The position numbers and the translations under genes are program-made. A DNA stretch of 64,000 nt from Williamsia sp. 1135 (GTDB lineage: Bacteria; Actinomycetota; Actinomycetes; Mycobacteriales; Mycobacteriaceae): contig NZ_MJEI01000085.1 in assembly GCF_002095395.1 (NCBI RefSeq), positions 1 to 64,000 on the forward strand, written 5' to 3'. Below the pieces are notes generated by a model. It ran no database searches. It saw nothing but the letters and a program-made list of their open reading frames with translations, and was not told the DNA's origin. Numbering within the stretch: position 1 is the stretch's first letter; every line of letters begins with the position of its first letter. Below, one piece after another: positions 1 through 64,000 of this stretch.

Positions 1-49
1 GCGGTCGCACGCCAGACGGACCATGACCAACGAACCACTCGCCGCCTAA
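1..49 (+). CDS. possible 3' tail of an upstream gene (partial)
   Basis: One plus-strand frame is open from the window edge to a TAA at 47-49 and would end in ...MTNEPLAA. It may be the last 15 codons of a gene lying outside the window. The stretch is too short to name or to test by codon use, and it could equally be chance. From 50 to 262 I see no gene, only the palindrome listed separately. Confidence 0.25.
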   Translation, partial: RSHARRTMTNEPLAA

Positions 50-188
50 CAGGCCTACAAGTTCACGGGAAACTCCAGACGACGACGCAGTCCGAAGTTA
101 CTACCGCAGCACCGGATGACACCGGTGCGGCTCGAACATTGACAACTCCATAGTGTGAGCCGCCCCGTCGACGGAGAGGCAGCAGCGG

Positions 189-204
189 CATGACATCTGT
201 CATG
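189..204. promoter_or_regulatory. inverted repeat upstream of the ABC/two-component operon
   Basis: Seen: CATGACA-TC-TGTCATG, perfect 7-bp arms with a 2-nt spacer, 59 bp before the ATPase start codon. A partial second copy (GTGACATC) follows at about 211. Inference: operator for the NarL-type response regulator encoded at the end of the same gene run (4142-4753), since such regulators commonly bind short palindromes before the ABC exporter they control. Confidence 0.45.
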
Positions 205-262
205 CGGTTCTCGTGACATCGGCAGTGGGTGCGACAGCTCCGGTTGCAGCAGTGTTTCTCTC

Positions 263-1192
263 ATGACCACAACCGCAATAGAACTGAGCGGACTGACCAA
301 GACGTTCGCTTCCTCGAAGGGACCCGTCAGGGCCGTCAACGGGATCGATCTGCGCATCGGTGCGGGCGAGATCGTCGCGTTCCTGGGCCCGAACGGCGCA
401 GGCAAGACGAGCACCATCGACATGATGCTCGGACTGTCCTCGCCCGATTCAGGGACAGTCCGGGTGTTCGGTACCGACCCGGTGACAGCAGCGGGGAACG
501 GCCGGATCGCCGCAGTGATGCAGACCGGAGGGCTGCTGCCTGACTTCACTGTCGCGGAGACCGTACGCATCGTCGCCGGCACGTTTGGTGCAGCCGCCGC
601 CGTCGACGGGGTCGTCGAGCGAGCCCGGCTGACGGACATTGCCGACCGAAAGGTCTCCAAATGCTCCGGCGGTGAACAGCAACGGCTGAAGTTCGCGTTG
701 GCGCTGTTGCCCGATCCCGACCTCATCGTCCTCGACGAACCGACAGCCGGGATGGACGTCGAGTCACGGCGAGCGTTCTGGGCGACGATGCGCGCCGACG
801 CGCAGAGCGGCCGGACGGTGGTGTTCGCCACCCACTACCTCGAGGAGGCCGACGATTTCGCCGACCGCATCGTGATGGTCGCGAAAGGCCAGATCGTCGC
901 GGATGGTTCGACGGCGAGCATCCGGGCACAGGCGAGCGGCCGTACCGTCTCGGCCGTTCTCGATCGCAACGATCTCGCGACGGTCCGCGCAGCGTTTCCG
1001 GAGTTGACCGACGTCACCGAGCGCGGTGGTCGCCACCATCTGCGTACGCCGGACTCCGATGCGCTCGCCCGCCACCTGCTCACCGCAACAGGGGCTCGCG
1101 ACGTCGAGATCACCTCCCACAACCTGGAAGACGCCTTCGTCGTGCTGACCAGTGATCACCAACAGAACGCAACACCCGAGAGGATCCGCTGA
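263..1192 (+). CDS. ABC transporter ATP-binding protein (exporter, DrrA/YadG type)
   Basis: This is the nucleotide-binding subunit of a two-gene ABC exporter. The Walker A motif GPNGAGKT is at residues 42-49, the signature reads CSGGEQQRL (Cys where Leu is usual), and Walker B with the D-loop reads LIVLDEPTAGMDV. The 309-aa length includes the C-terminal tail usual in drug, antibiotic or lipid export ATPases. The stop codon overlaps the permease start by one base (TGATG), so the two are translationally coupled. The substrate cannot be read from sequence. The two-component pair downstream suggests induction by envelope stress or an extracellular compound. The ATG at 263 has only a weak ribosome site. 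Confidence 0.93.
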   Translation: MTTTAIELSGLTKTFASSKGPVRAVNGIDLRIGAGEIVAFLGPNGAGKTSTIDMMLGLSSPDSGTVRVFGTDPVTAAGNGRIAAVMQTGGLLPDFTVAETVRIVAGTFGAAAAVDGVVERARLTDIADRKVSKCSGGEQQRLKFALALLPDPDLIVLDEPTAGMDVESRRAFWATMRADAQSGRTVVFATHYLEEADDFADRIVMVAKGQIVADGSTASIRAQASGRTVSAVLDRNDLATVRAAFPELTDVTERGGRHHLRTPDSDALARHLLTATGARDVEITSHNLEDAFVVLTSDHQQNATPERIR

Positions 1193-1992
1193 TGGCCACC
1201 CTGACCAGCCCGGCCGCGCATTCGAGGACAGGTGTCCTGCGCGGCTTCTCCACTACCTATGTCCGCCTCGACCTCCGGCGGGTGATGCGGAATCGGCGAG
1301 CGATGATCTTCACCCTGGCCGTGCCCACGCTGATGTACCTGGTCTTCGGGGCCACCGCCGACTACGGCAGCGACAAGATCGGCAGCGCGAACACCGCGGC
1401 GTACGTCATGATCCACATGGCGATCTACGGAGCGATCCTCGCCACGACGACCACCGCCGCGTCGGTGGCTCTGGAACAGCAGGCCGGCTGGACGAGAACT
1501 CTCCGGATGACCCCGATGACACCGGCGGCCTACGTGGTGTCGAAGGTGCTCGTCGCACTCACCGTCGCCGCGCTGCCGCTGATCCTGCTGTCGGCGGTCG
1601 GCGTGGCGACCGGTGCGAGTGCGCCCCTCGGTGACTGGGTCGCCGCGGTCTTGCTCGGGTGGCTCGGTTCGGCGCTGTTCGCCGCATTCGGCCTGGCAGT
1701 CGGCAGCGCCCTGAAGTCCGACGCCGCCACCCAGGTGCTCGGTGGGGTCCTGACGCTGCTGGCGTTCGCGGGCAACGTGTTCGTCCCACTCAAGGGCGCG
1801 ATGCTGACGTTCTCCATGTTCACGCCGATGTTCGGAGTGAGCCAGCTGGCGAACTATCCGATCACCGGTGGCGTCACCGCGTACGGCGATCACATCTCGC
1901 TGTTGGTCTGCTTCGTCAACATCGCCGTGTGGGCAGCGATATTCGGATATGCGGCAATTCACTACTACCGCAAGAGCACGGCGCGTCAGTAG
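1192..1992 (+). CDS. ABC transporter permease (ABC-2 type)
   Basis: A 266-aa integral membrane protein forming the channel partner of the preceding ATPase. A cytoplasmic N-terminus (about 35 residues, with RRVMRNRRAM just before the membrane) is followed by about six hydrophobic helices in the ABC-2 layout, the last ending near IFGYAAIHYY. It starts on the ATG that overlaps the ATPase stop. Together the pair would make a homodimeric exporter with two copies of each subunit. The substrate is unknown. Confidence 0.9.
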   Translation: MATLTSPAAHSRTGVLRGFSTTYVRLDLRRVMRNRRAMIFTLAVPTLMYLVFGATADYGSDKIGSANTAAYVMIHMAIYGAILATTTTAASVALEQQAGWTRTLRMTPMTPAAYVVSKVLVALTVAALPLILLSAVGVATGASAPLGDWVAAVLLGWLGSALFAAFGLAVGSALKSDAATQVLGGVLTLLAFAGNVFVPLKGAMLTFSMFTPMFGVSQLANYPITGGVTAYGDHISLLVCFVNIAVWAAIFGYAAIHYYRKSTARQ

Positions 1993-2041
1993 GTAACTTC
2001 GACAGTGACCACACGTCGCGACCACAGACCGGAGATTCCAC

Positions 2042-2338
2042 ATGTCCCTCACCGCCCTCCTCGAAGTGAAGTTCAAGCCCGAAGCCCTCGAAGAAGCGAC
2101 GGCAGTGTTCAAGCGGGCTCTGAACGAGACGCGGGCGTTCGACGGATGCGAATCGGTCGAGGTCCTCGTCGACGCGCAGGATCCGACGCGCTGGGTGATC
2201 CTCGAGCGGTGGGCGTCGGTGGAGCAGGACGCGAAGTACCGCGAGTTCCGGGCGGGTGAAGGTGCGATCACCGAACTGGGCCCGCTGCTTGCCGGCGCTC
2301 CCAGCCTCACCTCGTACCACACCGACGACAGCATCTGA
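2042..2338 (+). CDS. antibiotic-biosynthesis-monooxygenase-fold small protein
   Basis: A 98-aa protein with the ABM ferredoxin-like dimeric alpha/beta fold: MSLTALLEVKFKP, then ...FDGCESVEVLVD, then ...TRWVILERWASVE. The family includes cofactor-free monooxygenases, haem-degrading enzymes and quinol oxygenases, so the reaction cannot be assigned. GGAG at 2031-2034 gives a good ribosome site for this ATG. It follows the permease by 49 bp and probably shares its transcript. Confidence 0.8.
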   Translation: MSLTALLEVKFKPEALEEATAVFKRALNETRAFDGCESVEVLVDAQDPTRWVILERWASVEQDAKYREFRAGEGAITELGPLLAGAPSLTSYHTDDSI

Positions 2339-2370
2339 GCTCTGCGGTTCTGATCCTGGACAACTAAAAC

Positions 2371-2384
2371 AGAAACATGTTCTA
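2371..2384. promoter_or_regulatory. KstR-like 14-bp operator
   Basis: Seen: AGAAACATGTTCTA, 9 bp before the thioesterase start codon. The KstR consensus known from mycobacteria is TNNAACNNGTTNNA, and this site matches 7 of the 8 fixed positions (first base A instead of T). The right half extends into TCTAGTT, as in strong KstR sites. Inference: the thioesterase may have its own promoter controlled by a KstR-type sterol/lipid-catabolism repressor. Confidence 0.45.
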
Positions 2385-2392
2385 GTTCTTGC

Positions 2393-3043
2393 ATGTTGCA
2401 CTTCGCGCAAGAGGATGTGGACGACGCCGAACTCGAACGGCTTCGTGGCCTGTACGGCTCGTTCACCGACGCCGTCCGGGATCTGGTGGACGCGACCATC
2501 CGCGCGGAGGTCGACGAGGACACGCTCCTCGCAGTGCAAGCCGAGATCGAGGCCGCCACCGCCCGACTTCGGACGAAGCAGCTCGACGGCGCGTATGGGG
2601 TGCGGGTCACCCCGACAGGCAAGAGCATGGCGTGGGGCAATGCGGCGGTGGGACTACGCAACGCCGCGGCCCCGCCGATGGTGATCAATCACGACGGGAA
2701 GGGCAGCTCGTGGGCAGAAGTCGACCTGGGTGCCGCCTACGAGGGCCCTCCCGGACTGGTCCACGGAGGAGTGGCTGCGCTGCTGCTCGACCACATCCTC
2801 GGAGAGACGGGCAGTTTCGGACGCCGGACCAATCTCACCGGGACAATCGAGATCAAGTTCCTGCGCGCGACCCCGCTGGGACCACTGCGGGTCGAGGCGC
2901 GGATCGACCGCGACGAGCAGTACAAGACGTTTGTCGTCGGGAGCATCTCTGATGCCGAAGGTGTCACCGTGGAGGCGCGTGGGGTCTTCATCGTCCCGAA
3001 GTGGGCCCGCGGCAAAGGGAACCTCTGGGGCTCGGAGCAGTAG
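2393..3043 (+). CDS. PaaI-family hotdog-fold thioesterase
   Basis: A 216-aa acyl-CoA thioesterase of the hotdog superfamily. The N-terminal 75 residues are an acidic helical extension. The hotdog domain follows, with GPPGLVHGGVAALLLDHILG, the helix that carries the catalytic region in PaaI/4HBT enzymes (HGG motif). It ends with a conserved beta strand (FIVPKW). It probably hydrolyses an acyl-CoA. The substrate is unknown, but the KstR-like box before it points toward lipid or sterol breakdown. It is followed without a gap by the sensor-kinase reading frame. Confidence 0.82.
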   Translation: MLHFAQEDVDDAELERLRGLYGSFTDAVRDLVDATIRAEVDEDTLLAVQAEIEAATARLRTKQLDGAYGVRVTPTGKSMAWGNAAVGLRNAAAPPMVINHDGKGSSWAEVDLGAAYEGPPGLVHGGVAALLLDHILGETGSFGRRTNLTGTIEIKFLRATPLGPLRVEARIDRDEQYKTFVVGSISDAEGVTVEARGVFIVPKWARGKGNLWGSEQ

Positions 3044-4145
3044 TCGGCTCGACCCGTGGCGAGACGTCCGTTGGGGCTTTGCTGCCGTCTGGCTGCTGTT
3101 TCTGATCTATCCGGTTGCTTCGGTGATGTCGTCGGACACGCTCAGTACCACCGAGCGCATCTTCACCCTGACCGTGCTCGGGTGCTTTGCGCTCGTCTAT
3201 GTCCTCGCCTGCGTCTACGTCCTGTTCCGGCGAGGACTCAGCGAAGCAGCTCGAACCCGGAACTCGATAGCGGTCTTCCTACTGCTGATCGCTCTGGCCG
3301 GGGCCGCGATGGTGACGCTCGGCGAGAACATCTTCGCTCTCGCGCCGTACCTGATGGCGGTCTCGGCCTTTGCGTTCCCTCTGCCGATCGCGGTGGCGAC
3401 CTGCGTGTTCCTTCTCGGAGCCGCGATACTCACGCCGGAGATCGTCGACGGCTGGTCCCTCGACACGAGCATCGTGGTGATGCTGCTGGTGGTCGGCCCG
3501 ACGCTGCTCGCCGTCCGCGTCCTGCGATCCCGCGAGGAGTTGCGGGAGCAATCCGCCGCCGCGTCGCGAAGACTGAACGGACAACTCGCGGTGGTCGCGG
3601 AACGGGAACGAGTTGCGCGTGACGTCCACGACATCCTCGGCCACTCCCTCACGGTGATGACGGTGAAATCGGAGCTCGCCGGCAGGCTCGTCGATGTCGA
3701 CCCGACTGCAGCCAAGGCCGAATTGGCTGATCTGCACCGGATCTCACGCGAGGCGCTGGCCGAGATCCGGGCGACGGTCGGAGGGTTGCGGTCCCCGGAT
3801 CTGGCCACCGAACTGCTCTCGGCTCGCACCGCGCTCGTCGCGGCCCGGATCGAGCCGGCACTGCCCGCAGACGTCGACGTGGTGAATCCGGCCCACCGGA
3901 TCCTGTTTGCGTGGACCCTGCGCGAGGCCGTCACCAACGTGGTGCGCCACTCAGGCGCGACGCAGGCTCGGGTCACGCTGGGGGAGAACCGGATCGAGGT
4001 CACCGACAACGGCGTCGGTCTGCAGGGACCGGCCGACGGGAACGGCCTGCGCGGGCTGCGCGAACGCGTTCAGGACTCCGGTGGCACGCTGCGCGTCGTC
4101 GGTGACGACGGAACCGGCACGACGATCGAGGTGACGGTGTCATGA
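2979..4145 (+). CDS. sensor histidine kinase, NarL/DesK (HisKA_3) type
   Basis: The N-terminus has about five hydrophobic helices (AVWLLFLIYPVASV onward). The dimerisation/phosphoacceptor motif RDVHDILGHSLTV follows, with His217 in this numbering, then the ATPase domain with TDNGVGL and GLRGLRERV. Start uncertain: no start codon lies immediately before the first helix. I chose GTG 2979, inside the thioesterase gene and preceded by GGAGG at 2971-2975 with a short 3-nt spacer. ATG 2952 is the alternative, and ATG 3126 would delete the first helix. The stop overlaps the response-regulator start (ATGA). The kinase likely senses a membrane-associated signal and phosphorylates that regulator. Confidence 0.85.
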   Translation: MGSSSSRSGPAAKGTSGARSSSRLDPWRDVRWGFAAVWLLFLIYPVASVMSSDTLSTTERIFTLTVLGCFALVYVLACVYVLFRRGLSEAARTRNSIAVFLLLIALAGAAMVTLGENIFALAPYLMAVSAFAFPLPIAVATCVFLLGAAILTPEIVDGWSLDTSIVVMLLVVGPTLLAVRVLRSREELREQSAAASRRLNGQLAVVAERERVARDVHDILGHSLTVMTVKSELAGRLVDVDPTAAKAELADLHRISREALAEIRATVGGLRSPDLATELLSARTALVAARIEPALPADVDVVNPAHRILFAWTLREAVTNVVRHSGATQARVTLGENRIEVTDNGVGLQGPADGNGLRGLRERVQDSGGTLRVVGDDGTGTTIEVTVS

Positions 4146-4753
4146 GCGAGATACGACTACTTCTGGCCGACGATCAGGCCCTCGTTCGCGGAGCGTTGGC
4201 GGCACTGCTGAATCTGGAGCCCGACCTGAATGTGGTTGCCCAGGTCGGACGAGGCGACGAGGTGCTCGAGCAGGCCCGCGCGTCGGCTGTCGATGTCTGT
4301 CTGCTCGACATCGAGATGCCGGGCGCCGACGGTATCGAGGTGGCGGCACTCCTGCACACCGAACTCCCGCAGGTCAGGACCCTCATCGTCACCACGTTCG
4401 GAAGGCCTGGATACCTGCGTAGAGCCGTGGAGGCAGGCGCCTCGGGTTTTGTCGTCAAGGACACCCCCGCCGCGGAACTCGCCGACGCGGTGCGCCGCGT
4501 CCATGCGGGTCTGCGGGTCATCGATCCCACGTTGGCGACCGAAAGTCTCACCGCCGGAGGCAATCCGCTCACCCAACGCGAACGCGACGTGCTCACCATC
4601 GCGCTGGCCGGAGCGCCGGTGGCCGAGATCGCGGCGCAGGTCCACCTGTCGGCGGGAACCGTACGCAACTACCTGTCCAGTGCCATCGGCAAGACCGGCG
4701 CGGAGACCAGGGCTCAGGCCGCCCGCATCGCGCAGCAGCGGGGCTGGCTCTGA
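4142..4753 (+). CDS. response regulator, NarL/FixJ family (LuxR-type HTH)
   Basis: A 203-aa two-domain regulator. The receiver domain has the acidic pair Asp10-Asp11, phosphoacceptor Asp56 in LLDIEMPGADG, and a conserved Lys near VVKDTPA. The LuxR-type helix-turn-helix begins near residue 140 (LTQRERDVLTIAL...VHLSAGTVRNYLSSAIGK). The start ATG overlaps the kinase stop by 4 nt (ATGA). Likely target: the ABC exporter promoter, where a 16-bp palindrome lies at 189-204, giving an autoregulated exporter/sensor unit. Confidence 0.92.
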   Translation: MSEIRLLLADDQALVRGALAALLNLEPDLNVVAQVGRGDEVLEQARASAVDVCLLDIEMPGADGIEVAALLHTELPQVRTLIVTTFGRPGYLRRAVEAGASGFVVKDTPAAELADAVRRVHAGLRVIDPTLATESLTAGGNPLTQRERDVLTIALAGAPVAEIAAQVHLSAGTVRNYLSSAIGKTGAETRAQAARIAQQRGWL

Positions 4754-5088
4754 CGGCCGGCTGGTCGAGCACAAGTGGCGCCCGTAAGTCGAGTTCTGTC
4801 GGCTCGCGTGGTGGAGGCATTGAGGTCGCCGATTTCAATACGGCGAGGGTGGCGTGAGAAAATGATTCGATGCTCATTGCCGGGGTGATCCTTCGTGCAA
4901 TGATCTTCCGATCATCTGCGGTCAGCAACGGCGCTGGCCTGGAGTAAGAGGTGCAGCCCACCTGTGGAGTGTCAGCGCTGGTGGACGTGATTTAAGGCTT
5001 GCCTAACGGGGTAAGTCCCAGCTCACTTGCCGTATCCTCTGCTGAAACGGTGCGCCCCGCGTGGGCGCGATGTTAAGGGCGAATAAGT
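4754..5088. other. 335-bp intergenic region, leader of gltBD
   Basis: No gene is apparent. It contains a weak DtxR/IdeR-like sequence at 4992-5010 (11 of 19 consensus positions, probably not functional), a small hairpin at 5052-5068 (GCGCCC/GGGCGC arms), and the gltB ribosome site AAGGG at 5075-5079. A sequence CGTATCCT near 5030 could serve as a -10 element. I found no convincing GlnR or AmtR box. Confidence 0.5.
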
Positions 5089-8000
5089 ATGAAGCACGCT
5101 CCCGGCCCCATAGGGCTCTACGATCCGCAGAACGAGCACGACTCGTGCGGTGTTGCTTTTGTCGTCGACATGCATGGTCGACGCAGTCGCGACATCGTCG
5201 ACAAGGCGATCTCGGCACTGGTGAACCTCGAACATCGAGGTGCCGCCGGCGCCGAGCCGAACACCGGTGACGGCGCCGGCATCATGATCCAGGTCCCCGA
5301 CGCGTTCTTCCGCGCCGTGGTCGACTTCGATCTGCCCGCCGAGGGCTCCTACGCCACCGGTGTCGCGTTCCTTCCGCAGGGCTCCGGCGACGCCAAGACC
5401 GCCTGTGACGGCGTCGAGAAGATCGTGACGTCCGAGGGCCTGACCGTCCTGGGCTGGCGCGATGTCCCCATCGACGAGAGTTCGCTGGGCGCACTGGCCC
5501 GTGACGCGATGCCGACGTTCCGCCAGATCTTCATCGCCGGTGCCGCCGGTGACGACCTCGAGCGTCGTGCGTACGTGGTGCGCAAGCGGGTCGAGACCGA
5601 ACTCGGCAACAAGGGCGCCGGGCAGGACGGCCCGGGCCGTGAAACGGTCTACTTCCCAAGTCTTTCCGGACGTACTTTCGTCTACAAGGGCATGTTGACC
5701 ACCCCGCAGCTGCGGGGCTTCTACGTGGACCTGCAAGACGACCGTGTCGAGAGTGCGCTGGGCCTGGTCCACTCGCGCTTTTCCACCAACACCTTCCCGA
5801 GCTGGCCGCTGGCCCACCCGTTCCGCCGCGTCGCCCACAACGGTGAGATCAACACCGCCACCGGTAACGAGAACTGGATGCGGGCGCGCGAGGCGCTCAT
5901 CGACACCAGCGTGTTCGGTGAGGGCACCGGCGAGAAGATCTTCCCCGTCGTCACCGAAGGCGCTTCCGACACCGCGCGGTTCGACGAGGTGCTCGAATTG
6001 CTGCATCTCGGTGGACGCTCGCTGCCGCACGCCGTGCTCATGATGATCCCGGAAGCCTGGGAGCGTCACGAGTCGATGAAGCCGGAGCACCGGGCTTTCT
6101 ACGAGTACCACTCGACGCTCATGGAGGCCTGGGACGGCCCCGCGTCGGTGTGCTTCACCGACGGCACCCTGATCGGTGCTGTCCTCGACCGAAACGGACT
6201 GCGCCCGAGCCGGATCTGGGTCACCAAGGACGGACTGGTCGTGATGGCGTCGGAGGTCGGTGTCCTCGACATCGATCACGGTGACGTGGTGCAGAAGTTG
6301 CGCTTGCAGCCCGGCCGGATGTTCCTCGTGGACACCGCCGCCGGCCGCATCGTCGACGACAACGAGATCAAGGACGAGCTCGCCGCCGAGCACCCGTACC
6401 AGGAGTGGCTCGACGAGGGCATGAAGCACCTGGACGACCTGCCCGGTGAGCCGCACAGCCACATGGCGCACGATCGGGTGAAACTGCGCCAGCAGGTTTT
6501 CGGATACACCACCGAAGAGATCAGCCTGCTGGTCGAGCCGATGGCCCGCACCGGTGCCGAAGCGATCGGCTCGATGGGTACCGACACTCCCATCGCGGTG
6601 CTCTCGCAGCGCCCCCGGATGCTGTTCGACTACTTCCAGCAGATGTTCGCCCAGGTCACCAACCCGCCGCTCGACGCCATCCGCGAAGAGGTTGTCACCA
6701 GCATCGGTGTCACGATCGGCCGCGAGGCCGACCTGCTCAACCCGGGTCCGGAGTCGTGCAAGCAGATCGTGCTGCCGCAGCCGATCCTCGACAACGACAA
6801 CCTGGCCAAGCTCGTGCGTCTGGGGGAGGACGAGCGTTTCGCCGATTACCGCAGCGTGCAGATCCGTGGTCTGTACCCGGTCGCCGACGGCGGCGCCGGA
6901 TTGCGCAAAGCCCTCGACGACGTCCGCAGGCAGGTCTCGGAGGCCATCGCCGGCGGCGCTCGCCTGGTGGTCCTGTCGGACCGCGAGTCCGACGAGACCC
7001 TCGCGCCGATCCCGTCGCTGCTGCTGACCTCGGCCGTCCACCATCACCTCGTCCGCGAGAGGACCCGCACCCAGGTCGGGCTCCTCGTCGAGGCCGGTGA
7101 CGCCCGCGAGGTGCACCACATGGCCGCACTCGTCGGCTTCGGTGCCGCCGCGATCAACCCGTACATGGCCCTCGAGACCATCGAGGACATGGCGCTGCGT
7201 GACGCGCTCGGTGGGCTCGACTACAAGACCGCGCAGAAGAACTACATCAAGGCCGCAGGCAAGGGCGTGCTCAAGGTGATGTCCAAGATGGGCATCTCCA
7301 CCCTGGCGTCCTACACCGGCGCCCAGCTCTTCCAGGTCATCGGTATCAACCAGGACACCGTCGACGAGTTCTTCACCGGACTGCGGTCACATCTCGGTGG
7401 CATCGGCCTCGACGAGATCGCCGCAGACGTCGCCACCCGTCACACCGTGGCGTTCACCGGTCGGCCCGAAGAGCGGGCGCACCGCGAGCTCGAGGTCGGC
7501 GGTGAATACCAGTGGCGCCGCGAGGGCGAATACCACCTGTTCAACCCGGACACCGTCTTCAAGTTGCAGCACTCCACCCGCACCGGTCAGTACTCGGTGT
7601 TCAAGGAGTACACGAAGCTCGTCGACGACCAGTCCAAGCGCATGGCATCGCTGCGTGGACTCTTCGACTTCAACTTCGACGACCGCGATCCCATCCCCAT
7701 CGACAAGGTCGAGTCGGCGCGCGAGATCGTCAAGCGGTTCTCCACCGGCGCGATGAGCTTCGGCTCCATCTCGGCGGAGGCCCACGAGACCCTCGCGATC
7801 GCGATGAACCGTCTTGGCGGTCGCTCGAACTCCGGCGAGGGCGGCGAAGACGTGCGCCGCTTCGAGCCCGACGAGAACGGTGACTGGCGGCGCAGTGCCA
7901 TCAAGCAGGTCGCCTCAGGCCGCTTCGGCGTCAACTCGCACTACCTGACGAACTGCACCGACATCCAGATCAAGATGGCTCAGGGTGCGAAACCCGGTGA

Positions 8001-9672
8001 GGGCGGACAGCTTCCGCCGCACAAGGTGTACCCGTGGGTCGCCGAGGTCCGTGGTTCGACACCTGGTGTCGGACTGATCTCGCCGCCGCCGCACCACGAC
8101 ATCTACTCGATCGAGGATCTGGCGCAGCTGATCCACGACCTGAAGAACGCGAACCCGGCAGCTCGGATTCACGTGAAACTAGTCTCCGAGGTCGGTGTCG
8201 GAACAGTTGCTGCCGGTGTCTCGAAGGCCCATGCCGACGTCGTGCTGATCTCCGGTCACGATGGTGGCACCGGTGCGACGCCGCTGACGAGTGAGAAGCA
8301 CGCCGGCGGACCCTGGGAACTCGGTCTGGCCGAGACCCAGCAGACCCTGCTGCTCAACGGACTGCGCGACCGCATCGTCGTGCAGGTCGACGGCCAGCTC
8401 AAGACTGGTCGCGACGTCGTCGTCGCGGCGCTGCTCGGCGGTGAGGAGTTCGGTTTCGCCACCGCACCGCTGGTGGTCTCGGGTTGCATCATGATGCGGG
8501 TCTGCCACCTCGACACCTGCCCGGTAGGTGTCGCGACGCAGAACCCCGTTCTGCGCGAGCGCTTCACCGGAAAGCCGGAGTTCGTCGAGAACTTCTTCCT
8601 CTTCATCGCCGAAGAGGTTCGGGAGTTGTTGGCCCGCCTCGGTTTCCGGACATTGCAAGAGGCCGTCGGCCAGGTGCAGATGCTCGACACCGCCAAGGCG
8701 CTCAATCACTGGAAGTCGGAGAAGGCGGGCAAGCTCGACCTGTCGGCCATTCTCACGCAGGCCGATTCGCCGTTCATGAACCAGGATCTGTACTGCTCGG
8801 GCAGCCAGGATCACGCGCTGGACAAGGCGCTCGATCAGCAGCTGATCGCCCAGGCGCGCGCCGCCATCGACAAGGGTGAGCGGGTCAGCTTCTCGTCCGA
8901 CATCGCCAACGTCAACCGCACTGTCGGCACGATGCTGGGTCACGAGATCACCAAGAACTACGGTGCCAACGGCTTGCCGGACGGCACGGTGATCATCGAC
9001 TTCAAGGGTTCTGCGGGCAACAGCTTCGGAGCGTTTGTTCCGAAGGGCGTGACGCTGCGCCTCAAGGGCGACGCCAACGACTTCGTCGGCAAGGGACTCT
9101 CGGGCGGCCGGATCGTGGTCAGCCCGGCCGACAACGCGCCCGAAGGCTTTGTGGCAGAAGAGAACATCATTGCCGGCAACGTCATCGGATTCGGTGCCAC
9201 CGGCGGTGAGATCCTCCTTCGCGGTGTCGTGGGCGAGCGCTTCTGCGTGCGTAACTCCGGAGCGACGGCAGTTGTGGAAGGTGTCGGCGACCACGGGTGT
9301 GAGTACATGACCGGTGGGCGTGTGGTGGTTCTCGGCCCGACGGGCCGTAACTTCGCAGCCGGCATGTCCGGTGGCATCGCCTACGTGTACGACCCGGCGA
9401 ATGTGCTGAAGGACAACCTGAACACGGAACTGGTGCTACCCGAAGAGCTGGAAGCCGAGGACCTCGAGTTCCTCGAAACCATCGTCGGCAAGCACCGTAA
9501 CGAGACCGGATCGCCGGTCGCAGAGAGCATTCTGAGCGACTGGGACAGCAACTCCCGGAAGTTCGTCAAGGTGATGCCCCAGGATTACAAGAGGGTGTTG
9601 CAGGCGATCGCCTCGGCCGAGCAGGACGGGCGCGATGTCGACGAGGCAGTAATGGAGGCCGCACGTGGCTGA
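5089..9672 (+). CDS. gltB: glutamate synthase large subunit
   Basis: The alpha subunit of NADPH-dependent GOGAT, making glutamate from glutamine and 2-oxoglutarate; 1527 aa, full length. After a 19-residue propeptide, Cys20 in HDSCGVAFV is the N-terminal nucleophile of the class II glutaminase domain. The central and FMN-binding synthase domains follow ([22 protein letters not shown]). The [3Fe-4S] cysteines are at 1133, 1139 and 1144 (CxxxxxCxxxxC). A GXGXG beta-helix domain ends the protein. The start is supported by AAGGG 9 nt upstream. It overlaps gltD by 8 bp, so the subunits are translated together. Confidence 0.98.
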
Positions 9673-11131
9673 TCAAAGAGGCTTTATCAAGCACACCGAG
9701 CGGGAATTGCCCCAGCGGCGGCCGGTGCCCCTGCGGTTGATGGACTGGAAAGAGGTGTACGAGGACTTCGATCACGACACCCTCAAGACCCAGGCCAGTC
9801 GCTGCATGGACTGCGGAATCCCGTTCTGCCACAACGGTTGCCCCCTCGGCAACCTCATTCCCGAGTGGAATGACCTGGTGTACAAGGACCGCTGGGCCGA
9901 CGGCATCGAACGCCTGCATGCGACCAACAACTTCCCGGAGTTCACCGGTCGGTTGTGCCCGGCGCCCTGCGAGGCGTCGTGCGTGCTCGGCATCAATCAG
10001 CCGGCGGTCACCATCAAGCAGGTCGAGGTCGAACTCATCGACAATGCCTTCGACGAGGGCTGGGTCAAGCCGGTACTCCCGTCGGCCAAGACCGGCAAGT
10101 CGGTAGCCGTCGTCGGTTCCGGTCCTGCGGGCCTGGCTGCGGCGCAACAGCTAACCCGGGCCGGCCACGATGTGACGGTCTTCGAGCGGGCTGACCGCAT
10201 CGGTGGACTGCTGCGTTACGGCATCCCCGAGTTCAAGATGGAGAAGCGGCACATCGATCGCCGCCTCGAGCAGATGGAGGCCGAGGGCACGCAGTTCCGC
10301 CCAGGCGTCAACGTCGGTGTCGACCTCACGGTGGAGCAGTTGAGGGCCGATTTCGATTCTGTGATCCTCGCCAACGGATCGACCCAGGGTCGCGACCTGC
10401 CCATCCCCGGACGAGATCTCGACGGCATCCACCAGGCGATGGAGTTCCTGCCGTGGGCCAACCGGGTGCAGCAGGGCGACGACATCCTCGACGGCGAGGG
10501 CCAACCGCCGATCAGCGCCAAGGGCAAGAGGGTCATCATCATCGGCGGCGGCGACACCGGCGCAGACTGCCTCGGCACCTCGCTCCGGCAGGGCGCCGAG
10601 ATCGTGCACCAGTTCGAGATCATGCCCAGGCCGCCGGACGAGCGCGCCGAATCGACCCCGTGGCCGACGTACCCGCTGATGTTCCGGGTCTCCTCCGCCC
10701 ACGAAGAGGGCGGCGAGCGGGTGTTCTCCGTGAACACTGAGGAATTTGTCGGCAACGACGGCAAGGTCACCGGGTTGCGCGCGCACGAGGTCAAGATGAA
10801 CAACGGCCGGCCGGAGAAGATGGAGGGCAGCGACTTCGAACTCGAGGCCGATCTCGTCCTGCTCGCCATGGGCTTCGTCGGACCCGAGCGTGCCGACTTC
10901 CTCGACAAGCTCGGCGTCGACTACAACGAGCGCGGAAACGTCAAGCGTAACGACAACTTCGAGACGACCGTGCCCGGAGTTTTCGTCGCCGGAGACGCCG
11001 GTCGTGGGCAGTCGCTGATCGTCTGGGCGATTGCCGAGGGAAGGGCTGCAGCCGCCGCTGCGGACCGTTTCCTCGCTGGTGCGACACTGCTGCCGGCACC
11101 GATCGTCCCGACGCAGGCGCCGCAGCGGTAG
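9665..11131 (+). CDS. gltD: glutamate synthase small subunit
   Basis: The beta subunit, 488 aa: an NADPH-oxidising flavoprotein that passes electrons through [4Fe-4S] clusters to GltB. The N-terminal cysteines are at 47, 50, 55 and 59 ([14 protein letters not shown]) and at 98, 102 and 106. The FAD dinucleotide fold [11 protein letters not shown] starts at residue 151, and a second fold, [11 protein letters not shown], is for NADPH. The ATG-like C-terminal segment [21 protein letters not shown] is the usual FAD-contact motif. The start is GTG at 9665, inside gltB. Confidence 0.97.
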
Positions 11132-11242
11132 GACTCGCGAAACCGAGTCCGAACTGTAATGATGAGTCCGGGTCCGGGGAGCTTCCGAGTCAGATGACGG
11201 GTGGGGAACTGCCCGGCGCGATCTATGAACGAAGGACAGTAC

Positions 11243-12151
11243 ATGCGTGTGCGGCGGTGGGTCAGTGCTCTGGCGGCAGGAATCTTGACGGCGGGGACCG
11301 TCAGCGTTCTATCCGCACCGACGGCGCTTGCTGATCCTGCGGACTGCCCGGAGCTCTATGTCCTGGCCATCCCGGGAACCTGGGAGAACTCGGCCGACGG
11401 GCAGGTGCCCGGCATGTTGTCGTACCCGACCTCCGGTCTCGGATCGGAGACCCGGGTCCAGCTGGTCGGTTACAACGCCACCGCGTTCCCGTGGGAGACC
11501 GGCGGCAGCATCTACGGCAAGTCGAAGGCCCAGGCCGTCGCCAACGCCGAGGGCCTGGCCATCACCATGACCAAACGGTGCCCCGCCACCAAGGTCGCGG
11601 TGATCGGCTACAGCCAAGGCGCCGACGCTGCGGGCGACTTCGCCGCCGAAGTCGGCACCCGACGCGGTGTCATCAAGCCGAGCCAGTTCGCGGGCGCCGT
11701 GTTGATCTCGGATCCGCGACGCACCAAGAGGGACGCGCTCATCGGTCCCAAGCTGTCCGGTGAAGGCAACGGTGGACCCCGCCAGGGCGGATTCGGCTGG
11801 GTCAGTGATCGCACCTTCACGATCTGCGAGCCCGGCGACCAGTACTGCAACATTCCGCGCGACTACTACGTCTCGCGGATCGCCGGTTACCTTGCGGAGA
11901 CCAGTGACCCCAACCCCGATCAGCTCGCTCAGTACCAGGCCGAGGCCTGGGCGATCGTCAGCGAGCTGGTGACCAAGGGTGGACCGGGCGCACTCGTCGA
12001 CGAACTGAGCAACGAGAAGGCACGCGCACAGATCGTCGCGTTCAACCGTTTCCTGCAGTCCGGTTCGCACGGGGACTACGCCAACTTCCAGGTGGAGCCG
12101 GGCGTCACCGCACTGCAGTGGGCACAGAACTATCTTGCAGGCCTCGCCTGA
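11243..12151 (+). CDS. secreted cutinase-family esterase (Culp type)
   Basis: A 302-aa alpha/beta hydrolase exported by a Sec signal peptide (MRVRRWVSALAAG..., cleavage near ALA-DPAD). Nucleophile Ser124 lies in GYSQGADAAG, the cutinase family motif. The region around CEPGDQYC supplies the acid and a disulfide. Mycobacterial relatives (Culp proteins) hydrolyse esters, phospholipids or trehalose mycolates at the cell surface. Of three in-frame starts (11201, 11225, 11243) I chose ATG 11243 because GAAGGA lies 6-7 nt before it and the signal peptide then has normal length. Stop and 3' flank include GCCTGACC/GGTCAGGC arms that could form a hairpin. Confidence 0.9.
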   Translation: MRVRRWVSALAAGILTAGTVSVLSAPTALADPADCPELYVLAIPGTWENSADGQVPGMLSYPTSGLGSETRVQLVGYNATAFPWETGGSIYGKSKAQAVANAEGLAITMTKRCPATKVAVIGYSQGADAAGDFAAEVGTRRGVIKPSQFAGAVLISDPRRTKRDALIGPKLSGEGNGGPRQGGFGWVSDRTFTICEPGDQYCNIPRDYYVSRIAGYLAETSDPNPDQLAQYQAEAWAIVSELVTKGGPGALVDELSNEKARAQIVAFNRFLQSGSHGDYANFQVEPGVTALQWAQNYLAGLA

Positions 12152-12435
12152 CCTTCCGCGTAGCCGACCTGAGGGTCAGGCCACCCCATCGTGTGATCAG
12201 TGGGACAGATGTGACTCGCCCGCGTGTTCTGCCCGATAGGGCGCCCGCACCGGCGTAACGTGGCCCACGTCACAGCGTTTGGAGATGTTGTCGCGATGAC
12301 CTGCGAAGAGTAACAACGCTTTTGGTCCTGGCGACATATCGCGAGAGATGCTTGTGTCCCGACTGGCGATGTGCCGGCCGACGACATACAGTATCGACAA
12401 AAGTATTCACTGCACTAAACAGGATGTGATCCGTC
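12152..12435. other. 284-bp intergenic region
   Basis: No gene seen. The 3' half is AT-richer than its surroundings (around 12380-12420, with two GTAT-containing segments) and may hold a promoter for the small plus-strand ORF at 12436. The 5' end holds the imperfect hairpin after the esterase gene. Confidence 0.4.
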
Positions 12436-12603
12436 GTGAAGCTGGCGAACCCCCGCACCCGCCGCCGCACTCAACTGCTCGGAATGACCCCGCATATCTT
12501 CGGGTCCGATGGGTACATCGCCCACCGGCGTCTCGCGCGGCGGCTGCCCGAGAACGGCGAACGACTCGTCACCACGGCCGAACTCCGCAGCTTCAACCTC
12601 TGA
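12436..12603 (+). CDS. small hypothetical protein, 55 aa
   Basis: GTG 12436 to TGA 12601-12603 encodes a basic protein starting MKLANPRTRRRTQLLG and ending LVTTAELRSFNL. I count about 46 of 55 codons ending in G or C, as expected for a real gene here, and AGGA lies 11 nt before the start. Its end overlaps the convergent hydrolase gene by 11 bp. I do not recognise the family. The RTRRRTQLLG segment and the HRRLARRLP helix are strongly basic, so nucleic acid or ribosome binding is possible but unproven. Confidence 0.6.
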   Translation: MKLANPRTRRRTQLLGMTPHIFGSDGYIAHRRLARRLPENGERLVTTAELRSFNL

Positions 12604-13465
12604 CGGTCACCCCGGCGGCGAAATCGCCGATCAATCTCGCGGCGACGTCGGGTTGCTGCACGATGAAGAAGTGCCGCGCCGGGATCACCGGCGTATACGT
12701 AGCGCCGAGGAATCGCGCATAGCGACGCTGCTTCCAGTTCCAGAACAGCCGCACCGGCGTGCGTCGTCCCGGTAGCGCCGACACGACGTGGACCGGCGCA
12801 GTCAGCGGATGGGTCCGCCGCAGCGCAACCAGCTGCGAGTTGAGAACCCCGAACGCCGCCTGCTCGACCAAGAGAGCCCGCGGGAATCGGGTTCCGTTGA
12901 ACACCTCGGATATCCAGTGGCGTTGCGTCGCGGTGAATCCGCCCGGCGGACCCGGCGACGTCGCGATCGCGTGTCCCTTGATCCCGGCCGACCGCGGCAG
13001 ACGCAGGGCCTTGATGAACCGCGCCGCCACATGCGCGAGCCGGTTGCTCCAGCCGGGTGGCACCAGCTGCAGCGGAAGCATCACGTACGAGCCGTCGAGC
13101 ATGATCACGCCCGCGACCCGGTCCGGTCTACTCCTCGCGTAGCCCTCGACGTAGAGCGACGCCAGGGAGTGCCCGGCCAGCAGGACGGGTTCGGCGATCC
13201 CGAGGACGTCGAGGACTGCGTCGATCCGGTCGACCTCCGCGGCGATCGACGGGATCTGGCCGGGAGGCAAAGGGTCGGACAGGCCATAACCGGGCCGGTC
13301 GTACCGGATCACCGTGTAGCGGTCCCGGAGGATCTCGGTGACCTGATCGAAGTCGAACCAGTTGCCGCCCAACGCCGCGAGGAACAGCAGCGGCGGCCCC
13401 TCACCGTCGACCACGACATGGGTACGAAGCCCCGCAATCGCGTGGAACCTCCCGGGTGGCTGCAC
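12593..13465 (-). CDS. alpha/beta hydrolase
   Basis: A 290-aa alpha/beta-fold hydrolase. Visible: an oxyanion-region strand (LLFLAALGGNWFDF), the conserved YDRPGYGLSDP loop, and the nucleophile elbow GHSLA with Ser100. A His in the final third (ARHFFIVQQPDVAARL) is the likely catalytic base. It has no signal peptide. Start: GTG 13465 is preceded by TAAACT and a 7-nt spacer, a leaderless arrangement. A longer GTG start at 13516 would overlap the upstream gene. Its ester or amide substrate is unknown. It is the last gene of the lysX minus-strand run. Confidence 0.85.
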   Translation of the reverse strand: MQPPGRFHAIAGLRTHVVVDGEGPPLLFLAALGGNWFDFDQVTEILRDRYTVIRYDRPGYGLSDPLPPGQIPSIAAEVDRIDAVLDVLGIAEPVLLAGHSLASLYVEGYARSRPDRVAGVIMLDGSYVMLPLQLVPPGWSNRLAHVAARFIKALRLPRSAGIKGHAIATSPGPPGGFTATQRHWISEVFNGTRFPRALLVEQAAFGVLNSQLVALRRTHPLTAPVHVVSALPGRRTPVRLFWNWKQRRYARFLGATYTPVIPARHFFIVQQPDVAARLIGDFAAGVTVRG

Positions 13466-13490
13466 CTGCGCAAGTTTAGGCCGGGTAGCT

Positions 13491-14231
13491 CTACTCGCGC
13501 CCGCCGACGAGGTCACGCATCCGTTCGCGTCGGTTCACGTACTTCTCGTAGCGCCGCTCCGCGCGCGCGATCTTCTTCGGGGAGTAGAACCGTTTTGCCC
13601 AGAACGAGGTCGGATGGGCCAGCCGGCACGCTCCGACGAATCCGAGCAGCGGCACCGGCAGCCCGATCAATCCGGTGGCCAGCTTGCCCTTGAGCAGGGT
13701 GATGACGGAATAGGTGATGTGGATGACGACGCTGCCGGCGGTCACCAGGATGCCGAGCGTGTTTGCGCCGGGCTCGTTGACGCCGATCGGTGAGGTCCCC
13801 ACCAACAGGGCCAGACCCACGACGGCTGCGATCATGACGGCGTCGATCGACTTACGGCCCTCTTCGGACCAGTAGACGTCTTCGAGGTGAAGCCACAAGG
13901 CGAACTCGTCGAGGGCCAGCGCAGCGCCGATCCCGAACATGGCGGCGAGGACCTCGCGCCATGGGGAGTCGGGCTGAAAGCGGAACTCGAGCAGACCGGC
14001 CACGAGGATCAGCAGGATGCCCCACACCTGATGGTGGATGTGCACGCCACCGATGTAGATGTCGTTGACGGCGCCGCCGGCATCGGCGTCCTCCGTCGGC
14101 GGCGCCGCACTGCGGGCCTTGATCTTCCGGGTGATCGCGCGGGTGATCCCGTAGGTGACGACGAACCCGATCAACGCCACCAGCGCGGCGGACCGGCCGG
14201 TGTCGACGATGTGCTTGATGTACCAGTCCAC
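13491..14231 (-). CDS. conserved integral membrane protein
   Basis: A 246-aa protein with about six hydrophobic segments, starting MDWYIKHIVDTGR. A conserved DIYIGGVHIHHQVWGILLIL stretch carries a His cluster (HIHH), and LALDEFALWLHLEDVYW carries Asp/Glu/His in a membrane setting, possibly a metal site. The C-terminal 50 residues are basic and cytoplasmic. From memory, similar uncharacterised proteins sit near lysX in related genomes, but no function is known to me. It lies between lysX and the hydrolase. Confidence 0.8.
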   Translation of the reverse strand: MDWYIKHIVDTGRSAALVALIGFVVTYGITRAITRKIKARSAAPPTEDADAGGAVNDIYIGGVHIHHQVWGILLILVAGLLEFRFQPDSPWREVLAAMFGIGAALALDEFALWLHLEDVYWSEEGRKSIDAVMIAAVVGLALLVGTSPIGVNEPGANTLGILVTAGSVVIHITYSVITLLKGKLATGLIGLPVPLLGFVGACRLAHPTSFWAKRFYSPKKIARAERRYEKYVNRRERMRDLVGGRE

Positions 14232-14235
14232 TGAT

Positions 14236-14439
14236 TCAGCCCGCCGACCGTGCCGAACCGGCCGTCGACCGTGCCGAACCAGCCGTCGACCGTGCCGAAC
14301 CAGCCGTCGACCGTGCCGATGTCATCGCGTCAGGCCTCGGGGCCCCGATCTCGAGCGGCATCTTTGGCACGCTCGATGCGATCTTTGGCACGGTCGGCGG
14401 CGTTATCGGCACGGTCGGCGGTTCCGGTAGCGACGTCAC
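14236..14439 (-). CDS. doubtful small ORF covering a 21-bp repeat
   Basis: GTG 14439 overlaps the lysX stop (GTGA) and opens a 67-codon frame, Pro/Val-rich at first and ending in three ARSTAGS heptads. A second minus-strand frame over the same DNA reads [20 protein letters not shown], an amphipathic helix pattern, but it lacks a clear start. Only about 75 percent of codons in the first frame end in G/C by my count. Either could be real, or the segment may be non-coding repeat DNA. Confidence 0.3.
14248..14319. repeat. 21-bp direct tandem repeat, about 3.4 copies
   Basis: The unit CCGTGCCGAACCAGCCGTCGA is not written in full beyond its arms here: it begins CCGTGCCGAACC and ends GCCGTCGA. Copies run 14248-14268 (one A-to-G change), 14269-14289, 14290-14310 and partial 14311-14319. 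A 21-bp period keeps frame, so a coding origin (7-aa repeat) is possible. Copy number probably varies between strains. Confidence 0.9.
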
Positions 14440-17400
14440 TTCGGCTTGGCGAGCGGGAACGCGAGGGTTTCGCGGATCGACTGCCCGGTGAGGAGCATGA
14501 CGATCCGGTCGACACCGATGCCCAGACCACCGGTCGGGAACATTCCGTGTTCGAGGGCCTGCAGGAAGTCCTCGTCGAGTTCCATCGCCTCGGGGTCGCC
14601 GCCGGCCGACAGCAGTGACTGCTCGGTGAGGCGTTTGCGTTGCTCCACCGGATCGGTCAACTCGGTGTAGGCGGTACCCAGCTCGACCCCCCACGCCACC
14701 AGGTCCCAGCGCTCGGTGACACCGGGAATGGTCCGGTGCTGCCGGGTCAGCGGCGACACCGACGTCGGGAAGTCCTTGTAGAACGTCGGGAACGTCGTCT
14801 GATCCTCGACGAGATGCTCGTACATCTCGAGCGCCACCTGTCCGGCGTCCCAGTCGTTGCGGTAGGGGATCTCGTGCTTGTCGCACAACGCTTTGAGGGT
14901 GTCGACGTCGGTGTACGGGGTGACTTCTTCGTCGATCGCCTCGGACACCGCGCCGTGCAGCGTCTTCACCGGCCACTCGCCGGAGATGTCGACCTTCTCG
15001 ATCTCCCCGTCCTTGCCCTCGATGTAGACCACCTGCTCGCCGTGTGCGGCAACAGCGGCGTTCTGGATCATCTCCCGGGTCAGATGCAGCATCCGATCGT
15101 AATCGCTGTGTGCCTCATAGGCTTCCAGGCTCGTGAACTCGGGGTTGTGCTTGAAGTCCACGCCCTCGTTGCGGAAGTTGCGGCCCATCTCGAAGACGCG
15201 TTCCAGCCCACCGACGCACAGTCGCTTGAGGTAGAGCTCCGGCGCGATGCGCAGATAGAGGTCGAGGTCATAGGCGTTGATGTGCGTGCGGAACGGCGCT
15301 GCGTTGGCGCCGCCGTGTATCTGCTGGAGGATCGGGGTCTCGACCTCCATGTAGTCGCGACCACCCAGATAGTCCCGCATCGACTTCACGATCGCGCTGT
15401 GCACGCGCATCAGCTCGCGCGCCTTGGGGTTGATCGTCAGGTCCACATACCGCTGGCGGACGCGGGCCTCGGGATCTGTCAGGCCACTCCACTTGTCGGG
15501 CAACGGATGCAGGCACTTGCCGAGCATCCGCCAGTCCTTGGCCAGCAGCGACAGCTCGCCCTTGCGGCTGCGGCCGACGACACCGCTGACCTCGATGAGA
15601 TCCCCGAGGTCGACGGTGCTCGCCAGGTCCAAGGTGTCGGGACGCAGTGCGCTCGCGTCAACGAGGACCTGCATGTCGCCACTCCAGTCGCGGAGGTCAG
15701 CGAAGACGACCTTGCCGAAGTCGCGCATGCGGATGACGCGACCGGCGATCCGGCCGGTCGTCCCCTCGGGGGCGGCCACCGCCTCGGCGATGGTGTGGGT
15801 GGGGGGATAGGCGGGTGGATAGGGGTCGACGCCCGCGGCGGTGAGCTGCTCGAGTTTCGCCAGCCGGACGCGGACCTGCTCGGGCCGCCGCGGACCGCGG
15901 TGCTCGGCCTTCTCCATACCGGCGATCTCGGCGGCGACGGCATCGACGTCGACACCCTCGGGGATCGACGACGCCTGCCCGGTGAAGTCCCGGCCCTTGC
16001 CGAACTTGGGGAGTTTCACGAACCCCTCGTTGACGACGGCCGCGAGCCCGACTCGCGGAACCGTCCGGGCATCTTCGAAACAGAGGAAGCGCGGCACCCA
16101 CTCGGGCTGATACTTGGCGTTCGACTTGTAGAGCGATTCCATCTGCACGTACTTGGATGCGAAGGTCAATGCGCCGTACATAGTGCGCATGATCGGGCCC
16201 GCGCCGATCTGGCCGCCCTCTTCGAACACGGCGCGGAAGGCGGCGAAGTTCATCGAGATGTACAGGATCCCGAACGCCTCGGCGTTCTCGGCGAACTCGG
16301 TCACCATGGTCTCGGTGAGCCCGTTGATCGAGTTGTGGTCGCGGCGCATCACGTCGAGCGAGGCTCCGGTGGTGCCCCACGGCACGAACGAGAGCATGCC
16401 GACGACCTTCTCGTCGTCGGTACCGGCGTTCTGCACTGCTTCGACGAGGATCGACCGGCCGTCCTGCGGATCGCCCAGGCGGCCGAGCGCCATGGAGAAG
16501 CCGCGTTCTTCGTCGGTGTCACGCCAGGCGTCGGCGCGGCCGATCATCGCGCCCATCTGCTCTTCGCTCAGGTCTTCGTGACGGGCGATACGCACCGTGA
16601 TCCCAGCGCGCTTGGTACGGGCAACCGACTGCCGCACGGCTTTCATGTCCGGACCGTTGAGGTTGTATCCGCGGGTGTGGACGATCGCCTCGTCACCGAT
16701 GTTCAGCGTGGTGAATCCAGCCGCTTCCCAGACCTCGGCCCCGTGGATGCTGACGCCGATCGCACCCGGATGCCATCCGTATTGATCGCAGACCTTGATG
16801 AACTCGGCAACCGCTTCGGGCCAGTACTTCTTGTCGCCGACGGGGTCTCCGCCGGCCATGGCGGTGCCGACTTCGACGCGGTAGGTGATCGCCGCCATGC
16901 CGTTCGGAGCGAAGACGACAGCCTTGTCGTGCCGGGTGGAGAAGAACGCCAGCGAATCGTCGCCGCTGTACCCCTCGATCAGCAAGCGGATGAGGCGTTC
17001 GTCCGCAGGCGTCATGGAGTTGCTGGAGCGCTGCGACCGGAACAGGATCAGCGCGGCCGCGATGAGTGCCAGGGCACCGAGCAGGCCGAGGAAGGTCTCC
17101 AGCGCGGCGTAGGTGTGGTGGTTGTCGAAGTCGGTGGAGACGTCGATCGAGCCGAAGGTCACGACGTGGTTGATCGCGTAGGGCAACCGTTCGGACTGCT
17201 TCAGGTCGCGCGGCCAGATCTCCACCAGGCCCCAACCGATCAGGGAAGCCGCGACCAGACCGGCGACGAGAACACCGAGCGCACGCCAGATCGCGCCTCG
17301 GCGGACCTTCGTATAGAACTGCCGGTAACTGGCTATGAGATAGCCGAGAGCGAGCAACTGGATCGCGAGGCCGATGAAGATGTTGACCCGGACCACCGTG

Positions 17401-17786
17401 TCGACACCGTTCTCGGAGGCGAAGGGCTCGAACAGATAGATGACGTTGGCCGTGCCGAACAGCAGGATGTAGACGACGGTGAGCCACCAGGCGATCCGCT
17501 TTCGCGAAGCGAGAGCAAACGCCAACAGCGCCAGCACGAATGCCCACGCGAAACTGGTGTCGGGGGCAACGACAATGTAATTGTCGACGTACGTGCGAGG
17601 CACTTCCGTGAGCCGGCGGAATTGCACCGAGAGACTGCTGATGAGGGATATCGCGGCGAGAACGCCGACCACCCAACTCGTGTGCCGGGGTGCGTTCTTG
17701 AAAAATCCCGACGGGACGGTCCTCCGCACCATGTGATGCTCGGTTGGCCTTGCCAATTCCTGGCTTTCAGGTAAATCCACGCTCAC
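14436..17786 (-). CDS. lysX: bifunctional lysylphosphatidylglycerol synthase / lysyl-tRNA synthetase
   Basis: A 1116-aa two-part enzyme. The N-terminal 240 residues hold several membrane helices. A DUF2156 transferase domain follows, which moves lysine from Lys-tRNA to phosphatidylglycerol. The C-terminal third is a class II lysyl-tRNA synthetase: OB fold, then motif 2 near [13 protein letters not shown] and motif 3 near [16 protein letters not shown]. tuberculosis LysX has the same layout and protects against cationic peptides. Start: GTG 17786 with GAAAGG 8-11 nt upstream, preferred over longer frames reaching 17915. Divergent from the S4 gene at 17849. Confidence 0.95.
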
Positions 17787-17848
17787 AGGTGTTGCCTTTC
17801 CACGGCTGGTCCGACGTAACGTTAGCGTGGCGATGCGATGATTGAACG

Positions 17849-18094
17849 GTGAGCCGAGAAACAATTCCGATCCGCGACAACACCATCCGCCTGGGCCAGT
17901 TCTTGAAACTCGCAAATTTGATCGAATCCGGGTCGGAAGCGAAAGAAGTGATCGCCGACGGGCTGGTGAGCGTCAACGGTGACACCGAGACCCGACGGGG
18001 CCGGCAACTGGTGATCGGAGACGTGGTGGAGATCGGTGGTACCGAGGCGGTCGTCGGGTCCGGAGATGCGCCGGAACCGGACATCAATTGGTGA
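17849..18094 (+). CDS. S4-domain RNA-binding protein
   Basis: An 81-aa protein made almost wholly of one S4 domain: ...[20 protein letters not shown], then [21 protein letters not shown]. Such free-standing S4 proteins (YbcJ/RlbA type) bind structured RNA, often ribosomal. The start is GTG 17849. It is transcribed divergently from lysX across a 62-bp gap that must hold both promoters. Confidence 0.88.
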
Positions 18095-18148
18095 CCGACA
18101 CGAAGCCTTGTTACCGGTGAGTAAGTACGAGTCGTTACGCTGTTGTCC

Positions 18149-18634
18149 ATGACTGAGACGACCTTTGTGGCGACGGCTGATCTGGTAGACGAGATCGGCC
18201 CGGACGTACGCAGCTGCGATCTTCAACTCACCCAATACGGGGGCAGGCGTGAGTTCGCCGGCCGGGTCACGACGGTGCGCTGCCTGCAGGACAATGCCCT
18301 GCTCAAGGAGGTTCTCGGCGAGCCGGGCAACGGTGGGGTGCTGGTGATCGACGGCTCCGGATCGCTGCACACCGCCCTCGTCGGTGATGTGATTGCGGAA
18401 CTGGGTCGCTCCAACGGCTGGGCGGGGATCATCGTCAACGGCGCGATCCGCGACGCCAAGATCATCGGGACCCTGGACATCGGCGTGAAGGCGCTGGGGA
18501 CCAATCCCCGCAAGTCCACCAAGTCCGGCGCAGGGGAGCGTGATGTGCCCGTCGAGCTCGGTGGCATCACCTTCACTCCCGGCGATCTGGCGTACAGCGA
18601 CGACGACGGCATCGTCCTCGTCGCGTCTGAATAG
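18149..18634 (+). CDS. rraA: RraA-family protein (RNase E regulator or 4-hydroxy-4-methyl-2-oxoglutarate aldolase fold)
   Basis: A 161-aa protein with the full RraA fold: TADLVDEIG at the start, [20 protein letters not shown] in the middle, and [13 protein letters not shown] followed by PRKSTKSG. Members form ring trimers. In E. coli RraA inhibits RNase E, while others are divalent-metal-dependent aldolases. G-x20-R-D residues typical of aldolases are partly present (GAIRD), so both roles stay possible. Start: ATG 18149 follows TACGCT with a 7-nt spacer, consistent with a leaderless mRNA. gabD2 follows after 13 bp. Confidence 0.88.
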
Positions 18635-18647
18635 GGGAAGAAGAATC

Positions 18648-20201
18648 ATGGCGAAACCAGATACAGCGACATTTGACCGGTTGCGCGGACTCATCGCGAT
18701 CGACGACCTCGGATCCCGGCCGACGCGACCGGTGCTGGAGGCGTTCAGTGGCACCGAGATGACGACGGTTCCGGTGGGTACCGCCGAGGACGTCGATGCC
18801 GCGTTCGAGATCGCGCGCGCAGCACAGCGCCCGTGGGCGCAGGTGTGGCCACGTGAGCGGGCGGCGGTGCTCATCGAGTTCGCCGCCTTGGTGATGAAGA
18901 ATCTCGACGCGCTGGCCGACATGGCGCAGGCCGAGACGGGCAAGGCGCGAAGCTATGCCCAGGAAGAGGTGCTCGACGTCGCGATGACCGCACGGCACTA
19001 CGCCAAGACCGGCCCGAAGCTGCTCGCCGCGGGCAAGGTCAAAGGCATGCTGCCGCTCGCGACGGACGCCCGGGTGCGCTATCAGCCCAAGGGTGTCGTC
19101 GGTGTGATCTCGCCGTGGAACTACCCGATGACCCTCGCGGTGTCGGACGGCCTGGCCGCCTTGATGGCCGGCAATGCCGTGGTCCTCAAGCCGGACAGCC
19201 AGACGCCGTATTGCGCGCTGGCGATGGTGGAGCTGCTCTACAAAGCCGGTCTGCCCAAGGAACTGTTCGCAGTGGTCCCGGGTCCGGGTTCAGTTGTGGG
19301 ACAAGCGATTGTCGCCAAGGCGGACTATCTGATGTTCACCGGCTCGTCGGCGACGGGCGCGCAGCTCGCCGAACAGTGCGGTCGCCGCCTGATCGGCTTC
19401 TCCGCCGAACTCGGGGGCAAGAACCCGATGATCATCACCAAGACCGCGGACATCGACAACGCGGTCGAGGGGGCTGTGCGCGCCTGCTACTCCAACTCCG
19501 GGCAGCTGTGCATCTCCATCGAACGCATCTACGTGGAGAACCCCGTCGCCGAGGAGTTCTCGGCGAAGTTCGCCAAACGGGTCGCCGAAATGAAACTGGG
19601 CAGCGCGTACGACTTCACCACTGAGATGGGATCGCTCGCCTCAGCGGCCCAGGTCGACACTGTCGCCGCCCATGTCGCGGATGCCAAAGAGAAAGGCGCG
19701 GTGGTCCTGGCAGGCGGTAACCGCCGTGACGACCTCGGACCGTTCTTCTTCGAGCCGACCGTGCTGACCGGAGTCGCCGAGGGTATGGAGTGCTTTGCGG
19801 CCGAGACCTTCGGGCCACTTGTCGCGATCTATCCGGTGGACACCGTGGCCGAAGCGGTGAAACGAGCCAACGACACCGAATACGGGTTGAACGCCAGCGT
19901 CTTCGCAGGGTCGTCGGACGAGGGCCGCAAGATCGCCGCGGAACTGCGGGCGGGCACGGTGAACCTGAACGAGGGATACGCCGCCGCGTGGGGTTCCACT
20001 GCCGCTCCGATGGGCGGGATGGGGATCTCCGGGGTCGGGCGCCGCCACGGCGCCGAGGGGTTGCTGAAGTACACCGAGCCGCAGACCGTCGCCGAACAGC
20101 GGGTCATCGGTCTCGGCGGCATCAAGGGCGTGCCACGGAGTCTGTTCCTGCGGATCGTGCCGACCTTCATCAAGTCGCTGAAGTTCCTGCCCGGACGGTA
20201 A
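18648..20201 (+). CDS. gabD2: succinate-semialdehyde dehydrogenase (NADP+)
   Basis: A 517-aa aldehyde dehydrogenase. Catalytic Cys288 lies in NSGQLCISIER and general base Glu254 in FSAELGGKNP. The cofactor loop has GVISPWNYPMTL and MFTGSSATG. Length and sequence closely follow M. tuberculosis GabD2 (recalled), including the N-terminal FDRLRGL/IAIDDL block and C-terminal YTEPQT. It oxidises succinate semialdehyde to succinate, linking GABA or a variant TCA route. ATG 18648 has GGGGAAGAAG upstream. It is probably co-transcribed with rraA. Confidence 0.92.
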   Translation: MAKPDTATFDRLRGLIAIDDLGSRPTRPVLEAFSGTEMTTVPVGTAEDVDAAFEIARAAQRPWAQVWPRERAAVLIEFAALVMKNLDALADMAQAETGKARSYAQEEVLDVAMTARHYAKTGPKLLAAGKVKGMLPLATDARVRYQPKGVVGVISPWNYPMTLAVSDGLAALMAGNAVVLKPDSQTPYCALAMVELLYKAGLPKELFAVVPGPGSVVGQAIVAKADYLMFTGSSATGAQLAEQCGRRLIGFSAELGGKNPMIITKTADIDNAVEGAVRACYSNSGQLCISIERIYVENPVAEEFSAKFAKRVAEMKLGSAYDFTTEMGSLASAAQVDTVAAHVADAKEKGAVVLAGGNRRDDLGPFFFEPTVLTGVAEGMECFAAETFGPLVAIYPVDTVAEAVKRANDTEYGLNASVFAGSSDEGRKIAAELRAGTVNLNEGYAAAWGSTAAPMGGMGISGVGRRHGAEGLLKYTEPQTVAEQRVIGLGGIKGVPRSLFLRIVPTFIKSLKFLPGR

Positions 20202-20363
20202 ACGCACCAGGCGTGCGTTGCCTTTCCAGTGTGTGCGAAGGATTGATGTACGCCGAATAGACAGGTCGTTAATCCCGGCCAGGTAGCGGCGACGGCTACG
20301 CGAAACATGCACGGACAGCGGCTGACTGCGATAGCGTTCGTGCAACTTCGTCGAGGGAGCGCA

Positions 20364-22163
20364 ATGTTTGCCGACTTTTCCGATCGCACCGATTTCGACA
20401 ATGCCAATCGCGGCTTGATCGCCACGTTGGAGCCCGCGAAGATCAGCGCTGACGATGGCCGGGTGGTGTACGACGCGGACGGGTTTGCCGCGGCAACCAC
20501 CGGTGACTGTCCCGACACTGTGAATCCCAGCCTCTGGCGCCAGGCGCAGCTGACTGCGATTCACGGCCTCTTCGAGGTCACCGCAGGCATCTACCAGATT
20601 CGTGGCTACGACCTGTCGAACATGACCCTCGTCGAGGGTGACACCGGTGTGGTCGTGATCGACCCGCTCGTGTCCGCCGAATGTGCATCGGCCGGGCTTG
20701 CGCTGTACCGCGAGCATCGCGGCGACCGACCGGTGAGCGCAGTCATCTATACCCACTCGCACATCGACCATTTCGGTGGGGTGCTCGGCGTGGTCGACGC
20801 CGACACCGACGTGCCCATCATCGCGCCGGAGCACTTTCTCGAGCACGCTGTCTCCGAGAACGTCTACGCCGGAGGGGCGATGCTGCGGCGCGGAATGTTC
20901 CACACCGGCATGGTGCTCGACGTCGGCGCGACCGGCACTCTGGGTGCGGGTTTGGGGCCCAGTACGTCGAAGGGAACCGTCGGGCTCATCGCACCTACTC
21001 TCGACATCACCCACACCGGACAAGAAGAGACCTTCGACGGCGTGCGGATGATCTTCCAGGTGACACCGGGCACCGAAGCCCCGTCCGAGATGAACTTCTA
21101 CTTCCCTGATCACCGCGCATTGTGCTTGGCAGAGAACGCCACTCACAACCTGCACAACCTACTCACGCTGCGCGGGGCCGAGGTACGCGACGCCCGCAAC
21201 TGGTCGCGGTACCTCGCCGAGGCGATCGAGATGTTCGCCTACGATTCCGACGTCGCGTTCGCCTCGCACCACTGGCCGACCTGGGGCACAGCCGAACTCA
21301 TTCAGTTCATCACCGAGCAACGCGACCTGTACGCCTACCTGCATGATCAGACACTGCGTCAGCTCAACCGCGGTCTCACCGGTACCGAGATCGCCGAAGA
21401 CTTCGCCATGCCCCCCGCGTTGGATGCGGTGTGGCACACCCATGGGTATTACGGTTCGGTCAGCCACAACGTGAAAGCGATCTACCAGCGGTACCTCGGT
21501 TGGTACGACGGCAATCCCGCACATCTGTGGCAGCACCCTCCGGAAGCGTCCGGTGCCCGCTATGTTCGCGCACTCGGTGGTATCGATGCGGCCGTCGCGA
21601 AGGCCACCGAGTTCGCCGAGGAGGGTGACCTGCGTTTCGCGGCCGAACTGGCCAGTCATGCAGTATTCGCCGAGCCAGGCCATGCCGGCGCGAGGGAGGT
21701 CCTCGAGAACGTGCTGAGACAACTGGGATATGGGTCCGAGTGCGCAACGTGGCGCAACAACTACCTCGTCGGTGCCGACGAGGTGAACGGTCCCACCCAC
21801 GCATCTGACGTCAGTGCTGCGGGAATGGCCACCGCGTTGACCATCACGCAGGTCTTCGACAGTCTCGCCATTCGCATCGACGGCCCCCGCGCCTGGGACG
21901 CCACCGCGTCGGTCCGGTGGCACTTCACCGATTCCGACGAAACCTACCGGATGGAGCTGTCCAACGGCGTCCTCATCCACTACCCGACACAGCGGACCGA
22001 CCCGGCCGACCTCGTGGTCACGCTCACCAAAGCGCAACTGCTCGGACTACTCGCCGGCGCCGGCACCGACGGCATAGCGATGGACGGTGATTCGGGAACC
22101 ATCTCGACGATCGTCGGACTGACCGGCGACCCCGATCCGGCATTCGCCATCGTCACCCCATAG
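20364..22163 (+). CDS. alkyl/aryl-sulfatase of the metallo-beta-lactamase superfamily
   Basis: A 599-aa enzyme of the SdsA1/linear alkylsulfatase family. The dinuclear zinc site is THSHIDHFGG (His131, His133, Asp135, His136) with further ligands near ENATHNLHN and FASHHWP. The central helical dimerisation region follows (YHDQTLRQLNRG type). The C-terminal 120 residues are an SCP2-like domain that binds the alkyl chain (TDSDETYRMELSNGVL). It has no signal peptide, unlike Pseudomonas SdsA1, so it probably acts in the cytoplasm on sulfate esters. Start: ATG 20364 with GAGGGAG 5 nt upstream. Confidence 0.9.
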   Translation: MFADFSDRTDFDNANRGLIATLEPAKISADDGRVVYDADGFAAATTGDCPDTVNPSLWRQAQLTAIHGLFEVTAGIYQIRGYDLSNMTLVEGDTGVVVIDPLVSAECASAGLALYREHRGDRPVSAVIYTHSHIDHFGGVLGVVDADTDVPIIAPEHFLEHAVSENVYAGGAMLRRGMFHTGMVLDVGATGTLGAGLGPSTSKGTVGLIAPTLDITHTGQEETFDGVRMIFQVTPGTEAPSEMNFYFPDHRALCLAENATHNLHNLLTLRGAEVRDARNWSRYLAEAIEMFAYDSDVAFASHHWPTWGTAELIQFITEQRDLYAYLHDQTLRQLNRGLTGTEIAEDFAMPPALDAVWHTHGYYGSVSHNVKAIYQRYLGWYDGNPAHLWQHPPEASGARYVRALGGIDAAVAKATEFAEEGDLRFAAELASHAVFAEPGHAGAREVLENVLRQLGYGSECATWRNNYLVGADEVNGPTHASDVSAAGMATALTITQVFDSLAIRIDGPRAWDATASVRWHFTDSDETYRMELSNGVLIHYPTQRTDPADLVVTLTKAQLLGLLAGAGTDGIAMDGDSGTISTIVGLTGDPDPAFAIVTP

Positions 22164-22231
22164 CGGGAGGACGGGTCCGCTGCGGGAAACCGCCGCGCAG
22201 TACCTTCAAAGTCGTTGTCGCTCGGCGCTCT

Positions 22232-22882
22232 TCATCTCCTACGCCTCCACCAGCGCACGAGCAGGATCGCCACCGCACCGAGTAGCGCCAATCCGAGACT
22301 GACCACCGGAACCTGCCGGGACGGCTCGGGCACCGGCGTGGGCTCGGTGCGCTTGAGGGCGGTGAACCGGGCGCTGTGCTCCTCGGTGGGGGTGGGCCCC
22401 TCGGTGGGAGTGGGCTCGGACCGAACCGGCTCCTTCACGACTGGCTCGGGCGCAACAGGTTTCGGCGCCGCAGGCGGCGCGGGCGGAGGTGCAGGTGCCA
22501 CCGCTTGAGCGGGTGTCGACTTGGGTGGCGCGGTGTTACCCGGTTTGTCGGGACCCTTCTTCGTCGGTGGCTTCCGAGGCGCCGACTTCGCCGCGGCAGA
22601 CTTGGCGGCAGGCACCGAGTCTGTCGTGGGTGCGGCCTTCTTCCCGGGTGCCTTCTTGGCGGCTACCTTCTTCACCGGAGCCTTCTCCGCAGGTGCCTTC
22701 TTTGCCGCCGCCTTCTTCACGGGAGCCTTCTTTGCGGGGGCCTTCTTCGCCGGCGCGGCTTTTTTCGCCGGAGCAGTTTTCTTGGCGGCCGCCTTCTTCG
22801 CAGGTGCCTTCTTTGCCGGTGGAGTCCCGGGCCCGTCAGGAGAAGGCTGATCGGCAAGGGAGTTCGGATCCGGGTCGGCCAT
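22232..22882 (-). CDS. Lys/Ala/Pro-rich histone-tail-like protein with C-terminal membrane anchor
   Basis: A 216-aa low-complexity protein. An acidic start (MADPDPNSLADQ) is followed by about 100 residues of KKAPAKKA-type repeats like the tails of actinobacterial HupB and eukaryotic H1. A Pro/Ala/Glu/Thr-rich linker comes next. The protein ends in one membrane helix (LGLALLGAVAILLVRWW) capped by Arg residues. If the helix inserts with the Arg side in the cytoplasm, the basic repeats' side depends on topology. DNA-membrane tethering or wall-polymer binding are both conceivable. ATG 22882 has GAAGGAG upstream; an in-frame ATG at 22927 lacks one. Confidence 0.75.
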   Translation of the reverse strand: MADPDPNSLADQPSPDGPGTPPAKKAPAKKAAAKKTAPAKKAAPAKKAPAKKAPVKKAAAKKAPAEKAPVKKVAAKKAPGKKAAPTTDSVPAAKSAAAKSAPRKPPTKKGPDKPGNTAPPKSTPAQAVAPAPPPAPPAAPKPVAPEPVVKEPVRSEPTPTEGPTPTEEHSARFTALKRTEPTPVPEPSRQVPVVSLGLALLGAVAILLVRWWRRRR

Positions 22883-22949
22883 GGAAGATTGCGCTCCTTC
22901 GCTTTCGGCTGCGTCCTCGTCAATCATGCCCGGTACCGACCGAGTCGGC

Positions 22950-23876
22950 TCAATTGGGTGCGGTGGTTCCCAAGCCGGCGGCGAGGCCGATCACCAGCGC
23001 CATGAGCATGACTTCGGTGATGGCGCGCCGCAGGGACACCTCTTCGCCGATGCGGTGCGCGCGTGCCGCGGGCAACCAGGTGGTGCGCTGACGAAAGGCA
23101 ACGATGATCAGCATCGCAAGACCTGCGGACTTGGCCAGCAGGATGCGGCCATAGCCGGTACCCGTCAGCTCACCGAGCGAATCGAGTTCGAGAAACGCCG
23201 CCACCACGCCGGTGACGAACAGGACGAGAACGCACCACTGGGCGTATCCGGAGAACAGTGGCAGGCTCGTCGCCCAGCCCTTGCGGCCTCGAACGGTCAG
23301 CGCCAGCGCTGCCAGTGCGCCGCACCACCAACCCGCAGAGAGGACGTGGACGGCGACCAGCACCGGCCCGCCGGTCTGCTGACCGAGGTGACCGGTGACG
23401 GGTCCGATCAGCAGTCCGAGAGCGGTCACTGCGGCAGCGGCCTCGGGAACCGCCATCGTCGGCCGGAACATCCAGACCACCGCGAACACCGCCACCAGCA
23501 GCGCGCATCCGGTGCCGATCAGGGCCGGCGTCGCCCCGCTCACCCGCACGAAGTCCGACAATCCGACGGCTCCGGGGGAGCGCCCGGTCCGCTCGGCGAC
23601 CCCGAGCCAGGCGGCGACCAGCGCGGCCACGAACCAGACGCCGGCCAGGATCGCGGTCAACTGCAGCGCCCGCGGTTCGGTGGGTTCTCCACCGAGCACC
23701 CGCAGGCTGGTCAACCCCAGCACGGTGATGGCCGCGCAGATGGCCACCGCGCTTGCCGCGGCATCCATCTCGGGACCGGCCGGGCGGGCGATCACCCAGC
23801 ACAACCCGACTCCGAGCCAGGCCGCGGGCACGGCACCGATCAACCATTCACGACGCGTCGTGCCCGCAGCCCGCAC
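22950..23876 (-). CDS. copD: copper resistance D-type membrane protein
   Basis: A 308-aa protein with eight or nine hydrophobic helices. The C-terminal half is the CopD domain with His residues (HVLSAGWWCGALAALAL, then LFSGYAQWCVL). CopD proteins are believed to move copper across the membrane together with CopC. It begins on GTG 23876, 3 nt after the copC stop, in a run ycnI-copC-copD. Whether this operon imports copper or detoxifies it cannot be told from sequence. Confidence 0.88.
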   Translation of the reverse strand: MRAAGTTRREWLIGAVPAAWLGVGLCWVIARPAGPEMDAAASAVAICAAITVLGLTSLRVLGGEPTEPRALQLTAILAGVWFVAALVAAWLGVAERTGRSPGAVGLSDFVRVSGATPALIGTGCALLVAVFAVVWMFRPTMAVPEAAAAVTALGLLIGPVTGHLGQQTGGPVLVAVHVLSAGWWCGALAALALTVRGRKGWATSLPLFSGYAQWCVLVLFVTGVVAAFLELDSLGELTGTGYGRILLAKSAGLAMLIIVAFRQRTTWLPAARAHRIGEEVSLRRAITEVMLMALVIGLAAGLGTTAPN

Positions 23877-23879
23877 GGT

Positions 23880-24395
23880 CTACTTCCTGCGCTGCAGGCG
23901 GAGTGCGACGGCCAGACCGCCTCCGAACACGACCACCGCGACCACGATGAACGGCCACACCGGGATGCCCGAGGACGAGGATTCGTCGTCGTCATCGACG
24001 GAGGCGCCGGGAGTGCCTTGGCCAGCGGTGGTGAGGGTGAACGTCAGCTGACCCTCGACCGGATGTCCGTCCGCCGAGGTCACCCGATAGTTGATCAGGT
24101 ACTCGCCCGCAGGCCCGAGCTCGCGCAACTGCGTGCTGACGCTACGGCCCGTGACGGTCGGTTCGCCGTCCTGCCAGTAGTTACGATCGGGCCCCACCAC
24201 GGTCAACGCCGGAAAGCTCTCTTGCAGTGGCTCGTTGAACGTGAGCGTCACCGTCGGAGGTCCGGCACTGACGGACGCCCCGTTCGCGGGGTCGGAGCTG
24301 ACGAGCGCCGAGTGTGCCGATGCCGTCGGAGCGAACGCGAACGTCGTCAGCAGTGCTATTGCGATCGCGCCGATGGTCAGCGCCAACCGCCTCAC
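23880..24395 (-). CDS. copC: copper-binding protein CopC with C-terminal anchor
   Basis: A 171-aa exported protein. The signal peptide (VRRLALTIGAIAIALL...) ends at TASA so that mature residue 1 is His28 (HSALVSSDPANG), the N-terminal Cu(II) ligand of CopC. A second conserved His lies in DGHPVEGQLTFTL. The CopC beta-barrel ends near residue 120. An acidic/Ser linker and a final membrane helix (VWPFIVVAVVVFGGGLAVAL) anchor it outside the membrane. Its GTG start overlaps the ycnI stop (GTGA). Confidence 0.93.
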   Translation of the reverse strand: MRRLALTIGAIAIALLTTFAFAPTASAHSALVSSDPANGASVSAGPPTVTLTFNEPLQESFPALTVVGPDRNYWQDGEPTVTGRSVSTQLRELGPAGEYLINYRVTSADGHPVEGQLTFTLTTAGQGTPGASVDDDDESSSSGIPVWPFIVVAVVVFGGGLAVALRLQRRK

Positions 24396-25084
24396 GAGCG
24401 CTTGCGGGCCAGTGCGCCGACCGCCACGCCGATGCCCAAGGCGCCCAATACGATTCCGGTACCGGCGAGCCAACGCGCGGTGTTGTCGGTGTTCGATTCG
24501 GACGATTCGGCGCTGCTCTGGGTGTCCTCCTCGTGGGTTGCGGTGTCGGCGCCGTGCCCATCGGCGGTCTTGGCCCCCAGCGTCACGGTCGGAGCAGGCT
24601 TGTCCGGCTCGGGCTGGCCTTCCACCGTCGGCTGATCCCACGCCACCACTTCACCGTCGGAGTACGTCTGCACCGTCGGTAGTGTCACCGTCGCCTGCTC
24701 GGGCAGCGGTCCGCCGGAGAGCCGGAATTGAACGAACTCACCGGGATTGATGCCTGGGTTCCCGGGGGCGGCCGTCCAGGTCACGGAGGTCGCCTCCTCG
24801 CTGGCCGGATCCTTGGTGATCTCGGCGGTCCAGCCCGGCATCGGTTCGGTACGAGCGGATTTGAGATTCGGCAATGTCACCGCCACCTTGGTGGTGCTCG
24901 CGGTGTCCGACTCGTTGGGGACCCGGAACGTGATGACGCCGTAGCCGCCCTGCGTGAGGTCGTCGCCGGCCGCGGTGACGTGTGCCGCCGCGACGCCGGC
25001 GCCGAGCAGGCTCAGACCGCCGACCACGGTGGCGGCGGCGAGTGACGCACCGAGGACACGGGCGCGTCGTGAAAATGAAGACAT
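24392..25084 (-). CDS. ycnI: YcnI-family (DUF1775) copper-binding exported protein
   Basis: A 230-aa protein. The signal peptide ends at VAAA, so mature residue 1 is His35 (HVTAAG), the copper-binding N-terminus known for YcnI. A DUF1775 immunoglobulin-like domain follows (YGVITFRVPNES ... WTAAPGNPGINPGEFVQF). A polar linker and a C-terminal membrane helix (LAGTGIVLGALGIGVAVGAL) anchor it. ATG 25084 has AGGA 6 nt before it. First gene of the coupled ycnI-copC-copD set, so it probably delivers or buffers copper outside the membrane. Confidence 0.92.
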   Translation of the reverse strand: MSSFSRRARVLGASLAAATVVGGLSLLGAGVAAAHVTAAGDDLTQGGYGVITFRVPNESDTASTTKVAVTLPNLKSARTEPMPGWTAEITKDPASEEATSVTWTAAPGNPGINPGEFVQFRLSGGPLPEQATVTLPTVQTYSDGEVVAWDQPTVEGQPEPDKPAPTVTLGAKTADGHGADTATHEEDTQSSAESSESNTDNTARWLAGTGIVLGALGIGVAVGALARKRS

Positions 25085-25157
25085 GGTTGTTCCTGACTTG
25101 ATATCGCAGTGATGCCACCCGCGCACGAGAGGCGGGTGGTGGGGGAGGAGGAGGCGA

Positions 25158-25607
25158 TCAGGCCGCCGGCGGACCCCGGAGTCCGACACCGCCGGGTGCG
25201 AGGACACCGACGAGGGGTCGCCGCTGCGGAGCTGTCGTCACCACGAATCGGGTGAGGTCGGTGATCGGGCCGGCGACCAGGAACCGCAGGGTCCGAATGA
25301 CCGAGGTGATCACGGAGTAGAGCCTGCCCGACCCGGCGATCAACAATGCGCAGACCGGGATGGCGACGAGGTGGGTCGTAGCCATGGCCGACGTCGTCGA
25401 CGAATGCGCGTGGGCCATCGGATCCGCGGTCAGGGACAGGACGGTATGACCCGCCAACTGGGCGCCGGTGAGCAACGCGACGAAGGCCACCATCGAACTG
25501 AGCCGGTGTGCCAGGGCACCCGCGGCGACGCCTATCACCACGAGCAATACGAGCCCGGCCGAACCGGGCAGATGGCCGGACGCCACACCGTGGGCGGCAA
25601 CCGCCAA
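25158..25607 (-). CDS. hypothetical membrane protein in the copper operon
   Basis: About 149 aa with four hydrophobic helices and a His-containing middle (TADPMAHAHSSTTSAM), a possible metal site. I do not recognise a family. Start uncertain: TTG 25607 is the first usable codon, without a clear ribosome site, and the frame stays open upstream into the neighbouring gene. It sits between the DUF6474-like gene and ycnI on the same strand, so a role in copper handling is plausible by position only. Confidence 0.65.
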   Translation of the reverse strand: MAVAAHGVASGHLPGSAGLVLLVVIGVAAGALAHRLSSMVAFVALLTGAQLAGHTVLSLTADPMAHAHSSTTSAMATTHLVAIPVCALLIAGSGRLYSVITSVIRTLRFLVAGPITDLTRFVVTTAPQRRPLVGVLAPGGVGLRGPPAA

Positions 25608-25639
25608 CGCCGGTGCGGTGAAAGTGACGGCCAGAGGTT

Positions 25640-26332
25640 TCAGGGACGGACTCCCAGCCGGGCCAGGAGATCGGCGTCGATGGCGGCCAGTTCACGACTG
25701 ATCGCGGCGTGCGCGCTGCGCCGGCGCGCGGCGGGCATGTGCTCGGCTGCCGCGACCGCGGTCGACAGATCCGACAGCCGCTGCCCCATGATCGTGGTGA
25801 ACGTCTTGGTCTCGGCGTCCGAATGCTTGGCGGTGAGGGTGTGCAGCGACTCGGTCGCGCCCGAGATCCGTGCGGACAGGGCCGCGCCGTGGCCGCTGTA
25901 CCGGCCCAGTTCTGCGACCGGAACACCGGCGCGGTCGGCCTGGACGCGGCTGATCTGTTCGCGGGCCGCCGTGCTCGCGCGGTAGGCGATGGGGACGAGA
26001 ACCGGGGACAACACCTTCGCGACCTGCAGGTATCGCTTGACTCGGGCGGTGGAGAGCAACTTGCCGTCGGCAACGGCCTTGGCGTTGGCCTGCGCGATCT
26101 TGAGGTTGTTCTCGTTGGTCTTCGACAGGACCTTTGCAGCGTTCTTGTCCAGCTGGGCCTGAGCCTTGAACGACTTCTTCGCGAGTTTGCGCTGCTGCTT
26201 GCGCTCGGCTTTGGCGTCCTTGCGGCCGGACTTGTCCTCGAGCCGGGCCTCCAGTTTGGCCTTGGCCTTGAGAGCTTTCGCCTGCGCTTTGCGCTGGGCT
26301 CGGCTTGTGCGACCGGAACTGAACAGACCCAT
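25640..26332 (-). CDS. DUF6474-like lysine/alanine-rich protein
   Basis: A 230-aa soluble protein. Residues 1-95 are a highly charged Lys/Ala/Arg helix (RKAQAKALKAKAKLEARLED...), likely a coiled coil, followed by a mixed helical domain (VLSPVLVPIAYRASTAAREQISR) and a C-terminal helical bundle ending LLARLGVRP. Family name is from memory and function is unknown. ATG 26332 has GAGAGGG about 10 nt upstream; an earlier in-frame start at 26428 would add a Cys-containing, non-conserved-looking tail. Confidence 0.75.
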   Translation of the reverse strand: MGLFSSGRTSRAQRKAQAKALKAKAKLEARLEDKSGRKDAKAERKQQRKLAKKSFKAQAQLDKNAAKVLSKTNENNLKIAQANAKAVADGKLLSTARVKRYLQVAKVLSPVLVPIAYRASTAAREQISRVQADRAGVPVAELGRYSGHGAALSARISGATESLHTLTAKHSDAETKTFTTIMGQRLSDLSTAVAAAEHMPAARRRSAHAAISRELAAIDADLLARLGVRP

Positions 26333-26470
26333 GCGGTGCGACCCTCTCGCTTGTTTCGACCAGCCCCGCCTGCGGCGGTGTGCGAATTGTCGTGCAGTTG
26401 CGGTACAAGCATTACATAGCGTGCTCATCGGAGTTGTAGGCCCGAGCGCTCAAGACGGAGGATGGTGTCG

Positions 26471-28141
26471 ATGGCAACACGATCATCGGTGCCATCTGGC
26501 CCGACACACACTCTGCTGACGCCTCGTGACCTGAGCGGTTGCGAGCATCGTCTTGCGCTGGACTCGAGTTTTCCCGCCGCGGTGGCCGTCCCCGACGACG
26601 CCGGGGTGGCCATGCGCAAAGAAGCGGCGGCCGACCACCGGAGCCGGGTCCGGGACATGCTCCACGCGCTGCATTCCGACGAACTCGCGGGGTGGGCCGA
26701 CGCGTCCGCCGGTGGGCGCGCCTACCGGGTGCAGCAGACGATGGCGGCCATCGCTGCCGGCGCGCGCTGGATCTGGGGCGCCACCCTGCCCGACGACGTC
26801 GAGGGTGGTCGCCGCGGCTGGGCGGAGTTGCTGATCCGGGTGGACGACACCCGGGGTGCCGAGGCGCACGAGGGTGCGGCGTACATGCCGGTGATCGTCG
26901 TCAACCACAAGGCGTCTGACCCCGGTTCGGGTGCCATCACCAGTCCGGTGTGGGCGTGGCAGCCGATGATCGACGAGACCCGCAAGGTGCGCGGGAACTC
27001 CCGGGACACCACGCGGCTGGCGCAGCTCTATCGGATGCTGCAGACGCTCGGTGTCGCGGGAGTCGGGCTGCTGCCCGCCGGGCCGGCAGGAGGCGTCATC
27101 GGCCTCGACATCGACTGCATGGTGGTCCTTGACCTCACGGATGCCCTGATCCGTTATGACGCCCTGCTGATCAGACGGCAGGGGATCGCGGCCGGTGACG
27201 TGCCCACGGCGCCGTCGCGGATCGGCGAGTGCCGCAGCTGCGCCTGGTGGTCGAAGTGTGGCCCCGAGCTCGAGGCGGCCAGAGACGTCAGCCTCGTCGT
27301 CAACGGAAATCTGACCCAGTTGCTCGCTACAGTCGGTGTACGGACCATCGACCAGCTGGCCGGATACGAAGGACCGGCGCCAGAAGGCTGGCCTGGCGCA
27401 CTCGACGACGCGATCCTCATGGCGCGCGCCCGCCTGGCCGACGTGTCGTTGATCCGTCGGATGCCCGAGGTTGCAGTCGTGCGCGCCGACGTCGAGATCG
27501 ATGTCGACATGGAGAGCTACCAGGACGACGGGGCCTATCTGTGGGGCACCCTGCTCACCGACAACACCGACCCGTTGCGACCCGTGATCTATCGCCCGTT
27601 CGTCACCTGGACGCCGTTGCCGACCCGCGACGAGGCCCGCTCGTTCGCCGAGTTCTGGACGTGGCTGATCGGCGAACGGGACCGCAGTGTGGCGGCAGGA
27701 AAGACTTTTGCGGCCTACTGCTATTCACAACAGGCCGAGAACCGGTGGTTGCTCGGCTCGGCGGACCGGTTCGCCGGTGAGCCCGGGGTCCCGACCCGCG
27801 ACGAGGTGCTCACGTTCATCAATTCACCTCAGTGGGTGGACATCTACGAGGCCGTCAGCTGCAACTTCCTCAGCCCGCAGGGAAAAGGTCTCAAGAAGGT
27901 CGCACCCCACGCAGGTTTCCACTGGCGCGACGACGAAGCCGGGGGTGAGGCGTCGATGCAGTGGTACCGACGCGCGGTGGGACTGGACGGTGATCAGATC
28001 GATCACACCCAGCGAGCTCGATTGCTCGAGTACAACGAAGACGACGTCCAGGCCACGAAGGCCTTGCGTGAGTGGATGAGCGAAGGCGCCGCCGAACAGG
28101 TCCCGTTGGGCACCGATCTGCCCGGTCCCACGGCGACCTGA
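26471..28141 (+). CDS. TM0106-family RecB-like nuclease
   Basis: A 556-aa putative nuclease. The N-terminal half resembles RecB/Cas4 nucleases (LTPRDLSGCEHRLAL near the start, then ...VIVVNHKAS). A Cys-rich patch CRSCAWWSKC is a possible metal or Fe-S site. The C-terminal half resembles an RNase H/DEDDy exonuclease (VDIDVDMES near residue 345 and YNEDDVQATKALREWM near the end). Such proteins are widespread in actinobacteria, with unclear roles in DNA repair. Start: ATG 26471, with GGAGG 10 nt before it; ATG 26462 would be too close to that site. Confidence 0.8.
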   Translation: MATRSSVPSGPTHTLLTPRDLSGCEHRLALDSSFPAAVAVPDDAGVAMRKEAAADHRSRVRDMLHALHSDELAGWADASAGGRAYRVQQTMAAIAAGARWIWGATLPDDVEGGRRGWAELLIRVDDTRGAEAHEGAAYMPVIVVNHKASDPGSGAITSPVWAWQPMIDETRKVRGNSRDTTRLAQLYRMLQTLGVAGVGLLPAGPAGGVIGLDIDCMVVLDLTDALIRYDALLIRRQGIAAGDVPTAPSRIGECRSCAWWSKCGPELEAARDVSLVVNGNLTQLLATVGVRTIDQLAGYEGPAPEGWPGALDDAILMARARLADVSLIRRMPEVAVVRADVEIDVDMESYQDDGAYLWGTLLTDNTDPLRPVIYRPFVTWTPLPTRDEARSFAEFWTWLIGERDRSVAAGKTFAAYCYSQQAENRWLLGSADRFAGEPGVPTRDEVLTFINSPQWVDIYEAVSCNFLSPQGKGLKKVAPHAGFHWRDDEAGGEASMQWYRRAVGLDGDQIDHTQRARLLEYNEDDVQATKALREWMSEGAAEQVPLGTDLPGPTAT

Positions 28142-28150
28142 TCTGCACTG

Positions 28151-28969
28151 TCAGCCGCGGAGGGATCCGCGCAGGGATTCGAGGAACGAGCCGCTGCCGA
28201 GCAGTGCCAGTGCGCCGAGGGCGAGCAACCCGGCCGGGGCCAGGTCGCGTGCCGTGTCCGCGCCGGAACACCCGCCCGCCGAGTCCGTTCCGAGTAGACA
28301 ACTGGCCGAGACGGGGACCAGGGCTCCCGCGTCTGTGGCGACCGGCGGCTGAGGCGGACTCGCAGGCGTCGCGGCGGGGTTCTGTGGAGCCTGGGGCGCC
28401 GGCGGCAGTGCGGGCGACGCGGTGATCTCGGGGACCTCGACAGTCGGCACCGGGATGATGGCGCCGCCGCTTCCGCCGGTACCCGTCCCCCCTCCACCTC
28501 CCCCCGCGAGGCCGGGGGCCTGCTCGGGAGCGGATTGCATGGGGGACTGTGGCTGCGGCTTCCCGTTGGAAGGCTTCTTGGTCGACACGGTGCCGGGTAA
28601 ACGTGTTCCGGTGGACTTGGCTGTCGGGGTCGACGTGGTGCGCGTCTGGCGGGTGCCGTCCGAGCCACCTCCGATGATCGGTGGGACGTTGGCCGACGTT
28701 GTCGAAGTCGTGGTGGTCGTTCCGCCGGTGGTTGACGTGCTGGTGGTGGTTGACGTGCTGGTGGTGGTCGTCGACTCGGTGGTCGTCGTTTCTGTCGGGG
28801 TCTCACTCGGACCGTTGCAGTGATGGTGGTGATTACCGGGATGACAGCGCGCCTCGGCGGGAGACGAGGTGGTCAAGACGAGTGCGGCGCCTCCGGCGAC
28901 CAGGGCTGCTGCCGCCAGGGCTGCCGACCACCGCAGGACATGCCCCCGCGGCGCACGGTGCTTCGACAT
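28151..28969 (-). CDS. exported Thr/Pro/Gly-rich protein with C-terminal hydrophobic segment
   Basis: A 272-aa low-complexity surface protein. A signal peptide ([22 protein letters not shown]) is followed by a His-rich patch (HPGNHHHHC), a Thr/Ser run of about 35 residues, Gly and Pro stretches, a Cys pair (SCLLGTDSAGGC) and a final hydrophobic helix (PAGLLALGALALLG) before a short charged end. This resembles cell-wall stalk proteins, but no LPXTG sortase motif is visible. Convergent with the nuclease gene, 9 bp apart. Function unknown. Confidence 0.72.
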   Translation of the reverse strand: MSKHRAPRGHVLRWSAALAAAALVAGGAALVLTTSSPAEARCHPGNHHHHCNGPSETPTETTTTESTTTTSTSTTTSTSTTGGTTTTTSTTSANVPPIIGGGSDGTRQTRTTSTPTAKSTGTRLPGTVSTKKPSNGKPQPQSPMQSAPEQAPGLAGGGGGGTGTGGSGGAIIPVPTVEVPEITASPALPPAPQAPQNPAATPASPPQPPVATDAGALVPVSASCLLGTDSAGGCSGADTARDLAPAGLLALGALALLGSGSFLESLRGSLRG

Positions 28970-29127
28970 CGAACCTCCATGGGATGAACGGCGCGTGACT
29001 CTTGAAATTTCGTGCTGTTCACGGTTTATTCAGGTGGGCCCGGTCAGCGTCGACTCGGAGTCCGAGAGTCATTCGCATGCCATCGCGGGCAGCTTGCACC
29101 GCCGTGGCAGCAATATTTCGATAAGCT

Positions 29128-29135
29128 ACCATATG
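29128..29135. promoter_or_regulatory. possible operator before the EspR-like gene
   Basis: The palindrome CCATATGG sits within a broader imperfect repeat (GCTACCATATGGCA) in an AT-richer stretch about 105 bp before the regulator start. It is a candidate binding site for the regulator itself. This is weak evidence: one short palindrome. Confidence 0.25.
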
Positions 29136-29239
29136 GCAAACACGACGTGCGGAGTAGTGAATTTCTTACTTCTAGCTGGTCGCTGCGCGGCGATCGGCCC
29201 TCATTGGGAGGCACACCTGAGATGCGCGTGGAGCGTGGA

Positions 29240-29770
29240 ATGTCTGACATTGTGAACCCGGTGGATCCCGACACCACCTTCGATCCGGGCCTGTTCGCAC
29301 GGCGTCTCGAAGAGCTGTTCCGCACCGTTCCCGGCCCGAATGGGCGTGCATACAGCGCCAAAGCGATCGCGAATCGGTCAACCGAGCTGGGATTCCGCCT
29401 CGGTGAGTCGTATTTGAGCCAGCTCCGGTCAGGTAAGGCGAAGTCGCCGTCGTTCCGGACTGTCGAAGGCATCTCCGCGGCGTTCGGCGTCGACGTGCAC
29501 TACTTTCTCGAGGACCGGGCGGCGCAGCGCACCCGCGACCAGATCGATCTGATGCGACTGCAGGCCGACACCAGCGTTCAGCTGGCCGCCTTCCGGTTGG
29601 CCGGACTGTCCAGCGACTCGGTCACCGTCGTGAACGAACTCATCAAGGTCCTGCGGGTCCAGCAGGGCCTTCCCGCGGATCCCCCAGATCTTCTCAAGTC
29701 GTCAGAGCCCGAGCTCGGCCACGGCCATTCCGGTCTGCGAGTGGTGGAAAGGCGAGAAGCAGCCGACTAG
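29240..29770 (+). CDS. EspR-like XRE-family transcriptional regulator
   Basis: A 176-aa DNA-binding protein. An N-terminal helix-turn-helix carries FARRLEELF, then SAKAIANRSTELGFRLGESYLSQLRSGKAKSPSFRTVEGI. The ESYLSQLRSG recognition helix resembles mycobacterial EspR. The C-terminal helices (RDQIDLMRLQADTSVQL, SDSVTVVNELIKVL) likely form a dimer. ATG 29240 has GGAG 6 nt before it; ATG 29222 is an alternative. The next gene encodes an ImmA/IrrE protease, the usual antirepressor partner of XRE regulators, so this protein may be its cleavage target. Confidence 0.85.
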   Translation: MSDIVNPVDPDTTFDPGLFARRLEELFRTVPGPNGRAYSAKAIANRSTELGFRLGESYLSQLRSGKAKSPSFRTVEGISAAFGVDVHYFLEDRAAQRTRDQIDLMRLQADTSVQLAAFRLAGLSSDSVTVVNELIKVLRVQQGLPADPPDLLKSSEPELGHGHSGLRVVERREAAD

Positions 29771-29796
29771 CACGTCAGGAACCGAAGGATGGTTTG

Positions 29797-30309
29797 ATGC
29801 GATCCGAACGAATCCTGCGGGCACTGTGTCGTCGCGAACTCGCCGACCTGGACCTCGATCTGCCTCTTGACGCCGAACAGTTGTGTGCCCGATATGGGGA
29901 CAGGCGTGGCCGGGCGATCAAGATCCTGGCGCACCCGCTGCCGGCAGGTACCCCCAACGGCGTCTGGTTGATGGCCGGCGACGCCGATTATTTTTTCTAC
30001 CAGGCGAACACCACAAAACTGCATCGCGATCAGATCATCATCCACGAGTTCGGGCACCTCATCGCGGGGCACCAGATCCTGGGCACTCCGGGGGCGTTGC
30101 TGACCGCCGACGCGCCGGACGAGGCCGGTACCTCTGAGGCATTGAGCCGGACGTGTTACTCGGATGAGCGGGAGTGGGAGGCCGAGATGTTGGCGACGAT
30201 CATTCGCGAATGGGCGGCCACAGCAGCGCAGGGCGTCGGTCAATCGGCCAAACACGACGGGCTGCGGGGGATTCAGAGCATTCTTGGAGGACATTCCGGA
30301 TGGTTATAG
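29797..30309 (+). CDS. ImmA/IrrE-family metallo-endopeptidase
   Basis: A 170-aa zinc peptidase. The motif IIHEFGHLIAGH gives His83, Glu84 and His87, followed by a third ligand region around EWEAEMLATII (Glu). ImmA cleaves the repressor ImmR and IrrE cleaves DdrO, both XRE-type. Here the gene follows an XRE regulator by 26 bp, which fits that pairing. ATG 29797 has AAGGA 7 nt upstream. It has no signal peptide and is presumed cytoplasmic. Confidence 0.88.
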   Translation: MRSERILRALCRRELADLDLDLPLDAEQLCARYGDRRGRAIKILAHPLPAGTPNGVWLMAGDADYFFYQANTTKLHRDQIIIHEFGHLIAGHQILGTPGALLTADAPDEAGTSEALSRTCYSDEREWEAEMLATIIREWAATAAQGVGQSAKHDGLRGIQSILGGHSGWL

Positions 30310-30316
30310 GCCACCG

Positions 30317-31447
30317 ATGGTGATAGCAACCGTCAATGCAGTTGCGCTCGCGCTGTTCGCGATCGCACTGTGTTGGCGCATAGACCAGATACGACGAGAG
30401 GGCGCGGGACTCCAGCCGGCGGCCATGACCGTCGCCATCTCCGCGATGACCCTTGCGTTCGTGAGTATCAACCCGCACGTGCGGGAATGGCTGGATTCGA
30501 CCTTGTTCACCGGGGCGGCCCGGGTGATCTTCTACTGTCTGCTCGCATTCGGGGTCGCGGCGCTGGTCGTCGTGTTCTTTTTCGGGTCTGCCGAGGAGCA
30601 ACGTCAGCGGCGAGCCGGGATGGAAGCGGTGCCGCTCGTCATCGCGATGGTCGGGCTGAACGTGGCGATGCTGGTCACCCCGACCCCGGTACGCACCGAG
30701 AACGTCTCCGAATGGACGGTGCAGCACTTCGGATTTGCGCTCTTCTTCGTGATCGCCGGGTGTTACCTCGTCTACGGCCTCGGCGCGTGCGTGCTCTCCA
30801 TCCGGCGATATGTCGGATTGGCGGACGGCTATCTCCGACATTGCCTGATGGTCCTGCTGACCGGTCTCTTACTTGTCGGGCTGGGGTCGCTGGTACAGAC
30901 CGCGTTCGTGGTGCTGTCGGGGCTGAGTCTGGCCACCGTCCCTGTCCTGCTGAAGATCTCAGCGGTGATCTCGTCGGTCGGGGCGGTTCTCTTCCTGGCC
31001 GGGATCTGCTACCCGATGCTGCGGGCCCGCTGGATCAAGGTGCGATACAACCTCCGCCACCGCCGGGACCACGCGGACCTCGAGCCACTGTGGTCTCTGA
31101 CCACGTCGGCACTGCCGGAGGTGGTGTTACCACTTCGCGCGGGTACCGATGTCGACGGATCGATCAATTTGCTCTACCAGCGTCGGGTCGTCGAGATCCG
31201 GGATGCGCTGTTGCAACTCAGTCCGTTGCTGCCGGACGACTTCGGCCATCTGACCGAGCGGGATCAGGTCTTCTACCTGCGTGACGCCGTTGAGGTATAT
31301 CGCGAGGCCGGCGGCTCGTCCGGTGCTGTCCGGCAGGTGCTCGTCGGTACAGGTGATGATCTGGACGCCGAAGCCGCACCCCTACTACGTATTTCGCGTT
31401 CGTTGGCCGACCAGCCGATCACCCGGGGACGCAACCGGACCGGCTGA
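30317..31447 (+). CDS. membrane protein of the MAB_1171c/DUF6545-like type
   Basis: A 376-aa protein. Seven or so membrane helices occupy residues 1-235 (MVIATVNAVALALFAIAL first). A cytoplasmic C-terminal domain follows (RDHADLEPLWSLTTSALPEV ... SPLLPDDFGHLTERDQVFYLRDAVEVYREAGG). I recall this layout from actinobacterial proteins annotated MAB_1171c-family putative transporters, which often neighbour XRE and ImmA/IrrE genes. No transported substrate is known. It starts 7 bp after the protease stop, so all three genes look like one operon and the membrane protein may be a sensor or effector. Confidence 0.75.
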   Translation: MVIATVNAVALALFAIALCWRIDQIRREGAGLQPAAMTVAISAMTLAFVSINPHVREWLDSTLFTGAARVIFYCLLAFGVAALVVVFFFGSAEEQRQRRAGMEAVPLVIAMVGLNVAMLVTPTPVRTENVSEWTVQHFGFALFFVIAGCYLVYGLGACVLSIRRYVGLADGYLRHCLMVLLTGLLLVGLGSLVQTAFVVLSGLSLATVPVLLKISAVISSVGAVLFLAGICYPMLRARWIKVRYNLRHRRDHADLEPLWSLTTSALPEVVLPLRAGTDVDGSINLLYQRRVVEIRDALLQLSPLLPDDFGHLTERDQVFYLRDAVEVYREAGGSSGAVRQVLVGTGDDLDAEAAPLLRISRSLADQPITRGRNRTG

Positions 31448-31454
31448 CCGCGAA

Positions 31455-33035
31455 CTACCTGGCGCGGCGTCCGGCCGCGCGGACCATCTCGCCGACCGTG
31501 GTGAACTTGACCCGTGGACGCTCGACTTCTGCCCCGGCGCGCCGCTCGGCGCGGTCGATGGCTCGTACGCCCCGATAGCCGATGACGGTGCGCTTACGCT
31601 TGCGCAGCAGGGTCTCGAAGTCCGACGGCGAGCGGTGTGATCGTGAGATCGACCCGGCGGCAGCATCTTTCAGGAACAGCTCGACCGTGTTCTCGGCGCA
31701 CACCTTGTTTGCGCCGATACCGCCGCGTGGTCCACGCCGGGCCCAGCCGGCCACGTACGCACCGGGCACAACTGTGCCGTCAGCGCCGACGATCCGGCCG
31801 TCCACGTTGGGGAACACCCCGCGGCCCTCATCGAACGGAAGGCCGGCGATCGCGGTCGAGCGGTAGCCGATGGACCGGACGACGAGGTCGGCGGCGATCT
31901 CGTGCCGGCGCTCACCCGTGATGACCCGGAGTCCCTCGACATGGTCGTCTCCGACGATGGCCTCAGGCGTGGTGTGGAAGAGGAAGACGATGCGGCGCCG
32001 GGTCGGGTCCGCCGGGGCCCCGAGGTCAACAGCGGTGCGCGGATCGTCGTGGACGATCACCTCGACGCCGGGGATCGACGACAGCGCACGGTATTCCGCC
32101 GAGGAGTACGCGGCACCGGCCTGATCTTTGCGGCCCACCACGATCACCTCGCGGACATTCTGTTCCCGCAGGACGGCCAAGGCGCGGTCCGCGATGTCCG
32201 TGGTCGCCAGTATCTCCGGTGGCGACACCAGGATGCGCGCGACGTCGAGTGCGACGTTCCCGGTGCCGATGACCACCACCCGACCGGACCGGTCGGTGGC
32301 GGATATCGGGATCTCGCTCAAGTCGGGTGCAGAGTTGTACCAGGCCACGAGGTCGGTCGCCGACGTCGAGCCGGGGAGATCTTCACCCGGAATCCCCAGG
32401 CGGCGTGAGTCACTCGCGCCGACAGCGTAGATGACACCGTCGAAGTGTTCGCCGAGTTCGGCAGGCGTGATCTGGCCGGCGGCCACGTCGTCGCCGATCT
32501 CGACGTTGGTCGCCATCGTGACCCGGGGGTCCCGGTAGAGCAGATCGAAACCCTGGAGCACCTTCTTGGTGCCGGGGTGATCGGGGGCGACGCCGGCCCG
32601 CACCAGGCCGCCTGGGGTGGGAAGCTTGTCGATCACGGTCACCTGCGCGGAGCTGCGGTCGAGCAGGGTGCGCAGGGCATATCCACCCGAGGGACCGGTG
32701 CCCACCAGCGCAACGCGAAGTCCGGCAGGGACTTTCGGGATGACCGGGTAGGTGATCGGGGTCCAGCCGGATGTGACGTCGGAGTTGTCGCGGTAGTACG
32801 AGGCGTTGATCTCGATGAAGACCTTGTCCCGGGTGCCGAGCTTGTCCGCGGGATAGATGGCGTCCACGGGACAGGCGTCGGCGCATGCGCCGCAGTCGAT
32901 GCAGGCCTCGGGGTCGATGTGCAGGATGTCGGAGCTGCCGAACCCGCGCTCCTCCGGTGTCGGGTGGATGCAGTTGACCGGGCAGACCGAGACGCATGCT
33001 GCGTCGCTGCAGCAGGTTTGGGTGATGACGAACAT
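31455..33035 (-). CDS. fprB: ferredoxin/ferredoxin-NADP reductase fusion, FprB type
   Basis: A 526-aa electron-transfer enzyme. The N-terminal ferredoxin domain has Cys8, 9, 14, 18 and 22 and Cys45, 48, 51 and 55 (CIDCGACADACP), enough for one or two Fe-S clusters. It is fused to an adrenodoxin-reductase-like flavoprotein: FAD site VGTGPSGGYAL at about 111, NADP site VIGTGNVALDVARIL, and C-terminal GWARRGPRGGIG. It passes electrons from NADPH to a partner protein. The start codon overlaps the diiron oxygenase stop (TGATG), so it is very likely the redox partner of that oxygenase. Confidence 0.92.
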   Translation of the reverse strand: MFVITQTCCSDAACVSVCPVNCIHPTPEERGFGSSDILHIDPEACIDCGACADACPVDAIYPADKLGTRDKVFIEINASYYRDNSDVTSGWTPITYPVIPKVPAGLRVALVGTGPSGGYALRTLLDRSSAQVTVIDKLPTPGGLVRAGVAPDHPGTKKVLQGFDLLYRDPRVTMATNVEIGDDVAAGQITPAELGEHFDGVIYAVGASDSRRLGIPGEDLPGSTSATDLVAWYNSAPDLSEIPISATDRSGRVVVIGTGNVALDVARILVSPPEILATTDIADRALAVLREQNVREVIVVGRKDQAGAAYSSAEYRALSSIPGVEVIVHDDPRTAVDLGAPADPTRRRIVFLFHTTPEAIVGDDHVEGLRVITGERRHEIAADLVVRSIGYRSTAIAGLPFDEGRGVFPNVDGRIVGADGTVVPGAYVAGWARRGPRGGIGANKVCAENTVELFLKDAAAGSISRSHRSPSDFETLLRKRKRTVIGYRGVRAIDRAERRAGAEVERPRVKFTTVGEMVRAAGRRAR

Positions 33036-33979
33036 CAGAGCATGTTGACTTTCCGGTAGACCCGCGCGGCGGGCTTGGTGAGAAGCCCGACCTCGTCGAG
33101 GAAGCTCATCAGGTGTGCGCAGCTGCTCCGGACCATCGACTTGAAGTGCTCGTTCTCTCGGCGAGCGGCGACTGCGCGCTGGGCGTCCAGTCCGGCATCG
33201 GAGTAGGCCTGTGGCCGGATCATGCTCGTGAAGATGAACGCCGCGCCCACGGAGATGACGAAGGCGCTCCACTGGCGGCGCGCCCATCCGACACTCTTCA
33301 TCGAATCCCGGACCTCTTCCCGGGCGAACTTCATGTGCCGTGATTCTTCGAGGACATGGATCTCGTTGACGGTGCGGATGAAGGGGAGTACCTGTTCGTC
33401 GCGCATGCAGCCGCGCTGGAAGACATCCAGGATCTCTTCGGCGACCAGGATGCCGCTGTAGGCGACCTCGGCACGCGCGGTACGCATGAACACCTTGCCG
33501 AGCCGGCCGACGAACTTCGAAGGGTGGTAAGACTTTCCGACCATCTTCTGCGACGCCTTCGCGAACATGATGGAGTGGCGGCACTCGTCGGCGACCTCGG
33601 TCAGCGCGAATTGGAACTCGGGGCTGTGGTAATCACCGAGGTACTGATCGCGAATCACCATCTCTTGCAGGATCATCTCGAACCAGATGCCGATGTTCAT
33701 GATGGACGCGAACTCGTGCCGGGTCAGCGCAACTCGCTGCTCCTCGGTCATCTCGTCCCAGTAGTCCGTGCCGTACAGCGACGACCATTCCGGGCTGCAC
33801 CCGTACTTGGCGGGGTCCATCGGCTGGTCCCAGTCGATCTCGGTCATGGCGTTGCGCGACAACCGCGCCGACGACGCCAACAGACGCTTGGACACCTCGT
33901 CGGCACCCTGATCGCGCAGGCTGACGACGTTGTCTCCGTGATCGCGTATGGACGATGTGTTCGCAGCTGTGGTCACCAT
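33035..33979 (-). CDS. AurF-family diiron oxygenase
   Basis: A 314-aa ferritin-like four-helix enzyme. Iron-ligand motifs are ExxH-like ADECRHS and EESRHMKFAREE, with earlier Glu ligands in FEMILQEM and VAEEILD. AurF in Streptomyces oxidises an arylamine to a nitro group. Mycobacterial relatives have no settled substrate. Coupling to the FprB-type reductase gives a complete NADPH-driven oxygenase. Upstream, ACAA-N6-TTGT within 34020-34040 could be a TetR-type operator, though no regulator gene is adjacent. Confidence 0.85.
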   Translation of the reverse strand: MVTTAANTSSIRDHGDNVVSLRDQGADEVSKRLLASSARLSRNAMTEIDWDQPMDPAKYGCSPEWSSLYGTDYWDEMTEEQRVALTRHEFASIMNIGIWFEMILQEMVIRDQYLGDYHSPEFQFALTEVADECRHSIMFAKASQKMVGKSYHPSKFVGRLGKVFMRTARAEVAYSGILVAEEILDVFQRGCMRDEQVLPFIRTVNEIHVLEESRHMKFAREEVRDSMKSVGWARRQWSAFVISVGAAFIFTSMIRPQAYSDAGLDAQRAVAARRENEHFKSMVRSSCAHLMSFLDEVGLLTKPAARVYRKVNML

Positions 33980-34076
33980 GGGGAGTCCCTTTCACCCGAG
34001 TCCGACAATGCTCATTGATATAACAATAGATGTTGTCACGATGAGCCGAGGTGGTCAAGGGGTGACCGGAGACGAG

Positions 34077-34105
34077 AAAGCCGGGCTCGAGGTGAGCCCG
34101 GCTTT
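34077..34105 (-). terminator. intrinsic terminator after doxX
   Basis: A perfect 12-bp stem (AAAGCCGGGCTC / GAGCCCGGCTTT) with a 5-nt loop, 38 bp beyond the DoxX gene stop. Because the arms end in A/T runs it could act in both directions. Confidence 0.85.
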
Positions 34106-34142
34106 CCTCTGAGTTCCGAAGGAACTGGTCAGTGCGGTGCGA

Positions 34143-34493
34143 TCACACGCTGAGGAATCGAAGGATCAGCGCCGCAAGTGCAACCACGGTCAGGAACGCG
34201 GCCGGACCCACACCCGCCACGTCCTTGACGCGCAGGTGCGCGATGACCGCCCCGACGAAGTACAGGATCACGCCGATTGCTGCCGCGACGCCGATCGGCC
34301 ACCAGAACAGGCCGATCACCAGGCCGATCGCGCCGGCGATCTCGAGATAGGCGAGCACCGGAATCCGCTGCGCCGGAACTCCCACGGTGCTCATCGATTC
34401 GATGACAGCGGGCATCTTGGTCAGTTTGCCGACGGCAGAGACCGTCAGCGCCACAGCAAGAAAGATCGAAACAATGAGTGTCGCGATGAACAT
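34143..34493 (-). CDS. DoxX-family membrane protein
   Basis: A 116-aa protein with four membrane helices in the DoxX pattern: FIATLIVSIFLAVALTVSAVGKLTK, then LAYLEIAGAIGLVIGLFWWPI. The GKLTK loop after helix 1 and the ...LRVKD loop after helix 3 are typical. In mycobacteria a DoxX protein works with superoxide dismutase and a thiol system in membrane redox balance, but DoxX-fold proteins are diverse. It is separated by terminators on both sides, so it is a single-gene unit. Confidence 0.85.
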   Translation of the reverse strand: MFIATLIVSIFLAVALTVSAVGKLTKMPAVIESMSTVGVPAQRIPVLAYLEIAGAIGLVIGLFWWPIGVAAAIGVILYFVGAVIAHLRVKDVAGVGPAAFLTVVALAALILRFLSV

Positions 34494-34520
34494 GGTGTTG
34501 TGATCGCATTCTGTAGGCGT

Positions 34521-34558
34521 ACGACAAAGCCGGACTCGAGTGAGTCCGGCCTTGTCGT
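34521..34558 (-). terminator. intrinsic terminator after the SDR gene
   Basis: A 17-bp stem with one mismatch and a GAGT loop (ACGACAAAGCCGGACTC / GAGTCCGGCCTTGTCGT), 15 bp beyond the dehydrogenase stop. It also lies just upstream of doxX, insulating the two genes. Confidence 0.85.
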
Positions 34559-34573
34559 CAGGGTGGAGAGATT

Positions 34574-35335
34574 TTAACGCGGCGCCATGCGCAGCGCACC
34601 GTCCATACGGACCGTCTCACCGTTGATGTAGTCGTGATCGACCAGGAACGCGGCCAGCTTCGCGTAGTCGGCCGGCTCGCCCAGGCGCTGAGGGAACGGG
34701 ATCCCCGCCTCGAGGGTCTTCTTGAACTCAGGGGTGATGCCGTCGAGCATCGGGGTGTTGATGGTGCCCGGCGCGATGGTGTTGACGCGGACGCCGACCT
34801 GCGCGAGGTCGCGGGCCGCGGTGATCGTCATGGCGTGCACGCCGCCCTTGGAGGCGGTGTAGGCGATCTGACCGATCTGCCCTTCGAACGCGGCCACCGA
34901 GGCGGTGTTGATGATGATGCCGCGCTGGTTGTTCTCGTCGACCGCGTCCTGCTTCTGCATGCGGTTGGCGGCCAAGCGCATGACGTTGAACGTGCCGACC
35001 AGGTTGATCTCGATGATCTTCTTGAACAGGTCGAGTTCGTGCGGGCCCTTCTTGGTCAGGATACGGCTGGCCCAGCCCACTCCGGCGCAGTTGACCGCGA
35101 CCCGCAGCGGGGCGCCGGACTCTGCAATGGTGTCCAGTGCTGCCTCGACGTCGGCTTCGCTGGTCACGTCTGCGGCGATCAGCGTGACGCCTTCGGTCGC
35201 GCCGGCCTTGTCGATCGACGGCTGCAGATCCAGCCCGAAGACGACCGCGCCCGCGTCTGCGAACCACTTGGCGGTGGCCGCTCCCAGACCTGATGCGCCG
35301 CCTGTGACCAATACTGCTGAACCTGAGATCTCCAC
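34574..35335 (-). CDS. SDR, 3-hydroxyacyl-CoA dehydrogenase type II-like
   Basis: A 253-aa short-chain dehydrogenase. Cofactor loop TGGASGLG at 11-18; NCAG at 82-85; catalytic Ser146, Tyr159 and Lys163 (YTASKGG). The C-terminal segment INGETVRMDGALRMAPR is typical of HSD10-like 3-hydroxy-2-methylbutyryl-CoA or 3-hydroxyacyl-CoA dehydrogenases. Asp36 after strand 2 (GLDLQ) favours NAD+ over NADP+. It likely acts in fatty-acid or branched-chain amino-acid oxidation. Single-gene unit ending at the terminator. Confidence 0.9.
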   Translation of the reverse strand: MEISGSAVLVTGGASGLGAATAKWFADAGAVVFGLDLQPSIDKAGATEGVTLIAADVTSEADVEAALDTIAESGAPLRVAVNCAGVGWASRILTKKGPHELDLFKKIIEINLVGTFNVMRLAANRMQKQDAVDENNQRGIIINTASVAAFEGQIGQIAYTASKGGVHAMTITAARDLAQVGVRVNTIAPGTINTPMLDGITPEFKKTLEAGIPFPQRLGEPADYAKLAAFLVDHDYINGETVRMDGALRMAPR

Positions 35336-35392
35336 TGGTGTTGCCGTCCCTTCTACAAGTGTCCGCGGGTTGTCGACCCCGCTGTGAACACC

Positions 35393-36145
35393 CTAGTCAG
35401 CGGCTGTGGTGAGCGATCGCTCGGCTGGGGCCTGTTCGTCGGCGATGCGCCCGCGCTCCGCGCGTTCGGCTTCCAGGCGGGCGTGCTCGCGGTGACTGCG
35501 GACGTACCAGGTACCCCCGCTGACAATGATCGCGATCGCGGTGATGGTGAATATGGTGACGACGAAGTTGTTCGCGGTCACGAGCCCCTCGGCCGTCAGC
35601 CAGACGGCGAAGACGAAGAACAGCACAGCTGCTCCGTAGGCGATGGCCTTCTCCGGGAGACGACGACCCAGCAGGGCGCCCACGGCGATGGCGAGACCAT
35701 CTGCAGCCACCATGCCGATGGTCGACCCGATCCACACGCCTGCCCAGTTGTGGTCCGTGGCCAGGGTGATGGTGGCGAGCATTGTCTTGTCGCCGAGTTC
35801 GGCGAGGAAGAACGACCCGACCACCGCGAGCAGGATCGATTTGCTGACCCGTTCGGCCTTCACCGATTCGTCGTCATCGAGGGAATCGCCGCGCAGCGTC
35901 CAGAATCCGAAGACCAACATCGCCAGCCCGCCGACGATGGACATCAGGTCGCCGGGGATCGACAGGCCGAGGAAATGGCCGAGGCCGACGGAAACCGCAT
36001 GCACCGCAGTCGTGGCGATGGTGATGCCGAGGACAACGACCCACCACCGGTAGCGGAGGGCGAACGTCATCGCCATCAGCTGAGACTTGTCGCCGAGTTC
36101 GGCAACGAAGATCACGCCGAAGCTGACCAGGAATGCGGTAATCAC
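35393..36145 (-). CDS. GDT1/TMEM165 (UPF0016) family manganese/calcium transporter
   Basis: A 250-aa membrane protein. The family's two-fold repeat is plain: VIFVAELGDKSQLMAM at the start and FFLAELGDKTMLATITLA in the middle, each with the metal-binding E-x-G-D-[KR]-[TS] motif. About six or seven helices; a charged C-terminal tail ends LTTAAD. Bacterial members (MneA, Mnx) export Mn2+. Start: GTG 36145 is the first codon giving helix 1 its normal position; a frame open to 36193 adds a basic tail. A DtxR/MntR-like box is upstream. Confidence 0.9.
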   Translation of the reverse strand: MITAFLVSFGVIFVAELGDKSQLMAMTFALRYRWWVVVLGITIATTAVHAVSVGLGHFLGLSIPGDLMSIVGGLAMLVFGFWTLRGDSLDDDESVKAERVSKSILLAVVGSFFLAELGDKTMLATITLATDHNWAGVWIGSTIGMVAADGLAIAVGALLGRRLPEKAIAYGAAVLFFVFAVWLTAEGLVTANNFVVTIFTITAIAIIVSGGTWYVRSHREHARLEAERAERGRIADEQAPAERSLTTAAD

Positions 36146-36245
36146 ACGACCAACGTAAGCCTGCGTGTTCCGTTGCCGCAACAGCTTGCGCACCCGTATT
36201 TACGCAGGTGGGAGGCCCTTTCTTTAAAGTTTGGGGACCCGAAAC

Positions 36246-36261
36246 TTAGGTTTCCCTTACC
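36246..36261. promoter_or_regulatory. possible metal-regulator (MntR/IdeR-like) box
   Basis: TTAGGTTTCCCTTACC matches the first 16 positions of the iron-box consensus at 12 sites and is partly palindromic. It lies 101 bp before the manganese-transporter start. Inference: a DtxR-family regulator may control the transporter. Confidence 0.35.
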
Positions 36262-36327
36262 CGGTATTTCGAGGCCGGTGGGCCGCGTTGCCCTGACCTG
36301 CGGGAAAGGTGGTCTGCCGGTCGGGAT

Positions 36328-36885
36328 CTACGCAGCGAGGAGCATTGCAAGGACGGCGGTGTCGGGGTCGTTGCCGAGATCGACACCCACCTGATTGCGC
36401 ATCATCACCACGGTGCCGTCGGCCTCGGCCTCGGCCCACCCAGCACGATGCTCGAGCCCGAGCTCGGGGAGGCCGGGCAGCAGCACGCAGCCGGAGGCGA
36501 CATCGGAGCACTCGGGGAGCGACGGACGCGTCTCTGACGGTGGATGCAGCATCAACAGTGCAGGTGGCGGCGTATAGAACGGGCCGGCGTCCACGAAGTC
36601 GTTGTCGATGACACTGCCGACCGCGAGCATCAGACCGACGGTGTCGGGGTCGCACACCTCAGGGCGGTCCTCGATCACGCTGAACACCGTCGTCGTGCGC
36701 AGGAAGCCGGGGCGGCAGGCGATCCGCACCGATGCGACAAGGGTCTGTGTCCATTCGAGCGTGGTGTCCGGCCAGCGACCCGAGATCAGGATCCCGCGTA
36801 GTTCGCCGTCTCGGTGGAAGGGAGTGAGCCCGATCGGAATGGATCCGGACCGCGACTTCTCGTGACCGGTGGCGTCCTCGCTCAT
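36328..36885 (-). CDS. hypothetical protein, 185 aa
   Basis: A soluble acidic protein starting MSEDATGHEKSRSG. Recognisable stretches are GLTPFHRDGELRGILISGRW, VGSVIDNDFVDAGPFYTPPP and ...VMMRNQVGVDLGNDPDTAVLAMLLAA. I do not recognise a family and see no catalytic motif, signal peptide or membrane helix. A near-perfect ribosome site AGGAGGT lies 6 nt before ATG 36885, and codon use is normal, so the gene is real. Confidence 0.75.
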   Translation of the reverse strand: MSEDATGHEKSRSGSIPIGLTPFHRDGELRGILISGRWPDTTLEWTQTLVASVRIACRPGFLRTTTVFSVIEDRPEVCDPDTVGLMLAVGSVIDNDFVDAGPFYTPPPALLMLHPPSETRPSLPECSDVASGCVLLPGLPELGLEHRAGWAEAEADGTVVMMRNQVGVDLGNDPDTAVLAMLLAA

Positions 36886-37104
36886 GGTGACCTCCTGTTG
36901 CCGGAAGTGCTATTCGTTTATGTGATCGCCCTTGATCTCAAATTTTTGCCTGCTATCGCAGCATGCCCGGTGAATGGTTGGCACACAAGCCGACTCGACT
37001 GCTAAAACGGCGGTTTAACACGGAGTTCTCATCCGGCCCGTTCGCATGCCGTGAGCCAAGCGAACTGACACCGCCCGGCGGGCGAAAGCGAGCCAAAAGC
37101 ACAA

Positions 37105-37126
37105 CGGCCGCCCCGAAGGGCGACCG
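37105..37126 (-). terminator. intrinsic terminator after sodA
   Basis: A 9-bp GC-rich stem with one mismatch (CGGCCGCCC / GGGCGACCG) and a CGAA loop, followed in the minus direction by TTGTGCTTTT. It begins 31 bp beyond the sodA stop. Confidence 0.75.
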
Positions 37127-37156
37127 CCGTGTGAAATAGCGCGGAGCGGGGTGCGC

Positions 37157-37786
37157 TCAGGCAGGCACGATGAGGCCGGAGCCCTGTGCCTGAGCCTTGG
37201 CGAAACGCTCGGCGGCGTCGGCCCAGTTGACCACGTTCCACCAAGCCTTGACGTAGTCAGGCTTGACGTTCTGGTAGTCGAGGTAGAAGGCGTGCTCCCA
37301 CATGTCGAGCATGACGATGGGGATAAAACCAACGGAAGTATTTCCGTGCTGATCGGTCAGTTGCTCGATCAGGAGCTTGCCTTCGATGGTGTCGTAGCCC
37401 AGGATCGCCCAGCCGCTGCCCTGCAATGTGGTGGCTGCGGCGGTGAAGTGCGCCTGGAACTTGTCGAACCCGCCGAACTGATCGTCGATGGCTGCGGCGA
37501 GGTCACCTTCTGGCTTGTCGCCACCGTTGGGCGACAGGTTCTTCCAGAAGATCGAGTGGTTGGTGTGCCCGCCGAGGTGGAAGGCCAGGTTGGCCGACAG
37601 CTGGAAGACCTTGTCGGCGATGGTGCCGTCTTCACGAGCAGCCGCCAGCTTCTCAACTGCAGTGTTCACGCCCTTGACGTAGGTGGCGTGGTGCTTGCTG
37701 TGGTGCAGCTCCATGATCCTGCCGGAGATGTGCGGCTCGAGAGCTGCGTAGTCGTAGTCCAGATCCGGCAAGGTGTATTCAGACAC
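37157..37786 (-). CDS. sodA: superoxide dismutase (Fe/Mn)
   Basis: A 209-aa enzyme that dismutates superoxide. Metal ligands are His28 ([11 protein letters not shown]), His77, Asp161 and His165 ([12 protein letters not shown]). His147 in DQHGN corresponds to the position that influences Fe versus Mn use; M. tuberculosis SodA, its closest recalled relative, also has His there and uses iron. No signal peptide, as in mycobacteria where SodA is still exported. The GTG start has GAGAGGA 6 nt upstream. Confidence 0.96.
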
Positions 37787-37981
37787 GATGTTCCTCTCAC
37801 TATGCGGGGACGGAAAATCCCCAGTTTGTCGTCCTCTAAATGGGCTCTACCCGTTTGAGTGCACTTCCTACCCTTACGCAGGATATGGGGATGTGCAATA
37901 GCGTGCGCCAGATGCACCTCAAGCCTGGTTGAGGTTTGGCGATGCCGATCGGCCGTGGAAAACGACCCTGCTCTGCGCGTG

Positions 37982-38146
37982 CTAGGAGACGAAGATCAGA
38001 ATGGCGAGCACCAGTAGCAGGGCCACGACGCTGATACCGGTGGTGAGGCAACGAGCCCCGACATTGATGGGTTCTGCACCCGGCCACGTTCGGGGACGAC
38101 GCTCGAACAGTGGAGCGTTGTTTCCGGAACTGGTAGAGGCTGCCAC
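37982..38146 (-). CDS. small membrane protein, 54 aa
   Basis: A GTG start at 38146 with AGGAGA 6 nt upstream opens a 54-aa protein: a polar N-terminus (PLFERRPRTWPGAEP) and one C-terminal membrane helix (GISVVALLLVLAILIFVS). It is divergent from the jetA operon across a 217-bp gap. Family unknown. The good ribosome site and clear helix make it likely real. A longer frame to 38287 exists but lacks such support. Confidence 0.6.
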   Translation of the reverse strand: MAASTSSGNNAPLFERRPRTWPGAEPINVGARCLTTGISVVALLLVLAILIFVS

Positions 38147-38363
38147 CCGTTCTCCTGCCGTCCGTTCCCACCCGGTGCGCCACTCGTGAGTGATTACCGT
38201 CACAAGCGCGTATGTGTCGCAAGCTAAGCATGTCTGCGGCCAGGACTCAAGCCGTGATCGCGCGATGGGGCGTGGGCGCCCACCCAACTATCATCTTCCG
38301 CGGGGCACGCGATGCGAATGCTGTGCGTCCAAGAGCCAGGAAGATCGAGCGGAGGTGGATCGA

Positions 38364-39890
38364 TTGGCACGCCCGACTGCGGCGCAGCTGTACGCCGCCT
38401 ACGGTGACAACGCCGACAGCGACGTCACCCTTCGCCTCCTGCGCTCGCGAAACGCGGTTCCTTACCTCGCGATCATGGCTGCCCGGCTGGCCGATGGTCA
38501 GGTCGACGGCGACCATTTGAGTGCGGGCGTGGAAAAAGACCTCGCAGATCTGGCCGACCATTGGCTGCAGCGCGGCTGGGAGCTGCCCACCGCGGACGAC
38601 CTGCTCGACCGCTGGGTGCGCGCGGGGTATCTGGCCCGCACCCTCGTGACCGACACCCAGATCGAGCGGTACCAGCTCACGCGCGGGGCCACCCAGGCCA
38701 TCGCCCAGGTACAGGCAGTGCGCCAGAACCGCACGGTCGCGACCGAAACGGTGCTCGAGCTGGTGATGTCGCGATTGTCGAACATCGCGGTGTCGATCAA
38801 TCCCGATCCAGGTGAGCACATCCGTGACATCGATCAGAAGCTCAGCGAATTGACTGCCCGCAGAGCAGAACTCGCCGCCGGCGCGATTCCGGCGGTGGAC
38901 ACCCGCCGGGTTCTCGACGACATCAGGATGGTGAGTTCGCTCGCCGAACGGATGCCGGCAGACATCATCGGCTACGGGGAGAAGATGCGGGAGAACTCTC
39001 GTGCCCTGCTCACCAGCGGCCTCGACGCCGAGCAAGGGTCTCACGCGGACGTGCTCAACCGGATGTTCGACGGCCACGATGCGCTCGCCGACTCGGACGA
39101 GGGCAAGGCGTTCGACACGTTCTACACCCTGATCGCCGACCACCGGCTTCGCGAGGATCTCGAGGCGAGTATCGCGGCGATCGCGTCCGGGCTACCCAAC
39201 CTGCCCCACGACCTGCTCGACACCCTCACCGGATTCATCGACCGGATGTGGGACGAAGTGCAGTCGGTCGACGAGGTGCGGGGGCAGGTCTACCGCCGGA
39301 TCAACACGTTCGTCAAGGACGGCGACTTCCTGCACTACCGGGCGCTGCGTAGCCAGATCTCCGACGCCCAGCGCGCCGCCGCCGCCGCGTTTGTCCATGC
39401 GGGTCCGGGCAAGGACATGGGCATCGCCGTTCCGATGAGCGCTGCAAGCTCCAATTCTGTTGGAGCGCTGGTCTTTCACGACGGGATCATCGATTCACCC
39501 GGTGCGGTGGCCGACACCGCGGGTGAGATCAGGATCGACCCGGCCGACCTGGTCGGTGTGGAGTCGATCGACTGGCACGCCCTGACCGATGCGGTGAACG
39601 ATGCCATCGCATCGGGACCCGCCGGTATCGACGAGGTCCTGGCATTGCTGCCGACCGCGCGGACCGGCGATGTGATCGGGATCTGGTCGCTGGCGCAGCG
39701 GCACGGTGCGACCGACGACACCCGCGCCGAGATCACCGTCCTGGCTCACACGGCCCGCGGTCTACGTGAGATCACCATGCCTGCAGTGCTTTTCACGCAC
39801 TCGCTGCCCGACCCCATTACCGCGCAGCCACATGAGGTGATGCACTTGCTGGACGAGCCAGACGAAGCGGGACAGAAGGTGGTCAGGTGA
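38364..39890 (+). CDS. jetA: JetA/MksF-like kleisin (DUF3375)
   Basis: A 508-aa kleisin subunit of a Wadjet-type condensin that recognises and removes circular plasmid DNA. DUF3375 features: a helical start (AQLYAAYGDNADSDVTLRLLRSRNA), a winged segment ending ERYQLTRGATQAI, and a long helical middle (VLDDIRMVSSLAERMPADIIGYGEKMRE). Start: TTG 38364 has GGAGG 8 nt before it; upstream in-frame codons have no ribosome site and code for Cys-rich, non-family sequence. It overlaps jetB by 4 nt (GTGA). First gene of jetA-jetB-jetC. Confidence 0.9.
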   Translation: MARPTAAQLYAAYGDNADSDVTLRLLRSRNAVPYLAIMAARLADGQVDGDHLSAGVEKDLADLADHWLQRGWELPTADDLLDRWVRAGYLARTLVTDTQIERYQLTRGATQAIAQVQAVRQNRTVATETVLELVMSRLSNIAVSINPDPGEHIRDIDQKLSELTARRAELAAGAIPAVDTRRVLDDIRMVSSLAERMPADIIGYGEKMRENSRALLTSGLDAEQGSHADVLNRMFDGHDALADSDEGKAFDTFYTLIADHRLREDLEASIAAIASGLPNLPHDLLDTLTGFIDRMWDEVQSVDEVRGQVYRRINTFVKDGDFLHYRALRSQISDAQRAAAAAFVHAGPGKDMGIAVPMSAASSNSVGALVFHDGIIDSPGAVADTAGEIRIDPADLVGVESIDWHALTDAVNDAIASGPAGIDEVLALLPTARTGDVIGIWSLAQRHGATDDTRAEITVLAHTARGLREITMPAVLFTHSLPDPITAQPHEVMHLLDEPDEAGQKVVR

Positions 39891-40672
39891 GTACTCCGGA
39901 AGAGCCGACGGGCGAGCAGGACATCCGGGAGCAGGAAGGCGAAGACCTGTTCGTGGACGATCCGGGTGCATTGACCGAACCATCGGTCGATCTGTCGCAC
40001 TTCGCCTTCGACGGCTCGGAGCCGGTCGGGACGATCAGCGACCCGCAGGTCGACGCGCGGTTCGATGGCGACACCTCCGCGCTACCCGCGCCGGTCTGTT
40101 ACGCGCTGCAGGAGCTGGTTGCCGCCGCGCACGTCTCGGTGCGCTCGCGCAACTGGAAGACCATCGAGGTGCACGAAGAGGTCATCAGATCCCGGCTCTC
40201 CGAGCTGAACCTGCAGCTCGAGATCAATCGGGAACACAAGTACGCCTTCACCCGGCAGGTCTCGGAAAACGATCCGAGGCAACGCAATATCCTGCGCGCA
40301 CAGACTCTCACCCTGGCCGCCTCGGTGCTGGCACTGTTCCTCCGGCAGAAGTATCTGACGAGTGCAGATGAGTCGGTGGTCGCAGAACGCGGCGAGATCA
40401 TGGACCACATGCTCACCTACAAGCCGGTGTCGGACACCGACGAGGCCGGGTTCATCAAGCGTATCGATGCCGCCATCAACCAACTGGAGTCGCGCAAGAT
40501 CATCCGCGCACTTCCGGGCACCGATCGTTACGTGGTGCACGGGGTGATCGCGTCGTTGCTCGGGCCGGAGCAGGTCGCTGCGTACACCGAGGCCTATCGG
40601 CGACTCGCCGGGGAGCATGCCGAAGACGGGACCGACCTGACCGAGCTCGACGACCGGGAGCGCACGCCATGA
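39887..40672 (+). CDS. jetB: JetB/MksE-like KITE subunit (DUF4194)
   Basis: A 261-aa protein. An acidic, disordered N-terminus of about 65 residues precedes the DUF4194 winged-helix pair: LQELVAAAHVSVRSRNWKTI, then LAASVLALFLRQKYL and GEIMDHMLTYKP. In the Wadjet complex this dimer bridges the kleisin and helps hold DNA. Both ends overlap neighbours by 4 nt (GTGA and ATGA), so jetA, jetB and jetC are made in fixed proportion. Confidence 0.9.
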   Translation: MSTPEEPTGEQDIREQEGEDLFVDDPGALTEPSVDLSHFAFDGSEPVGTISDPQVDARFDGDTSALPAPVCYALQELVAAAHVSVRSRNWKTIEVHEEVIRSRLSELNLQLEINREHKYAFTRQVSENDPRQRNILRAQTLTLAASVLALFLRQKYLTSADESVVAERGEIMDHMLTYKPVSDTDEAGFIKRIDAAINQLESRKIIRALPGTDRYVVHGVIASLLGPEQVAAYTEAYRRLAGEHAEDGTDLTELDDRERTP

Positions 40673-43600
40673 CCGAGATCCTCGAGAAGAACGAGCCGGC
40701 GGTGGCGGGTAAGCGCACCATGAACATCGGTCAATTCCGCCTTACCCGTATTCAATTGGTGAACTGGGGCACGTTCGACGGTTACAAGGATTATCCGATC
40801 GACGAGCGCGGCGTGATGCTCACCGGACCGTCGGGGTCGGGTAAGTCGTCGATGATGGACGGTCACTCGGTGGTCTTGCTGCCCACCTACGACCAGGTGT
40901 TCAACGCCTCCGCCGATCTGTCCGCGAAGGGCGCGAAGAAGGCCGCTCGTTCCATGGCCGATTATGTCCGTGGGGCATGGGCCGAGAACGATGACCGCTA
41001 CAACCAGTCGCAGGTGCAGTACCTGCGGGCCGACGGAGCCACGTGGTCGGCGATCGCCGCGACCTACGACAACGGTGCCGGCTCGTCCACCACGGCGGTG
41101 GCCATCAAGTGGTTCCCGGGTTCGGGTACAGACGGCAGTTCGCTGCGTTCCTGGTATCAGTTGCACACCGGACATTTCGACCTGCTGTCGCTGAACGTCT
41201 GGGCGCAGAGCGGTTTCGACATCCGCAGGTACCGCGCGGCGAATCCGGCGGTGGAGTGCTTCGACGTGCAGAGTGCGTATCAGGAGGCCTTGCGGCGCCG
41301 GGTCGGTATCGGCCAGTCGTCGGCCGCGCTGTCTTTGATGGGCAAGGCGAAGGCGATGAAGAACGTCGGCGACCTCAACCTGTTCATCCGTACCTACATG
41401 CTCGACCGGCCGGAGACGTACGCGAAAGCGGAACGGCTGGTGGAGAACTTCACCCAGCTGGACGAGGCCTACCAGGCTGCCGCCCGCGCCAACGCGCAGG
41501 AGCAGGTACTGCGTCCCATCCCTGACGCTTGGGACACCTATTGCAGCGCAGAAGAATCGACGACCCGCGCGGGGACTCTGCTGGGTCCTCCGATGCGTGC
41601 GTTCATGCGCGAGCACCGGATGACGCTGCTGCAAGCGCGCCTGGACCAGATCGACACCGACCGTGAGCGTCTCGACAACGAGGTGGCCAATTGGGAGAAC
41701 CTTGCCGACGAGCGCGAGGAGCGCCACACGTCGCTGCGTGATCAACTGACCTCGGAGAAGGGCGAGCTGACCACCCTCGAATCCGAGCTGAAATCGTTCG
41801 AGCAGCAGGTCACTGCGCGGAACCGGGCGTACGAGCGGTATGCGACCCTGGTCGGTGGCCTCGGGGAACAGACCCCGGAGACGCAGGACGAGTTCGCGGC
41901 GTTGCGGTTGCGGGCCCCCGAAATCGCTCGTGCGGCACGAGAATCCGCAGACAAGCTGGCCACCACGGCGCACAGCTTCTTCGCTGCGGAGACCGATGCC
42001 CGCCGCGAGTTCGAAGCCGCGGTCGAGGAACTCGCCAGCCTCAACACCCGACGATCCCTGTTGCCCCGCGAGGTCTTGGGCCAGCGGGACGGGATAGCCC
42101 AGGCCACGGGTGTGCCCGCCGAAGACCTGCCGTTCGCCGCGGAGCTGATCGACGTCGATCCGGCCGAGAAGGATCGGTGGGCCGGTGCCGCCGAGCGGGT
42201 GCTGCGGGGGTTGGGCATGACAATGCTCGTACCCGAGGCGCACCGGACGACGATCGGTGACTTCGTGAACCGCACGAATCTCGGTGGGGTCCTCGAATAC
42301 CGTGTTTATCAGAACCATTCATCCGGCGGCGCTGATCCGGTTCCGGGTTCACTGGCGGAGAAGCTGCTGGTCGACGAACGCCATCCGGCAGGCGGCTGGC
42401 TCGCGGGTGTGGTGGCGCGGAGCGCGGAACACATCTGTGTCGATCTCCCGGCGCAGCTCGACCAGCATCCACTCGCCGTCACACCGCAGGGCCTGGTGAA
42501 GTCGGGGCGAGACCGATTCCGCAAGGACGATCGACGCTCGGTCTCCGATCGCACGCAGTGGATTCTCGGATCGAACACCGACGGCAAGCGGACCGCGCTC
42601 GAGGAACTGCGCGATCACCGGGAAGCGCTGTTCGCCGAGGCCCGGCAGGCGGCCCAGGACAAGCGAGATCTGTTGGAGGCCAATCGCGAACGCGCGAAGA
42701 ACGCCGACGCGCTCGCGGCGTACGCCTCGTGGGCCGAGCTCAACTGGTGGTCCTCTCGTCGCGACGCCGATGAACTCAACGCCCGGATCGACCGTGTCCG
42801 CGAGAATCGGGTCGATCTCGCAGAACTCGAAGAGCAGGTCGAGATCGCCCGCGCTGACTGGAGAGAGGCCGTGGCCCGGGTCGGTGCGCTCGGTGACCAA
42901 CTGGGCCATGTCGGTTCGGATTGGGACCGGTGGTTTGCCGAAGCCGAACAGGTGAAGGCCGAGAGCACGAAACTCGATGACGCGGACCGGGAGTATCTCG
43001 CGGGTGTGCTCGCGGAGACTCTCGCGGCAGGCGGCAAGACGCTGACCCTCGACAATTACGGCGAGGTGCGCTCGGACCTGCGAAACGCCCTGGAAGCTGT
43101 GGTCGGAAAGGCCAATGCCGAGCGTGACGGCGCGGAGAACCGGATCGTGCGTGCGGGTGAGGCGTTCCTGCGGGAGTGGCCCGAGGCGTCGGCGAACCTC
43201 AGTGCGAGTGTCGAATACGCAGCCGACCTGGTGTCCATCCACCAGAGTCTGGTCGAGCACGGACTGGCCTCGACGCAGCAGCGCTTCCGGCAGCTGATCA
43301 CCACCGACATCAGTCATTCGGTGTCCAACCTGTACAAGGAGATCGCGGACACCAACAAGCGGATCACCCGCGGTATCGCCGAGGTCAACATCGGCTTGCA
43401 GCGGGTCGACTTCAACGAGGACACCTACCTGCAGATCGCCCAACTGCACAACCCGACGGAGGAGTCACGGGAGTTCGCCAAGATCGTCGACTCGATGATC
43501 CGGGATGCTCCGGCGGCCAAGTCCGGCGACGGTGCCGTACTGGCGCGGCAGTTCTATCGCATCCGCGGTCTCGTCGCGCGGCTCACAGGAACCGATGCGG

Positions 43601-44076
43601 AGAACCGCCGCTGGTGCGACAACGTGCTGGATGTTCGCAACAGCTACACCTTCTACGGTAAGGAACTCAGCTCCGGGGCCCCCGCTGACGACCCTCCGGT
43701 ACACACCTACCGCAACACCGCGTCCAACTCCGGTGGCGAGCAGGAGAAGCTCGTCGCCTTCTGTCTTGCTGCGGCACTGAGCTTTTCTCTCTCGCACGGA
43801 GAAGACCACCGACCGGGCTTCGCTCCGTTGATGCTGGACGAGGCGTTCAGCAAATCGGACGAGACCTTCAGCTCGCAATCGCTGCGGGCGTTCGAGCAGT
43901 TCGGTTTCCAACTGATCATCGCGGCCCCGATCCGCATGGTCGGCATCGTCGAACCGTTCATCGGTCAGGTCATCCTGGTGGACAAGCAGACCGGGGAAGG
44001 CGGCGCTCGCTCGGATGCTCGCGCAGCGACCTTCGGTGAGCTCGCAGCGGCCCGGGCAACCGGCGGAAGAAAGTAG
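40669..44076 (+). CDS. jetC: JetC/MksB-like SMC ATPase
   Basis: An 1135-aa SMC-like motor. Walker A GPSGSGKS is at 53-60, a long two-stranded coiled coil with a hinge lies between about 270 and 950, the ABC signature SGGE is at 1021-1024, and Walker B LMLDEAFSKSD has Asp1057-Glu1058. All catalytic residues are present, so it should hydrolyse ATP and extrude DNA loops. The ATG overlaps the jetB stop. Type I Wadjet operons next encode JetD (DUF3322/DUF2220), the toprim nuclease, but here a different gene follows. Confidence 0.93.
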   Translation: MTEILEKNEPAVAGKRTMNIGQFRLTRIQLVNWGTFDGYKDYPIDERGVMLTGPSGSGKSSMMDGHSVVLLPTYDQVFNASADLSAKGAKKAARSMADYVRGAWAENDDRYNQSQVQYLRADGATWSAIAATYDNGAGSSTTAVAIKWFPGSGTDGSSLRSWYQLHTGHFDLLSLNVWAQSGFDIRRYRAANPAVECFDVQSAYQEALRRRVGIGQSSAALSLMGKAKAMKNVGDLNLFIRTYMLDRPETYAKAERLVENFTQLDEAYQAAARANAQEQVLRPIPDAWDTYCSAEESTTRAGTLLGPPMRAFMREHRMTLLQARLDQIDTDRERLDNEVANWENLADEREERHTSLRDQLTSEKGELTTLESELKSFEQQVTARNRAYERYATLVGGLGEQTPETQDEFAALRLRAPEIARAARESADKLATTAHSFFAAETDARREFEAAVEELASLNTRRSLLPREVLGQRDGIAQATGVPAEDLPFAAELIDVDPAEKDRWAGAAERVLRGLGMTMLVPEAHRTTIGDFVNRTNLGGVLEYRVYQNHSSGGADPVPGSLAEKLLVDERHPAGGWLAGVVARSAEHICVDLPAQLDQHPLAVTPQGLVKSGRDRFRKDDRRSVSDRTQWILGSNTDGKRTALEELRDHREALFAEARQAAQDKRDLLEANRERAKNADALAAYASWAELNWWSSRRDADELNARIDRVRENRVDLAELEEQVEIARADWREAVARVGALGDQLGHVGSDWDRWFAEAEQVKAESTKLDDADREYLAGVLAETLAAGGKTLTLDNYGEVRSDLRNALEAVVGKANAERDGAENRIVRAGEAFLREWPEASANLSASVEYAADLVSIHQSLVEHGLASTQQRFRQLITTDISHSVSNLYKEIADTNKRITRGIAEVNIGLQRVDFNEDTYLQIAQLHNPTEESREFAKIVDSMIRDAPAAKSGDGAVLARQFYRIRGLVARLTGTDAENRRWCDNVLDVRNSYTFYGKELSSGAPADDPPVHTYRNTASNSGGEQEKLVAFCLAAALSFSLSHGEDHRPGFAPLMLDEAFSKSDETFSSQSLRAFEQFGFQLIIAAPIRMVGIVEPFIGQVILVDKQTGEGGARSDARAATFGELAAARATGGRK

Positions 44077-44079
44077 ATC

Positions 44080-45162
44080 GTGGCCCGCCAGATCACGCTC
44101 AGACAGTGGAATCGGACGCTGCTGCAGCGCCAGCATCTACTCGAGCGCGTCGACGAGGACATCCTGGAGGTGCTCGATCGCTGCGTCGGACTGCAATCCC
44201 AGGATCCTCGCGCCGCGTTCTACGGATTGTGGTCCCGTATCTCCGATTTCGATCCGCTGGATCTCGACGATCTGATGACGGACCGCGAAGTGATCCGAAT
44301 GGCGTTGCTGAGGAGCACCGTCTTCCTGATGGATGCCGAGGACGCCCGCTGGGTCCGTCCGCTCGCCCAGGCGAGTCTGGACGGTGAACTACGGTCCAAC
44401 CACGCGAAAAGGCTTGCCGGTGCCGATCTTGCCGACGTCGCCGAATACGGTCGGCAATTGCTCTCGGGCACACAGCTTCCCGTCAAGTCGCTGAAGGACT
44501 CGTTGGCGGCTCGCTGGCCCGATGCCGACAGTTCTTCCCTGGTCACCGTGGTCCGATGCCTGGAGCCCCTGGTGCAGGTGCCACCGAGGGGGACCTGGAC
44601 GGGTTCGGCGACCACCACTTACAGCCTCTACGACGAGTGGTGCGGCCCCGGCGAATCGTCGGTCACGGGCGAGGACGCGATCAAGGATCTGATCAGGCTG
44701 TACCTGCGCGGGTTTGGGCCGGCCAGCATCAAAGGCATCCAGACCTGGGCCGGCATGACCAGGCTGCGGCCGATCGTGGAGGCCATGGAAGCCGACTGGG
44801 AACTGGGGAAGCTCGAAGGTCCGGATGGCGAAGAGCTGTTCGACATCGACGGACTCGCGCTGGCCGACGAGGACGCCGCGGCGCCGGTGAGGTTGGTGGC
44901 CCCCTTCGACAACATCGTGCTGGCCCAGGGCCCCGATCGTGGGCGGGTCGTCGACGACGACATCCTCAAGAAGCTCGCCACCCCGAACGGCCGCTCGCCT
45001 GGTTTCGTGCTGATCGATGGTCGCGTCGCAGGCATGTGGCACCCGCGCAAGAACGGCAAGGCCACCACGATCGAGGTGGATGTCTTCTCGAAGATCTCCG
45101 CCGCCGATCGTCGGGCAGTAGAGGACGAGCGGGAGCAGCTGGTCGATTTCTGCAACACCTGA
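44080..45162 (+). CDS. winged-helix HTH_42 protein, AlkZ-type DNA glycosylase candidate
   Basis: A 360-aa protein of the HTH_42 family, whose known members AlkZ and E. coli YcaQ/AlkX unhook DNA interstrand crosslinks. A QxQ motif, Gln39-Ser-Gln41 (GLQSQDPRAAFYGLW), sits where AlkZ has its catalytic QxQ. Tandem winged helices follow (LLRSTVFLMDAEDARW; LRGFGPASIKGIQTWAGMT) and a C-terminal barrel (FVLIDGRVAGMWHPRK). GTG 44080 starts 3 nt after the jetC stop with GGAAGAAAG upstream inside jetC, so it belongs to that operon. It stands where JetD is expected. Linking it to plasmid defence is inference. Confidence 0.85.
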   Translation: MARQITLRQWNRTLLQRQHLLERVDEDILEVLDRCVGLQSQDPRAAFYGLWSRISDFDPLDLDDLMTDREVIRMALLRSTVFLMDAEDARWVRPLAQASLDGELRSNHAKRLAGADLADVAEYGRQLLSGTQLPVKSLKDSLAARWPDADSSSLVTVVRCLEPLVQVPPRGTWTGSATTTYSLYDEWCGPGESSVTGEDAIKDLIRLYLRGFGPASIKGIQTWAGMTRLRPIVEAMEADWELGKLEGPDGEELFDIDGLALADEDAAAPVRLVAPFDNIVLAQGPDRGRVVDDDILKKLATPNGRSPGFVLIDGRVAGMWHPRKNGKATTIEVDVFSKISAADRRAVEDEREQLVDFCNT

Positions 45163-45250
45163 GGCGACCGCCGCGTGCGGCAGTTACTGTCTATGGTGAC
45201 AAGTAAGTCATCGTTGCCGAGTACGTGCCGTCGAGCCCGGAGGTTTCATC

Positions 45251-46003
45251 ATGACGCGTTTGCAGGACAAGGTCGCCCTGGTCACCGGCGGGGCCTCCGG
45301 AATCGGTGAAGCCACTGTTCGCAGGTTCGTCGACGAAGGCGCTCGAGTGGTCTTCACCGATGTCGCGGACGGTACCGAGCTGGCCGGAGAGACCGGGTCG
45401 ACGTTCCTGCGGCAGGATGTCGCAGACCCCGAGACCTGGACCGAGGTGGTGCGCTCGATCGAAGAGCAGCACGGCCGCCTCGACGTCCTGGTGAACAATG
45501 CCGGGATCGTCGGCAATCAGTCCATCGTCGATGCCGACCTGGAGACGTTCAACCGGGTCTTGGCCATCAACGTGACCGGCGTCGCCCTCGGAACCCAGGC
45601 CGCCATCACCAGCATGAGCAAGAGTGGCGGCGGATCGATCATCAACGTCGCGTCGACCACGTCGTTCCTCGGCCTGGCCTTCGACGTCGCGTACACGGCG
45701 TCGAAGCACGCTGTCGTCGGCATCACCCGGTCGAGCGCCGCGTATTGCGCCCAGGAACGGTTGGGCATCCGGGTCAACACCCTGCACCCGGGCGCCATTT
45801 ACACGGCGATCTTGCAGGGGCACGTCGAGAAGCGGCCCGAATTGTTCGAGGTTTTCAGCAATATGGCCCCGGTGGGACGTATGGGTGATGCCTCGGAGGT
45901 GGCATCGATGGCGGTCTACCTGGCCTCGGACGATTCGACTTTCTCGACAGGCGCCCAGTTCGTCGTCGACGGCGGCATCGTCAACACCCACCCCTCGATG
46001 TAG
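45251..46003 (+). CDS. SDR-family oxidoreductase
   Basis: A 250-aa short-chain dehydrogenase with TGGASGIGE at 12-20, NNAG at 82-85, catalytic Ser135, Tyr148 and Lys152 (YTASKHAVVG). Asp37 after strand 2 (FTDVAD) suggests NAD+. It resembles 3-alpha/20-beta-hydroxysteroid dehydrogenases and cyclohexanol dehydrogenases; the substrate is unknown. GGAGG lies 7 nt before ATG 45251. It has its own 88-bp leader, so it is not clearly part of the jet operon. Confidence 0.88.
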   Translation: MTRLQDKVALVTGGASGIGEATVRRFVDEGARVVFTDVADGTELAGETGSTFLRQDVADPETWTEVVRSIEEQHGRLDVLVNNAGIVGNQSIVDADLETFNRVLAINVTGVALGTQAAITSMSKSGGGSIINVASTTSFLGLAFDVAYTASKHAVVGITRSSAAYCAQERLGIRVNTLHPGAIYTAILQGHVEKRPELFEVFSNMAPVGRMGDASEVASMAVYLASDDSTFSTGAQFVVDGGIVNTHPSM

Positions 46004-46021
46004 GTCGGCCCCCGCGCACAC

Positions 46022-46777
46022 TCAGTCGTCGGGCAAGTTGCCGGAGCGCGGATTTCGGTGGGTGATGCAGTATCGGCGACCGATCGGATCCGCCATCACC
46101 GTCCAGAAGCGTTGGTGCTCGAGCACCCTCGCACCCCAGCCCTCGTGCCGGGCAACCTCCTCCTCGGGATGTGTGCTCGCCAGGTCGAGATGACCCCCGA
46201 CCTCGGGTGATCCCACCCGTTGCAACAAGATGCGTAGCGGCATGTCCTTGGGTCGCTGCAGGTTTCGGAACTCCGGCATCACCCCCTGGCGCCATGCCCA
46301 GTTCGTCAGGGTCGCCCAGAACGCGCATTCGGCGTCGAACGCCGCCGCGGGCACATCGATGCACAACTGGTCGATGATGCTGATGGTGTCTCCGGGCCAG
46401 CGAATGGGCCGCGAACGTTCGTGCTCGCCCTGCCAGGGCACCAGGCAGAACGGGAAGCCGGCAGGCGAGCGCAAGACCACGAGGCTCTTGCTCTCCGAGA
46501 CCACTTTCGCGCCGAGCGCTTTCGCGTGGGCGGTGGACTCGCGTAGATCGTCGACGTGGATGTCGAGGTGAACGCCGCCGGGTCCTTCTTTGACGCGTTG
46601 CACTCTCAGGTGTGGATCACCGTTGAAGGGTTCCAGCGACGCGAACTCCCGGTCCACCCCACGGGCCGGCGAGACGGTGCTGCCGGCGATGGCACGCCAG
46701 AACGTGACCTCGGGCCCGAAGCTGTCGGCAGGCAGGTCGAGGAACGCGGTGAGCCATTTGATCGCCACGGGCGTCAC
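46022..46777 (-). CDS. VOC-family protein with two glyoxalase domains
   Basis: A 251-aa protein with two tandem vicinal-oxygen-chelate domains of about 120 residues each. The first has KWLTAFLDLPADSFGPEVTFWRAI-type start and GGVHLDIHVDD; the second has IDQLCIDVPAAAFDAECAFWATL and GHLDLAS. Metal-ligand His/Glu positions look partly retained (HLDIHVDD, HLDLAS). The family covers dioxygenases, glyoxalases and antibiotic-binding proteins, so no reaction is assigned. Convergent with the SDR gene, 18 bp apart. Start GTG 46777. Confidence 0.82.
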   Translation of the reverse strand: MTPVAIKWLTAFLDLPADSFGPEVTFWRAIAGSTVSPARGVDREFASLEPFNGDPHLRVQRVKEGPGGVHLDIHVDDLRESTAHAKALGAKVVSESKSLVVLRSPAGFPFCLVPWQGEHERSRPIRWPGDTISIIDQLCIDVPAAAFDAECAFWATLTNWAWRQGVMPEFRNLQRPKDMPLRILLQRVGSPEVGGHLDLASTHPEEEVARHEGWGARVLEHQRFWTVMADPIGRRYCITHRNPRSGNLPDD

Positions 46778-46951
46778 CGGGCCTCGGTCTGCGCGTCGTC
46801 ACTGGCGCTGACGGGCGATACGGGGTGAGTGCGGCCGGGCGGCGGAACGATGACCATGACGCTCAGTCTTGCAGTAGCGGCATTTCGCGCGGTCGGTACG
46901 GCGGCCTCGGCAGCAGCGGTCCTGACCGACGTCCCGCATAGGCTGGCAGAC

Positions 46952-47824
46952 ATGGGTCCATTCAAGAAGATCGCAGAGAAGTTGGCCAAGGCACACGCTG
47001 ACAAGGTCGCGGTGGTGCGTCTCGATGGCACGATCGGCGTCGGCGGCACGGGTCGTGGTGGACTCACTGCCGACAATCTGGAATCCAACCTGAAGAAGGC
47101 GTTCGACACGGAGCGGCTCAAAGCGGTTGTTCTGGTGATCAACTCACCGGGCGGATCGCCGGCCCAGTCGGAATACATCGCCGAGCGGATACGGCAGCTG
47201 TCGTCGGAGAAGGGTGTTCGGGTCCTCGCATTCTGCGAAGACGTTGCTGCCTCCGGGGGCTACTGGATCGCGTGCGCAGCCGACGAGATCTATGCGGCAC
47301 ACACCTCGATGGTCGGTTCCATCGGTGTGGTGTCGTCCGGCTTCGGGGTCCAAGAGCTGATGGGCAAGGCAGGTGTCGAACGGCGTGTGTACACCGCGGG
47401 AGCCAACAAGGCCCGGCTCGACCCGTTCTTGGAGGAGAAGCCCGAGGACGTGGAGTGGCTGCGTGGGCTCCAGCAAGATCTGCACGCCGCCTTCATCACC
47501 TGGGTGCGCCAGCGGCGCGGTGCAAAGCTTGTCGGTACCGACGCGGAACTCTTCAGCGGCGACGTCTGGATCGGGCGCGGCGCCCTCGACGTCGGTCTGG
47601 TTGACGGTGTCGGCGTGCTGCGGTCCGTGCTGGCCGAACGTTATCCCGATGCCGAGCTGGAAGTGATCGCGTCCCCCAAGCCTCTGTTTGCGCGACTGAC
47701 CGGTAGCGTCGCGTCTCCGGACGCAGCCCTGTCGTCGTTCGCCTCGGACGCTGTCGACGGGATCGTCACCGGTGTCGTGGCCGCCATGGAACGACGCGCC
47801 CACTGGACGCGATACGGCCTGTAG
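46952..47824 (+). CDS. S49-family peptidase (SppA/SohB-like)
   Basis: A 290-aa ClpP-fold serine peptidase. Family landmarks: VVLVINSPGGSPAQSEYI, the catalytic-Ser segment EDVAASGGYWIACAADEIYA, MVGSIGV, and a Lys in ANKARLDPF that fits the Ser-Lys dyad. SppA proteins degrade cleaved signal peptides at the membrane. This short form lacks the duplicated domain and an evident membrane helix. Start: ATG 46952 follows TAGGCT by 7 nt (leaderless pattern). An in-frame extension to 46829 or 46850 would add a hydrophobic N-terminus (MTMTLSLAVAAFRAVG...), so an anchored form cannot be excluded. Confidence 0.83.
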   Translation: MGPFKKIAEKLAKAHADKVAVVRLDGTIGVGGTGRGGLTADNLESNLKKAFDTERLKAVVLVINSPGGSPAQSEYIAERIRQLSSEKGVRVLAFCEDVAASGGYWIACAADEIYAAHTSMVGSIGVVSSGFGVQELMGKAGVERRVYTAGANKARLDPFLEEKPEDVEWLRGLQQDLHAAFITWVRQRRGAKLVGTDAELFSGDVWIGRGALDVGLVDGVGVLRSVLAERYPDAELEVIASPKPLFARLTGSVASPDAALSSFASDAVDGIVTGVVAAMERRAHWTRYGL

Positions 47825-48210
47825 TGGTTCGGCGCGTCGGGCGCGGCGAGTCGGATCTGTGGCGTGTGTCGATGTCCGACGTCCACCCGCCGGCCACCTG
47901 TGAGTAGTCGCCGGGCCGAGTTCCGAAGTTATCCACAGGCTGCTCCTAATGTGCTGGTTCGGCGCGTGCTGACCAACACTCAACCTGTGGATGAGGCTGT
48001 GGAAACTGTGGAGAACTCGGCAACTATCCGGCAGCATTAGTGAATCGGGTCACAATTTGAGTTCACTCTGATCTAAAAGAATGTCAGATGGTTAATTACT
48101 GCTCTTATGGTGTAAGAAAATTGAGCAGAACAAAGGCCTGTGGATAACCTGTTGAAAAGTGCGGGGTGACGGCGCATTCCCCAGCTGCGTGCCACCATGG
48201 TCAGGTGAAT
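47825..48210. other. 386-bp intergenic region, AT-rich, with DnaA-box cluster
   Basis: No gene seen. The 5' half is GC-rich. 48040-48135 is unusually AT-rich for this window (runs such as AAAAGAATG, GTTAATTACT and GTAAGAAAATTGAG). The DnaA-like boxes flank the AT-rich part and are listed separately. The rhodanese promoter must also lie here. Confidence 0.6.
47929..48147. promoter_or_regulatory. cluster of DnaA-box-like 9-mers
   Basis: Two perfect TTATCCACA boxes: 47929-47937 (plus) and 48139-48147 (minus). Between them on the minus strand are TCATCCACA at 47986-47994 (1 mismatch), TTCTCCACA at 48007-48015 (1 mismatch) and GTTTCCACA at 47998-48006 (2 mismatches). They flank an AT-rich stretch. 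No dnaA or dnaN gene is nearby, so this is unlikely to be the main oriC. A DnaA-titration or regulatory site is the simplest reading. Confidence 0.6.
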
Positions 48211-48576
48211 ATGTCGGAGATTCCGTCGGTGCCCGTTTCCGAATTGCCGGACGATTTCACCGAAGAGACAAGCCGCCTCCTGCTCGATGTCCGCGAGCAC
48301 GACGAATGGGAGTCCGGCCACGTGGCCGGAGCCCTGCACATCCCGCTGGGCGACGTTCCCGCACGCATAGATGAGATCGACCCCGATGCCGAGCTGTTCG
48401 TCATCTGTCACGCGGGCGGTCGATCGGAGCGAGTGCTGGGTTATCTTATCCAGCGCGGTTATGAGGGAACCAACGTCAGTGGAGGCATGGCCGCGTGGGC
48501 AGGTGCAGGCCGGCCGATGCAGACCGGTCCGGGAGGGTCCCGGGGCGTTGCCCCGGATTCTGGAGCCTCCCTGTGA
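48211..48576 (+). CDS. rhodanese-like domain protein
   Basis: A 121-aa single-domain rhodanese. It has the LLLDVREHDEWESGHVAGALHIPLG core and the active loop CHAGGRSERV with Cys66, so sulfurtransferase or persulfide-carrier activity is likely. ATG 48211 follows AGGTG closely; an upstream in-frame start at 48166 would add a His/Cys-rich tail. Its stop overlaps the next gene (GTGA), so it is co-expressed with the DUF4328 and glpQ genes. Confidence 0.9.
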   Translation: MSEIPSVPVSELPDDFTEETSRLLLDVREHDEWESGHVAGALHIPLGDVPARIDEIDPDAELFVICHAGGRSERVLGYLIQRGYEGTNVSGGMAAWAGAGRPMQTGPGGSRGVAPDSGASL

Positions 48577-49646
48577 GTGGACCCCGGGGCGGCACGCCCA
48601 GCGGGCCGCCCGCCAGGGATTACTGCCCGCGGTGCCGGATCGCGGGACCCCACGACATCGGCAGGCCGCAGTGCCCCCGGTGTGGTGGGCCGCTGACCCC
48701 GCTCGACGCCTACGGCAGGGTGGCGCAGCCGGTCAGGATGCCGGCCCCGCCGATGCCGCGGGCCCAGGCGAACAACTTGTACGTTCCGGCGCGCACCTCA
48801 CCGACGCGGCCTGCGCCCGCGCGGCCTGCAGGCGGCCGGGCGCATGGAGGCCGAGCGCGGGTGCGCTGGGTGGCGCTGCGGCCCCCGTCTGCACGACCGA
48901 AGCCCCGCGCCGTCGCCGATGCCGAGACGAGCCCTACGCCGCGATACGAACACACCCCGGGCTGGGGACTGCGCGACCTCCCGCCGGTCGAGCCCGCGGA
49001 GCCGCAACGCAGTCCGATCGAACGGCTCCGGGACTGGCTGCCGAACCTCTTGCTCTCAGCCGCGGGAGTACTGGTGCTGGCCGCGGCGGCCGAGGCGTGG
49101 ATCTACGCATTGCTCGTGGTGAACCTGGAAGACCCGATCAGCAGGCCGATGCAGGTCGCGGCCGAGACCGCGGTCTGGATCACCGGTCTGGCCGCGGTCG
49201 TCCTCATGGTGGCCTGCCTCGGCGGTGTTGCCGGCTGGCTGATCGACGAACGCAAGAAGGCGTACTCCGATCACGGACAACTCGACCCGAGGTCGCGCAG
49301 GCAGTTGATGATCGGCCTGTGGGTACCTGTCCTGAATCTCTTCTGGCCGGTCGCGTTCTTCCGTGAACTGCTCGACCGCCGCGACGATCTCCTGCCCGAC
49401 CACACGCGTAAGCGACTGTGGTGGTTGTGGTCCGGATGGTTGGCCGTCAACGCGCTGGTGGTCGTCGGGGTCCTGGTGCGGATCTTTTCGGAATCATTGG
49501 TCTGGCAGGCCAATGCCGTCGTGCTGGTGATCATCTCGAATCTCGTGAGTGCCGCGTTCGCCGGCGGGCTCTGGTGGACGATCACCCGGCTGTTCGCCCG
49601 CGAAGCCCCGGCGGCCGCCCCGACGCGATGGCTGGCCGCGGTATGA
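48573..49646 (+). CDS. zinc-ribbon plus DUF4328 membrane protein
   Basis: A 357-aa protein (M. tuberculosis Rv3843c-like by position). The N-terminus has a zinc ribbon with Cys18, 21, 34 and 37 (CPRC...CPRC). A Pro/Arg-rich linker follows to about residue 150. The C-terminal DUF4328 domain has four membrane helices and the family motif GLWVPVLNLFWPVAFFREL. Function unknown. GTG 48573 overlaps the rhodanese stop; the stop overlaps glpQ (ATGA). Confidence 0.85.
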   Translation: MSGPRGGTPSGPPARDYCPRCRIAGPHDIGRPQCPRCGGPLTPLDAYGRVAQPVRMPAPPMPRAQANNLYVPARTSPTRPAPARPAGGRAHGGRARVRWVALRPPSARPKPRAVADAETSPTPRYEHTPGWGLRDLPPVEPAEPQRSPIERLRDWLPNLLLSAAGVLVLAAAAEAWIYALLVVNLEDPISRPMQVAAETAVWITGLAAVVLMVACLGGVAGWLIDERKKAYSDHGQLDPRSRRQLMIGLWVPVLNLFWPVAFFRELLDRRDDLLPDHTRKRLWWLWSGWLAVNALVVVGVLVRIFSESLVWQANAVVLVIISNLVSAAFAGGLWWTITRLFAREAPAAAPTRWLAAV

Positions 49647-50428
49647 GCGATACCCACCGGGTACTGCGACAGGACATGCCGGCAGTGGTTGCGCACCGCG
49701 GTGCGTCCGGGCACAAACCCGAACACACTCTCGCGGCCTACGAGCTGGCGCTCGAGCAGGGCGCCGACGGCCTGGAGTGCGACGTGCGACTGACTGCCGA
49801 CCACGAACTGGTCTGCATCCACGACCGCACCATCGACCGGACGTCCGACGGATCAGGTGCCGTGAGCGAGTTGACCCTCGCCCAGCTACGCGAGTTCAAC
49901 TTCGGTGGATGGCACACCTCCGGTCTGGACGCACAGGTGCTCACGCTGCGGGAGCTGCTCGAGCTGACGCTCGACTGGAGACGTCCGGTCCGGTTGTTCA
50001 TCGAGACCAAGCATCCGGTTCGTTTCGGCGGGCTGGTCGAACAACTCCTGCTGGCCGAGTTGCAGCGGTTCGGGGTCGCGGCCCCGGCATCGGCTGATCA
50101 CAGCCGGGCAGTGGTCATCTCGTTCTCGACCGCCGGGGTCTGGCGCATTCGCCGCAACGCCCCGATGCTCCCGACGGTGCTGCTCGGTGACACCGCACGA
50201 TTCCTGGGGGGCAGCGCTGCGACGGCGGTCGGCGCCACCGCGATCGGGCCGTCGATCACCACCCTGCGCGAGCATCCGGATGCCGTCGATCGAGCCGCTG
50301 CCGCCGGACGGGCAACATACTGCTGGACCGTCGATGAACGTCGTGACGCGACCTACTGCGCAGATCTGGGCGTCGGTTGGATCGCCACCAACTATCCCGA
50401 CCGGGTCCTGGGCTGGCTCGCTGCCTGA
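49643..50428 (+). CDS. glpQ1: glycerophosphodiester phosphodiesterase
   Basis: A 261-aa GDPD TIM-barrel enzyme hydrolysing glycerophosphodiesters to glycerol-3-phosphate and an alcohol. Catalytic His18-Arg19 (VAHRGASG), metal ligands Glu45 and Asp47 (LECDVRL) and His60 (CIHDRTIDRT) are all present. No signal peptide, so it is cytoplasmic. The symbol is by synteny with M. tuberculosis glpQ1. The start overlaps the DUF4328 stop by 4 nt. Confidence 0.92.
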   Translation: MSDTHRVLRQDMPAVVAHRGASGHKPEHTLAAYELALEQGADGLECDVRLTADHELVCIHDRTIDRTSDGSGAVSELTLAQLREFNFGGWHTSGLDAQVLTLRELLELTLDWRRPVRLFIETKHPVRFGGLVEQLLLAELQRFGVAAPASADHSRAVVISFSTAGVWRIRRNAPMLPTVLLGDTARFLGGSAATAVGATAIGPSITTLREHPDAVDRAAAAGRATYCWTVDERRDATYCADLGVGWIATNYPDRVLGWLAA

Positions 50429-50470
50429 CCCGGGAGTCCGAGACTTCCGAACGCTGCGTAACGTCGTAGC

Positions 50471-51385
50471 GTGGCTAAAAAGAGCAAACGCGGCAGTGGT
50501 CCGCGCCCCGGAAGTAACCGCGCTGAGCGGGTCGCCGCACGTAAAGAGCGTCAAGCACAAGAGATCGCGCCCGTCGAGCGCCCGTTCGCCGGTGTCGCCG
50601 CGGAATGCGATCTGGTCGCGCTGCGGTCGTTCGTCGCCTCTGCAACGGCAGATCTGACCCTCGTCGGTTCGTCCGCGAACACCGTTCGATTGGTCACCGT
50701 CCTGCCCGGCGCCGGCCCCGCGCTGGTTCGTGAAGAGGACGGCAAGCCGGTGGCCTTGGTGGCATTGCAGACCGAACCCGAGCCCGCGGACCCGGGTGAT
50801 GCGTTGTCCGTCGCGATCGAGTGGGCCGCAGGGGCCGAGGCGGGCGAGACGCTCACCGAGGTCGACGCGTCCGAGGCCAAGGCGCTCTCCGACATCCTCG
50901 ACCCGAAGGCGTCGCTGGATGTCACCGTGCAGAAGGACTTCAACTGGTGGATTGAAGGCCAGTCCGATCCGGCCCCGCAGATCGTTCAGATGATCGAGCA
51001 GGCCAACGCCGCCATCCTCCCGACGGCGCGACTTGTCGGCGACTTCGTCGGCGCACCCTGGTGGGTCGACGCCGGCGAACGTGCACATCTGCGCTGGGTC
51101 CGTCCCGAAGACGAAGATGACGTGATGGCAGCACTCGCGCGGGTCCATGCCGCAGGCGGTCTGACCCTGGGTGAGGGCTCGCGATTCGCAGGATCGTTCC
51201 GCACCCACGGTCTGCTGGTGCCGGTGTTCGACCTGGACCGCGAAATGCACCATCAGGAGTGGACAGAGGGCGCGGAAAAGTTCAACGCCGCTCTCAACGA
51301 GGCGCTGGCCTCGGACGCCGAACTGACAAGTGCCGAGCGCAGGTCTCGCGACGGCATCCGTGGCCGTCAGGTCACCCTGCGCTAG
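50471..51385 (+). CDS. DUF5926-like conserved protein
   Basis: A 304-aa soluble protein. A basic N-terminus (MAKKSKRGSGPRPGSNRAERVAARKERQ) could bind nucleic acid. The main domain includes KDFNWWIEGQSDP, a central conserved stretch LRWVRPEDEDDVMAALARVHAAGG, and FDLDREMHHQEW. Function unknown; related proteins are conserved in Mycobacteriales. Start: GTG 50471 follows TAACGT with a 6-nt spacer, consistent with a leaderless mRNA. Confidence 0.8.
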   Translation: MAKKSKRGSGPRPGSNRAERVAARKERQAQEIAPVERPFAGVAAECDLVALRSFVASATADLTLVGSSANTVRLVTVLPGAGPALVREEDGKPVALVALQTEPEPADPGDALSVAIEWAAGAEAGETLTEVDASEAKALSDILDPKASLDVTVQKDFNWWIEGQSDPAPQIVQMIEQANAAILPTARLVGDFVGAPWWVDAGERAHLRWVRPEDEDDVMAALARVHAAGGLTLGEGSRFAGSFRTHGLLVPVFDLDREMHHQEWTEGAEKFNAALNEALASDAELTSAERRSRDGIRGRQVTLR

Positions 51386-51406
51386 CAACAAGCGCTGTAC
51401 ACAACA

Positions 51407-51439
51407 CAACGGGCGCCCCCGAGAAGGGGGCGCCCGTTG
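51407..51439. terminator. bidirectional intrinsic terminator
   Basis: A perfect 14-bp stem (CAACGGGCGCCCCC / GGGGGCGCCCGTTG) with a GAGAA loop. It sits between the convergent DUF5926 and ferritin genes and can stop transcription from both. Confidence 0.88.
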
Positions 51440-51456
51440 CTGGCTGCAGAGATGGT

Positions 51457-51996
51457 CTAGATCGAGCCACCGGCGGCGGCCGGTGCGGTGGCGTCGGTTG
51501 TGGCGGCGACGCCGATCTCACGCGAGATGAAGTTCTCGAGGTCGAACAGGTTGCCGTCGCAGCGGTCCGCGACGGTCTGGAGGGTGCGCATCACAGCGAC
51601 CTCTTCGACCTGCTCCTTGAGGAACCACTGCATGAACTGCTCGCCGAGGTAATCACCTTCGTCGCGGGCGACCTTGGCCAGCTGGACGATCTGGTCGGTG
51701 ACACGCTGCTCCTGCTCGAGCGCGAGCTTGATGGGCGCGCGGTAGTCCGCGAAGGAGTTCTCGGGCTGCTCGATGCCGGGCAGCTGCACAGTGATGTCGC
51801 GATCGAGGAAGTACTGCACGATCATCATCGCGTGGTTGCGCTCTTCGACGGACTGGCCGTAGAAGTGCTTGGCCAATTGCGGGAGGTCCTCGTTGTCGTA
51901 GAAGGCGGCCACGGCGATGTACTGCTGTGAGGACGAGAACTCGTGGCGGATCTGCTCCTGCAGCAGCGAGTGGAACTTGGTCATCTTGTTGCTCAT
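51457..51996 (-). CDS. bfrB: ferritin, BfrB type
   Basis: A 179-aa haem-free ferritin subunit (24-mer iron store). Ferroxidase ligands are visible: Glu19 (IRHEFSSSQQY), Glu51/Glu52 and His55 (SVEERNHAMM), with later Glu and Gln in LEQEQRVTDQ. Blocks EDLPQLAKHFYGQ and GEQFMQWFLKEQVEEV match M. tuberculosis BfrB closely (recalled). It oxidises Fe(II) and stores it as mineral. ATG 51996 gives the family-length N-terminus. Two iron-box-like elements lie upstream; in M. tuberculosis IdeR activates bfrB through such tandem sites. Confidence 0.95.
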   Translation of the reverse strand: MSNKMTKFHSLLQEQIRHEFSSSQQYIAVAAFYDNEDLPQLAKHFYGQSVEERNHAMMIVQYFLDRDITVQLPGIEQPENSFADYRAPIKLALEQEQRVTDQIVQLAKVARDEGDYLGEQFMQWFLKEQVEEVAVMRTLQTVADRCDGNLFDLENFISREIGVAATTDATAPAAAGGSI

Positions 51997-52049
51997 GGAA
52001 ACCAAGGTAGTAGCAGGTCAAACCCCTTGTCACCCAAGTTCATCCTTAC

Positions 52050-52094
52050 TTAGGATGGCTTATCCAAAGGGTTCTGAGGCAAGGTTAACCTTGG
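52050..52094. promoter_or_regulatory. tandem iron-box-like elements before bfrB
   Basis: Box 1 at 52050-52068 (TTAGGATGGCTTATCCAAA) matches the 19-bp IdeR/DtxR consensus at 13 positions. Box 2 at 52080-52093 is a perfect 14-bp palindrome, CAAGGTTAACCTTG. They lie about 55 and 85 bp before the ferritin start. This spacing upstream of the promoter fits activation by Fe-loaded IdeR. Confidence 0.6.
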
Positions 52095-52137
52095 AATACA
52101 AGGGATTTGACGCCCAATCTCAGTCCGGCGCGAACCC

Positions 52138-53523
52138 TCATCCGCCTGTTTGAATCAGCTCCGGCGGTACTTCGTCACCATCGGCGATGGCTTTGAAGAA
52201 CTGAGTTGTGTTATCTCCCCACGCAAGTGAGTCTCCGTCATCGGTGAAGACCGGTCCTCCGTTGGGGGTGGTGACGGTGACGGGATCGCTGCGCAGCGCC
52301 CACGCGAGTCTGGCGAGGTGCCAGATGTGGTCGCCGTTGTCGACAGTGAGCGATCCCACAGTGCCACTGACCAACGGCCAGAAGCGAAAAGGGTTCAGGA
52401 TGGTCGAGAAGCTGGTGGCCTTCTGCATGAGCGCGGCCATGAACTTGCGCTGATTCACCACGCGATCGAGGTCGGCGTTCGCGAAGGCCCGGGTCCGGAC
52501 GAAGCCAAGGGCCTCTTTGCCGTTCAGTGTCTGGCATCCGGCTTGCAGGTCGATGCCGGCGAGGGGATCGTTGATGGGTGCGTCGAGGCACATCTCGATG
52601 CCGCCGACGGCGTCGACGAGTTTGTCGAAACCGCCGAAGCCGATCTCGGCATAGTGATCGATGTGCACCCCGGTGTTCGTCTCGATCGTCTGCACCAGCA
52701 GCTCCGGGCCGCCGATGCTGAAGGCGGCGTTGATCTTGTGCGCGCCGTTGCCGGGGATGTCGACGAAGAGATCGCGGGGGATCGAGATGATCATCGGCTT
52801 ACCGCCCGACCCGAAGTGAACCAGCATGATGGTGTCGGTCCGGGACCCCTCGCTGTCCCCGGTGGCCAGCGCTGCTCGTTCTTCCTCGCTGAGGTCGGCC
52901 CGTGAATCGGAACCGACGAGGAGCCAGTTCGTCCCGGCCGTGCCTGCGACCCTGCCCTCGTAGTTGGATAGCGCATCGACCCGGTTCAGTTTGGTGTCGA
53001 AGTACGCGAGCAGGCCGACGGTGCCCAGCACCATCACCAGCAGCAGGATGAGAATCGTGCGCAGGATCGGGATACGACGCTTGCGGCGCGTTCGGGACGG
53101 CGGAGGCGGCGCATAGCGATCTGCCGGCCGCGGTGGCCGATCCCGCGGTGGTTCGGGTGGTCGGGGCCGGTTGTAGGCGACGATCGGCGGTGGCGGACTC
53201 TGCCGCGGCGGCTGCCCGGTGCGGGTCTCCGGAGCCTCGGACTGCGACCAGGCCCGCGGGGACTGATAGCCGGGTTGAGCCGGGGGTGGGCCCTTGCGGG
53301 TCATGGGCGGGGGAATGGGAGGAACGCCCTGTTGGTTCGGATTGGGCCGCGGACGCTGCTGCGGGTTCGGTTGGGGTGGACGCCCGTGTCGCGGCGGTCC
53401 CTGCTGGGGCGGTCCCTGATGTGGCGGCTGACCAGGCCCCATCCGCCGGGTCGGATCAGGTTGATTGGCCGCCGGCGGGCCCTGGCGGGGGCGGCGGATG
53501 AACGGCTCTTCCCGGTCGCTCAT
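52138..53523 (-). CDS. LytR-CpsA-Psr (LCP) family protein
   Basis: A 461-aa cell-wall glycopolymer ligase candidate. Residues 1-145 are a Pro/Gln/Arg-rich cytoplasmic tail. One membrane helix follows (ILRTILILLLVMVLGTVGLLAYF). The external LCP domain has WLLVGSDSRADLS, RTDTIMLVHFGSGGKPMIISIPRD with the pyrophosphate-binding Arg/Asp pattern, and LGFVRTRAFANADLDRVVNQRKFM. LCP enzymes attach arabinogalactan or similar polymers to peptidoglycan. It corresponds in position to M. tuberculosis Rv3840. Confidence 0.92.
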   Translation of the reverse strand: MSDREEPFIRRPRQGPPAANQPDPTRRMGPGQPPHQGPPQQGPPRHGRPPQPNPQQRPRPNPNQQGVPPIPPPMTRKGPPPAQPGYQSPRAWSQSEAPETRTGQPPRQSPPPPIVAYNRPRPPEPPRDRPPRPADRYAPPPPSRTRRKRRIPILRTILILLLVMVLGTVGLLAYFDTKLNRVDALSNYEGRVAGTAGTNWLLVGSDSRADLSEEERAALATGDSEGSRTDTIMLVHFGSGGKPMIISIPRDLFVDIPGNGAHKINAAFSIGGPELLVQTIETNTGVHIDHYAEIGFGGFDKLVDAVGGIEMCLDAPINDPLAGIDLQAGCQTLNGKEALGFVRTRAFANADLDRVVNQRKFMAALMQKATSFSTILNPFRFWPLVSGTVGSLTVDNGDHIWHLARLAWALRSDPVTVTTPNGGPVFTDDGDSLAWGDNTTQFFKAIADGDEVPPELIQTGG

Positions 53524-53553
53524 CGCATCTGGCCAGCTGTCATTGCACAGACT

Positions 53554-54360
53554 TTAGCGAAGCCAGCTGAGATGGTCCCTCAGGAGCGCGAAGCCGACGA
53601 AGGCGACGGTGTCGATGAGGGCATGTCCGATGACCAGCGGCCATATCCGATCGGTGCGCTGGAACACCCTGCCGAAGACCAGGCCCATGACGATGTTGCC
53701 GAGGGCCGCGCCGAAACCCTGGTACAGGTGGTAGCTGCCGCGCAGCACCGCCGAGAACAGCACACTGCGGTTCTCGCTCCACCCGAGCTGCCGGAGCCGG
53801 GTGATGAGGTAGGCGACCACCACGAACTCTTCGGCCGCAGAGTTGGCGATCGCAGAGAACACCAGCATGGGAAGGCGCCAGAACGTCTCGTCGAGGTTCG
53901 ACGGCAACACCTGGACGTTGAGGTCGAGGGCTCGGGCCACCAGATAGAGGCCCAGTCCGGGGATGCCGATCAGCGCGGCGAGACCGGCGCCCAGGCCCAC
54001 GTCGAACTTGGCCCTGAGCTTCGGGAAACCGATGCGAGCCAAAGGAACCCCGGCGCGCCAGATCAGGTAGATCCCCAACGCCGCGATGGCGAAGAGTTTC
54101 GTGGCAGAGAGCAACTGCCGGAAGAAGTCGATGAGACCCAGGTCGGACGAGCTGGAGTTCAGCGCGACGCTGGCGCCGCCGAGACCTTCCGTGGACAGCA
54201 GGTCCTCGATGATCGAGAGGAGCGAGGACGCGGCCGAAAGACCGAACGTCAGGGTCAGGACGATCGCTATCTCGATACCGATCCCGCGGCGCGCAGTGGG
54301 ATCGGTGACGACCTCGATCTGCGCCGGACGAGTCGGCGTCAGCCATGGGCGCAGGTTCAC
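53554..54360 (-). CDS. CPBP-family intramembrane metalloprotease
   Basis: A 268-aa protein with about seven membrane helices. The family's three motifs are visible: EEFVVVAYLITRL (catalytic Glu pair), the His in LRGSYHLYQG, and GHALIDTVAF. CPBP/Abi proteins are related to Rce1 CAAX proteases; bacterial roles range from bacteriocin immunity to signalling. GTG 54360 follows TAATCT by 7 nt (leaderless pattern). It lies 30 bp upstream of the LCP gene on the same strand. Confidence 0.88.
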   Translation of the reverse strand: MNLRPWLTPTRPAQIEVVTDPTARRGIGIEIAIVLTLTFGLSAASSLLSIIEDLLSTEGLGGASVALNSSSSDLGLIDFFRQLLSATKLFAIAALGIYLIWRAGVPLARIGFPKLRAKFDVGLGAGLAALIGIPGLGLYLVARALDLNVQVLPSNLDETFWRLPMLVFSAIANSAAEEFVVVAYLITRLRQLGWSENRSVLFSAVLRGSYHLYQGFGAALGNIVMGLVFGRVFQRTDRIWPLVIGHALIDTVAFVGFALLRDHLSWLR

Positions 54361-54396
54361 CCGATTGAGATTACTGACGGAGTATGTGAGGCGTTC

Positions 54397-55161
54397 TCAG
54401 CTGTGACCGGGGAGGCTGTTGAGGAATGGGCAGCCGGCCAGCGTGCGCAGTGCCTTGGACAGCTCCAAGACATCGCCGACCGGGCGCGGGAATGGCAGCC
54501 GCACGTCGGAGTCGCTCTCCGGACCTTCGATCCGGAACCGGATACCGAAGCGATCGATGCCCAGCGGCCGCACCCGGCCGTCGCGGAGTTCGGTGGGGAG
54601 GCGGTTGCTGAGTGCGGTGACCAGGTCGGCGTGATCGGAATCCATGTGTGCGACCCAGTCGGCCTCGAACTCCCAGAAGGGGTCGGGCACGGCCTGCGCG
54701 AGTTCATCCGAGCTGACCGAGGCTGCGCCGCCGCTGTTCGCGAGGACCGCCGATGTCAGGCCCAGTCTGAGCAGTGAGTAGCCGTGGCCGATGTCGAGCA
54801 GGCCGGGACAGGGATGGTCTGTGGCGATCTCGCAGGCGAGGTCGCGCTCGAGGTCCGACGGGACCGAGTGCAGGGTGCCGTTGAGCCAGATGAGGGAGCG
54901 GACCTGCTCTCGCAGGTCGATGGGAGCCACGTCGGTGACCTCTACCATCGCGGGCAACCCGTTCGATCCGGCCTGCCACGCCAGTGCACTGGCCGCGCTG
55001 TCGGTGGGTACGAGAACAAACGCCTGCGAGTCATACAGATGCACCATCGTCACCGGTGAGGGTTCGCTGCCTTCGATGGCGAGCATCGCATCGGTCACCC
55101 GCATGCAGGCGGTACGAACCGACTCGGCGTCGGACGGTCGATCGATCGCGGTTTTCTGCAT
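54397..55161 (-). CDS. DUF2470 protein, iron-regulated haem-utilisation-like
   Basis: A 254-aa soluble protein. The N-terminal two-thirds resembles a flavin-reductase-like split barrel (AFVLVPTDSAASALAWQ ... RSLIWLNGTLH). The C-terminal DUF2470 domain has the HMDSDHADLV motif also seen in HugZ haem-degrading proteins. It is the positional match of M. tuberculosis Rv3839, recalled as IdeR-repressed. ATG 55161 has GAGGA 5 nt before it. A strong iron box 32 bp upstream supports induction in low iron. A role in haem iron use is inference. Confidence 0.85.
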   Translation of the reverse strand: MQKTAIDRPSDAESVRTACMRVTDAMLAIEGSEPSPVTMVHLYDSQAFVLVPTDSAASALAWQAGSNGLPAMVEVTDVAPIDLREQVRSLIWLNGTLHSVPSDLERDLACEIATDHPCPGLLDIGHGYSLLRLGLTSAVLANSGGAASVSSDELAQAVPDPFWEFEADWVAHMDSDHADLVTALSNRLPTELRDGRVRPLGIDRFGIRFRIEGPESDSDVRLPFPRPVGDVLELSKALRTLAGCPFLNSLPGHS

Positions 55162-55192
55162 CTCGGTCCTCGCGGGGTGTTGGTGAGCCGGT

Positions 55193-55211
55193 GTAGGTAA
55201 CCCTAACCTAA
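55193..55211 (-). promoter_or_regulatory. IdeR/DtxR iron box
   Basis: Read on the minus strand: TTAGGTTAGGGTTACCTAC, matching 16 of 19 positions of the consensus TTAGGTTAGGCTAACCTAA. It is 32 bp before the DUF2470 start and 60 bp before pheA on the other side, so it should block the DUF2470 promoter when iron is plentiful. Confidence 0.82.
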
Positions 55212-55270
55212 ACCCGCTGGCGGTGAGTTGGCAACCCTCGAAGCGACTCTGATCTCTGCCGTAATCTCGG

Positions 55271-56191
55271 ATGGTGCCTGCCATCGCCTACTTCGGACCA
55301 TCCGGGACGTTCACCGAGATGGCGCTCGACCAGTTGCTCGCGCAGAACGCATGGCTCACCGACCAGGGCCCCGCCGAGCGGATCAGCGCCAGCAGTCCCG
55401 CCGGAACCGTGACCCTTGTCCGCGAGGGGCGCGCCGATTACGGCTGCGTACCGATAGAAAGCTCCATCGAAGGGTCGGTATCTGCGACGCTGGACGCCTT
55501 GATCAAGGGGTCGCGAGTACAGATCTTCGCCGAGACCGTGCTGGACATCGCGTTCACGCTCGCCGCTCGCGAACACCTCGACGCGGCGGACATCCGGACC
55601 ATCGCGGCGTATCCGGTGGCGTCGGCGCAGGTCCGTGAGACGCTCGAACAACGCTTTCCGGCCGCGCAGGTGGTCACCAGCGCCTCCAATGCCGCGGCCG
55701 CCCAGGATGTCGCGGCCGGCCGGGCCGACGCTGCCCTGACCACGGCGCTGGCGGCTCGTTTGAACCAATTGCTGGAGCTGGCAACAGGACTCGCCGATTC
55801 ACCCGACGCCAACACCCGCTTCGTGCTCGTCGGCAGACCGGGACCGGTGCCACCTCGCACGGGTCAGGACCGCACGTCGGTCACGCTCGACCTCCCGAAC
55901 GTCCCAGGGTCGTTGATGTCTGCGATGTACGAATTCGCCTCGCGCAACATCGATCTGACGAGAATCGAATCCCGGCCCCGACGTACCGGCGGATTCTTCT
56001 TCAACCTCGACGTCGTCGGGCACCTGGACGATCCGCCCATCGCGGAGGCGCTCGGCGCGCTGCATCGCCGCGCCACCGCGATGCATTTCCTGGGGTCATG
56101 GCCGTCGGCCCGATCGAACGGGACCCCGCCGCCCCGCCACGACGAATCCGACAGATGGCTCGAATCGATTCGGCTGGGGAAGGACCGATGA
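55271..56191 (+). CDS. pheA: prephenate dehydratase
   Basis: A 306-aa enzyme making phenylpyruvate from prephenate in phenylalanine synthesis. The PDT domain covers residues 1-185 (IAYFGPSGTFTEMAL, CVPIESSIEGSV, and the catalytic TRF motif in DANTRFVLVG). An ACT domain follows (NVPGSLMSAMYEFASRNIDLTRIESRP), with the ESRP Phe-binding motif for feedback inhibition. Start: ATG 55271, or GTG 55274, which lies 6 nt after TAATCT and would suit a leaderless mRNA. It overlaps the next gene (ATGA). Confidence 0.96.
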   Translation: MVPAIAYFGPSGTFTEMALDQLLAQNAWLTDQGPAERISASSPAGTVTLVREGRADYGCVPIESSIEGSVSATLDALIKGSRVQIFAETVLDIAFTLAAREHLDAADIRTIAAYPVASAQVRETLEQRFPAAQVVTSASNAAAAQDVAAGRADAALTTALAARLNQLLELATGLADSPDANTRFVLVGRPGPVPPRTGQDRTSVTLDLPNVPGSLMSAMYEFASRNIDLTRIESRPRRTGGFFFNLDVVGHLDDPPIAEALGALHRRATAMHFLGSWPSARSNGTPPPRHDESDRWLESIRLGKDR

Positions 56192-56850
56192 GCACGCTGC
56201 ACCTGGTCCGACATGGTGAGACCACGTCGAATGTGTTGCAACGTCTGGACACGGCGTTACCGGGGGCCGGACTCACCGACTTCGGGGCCCGCCAGGCTGC
56301 CCGCTACGCACTCGAGCGTCCCGACGCCGGGACGCCGATCCTGATCTCGTCGGCAGCCCGGCGCGCCCAGCAGACCGCCGAATTGATCGGATCGGTGTGG
56401 GGCGTCCCGAACGAAGTCCGCGACGGACTGTTCGAGGTGCAGGTGGGCGACCTGGAGGACCAGACCTCCGAGGATGCGCACAAGGTGTTCGGGGCCACGG
56501 TCCGCAGCTGGTTCTCCGGCGACACCGCGGTGCGGATCCCGGGTGGCGAGTCGCTCGACGACGTCTACGCCCGCTATCTGCCGGTGATCGATGCGATCGC
56601 GGAGGAGTATTTGTCCGGGCCGAACGCCCGCGAGGTGCACCTGGTGAGCCATGGCGCCGCGATCAGGCTCGTCGCTGCGCATCTGGTCGGCATGCCTGCC
56701 GAGTTCGCGCTGGCACATCACCTGAAGAACACTGGTTCCATCGAGCTCACCCGCACGCCGGACGGGTGGACCTGCGAGCGCTGGGGCCAGGAACTGCCCC
56801 CGTTCCACACCGACGACGAGCCCGAGTTGGCCCGCGACCCGATGGGTTAG
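56188..56850 (+). CDS. histidine phosphatase family protein (phosphoglycerate-mutase-like)
   Basis: A 220-aa acid-phosphatase-like enzyme. Catalytic His9 is in LVRHGETTSN and the second His in VHLVSHGAAIRLV. The middle carries LFEVQVGDLEDQTSED with the acid residue. Whether it is a mutase, a sugar phosphatase or another phosphatase is not clear from motifs. M. tuberculosis Rv3837c occupies the same position after pheA. The ATG overlaps the pheA stop by 4 nt. Confidence 0.9.
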   Translation: MSTLHLVRHGETTSNVLQRLDTALPGAGLTDFGARQAARYALERPDAGTPILISSAARRAQQTAELIGSVWGVPNEVRDGLFEVQVGDLEDQTSEDAHKVFGATVRSWFSGDTAVRIPGGESLDDVYARYLPVIDAIAEEYLSGPNAREVHLVSHGAAIRLVAAHLVGMPAEFALAHHLKNTGSIELTRTPDGWTCERWGQELPPFHTDDEPELARDPMG

Positions 56851-56863
56851 CGGGTCGGGCCGG

Positions 56864-57214
56864 TCAGCCCCAGCCGTTGGCGTGGAGCCAGTCGTCGGAG
56901 ATGCCGAAGTGGTGCGCTATCTCGTGCACCACGGTGATCGCCACCTCTGAGACCACCTGCTCGTCGTCATCGCACATGTCGAGAATCGGTTCGCGATAGA
57001 TCGTGATGGTGTCGGGCAACGTGCCGCCGTAGTGGCTGTCGCGTTCGGTGAGAGCAATGCCGAAGTAGAGCCCGAGCAGATCGGGCTCTTCCTCGTTGTG
57101 CGGTTCCACCAGGATCACGACGTTGTTCATCGCCGCGGCGAGTTCTTCGGGGATGGTGTCGAGCGCGTCGGAGACCAGCTCGTCGAACGCTTTGTCCGAC
57201 ATGACAACCGGCAT
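56864..57214 (-). CDS. metallopeptidase, zincin fold (DUF1025 type)
   Basis: A 116-aa minimal zinc protease: helix 1 (FDELVSDALDTIPEEL), strands (NVVILVEPH; LLGLYFGIALTERD; DTITIYREPIL) and the zinc motif HEIAH at His97-His101. Substrate unknown; such proteins are conserved in actinobacteria. ATG 57214 has GGAGG 7 nt upstream, inside the end of the septum-formation gene, so the two are coupled. Confidence 0.87.
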   Translation of the reverse strand: MPVVMSDKAFDELVSDALDTIPEELAAAMNNVVILVEPHNEEEPDLLGLYFGIALTERDSHYGGTLPDTITIYREPILDMCDDDEQVVSEVAITVVHEIAHHFGISDDWLHANGWG

Positions 57215-57217
57215 CGA

Positions 57218-58321
57218 TCAGCCTCCGCCGCCACCGGCGGGTGCCGGCGTCTCGAGAGGGTTGGCCTCGACACCGGGGGGCAGCGGAACCGGGGTGGGAT
57301 TGAGTCGGCCCGGTGGCTCGGCCGGTGGTGGGATGGGCACCGCTCCGTTGATCAGCAGGTTGCCCTTCGCATCTCCGACGAGCGTCGCGAATCCGCCCTG
57401 ATCGGGTAGGCCGATGTAGCACACGACTTTTCGGCTACCGGCCAGCCAACTGGTCTCGGTCAGGGTGGACCACTGCAGGTTGAGCGTCGTCTGGTCGAGT
57501 TTGTCGTTGCCGCCGAGGTACTGATCGGTGACACCGGGGCAGGTCGACTGCAGGTAGGTGTTCTGCTCGTCTACGTTCGGCCAGGGTGAACCGGCAGGCC
57601 CGTATTTAAGGCCGAGGTCGATCACCGCGGTCACCTGGAACGAATGGGGTTCGGAGCAATCGACGGGATCGGTCGGCTTGCGGGTCTCCATATCGATCCC
57701 GATACAGGTCCCCGACGGCCACTGCTGGGACTGATCCTGATCGCGGACGTGACCGAGGAACGGCTTCAGCGTGCCGGTGGTACCGGACAGCTGCAAACCG
57801 CATCGCAGGGTGCGTTCGCCCTCCGCCCATTGTTCGGCGGACGGGTACATCAACCCGATCGAGAACCGCCCCGCCGGGTCGAGCTTGCCGCCGAGGTAGG
57901 TGTTGACCACCACTGGGCAGTGTTCGTCACGGATGATGGTGAACTGCTCCGGGCCCGGCCACGGGGCGTCCTCGCCGAACTGGATCCCCGGGTAAGCCGC
58001 GGTGTCGACGGCGCCCGCGACCTCGAACATGTGCTCCTGGGTGCAATCGACCAGCGACTGACTTGTCGGGAGTTCTTCGGGCCAGGTCAGGCAGTCGCCT
58101 GCTGCGGATTCGGTGAAAGGCGTGGACTTCGTCGACGCCTTGGCGTCGCCGATCTCGTCGCCCTTGACCGTGCCGGCGTCGTTGAATCCACCGATCAGTG
58201 CGACCACTCCGGCGCAGATCACCGCGCCTACCAGCACCGCAGCGAGCAGCACGCGCACCGGATGCCGTGCTGCCGCCAGGGCCAGGCGTTCTCGCTGTCC
58301 TCCACTGTCAATCATCGGCAT
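57218..58321 (-). CDS. septum-formation family membrane-anchored protein
   Basis: A 367-aa protein, match of M. tuberculosis Rv3835 by position. One N-terminal membrane helix (VRVLLAAVLVGAVICAGVVALIGG) is followed by an external region with two similar halves, each with paired Cys (GDCLTWPEEL...DCTQEHMFEVAG and GTCIGIDMETR...DCSEPHSFQVTA). This repeated Cys/His pattern is the Septum_form domain. The Pro/Gly-rich tail ends in a Gly run. Its role is unproven beyond the family name. Confidence 0.85.
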   Translation of the reverse strand: MPMIDSGGQRERLALAAARHPVRVLLAAVLVGAVICAGVVALIGGFNDAGTVKGDEIGDAKASTKSTPFTESAAGDCLTWPEELPTSQSLVDCTQEHMFEVAGAVDTAAYPGIQFGEDAPWPGPEQFTIIRDEHCPVVVNTYLGGKLDPAGRFSIGLMYPSAEQWAEGERTLRCGLQLSGTTGTLKPFLGHVRDQDQSQQWPSGTCIGIDMETRKPTDPVDCSEPHSFQVTAVIDLGLKYGPAGSPWPNVDEQNTYLQSTCPGVTDQYLGGNDKLDQTTLNLQWSTLTETSWLAGSRKVVCYIGLPDQGGFATLVGDAKGNLLINGAVPIPPPAEPPGRLNPTPVPLPPGVEANPLETPAPAGGGGG

Positions 58322-58424
58322 CCATAATGCCCTGGTGGCGCTCCCCGGCGGCGGAATGGGCCCTAGTTGTTGCGAGACGGCAGGTTGTTGACGTCCGGCC
58401 TACACGGTCGCCCAAAGATCATCC

Positions 58425-58883
58425 CTACTCGTTGTCACGTATGACTTCGGTTGAGTCGACGTCGACCGCGTGACCGTGAGCGTCGGTCGGGCGCAGTCGG
58501 CCTAATCGGTTGCCGCTCTCGTCCACGAGAGCGGAGTGCGCTTCATCGTCGGCGAACGCGTGTCGCTCGCCCCACTGACGCATTGCCACGATGACCGTGA
58601 AGAGGTCGCGGCCCGCATCAGTGAGGACGTAGACCTGGCGGCGTCCGGAGATCGCCGTCTCTCGCTCGAGGATGCCGTGATCGATGAGGCGGCGAAGCCG
58701 GTCGGTGAGAATGTTGCGCGCGACCCCGGTGCGTTGCTGGAAATCGGTGAACGACCGCACGTTGTCCATCGCGTCGCGAATGATCAGCAGGCTCCACCGG
58801 TCTCCGACGAGGTCGAGCGTCCGCGCGACTGGGCACGTGGGGTCGGTCCAGGTCACGTCGTCACCGTTTACCACTTGGTTCAT
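58425..58883 (-). CDS. HxlR-family transcriptional regulator
   Basis: A 152-aa winged-helix regulator. CPVARTLDLVGDRWSLLIIRD is the HxlR signature with the redox/ligand Cys, followed by FQQRTGVARNILTDRLRRLIDHGILER and the wing GRRQVYVLTDAG. It probably represses the divergent MFS gene and itself through the palindrome at 58930-58954. ATG 58883 has GGGAGG 4-5 nt before it; an upstream in-frame start at 58916 lacks one. Confidence 0.9.
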   Translation of the reverse strand: MNQVVNGDDVTWTDPTCPVARTLDLVGDRWSLLIIRDAMDNVRSFTDFQQRTGVARNILTDRLRRLIDHGILERETAISGRRQVYVLTDAGRDLFTVIVAMRQWGERHAFADDEAHSALVDESGNRLGRLRPTDAHGHAVDVDSTEVIRDNE

Positions 58884-58929
58884 CACGCCTCCCGATGGGT
58901 TGCAGATCGAAACCATTTTGCCATACTGA

Positions 58930-58954
58930 AATCAGTTGCAAATTGCTACTGATT
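58930..58954. promoter_or_regulatory. 25-bp near-perfect palindrome, HxlR operator
   Basis: Outer arms AATCAGT (58930-58936) and ACTGATT (58948-58954) are perfect, and inner arms GCAA/TTGC are also symmetric. Only the centre base and one symmetric pair break the dyad (22 of 25 positions). It ends 9 bp before the MFS start and covers where its promoter and ribosome site must begin, so a bound dimer would block it. Confidence 0.8.
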
Positions 58955-58963
58955 GGAGATGGT

Positions 58964-60184
58964 GTGAAACTCACGCATGGCCTGAGGCTGCTACTCGCGA
59001 TGGTCTGCTCGGTCGCTGTCGCGACGATCTACGTTGCCCAGCCAGTGCTCGCGCAGATCGGGCAAGACCTAGGAGTGCCCGAGTCCGACCTGGGATGGAT
59101 CGTGGCAACTGGACAGATCGGCTATCTGGCCGGGTTGGCTGTCCTCGTTCCCCTGGGGGACATGCTGGACCGGCGCAAGCTCATTGCGGGCCAACTCATT
59201 CTCGCCGCAATCGGCATGCTGGTGGCCGCAGTCTCTCCAGCCTTGTGGCTGTTGCTCATCGGTCTCGCCGCGACGGGGCTGTTCGCTGTCATCGTGCAAA
59301 CCACCGTCGCATTCGCTGCTGATCTGTCGACGCCGGCGGAGCGTGGTCGCACGCTCGGAATCGTCACCTCCGGGGTCATCATCGGAATTCTCGGGGCCCG
59401 AGTCCTGGCCGGGGTTCTCGCCGACCTGTGGGGGTGGCGAAGCATCTACATCACGCTCATGCTGCTTCTTGTCGTGCTCTCGATCGCGGTACTGAAGCAG
59501 CTGCCGGCAGACCACCGGTCGAATCGCAGGACCTACGGAGACGTGCTGACCTCATTCGGGCACCTCTTTCGCGAGCCGCTGTTCATCTCGCGCGGGATGA
59601 TCGCGTTCTTCCTCTTCGCTTCCTTCGGCACGCTCTGGAGCGCACTCGCGCTACCACTGGCTGCCGAACCGTGGCAATTGAGCACGGCGCAGATCGGCTT
59701 GTTCGGAATCGCCGGGCTCGCTGGTGCTCTGGGGGCTGCGCGGGCAGGCCGATGGGCCGACACCGGCCGAGCCAACTCCGTGACCGGTGCTGCGCTGGCA
59801 CTGCTGACCCTGTCCTGGATCGCATCCGGGCAGGCCACCTGGTCGCTCTGGCTGGTCGTGGTCGGTGTCATCGTCCTGGACTTCGCGGTCCAGGCCGTGC
59901 ACGTCAGCAACCAGTCCCTTCTCACCGCCGCCTACTCGGAACAGACCAGCAGCACGATCGGCGGCTACATGATCTTCTACTCGCTGGGCTCCGCCCTCGG
60001 CGCGACCGCCACCACCACGATCTACTCCACGTCAGGGTGGACAGGATGTGCCGTTCTCGGCGCAAGCTTCGCCCTCTGCGGACTACTCACCTGGGTGCTC
60101 GGCCGGCGCACGGTCACGAAAACGCGATACGACGCCGCCGGCCACGGATCAGGTCATGCGGGCGCGACATCGAAGGCAGGCTGA
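58964..60184 (+). CDS. MFS transporter (drug/metabolite efflux type)
   Basis: A 406-aa 12-helix major-facilitator protein. The loop 2-3 motif is PLGDMLDRRKLI (normally GxLaDrxGrr), and the motif A-like region after helix 8 reads ARAGRWADTGRAN. It resembles the YdhP/Bcr efflux group. GTG 58964 has GGAG 5 nt upstream. Controlled by the divergent HxlR regulator, it probably exports a toxic compound sensed by that regulator. The pair is absent from the M. tuberculosis version of this locus as I recall it. Confidence 0.9.
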   Translation: MKLTHGLRLLLAMVCSVAVATIYVAQPVLAQIGQDLGVPESDLGWIVATGQIGYLAGLAVLVPLGDMLDRRKLIAGQLILAAIGMLVAAVSPALWLLLIGLAATGLFAVIVQTTVAFAADLSTPAERGRTLGIVTSGVIIGILGARVLAGVLADLWGWRSIYITLMLLLVVLSIAVLKQLPADHRSNRRTYGDVLTSFGHLFREPLFISRGMIAFFLFASFGTLWSALALPLAAEPWQLSTAQIGLFGIAGLAGALGAARAGRWADTGRANSVTGAALALLTLSWIASGQATWSLWLVVVGVIVLDFAVQAVHVSNQSLLTAAYSEQTSSTIGGYMIFYSLGSALGATATTTIYSTSGWTGCAVLGASFALCGLLTWVLGRRTVTKTRYDAAGHGSGHAGATSKAG

Positions 60185-60255
60185 GGATGGTCCATCCGAA
60201 TGCGCCGCGGTCGTACACCTAGTGTCGGTCGGCGCTCGGCATTATCGTCTGACGC

Positions 60256-60672
60256 ATGGCAATCGACGGCACAGGCGAGGTACCGGCAAACGGGTCCCCC
60301 AGCGAGGACGTGGCAGAACTCGCGGGCCGGATGTTCGAGATGGCCCGTGCGGGGGACGCGGCGCTCATCGACTACGTGAAGGCCGGAGTACCGGTGAACC
60401 TGACCAACCAGGCGGGCGACACCATCTTGATGCTCTCGGCCTACCACGGTCACGCGCAGGTGGTGTCGGGGCTGATCGAGCTCGGCGCGGACGTCAACCG
60501 GCCCAACGACAAAGAACAGACCCCACTCGCCGGCGCGGTGTTCAAGTCGCACGACGAGGTGGTGGCAGCGCTTGTCGCGGGGGGTGCGGATCCCGACGCC
60601 GGTCACCCGACGGCGCGCGATGCGGCGTCCATGTTCGGGCGCGAGGACTACCTGGGTTTGCTCGACAAGTAG
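60256..60672 (+). CDS. ankyrin-repeat protein
   Basis: A 138-aa protein of three or four ankyrin repeats: [67 protein letters not shown], then a degenerate end. It should mediate protein-protein contacts; small ankyrin proteins of this kind in other bacteria protect catalase. ATG 60256 follows TATCGT by 7 nt (leaderless). serS starts 10 bp after its stop but has its own -10-like element. Confidence 0.85.
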
Positions 60673-60682
60673 GGTTTCTTCC

Positions 60683-61939
60683 GTGATCGACCTGAAGATT
60701 TTGCGTGATAACCCTGATCTGGTCCGCGCGTCTCAGCGGACCCGCGGCGAGGACCCCGCGTTGGTGGATGTGCTGCTCGAAGCAGACACCGCTCGGCGTG
60801 CCGCGATCGTGGAGGCCGATCAGCTGAGGTCGCAGCAGAAGGATCTCGGCAAGCTGATCGGTAAAGCCCCGGCCGACGAGAAGCAGGCGCTCCTGGCGAA
60901 GGGCAAGGAGTTCTCCGAGCAGGTCAAGGCCGCGAACGCACGTGAGGCGGCTGCCGACGAGCAGATGAACGCCGCGCACCGGGCCATCAACAACATCGTG
61001 GCGCCGCAAGCGCCTGCCGGCGGCGAGCAGGACTTCAACCTTCTCGAGACGATCGGCGAACCGACCGTCATCGAGAATCCGAAGGATCATCTCGAGCTCG
61101 GCGAGAGCCTGGGACTGCTCGACATGGAACGCGGCGCCAAGGTTTCGGGTTCGCGGTTCTACTTCCTCACCGGAGCCGGAGCCATGCTGCAACTCGGGCT
61201 CCTTCAGCTCGCTGCACAGAAAGCCACCGCCAACGGATTCACGGTGATGATCCCGCCGGTGCTCGTGCGGCGAGAGGTGATGGAGGGCACCGGATTTTTG
61301 GGCGCGCATGCGGCAGAGGTCTACCACCTGCCGGACGACGACCTGTTCCTCGTGGGGACCTCCGAGGTGCCGATGGCCGGCTACCACATGAACGAGATCC
61401 TGGACCTGTCCGCGGGCCCCAAGCGCTACGCGGGCTGGTCGAGCTGCTTCCGTCGAGAAGCGGGTAGCTACGGCAAGGACACCCGGGGGATCATCCGGGT
61501 CCACCAGTTCGACAAGGTCGAGGGGTTCATCTACTGCCGCCCGGAAGACGCCGAGGCGGAACACGACAAACTGCTCGGCTGGCAGAAAGAGATGCTGGCC
61601 GCGATCGACGTGCCCTACCGCGTGATCGATGTCGCCGGAGGCGATCTCGGCTCGTCGGCCGCCCGCAAGTTCGACTGCGAGGCCTGGGTTCCCACCCAGA
61701 ACACCTACCGGGAGCTGACGTCCACGTCGAACTGCACCACCTACCAGGCTCGCCGGCTGCAGGTCCGGTACCGAGGTGACAACGGAAAGCCACAGGTTGC
61801 GGCGACCCTCAACGGCACGCTGGCCACCACACGGTGGATCGTCGCCATCCTGGAGAACCATCAGCAACCCGACGGCAGCGTCCGGGTTCCGGCGGCGTTG
61901 GTGCCGTTCGTCGGCACAGATGTTCTGACACCGACATAA
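60683..61939 (+). CDS. serS: seryl-tRNA synthetase
   Basis: A 418-aa class II synthetase charging tRNA-Ser. The N-terminal arm is a long antiparallel coiled coil (residues 30-100) that grips the tRNA variable arm. The catalytic core has [16 protein letters not shown], motif 2 [21 protein letters not shown], and motif 3 near [18 protein letters not shown] 60683 follows TAGGGT by 7 nt, and that element overlaps the ankyrin stop codon, so a leaderless promoter is likely. Confidence 0.97.
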
Positions 61940-61946
61940 TCCCCTC

Positions 61947-62882
61947 ATGATCATCGGTATCCTCGCCGCGCTCTTCGCGTGTGTGGCGTACGGCGTCTCG
62001 TCAGTGATGCAGGCCTACGGCGCACGGAAGTCACGGCAGGCCGCGGCCGACCGGGGGGAGGCCGGTTTCGAGACCGAGACCGGCGCGCCGACGATGAAGT
62101 CCACGATCGCTGCGGCGCTGACGGCCGCGTTCATCATCGGCACGATCCTCGACGTGGTCGGGTTCGCCGGCAGCGCCGTCTCGGCCCGGCTCATCCCGCT
62201 CTTCCTGTCCCAGACGATCGTCAGTGCGAACCTCATCATCACCGCGATCCTGGGCATTTTCGTCCTGGGCATCAACCTGCACCGCCGCGACTGGGTCGCG
62301 ATCGCGGTGGTGGTGATCGCCTTGTTCGCGCTGGGGATCTCGGCAGATTCAGAAGGCACCGGTCACGACGCCGAATGGTTCCATTGGGCACTGTTGCTGG
62401 TCACCCTGGCCCTGCTGGCCCTGTCGGTCGGGCTCATCCAATGGCTGGGGTCCCGGGCCGCGATCGCGGCCGGTCTGTGCGCAGGCGCCATGTTCGGCGC
62501 GGTCGCGATCTCGGTCCGGGTCATGCACGGGATCACCGATTTCGACATCGCCGAGATCCTCGCCGACCCGGCCGCGTACGCGCTCGTCGTGTCGGGGATC
62601 GGTGGGTTCTACCTCCATACCGTTGCGCTGCAACTCGGTTCGGTGAACGGTGCGACCGCCGCCCTGGTGGTCGGGGAGACGGTGGTGCCGGGTTTGGTGG
62701 GTATCATCTGGCTCGGTGACAACGCGTTGCCGGGTCGCACGTGGCTGGCCGTACTCGGCTTCGTCTTCGCGGTCGCAGGTGCGATCGCGGTGGCGTGGTC
62801 CGGCGCGGTCGAGGCCAGCGCGCAGGCAGAAGCCGGCGGTTCCGACGGGGCCGCCGCAGGCGGGGAGAAACAGACAGCATGA
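61947..62882 (+). CDS. DMT-superfamily-like membrane protein
   Basis: A 311-aa protein with nine or ten membrane helices, beginning MIIGILAALFACVAYGVSSVMQAYGARKS. The helix pattern and the GETVVPGLVGIIWLGD segment near the end resemble EamA/DMT exporters, but no substrate can be named. It starts 8 bp after serS (CATAAT lies 6 nt before the ATG). The Ala/Gly-rich C-terminus overlaps the next gene (ATGA). Confidence 0.82.
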   Translation: MIIGILAALFACVAYGVSSVMQAYGARKSRQAAADRGEAGFETETGAPTMKSTIAAALTAAFIIGTILDVVGFAGSAVSARLIPLFLSQTIVSANLIITAILGIFVLGINLHRRDWVAIAVVVIALFALGISADSEGTGHDAEWFHWALLLVTLALLALSVGLIQWLGSRAAIAAGLCAGAMFGAVAISVRVMHGITDFDIAEILADPAAYALVVSGIGGFYLHTVALQLGSVNGATAALVVGETVVPGLVGIIWLGDNALPGRTWLAVLGFVFAVAGAIAVAWSGAVEASAQAEAGGSDGAAAGGEKQTA

Positions 62883-63385
62883 ACACGCCGATGTACGACC
62901 GGACCACCAGAATGGTCCGGTTCAAGGAACTGTCGATGCCCATGACACAGGCGCTGGCCGAGCACGCCGAGAGCAGGCAGCTGGTGCTCTCCGACGAGAT
63001 GCCGGCCTGGCTGACGCACAGCGTGAACCTGCCGTCACAGTCGTTACTGGGAAAATTGCTCGGGCACAAGGCCAATCGCACCGACCGCGACAAGGAGCAC
63101 GACGTGCTCGTGGTGCTGCACACCACACACGTCATCATCGTGACCTCGGGAGAGAAACGCGGTACGTCGGCTTTGTCGCTGCCGATCGAACACGCGACGA
63201 TCCGGGTGGGAAGCGCGCTCGAAACGGCCTTCTCGTCGGTTGAGGACGCCGGGTTCACGCTGGGTGGTTTCCCCGGTGATCACGGAAAGTCCGGCACGTT
63301 CTACATCGGGCTGGGGACCGAACCGGCAGGCGCCGAGTGCGCGGAAGCGATCAGAGCTGCGATCACCGACGCGAAGAACCCCTGA
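62879..63385 (+). CDS. conserved hypothetical protein, 168 aa
   Basis: A soluble protein, MNTPMYDRTTRMVRFKELS at the start, with HDVLVVLHTTHVIIVTSGEKRGTSAL (beta hairpins) and a Gly-rich GGFPGDHGKSGTFYIGLG. This looks like a PH-like or bPH-type domain, but I cannot name a family. It is translationally coupled to the membrane protein before it, so it may act with it. No membrane helix or catalytic motif is visible. Confidence 0.75.
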   Translation: MNTPMYDRTTRMVRFKELSMPMTQALAEHAESRQLVLSDEMPAWLTHSVNLPSQSLLGKLLGHKANRTDRDKEHDVLVVLHTTHVIIVTSGEKRGTSALSLPIEHATIRVGSALETAFSSVEDAGFTLGGFPGDHGKSGTFYIGLGTEPAGAECAEAIRAAITDAKNP

Positions 63386-63403
63386 TTTCTCCGAGAACAC
63401 CGA

Positions 63404-64000
63404 TCAGCCGGTCAACGACTCCCGCAGGTCCTTGTCCAGCGAGGCACGCAGGAGGGCGGCAGCGAACTTCGCGTTGGACGAGGGCGTGAGGTCGGCGAGT
63501 TTCTCCGGGTCTGCAGGTAGATTCAGGTCCTGTGCCGCACCCAGCGATTTGGGGTCGTAGAACGGCGCGACCCACGGCCAGACGTCCTGCACCTCACGAA
63601 GGAAGATGTCGGCCCCTACCGGTCCGATGCCCTTGAACTCCTGCAGGAGTTCGCGCGCCTTCCCCACGTCACCGTCGCACGCCGACGCGAGCTTGCGGAG
63701 ATCACCGTCATAGGTATCGATGAGCAGGTGTGAGCCCTCCGTGAGCCGGGTGGCGGTGCTCTCGTCGTAGCGGGCGTAGTGTCCGCGTCCCAGCGCCGCG
63801 ATGATCGCCGAGCGGTCGGCGTCGATCACCGCCTTCGGGTTGCGCAGACCTGCGTCGAAGAGTTCACGCGCAGCGCCGACCGCGATCTCTGCGGAGATTC
63901 GCGCGCTCAGCAGCATCGTCAACACCAGGAGCTCGAACAGCGGTATCGGTGTGTCCTCCAACCGAATACCTGCCTCGTCGGCGTAGGTCCGACCTGCCCG
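63404..64000 (-). CDS. HhH-GPD base-excision DNA glycosylase (5' end outside window)
   Basis: The frame is open from the window edge (64000) to the stop at 63404, about 198 codons, with conserved-looking sequence (AGRTYADEAG) before the first internal TTG at 63961, so the gene is cut by the boundary. It has an endonuclease III-like helical fold: LLVLTMLLSARIS, the hairpin EFKGIGPVGADIFLR, and VQDVWPWVAPFYD with the Asp expected near the active site. No C-terminal Cys cluster for an Fe-S centre is visible. Substrate base unknown. Confidence 0.8.
   Translation of the reverse strand, partial: RAGRTYADEAGIRLEDTPIPLFELLVLTMLLSARISAEIAVGAARELFDAGLRNPKAVIDADRSAIIAALGRGHYARYDESTATRLTEGSHLLIDTYDGDLRKLASACDGDVGKARELLQEFKGIGPVGADIFLREVQDVWPWVAPFYDPKSLGAAQDLNLPADPEKLADLTPSSNAKFAAALLRASLDKDLRESLTG

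Follow-up and report, generated by a model that had tools for sequence, protein, structure and literature searches.

Does the AlkZ-like glycosylase gene that directly follows jetC in Williamsia sp. 1135 stand in for the nuclease gene jetD, which is often found at this position, or did it come to lie there for another reason? The original prediction suggested that the gene might be a replacement of JetD as effector or, alternatively, part of a condensin-repair module. The genes concerned lie in a window of 64,000 nucleotides, the whole stretch of DNA that was analysed, and are listed in Table 1.

Table 1. Genes of the jetABC-alkZ locus and its flanks, with positions in the window and supporting matches.
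Feature	Position	Strand	Evidence and remarks
sodA (Fe/Mn superoxide dismutase)	37157..37786	-	PF02777 3.3e-36, PF00081 1.2e-31; left flank, ancestral stress locus
jetA / mksF, kleisin (DUF3375)	38364..39890	+	PF11855 1.3e-94; PADLOC JetA1 863 bits
jetB / mksE, KITE subunit (DUF4194)	39887..40672	+	PF13835 3.3e-31; PADLOC JetB1 256 bits
jetC / mksB, SMC-like ATPase	40669..44076	+	AAA_29 1.4e-20, SbcC_Walker_B 5.5e-20; PADLOC JetC1 1072 bits
AlkZ-like (HTH_42) DNA glycosylase gene (predicted)	44080..45162	+	GTG start; PF06224 1.8e-78
Short-chain dehydrogenase gene	45251..46003	+	PF13561 5.8e-60
Glyoxalase-like gene, right flank of ancestral locus	46022..46777	-	PF18029 2.5e-38
sppA-like S49 peptidase gene, right flank	46829..47824	+	PF01343 1.1e-27

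The three genes jetA, jetB and jetC, of the type I Wadjet/MksFEB kind, are intact, and the JetA, JetB and JetC homologues that characterize a type I Wadjet lie within one operon. The 4-nt overlaps of jetA with jetB and of jetB with jetC, and the opening of the fourth gene after a 3-nt gap past jetC, were confirmed. The start of jetA was placed at the TTG at 38364, within a longer ORF that is open from 38190, because the ORF of W. muralis-type relatives opens exactly at this position. The Walker A (GPSGSGKS, residues 53-60), signature (NSGGEQ) and Walker B (LMLDEAF) motifs were present in all 20 Williamsia-type JetC sequences, window included, in keeping with the predicted integrity of the JetC catalytic residues. 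Comparison with three close genomes gave dN/dS of 0.02-0.03 for JetC and 0.03-0.05 for JetA and JetB, the JetA value being computed on the longest ORF with up to 58 extra codons upstream of the TTG start. A canonical SMC is encoded in addition to JetABC (SMC_prok_B, 980 bits, at G000:C95). The G+C content of jetABC is about that of the flanks and thus gives no sign of recent import. Scans of the locus for promoters (0 found, 0.9 expected) and terminators (6 found, 3.4 expected) were uninformative.

The identity of the fourth gene product as an HTH_42 protein with an AlkZ-type QxQ motif was also borne out. PF06224 spans its full length (profile positions 1-329 of 329), and a sequence profile match to AlkZ (PDB 5uuj) runs nearly end to end (3.4e-16), with the QSQ motif at residues 39-41 (44194-44202) opposite QAQ of AlkZ. 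Both glutamines are invariant in 14 Williamsia-type rows, where the middle residue is serine in 12 and alanine in 2; the serine is not aliphatic, as the (Q/H)-aliphatic-Q consensus would have it, and Q-[S/A]-Q was found in 36 of 37 alkZ relatives. The alkZ tree, drawn from one careful search, has no long Williamsia stem, and the motif did not change on becoming jet-linked. The gene is under purifying selection (dN/dS 0.09-0.10 against the three close genomes), at about four times the ratio of JetC (3.6 to 4.5 in three genome pairs). An AlphaFold model built from 11 sequences reached a mean pLDDT of 57 and was too poor for a fold search. The bases on which known AlkZ relatives are described to act are alkylated or crosslinked (PMC9040887, PMC13303869).

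A profile search for JetD_C (PF09983), in which the C. glutamicum control matched, gave no match in the 5.98 Mb of the Williamsia sp. 1135 genome, so that the predicted lack of JetD in the operon stands and is extended to the remainder of the genome. None of the 20 Williamsia-type genomes gave a PF09983 match, with the proviso that the model would miss a strongly diverged JetD; a nuclease unrelated to JetD_C may possibly act in trans. The sister JetABC clade, Tsukamurella, is likewise JetD-less in 16/16 operons; the remainder of these 16 genomes gave no JetD match, and all of them lack a close alkZ homologue. JetD was therefore probably gone before alkZ was paired with jetABC, or was lost independently of that pairing. 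Two JetD-containing operons of g22 branch beside the pair of Tsukamurella and Williamsia in the JetC tree, which is a quick tree that carries a warning of long branches meeting. The nearest JetD-containing operons seen are L088 and L089, at 43-51% identity. An N-terminal JetB motif (IFDR) is reported to contact JetD (PMC10586767), but as an indicator that JetD binding has been lost it does not decide: an FDGD-containing motif occurs alike in JetB of L088 and L089 and in JetB of JetD-less operons and so does not discriminate.

JetABC without an adjoining JetD was found in 24 of 44 class-level actinobacterial loci (57 matching rows comprised these 44, 9 already in the set and 4 that are pieces of two broken genes). 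At the family level, 91 of 123 JetABC operons had no JetD within 12 kb, a count obtained with a profile from the JetA clade of the window, which is thereby over-sampled, and after removal of second-piece rows, five of JetA and two of JetD. The JetD slot of 39 loci that match JetC but lack JetD holds no other family that is widely common: three clusters of 4, 2 and 2 rows emerged, the largest of which reads like a wrong-strand frame. In 16 other JetD-less loci, no gene directly after jetC recurred in different genera. Tsukamurella has a PIG-L gene, to which Pfam gave this name in L042 alone; it opens 29-76 nt past jetC in L010, L038, L039 and L042 and lies 3.8 kb from jetC in L014 and L040. Plasmid records included one from Tsukamurella near the clade of the window and 13 others with JetC relatives of less than 60% identity.

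The sister genus g9, which we infer to be Gordonia, bears on the origin of the pairing. An alkZ orthologue is present in 52 g9 genomes and was never seen adjoining jetABC; in all 17 loci read, the order at the same spot is sodA-msrA-alkZ, and the Williamsia jetABC sits between the msrA and alkZ positions of this order. Seventeen of the 52 genomes had no JetA match at 1e-10, and the 35 with both genes showed no jetA-alkZ linkage (12 on the same contig, at 2.4 Mb or more; 23 on different contigs). At 92 other JetA loci, alkZ was absent throughout (33 + 60 = 93 entries, L014 and L041 being the same place; L146 has JetA without a JetC match). Because alkZ stands beside msrA without jetABC in g9, the gene was most likely a prior resident of the sodA-msrA locus and not a replacement for JetD. 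An insertion in Williamsia and one in a common ancestor followed by loss in g9 would fit the data equally well. The comparison with relatives that accompanied the original prediction, which asked what precedes the HTH_42 gene and what follows jetABC, gave a divided result: the g9 orthologue follows msrA instead of jetC, whereas jetD is mostly missing after the closest jetABC operons as well.

Within Williamsia, the jetABC-HTH_42 order is conserved throughout the clade. All 20 Williamsia-type genomes, which span five genus labels (g1, g7, g12, g16 and g18; one matching genome each for g7, g12 and g16), showed a JetD-less, tightly coupled jetABC-alkZ, with a possible alkZ start -4 to +16 nt from the jetC stop. 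Upstream, sodA holds the same position in 20/20 loci and msrA (PF01625, 1.6e-60 to 1.9e-56 in four copies) is retained before jetA in 6/20. Downstream of alkZ, the glyoxalase gene is within reach in 15/20 Williamsia-type and 13/17 g9 loci and sppA in 13/20 and 8/17; the short-chain dehydrogenase gene follows alkZ only in G000, G001 and G007. Conservation in every genome, with dN/dS of about 0.02-0.10 across the four genes, is more than chance. Coupling that persists while msrA, glyoxalase and sppA turn over exceeds the usual cohesion of passive neighbours, could reflect a joint function and leaves room for a condensin-repair module. JetABC is also present in all genomes of g1 (9), g18 (8) and Tsukamurella (16) that were examined, more like a core function than a patchy defence system; a core role fits less well with g9, whose more distant JetD-less JetABC is patchy (34 of the 52 alkZ-bearing genomes).

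These observations bear on three other readings of the locus. That the glycosylase is the effector of a new Wadjet variant and takes over the part of JetD by damaging trapped plasmid DNA would agree with its position in the gene slot of jetD, the similar overlap geometry, the intact JetABC motifs and the existence of defence glycosylases such as Brig1, which is of a different superfamily (PMC11078745). We nevertheless consider it very unlikely: JetD-less Tsukamurella places the nuclease loss before or apart from the pairing, alkZ is resident in the g9 sodA-msrA locus and acquired neither a long branch nor a motif change, other JetA loci lack it, and the pair occurs in all clade genomes examined, unlike a defence system. 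The targets described for known AlkZ relatives (PMC9040887, PMC13303869), namely alkylated or crosslinked bases, are moreover lacking in plain plasmids. What stands of the original prediction is thus an AlkZ-type gene, clade-wide, in a slot often held by jetD, and not its replacement of JetD as effector. The lack of a JetD match might also suggest a decaying remnant, a functionless JetABC with alkZ as a chance neighbour, but this is hardly credible given that strong purifying selection on JetA, JetB and JetC refutes it, the ATPase motifs are intact and JetABC is kept in every Williamsia-type and Tsukamurella genome that was examined.

The one line of evidence for the condensin-repair half of the original prediction is conserved gene geometry. 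In such a module JetABC, once joined to alkZ by chance, would stall at crosslinks in chromosomal DNA or deliver such DNA to the AlkZ-like enzyme. Coupling across five genus labels despite turnover of both outer flanks, purifying selection on alkZ and the sodA/msrA surroundings, which suit damage repair, speak for such a module. However, the g9 orthologue manages without a jetABC neighbour, alkZ shows neither acceleration nor motif change on linkage, its dN/dS relative to JetC is unlike that of a tightly bound subunit, and it is missing from the other JetA loci; we therefore regard the module as unlikely. Its most specific form, in which the two work as one unit in Williamsia, with JetABC halted by interstrand crosslinks or bulky adducts as it extrudes chromosomal DNA and passing the lesion to the coupled, crosslink-excising AlkZ-like enzyme, appears somewhat less probable still. 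Such a unit, if real, would be a bacterial equivalent of Smc5/6-linked repair and would have arisen when a disarmed Wadjet operon inserted into a stress-repair locus.

We consider it probable that the locus encodes a nuclease-free, loop-extruding MksBEF-like complex ahead of a resident, co-expressed base-excision enzyme. A JetABC operon without nuclease would have come between msrA and the resident alkZ-like gene of the sodA-msrA-alkZ locus in the Williamsia lineage. JetABC would most likely be a condensin of the MksBEF type, in which an SMC motor bridged by the kleisin binds DNA and extrudes it while the known cutting subunit is lacking. The AlkZ-like enzyme would most likely keep its own job, base excision repair of bulky or crosslinked alkylated bases, without physical coupling to JetABC, and may now be expressed as the last gene of the jet operon on one transcript. 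A chromosomal role for nuclease-free actinobacterial JetABC is suggested by likeness to P. aeruginosa, where nuclease-free MksBEF is reported to act on the chromosome (PMC7485682). This analogy is to P. aeruginosa only, since C. glutamicum MksBEFG, with its nuclease present, is described as not organising the chromosome (PMC7083940).

The locus shows that what looks like an exchanged effector in a defence operon can go back to an insertion next to a resident repair gene. Many actinobacterial JetABC operons, moreover, have no adjoining JetD. The series from JetABCD in g22 through JetABC in Tsukamurella to JetABC-alkZ in Williamsia offers natural material for probing a disarmed Wadjet.

Searches of the open-licence PMC literature yielded no publication that links an HTH_42 glycosylase to Wadjet or DUF3375. 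Type I Wadjet/MksBEFG systems (C. glutamicum MksBEFG, M. smegmatis EptABCD) share the JetA, JetB and JetC families, gene order, overlapping starts and ATPase motifs with the Williamsia operon, but have JetD/MksG, for which Williamsia has no match in operon or genome. P. aeruginosa PAO1 MksBEF is described as comprising the same three subunits, kleisin, KITE and SMC, with MksG lacking and a canonical SMC present in addition (PMC7485682, PMC7083940); the likeness is one of gene content, and the Williamsia operon differs in running into a glycosylase gene. The AZL HTH_42 glycosylases (AlkZ, HedH4, TxnU2/4) share full-length PF06224, QxQ at the AlkZ position and the 5uuj profile match, whereas the Williamsia motif has serine or alanine in the middle, the g9 context is sodA-msrA and the activity is predicted. 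Finally, Brig1 is likewise a DNA glycosylase, reported to act against phage and to have Wadjet among its named neighbours, but belongs to the uracil-DNA-glycosylase superfamily instead of HTH_42 and is described as conferring T4 immunity alone (PMC11078745).

The three Jet proteins of the window are all classed as type I by PADLOC, and they are encoded in tandem with an AlkZ-like gene (alkZ) of the HTH_42 family. The 4-nt overlaps of jetA with jetB and of jetB with jetC, and the alkZ start 3 nt past the jetC stop, were present as described in the original prediction. JetC matched solved JetC chains (1.9e-55 to 8as8_A) and, as had been claimed, retains intact Walker A, signature and Walker B motifs. 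The QSQ motif, likened in that prediction to the catalytic motif of AlkZ, aligns opposite the QAQ of AlkZ 5uuj, which the protein matched at 0.0021 by sequence and more strongly, at 3.4e-16, by profile. Purifying selection acts on all four genes, with dN/dS values against relatives G001, G002 and G007 of 0.04-0.05 for JetA, 0.03-0.04 for JetB, 0.02-0.03 for JetC and 0.09-0.10 for the glycosylase.

Genes of the jetABC-alkZ operon in the window
Gene	Position	Strand	Remark
jetA	38364-39890	+	tandem with jetB, jetC and alkZ
jetB	39887-40672	+	tandem with jetA, jetC and alkZ
jetC	40669-44076	+	tandem with jetA, jetB and alkZ
AlkZ-like gene (PF06224)	44080-45162	+	last of the four tandem genes

The order jetABC followed by an AlkZ-like gene was found in 20/20 Williamsia-type genomes (nine of the window's own genus label, all eight of g18 and one each of g7, g12 and g16), in each of which a possible alkZ start falls between -4 and +16 nt relative to the jetC stop. 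JetA is 63-99% identical between the window and Williamsia relatives, including W. soli, W. limnetica and W. muralis. This gene arrangement suggests that jetABC and alkZ may be co-expressed. A JetD_C search for a JetD homologue elsewhere in the window's own genome gave no match, with one match in the C. glutamicum control, and JetD was not matched anywhere in any of the 20 genomes. The nearest other JetABC clade, Tsukamurella (55-65% identity), carries JetABC in all 16 genomes of the genus in the collection, with no JetD match and no AlkZ-like gene at 1e-40 in any of them. In a quick tree of 46 chosen JetC rows, which carries a long-branch warning, Tsukamurella and Williamsia were united with 99% SH-aLRT support; two JetD-containing operons of genus label g22 (L088, L089) adjoin them, and nine JetD-less operons from g9, g29 and g31 form a clade outside all three. 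Under two losses of JetD, and equally under a single loss with a regain in g22, the simplest reading is that JetD was missing by the time the Tsukamurella and Williamsia JetABC split, and hence before the glycosylase adjoined jetC. The proposed replacement of JetD by the glycosylase is thus not upheld.

JetD-less JetABC is not confined to these genera. Two further sets of JetA loci, one of 33 and one of 60 (44 from a class-wide search and 16 others), which together cover 92 distinct places, yielded no AlkZ-like gene. JetD was present in 20 of the 60, all 20 being among the 44 class-wide loci, and was not found within ~4 kb downstream of jetC in the other 40 (loci L131-L190, Actinomycetia). JetABC lacking JetD is thus common in this class, and Wadjet counts in Actinobacteria may include such operons. 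Among the 39 loci that lack JetD but have a JetC match, no widely shared gene family recurred in the JetD slot, and Williamsia is the sole lineage among those examined with one family steadily in that place. Genome G058 (g29) has two JetABC loci, at C1 5.52 Mb (L028) and 0.22 Mb (L027), one linked to JetD and the other distant and JetD-less, so that both states can be compared within a single genome. At G033:C15:74393-74867 (L047, L081), a JetD remnant with an internal stop adjoins a JetA fragment and is a decayed Wadjet. In Tsukamurella, a PIG-L gene adjoins jetC in four loci (L010, L038, L039, L042) and lies 3.8 kb off in two (L014, L040), so JetABC neighbours are not generally held fast there. 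The 22 kb circular T. tyrosinosolvens 'plasmid 2' record NZ_LR134444.1 (L128) starts with a 513-nt DUF3375 piece, also carries jetB, and has its jetC annotation split in two; it may represent part of a chromosome or a copy in decay.

The origin of the glycosylase was traced by a profile search over 401 genomes of the family, which matched the 20 Williamsia-type copies and 52 genomes of the sister genus g9 (51 at 487-571 bits, one at 355 bits) before dropping to 325 bits or less. JetA had no match at 1e-10 in 17 of these 52, and in the remaining 35 the jetABC-alkZ linkage was never seen: in 12 of them the two genes are on one contig, separated by 2.4 Mb or more, and in 23 they are on separate contigs. 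The order sodA(-), msrA(+), alkZ(+) was read in 17/17 g9 loci, followed downstream by genes of glyoxalase (13), sppA-like (8) and rhodanese type (17). In the Williamsia-type loci, sodA lies upstream in 20/20 with jetABC between it and alkZ, the ORF between sodA and jetA, MsrA by PF01625, is retained in six (G014, G019, G107, G123, G161, G172), and the glyoxalase and sppA-like genes are within reach downstream in 15/20 and 13/20. The window's own genome has msrA on another contig. Because g9 and Williamsia-type loci share this neighbourhood, jetABC is located inside a sodA/msrA-alkZ locus. Between alkZ and the glyoxalase gene, the window and two close relatives (G001, G007) have a short-chain dehydrogenase gene (45251-46003 in the window); none was found there in the remaining 17 Williamsia-type loci.

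On these gene orders, the simplest reading is that jetABC was inserted in the Williamsia lineage; an equally fitting history has jetABC inserted in a common ancestor and later lost from g9, and under both jetABC is dispensable for alkZ. The operon without JetD is real, as originally predicted, and it is conserved, but its glycosylase is most likely a resident repair gene that a disarmed Wadjet/MksBEF operon has come to precede. That JetABC and the glycosylase form a joint module is unlikely; in its favor, the jetC-alkZ junction is unbroken in 20/20 genomes, whereas downstream neighbours vary and 14 genomes gave no msrA at the locus. Two causes may lie behind the unbroken junction: alkZ may simply rely on the jet promoter, or joint action may be under selection. 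There is no sign that the glycosylase took on a new job on becoming jet-linked: in a 38-row tree, the Williamsia copies form neither a long stem nor a supported clade, and, leaving the window aside, 36 of 37 rows carry the Q-[S/A]-Q motif. It is very improbable that the glycosylase is a plasmid-attacking effector. The one exception to the motif, g9 locus L121 (G103:C55:867-1931), has lost both glutamines and has a longer branch, yet keeps the sodA-msrA locus.

Excision of alkylated or crosslinked bases, as described for its relatives (PMC9040887, PMC13303869), is the most likely activity of the AlkZ-like enzyme. JetABC is, by homology, a kleisin-bridged SMC motor and, without JetD, lacks what PMC10586767 describes as the cutting subunit of Wadjet. 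A role like that of MksBEF in P. aeruginosa, which serves chromosome segregation according to PMC7485682, is countered by the distant JetD-less JetABC of g9, which is patchy (34/52 genomes), and by C. glutamicum MksBEFG, which keeps its nuclease and is reported in PMC7083940 not to fold the chromosome. JetABC was nevertheless present in all the Williamsia and Tsukamurella genomes examined, together with a canonical SMC that was checked in the window's own genome, and in this it resembles P. aeruginosa MksBEF more than a patchy defence system.
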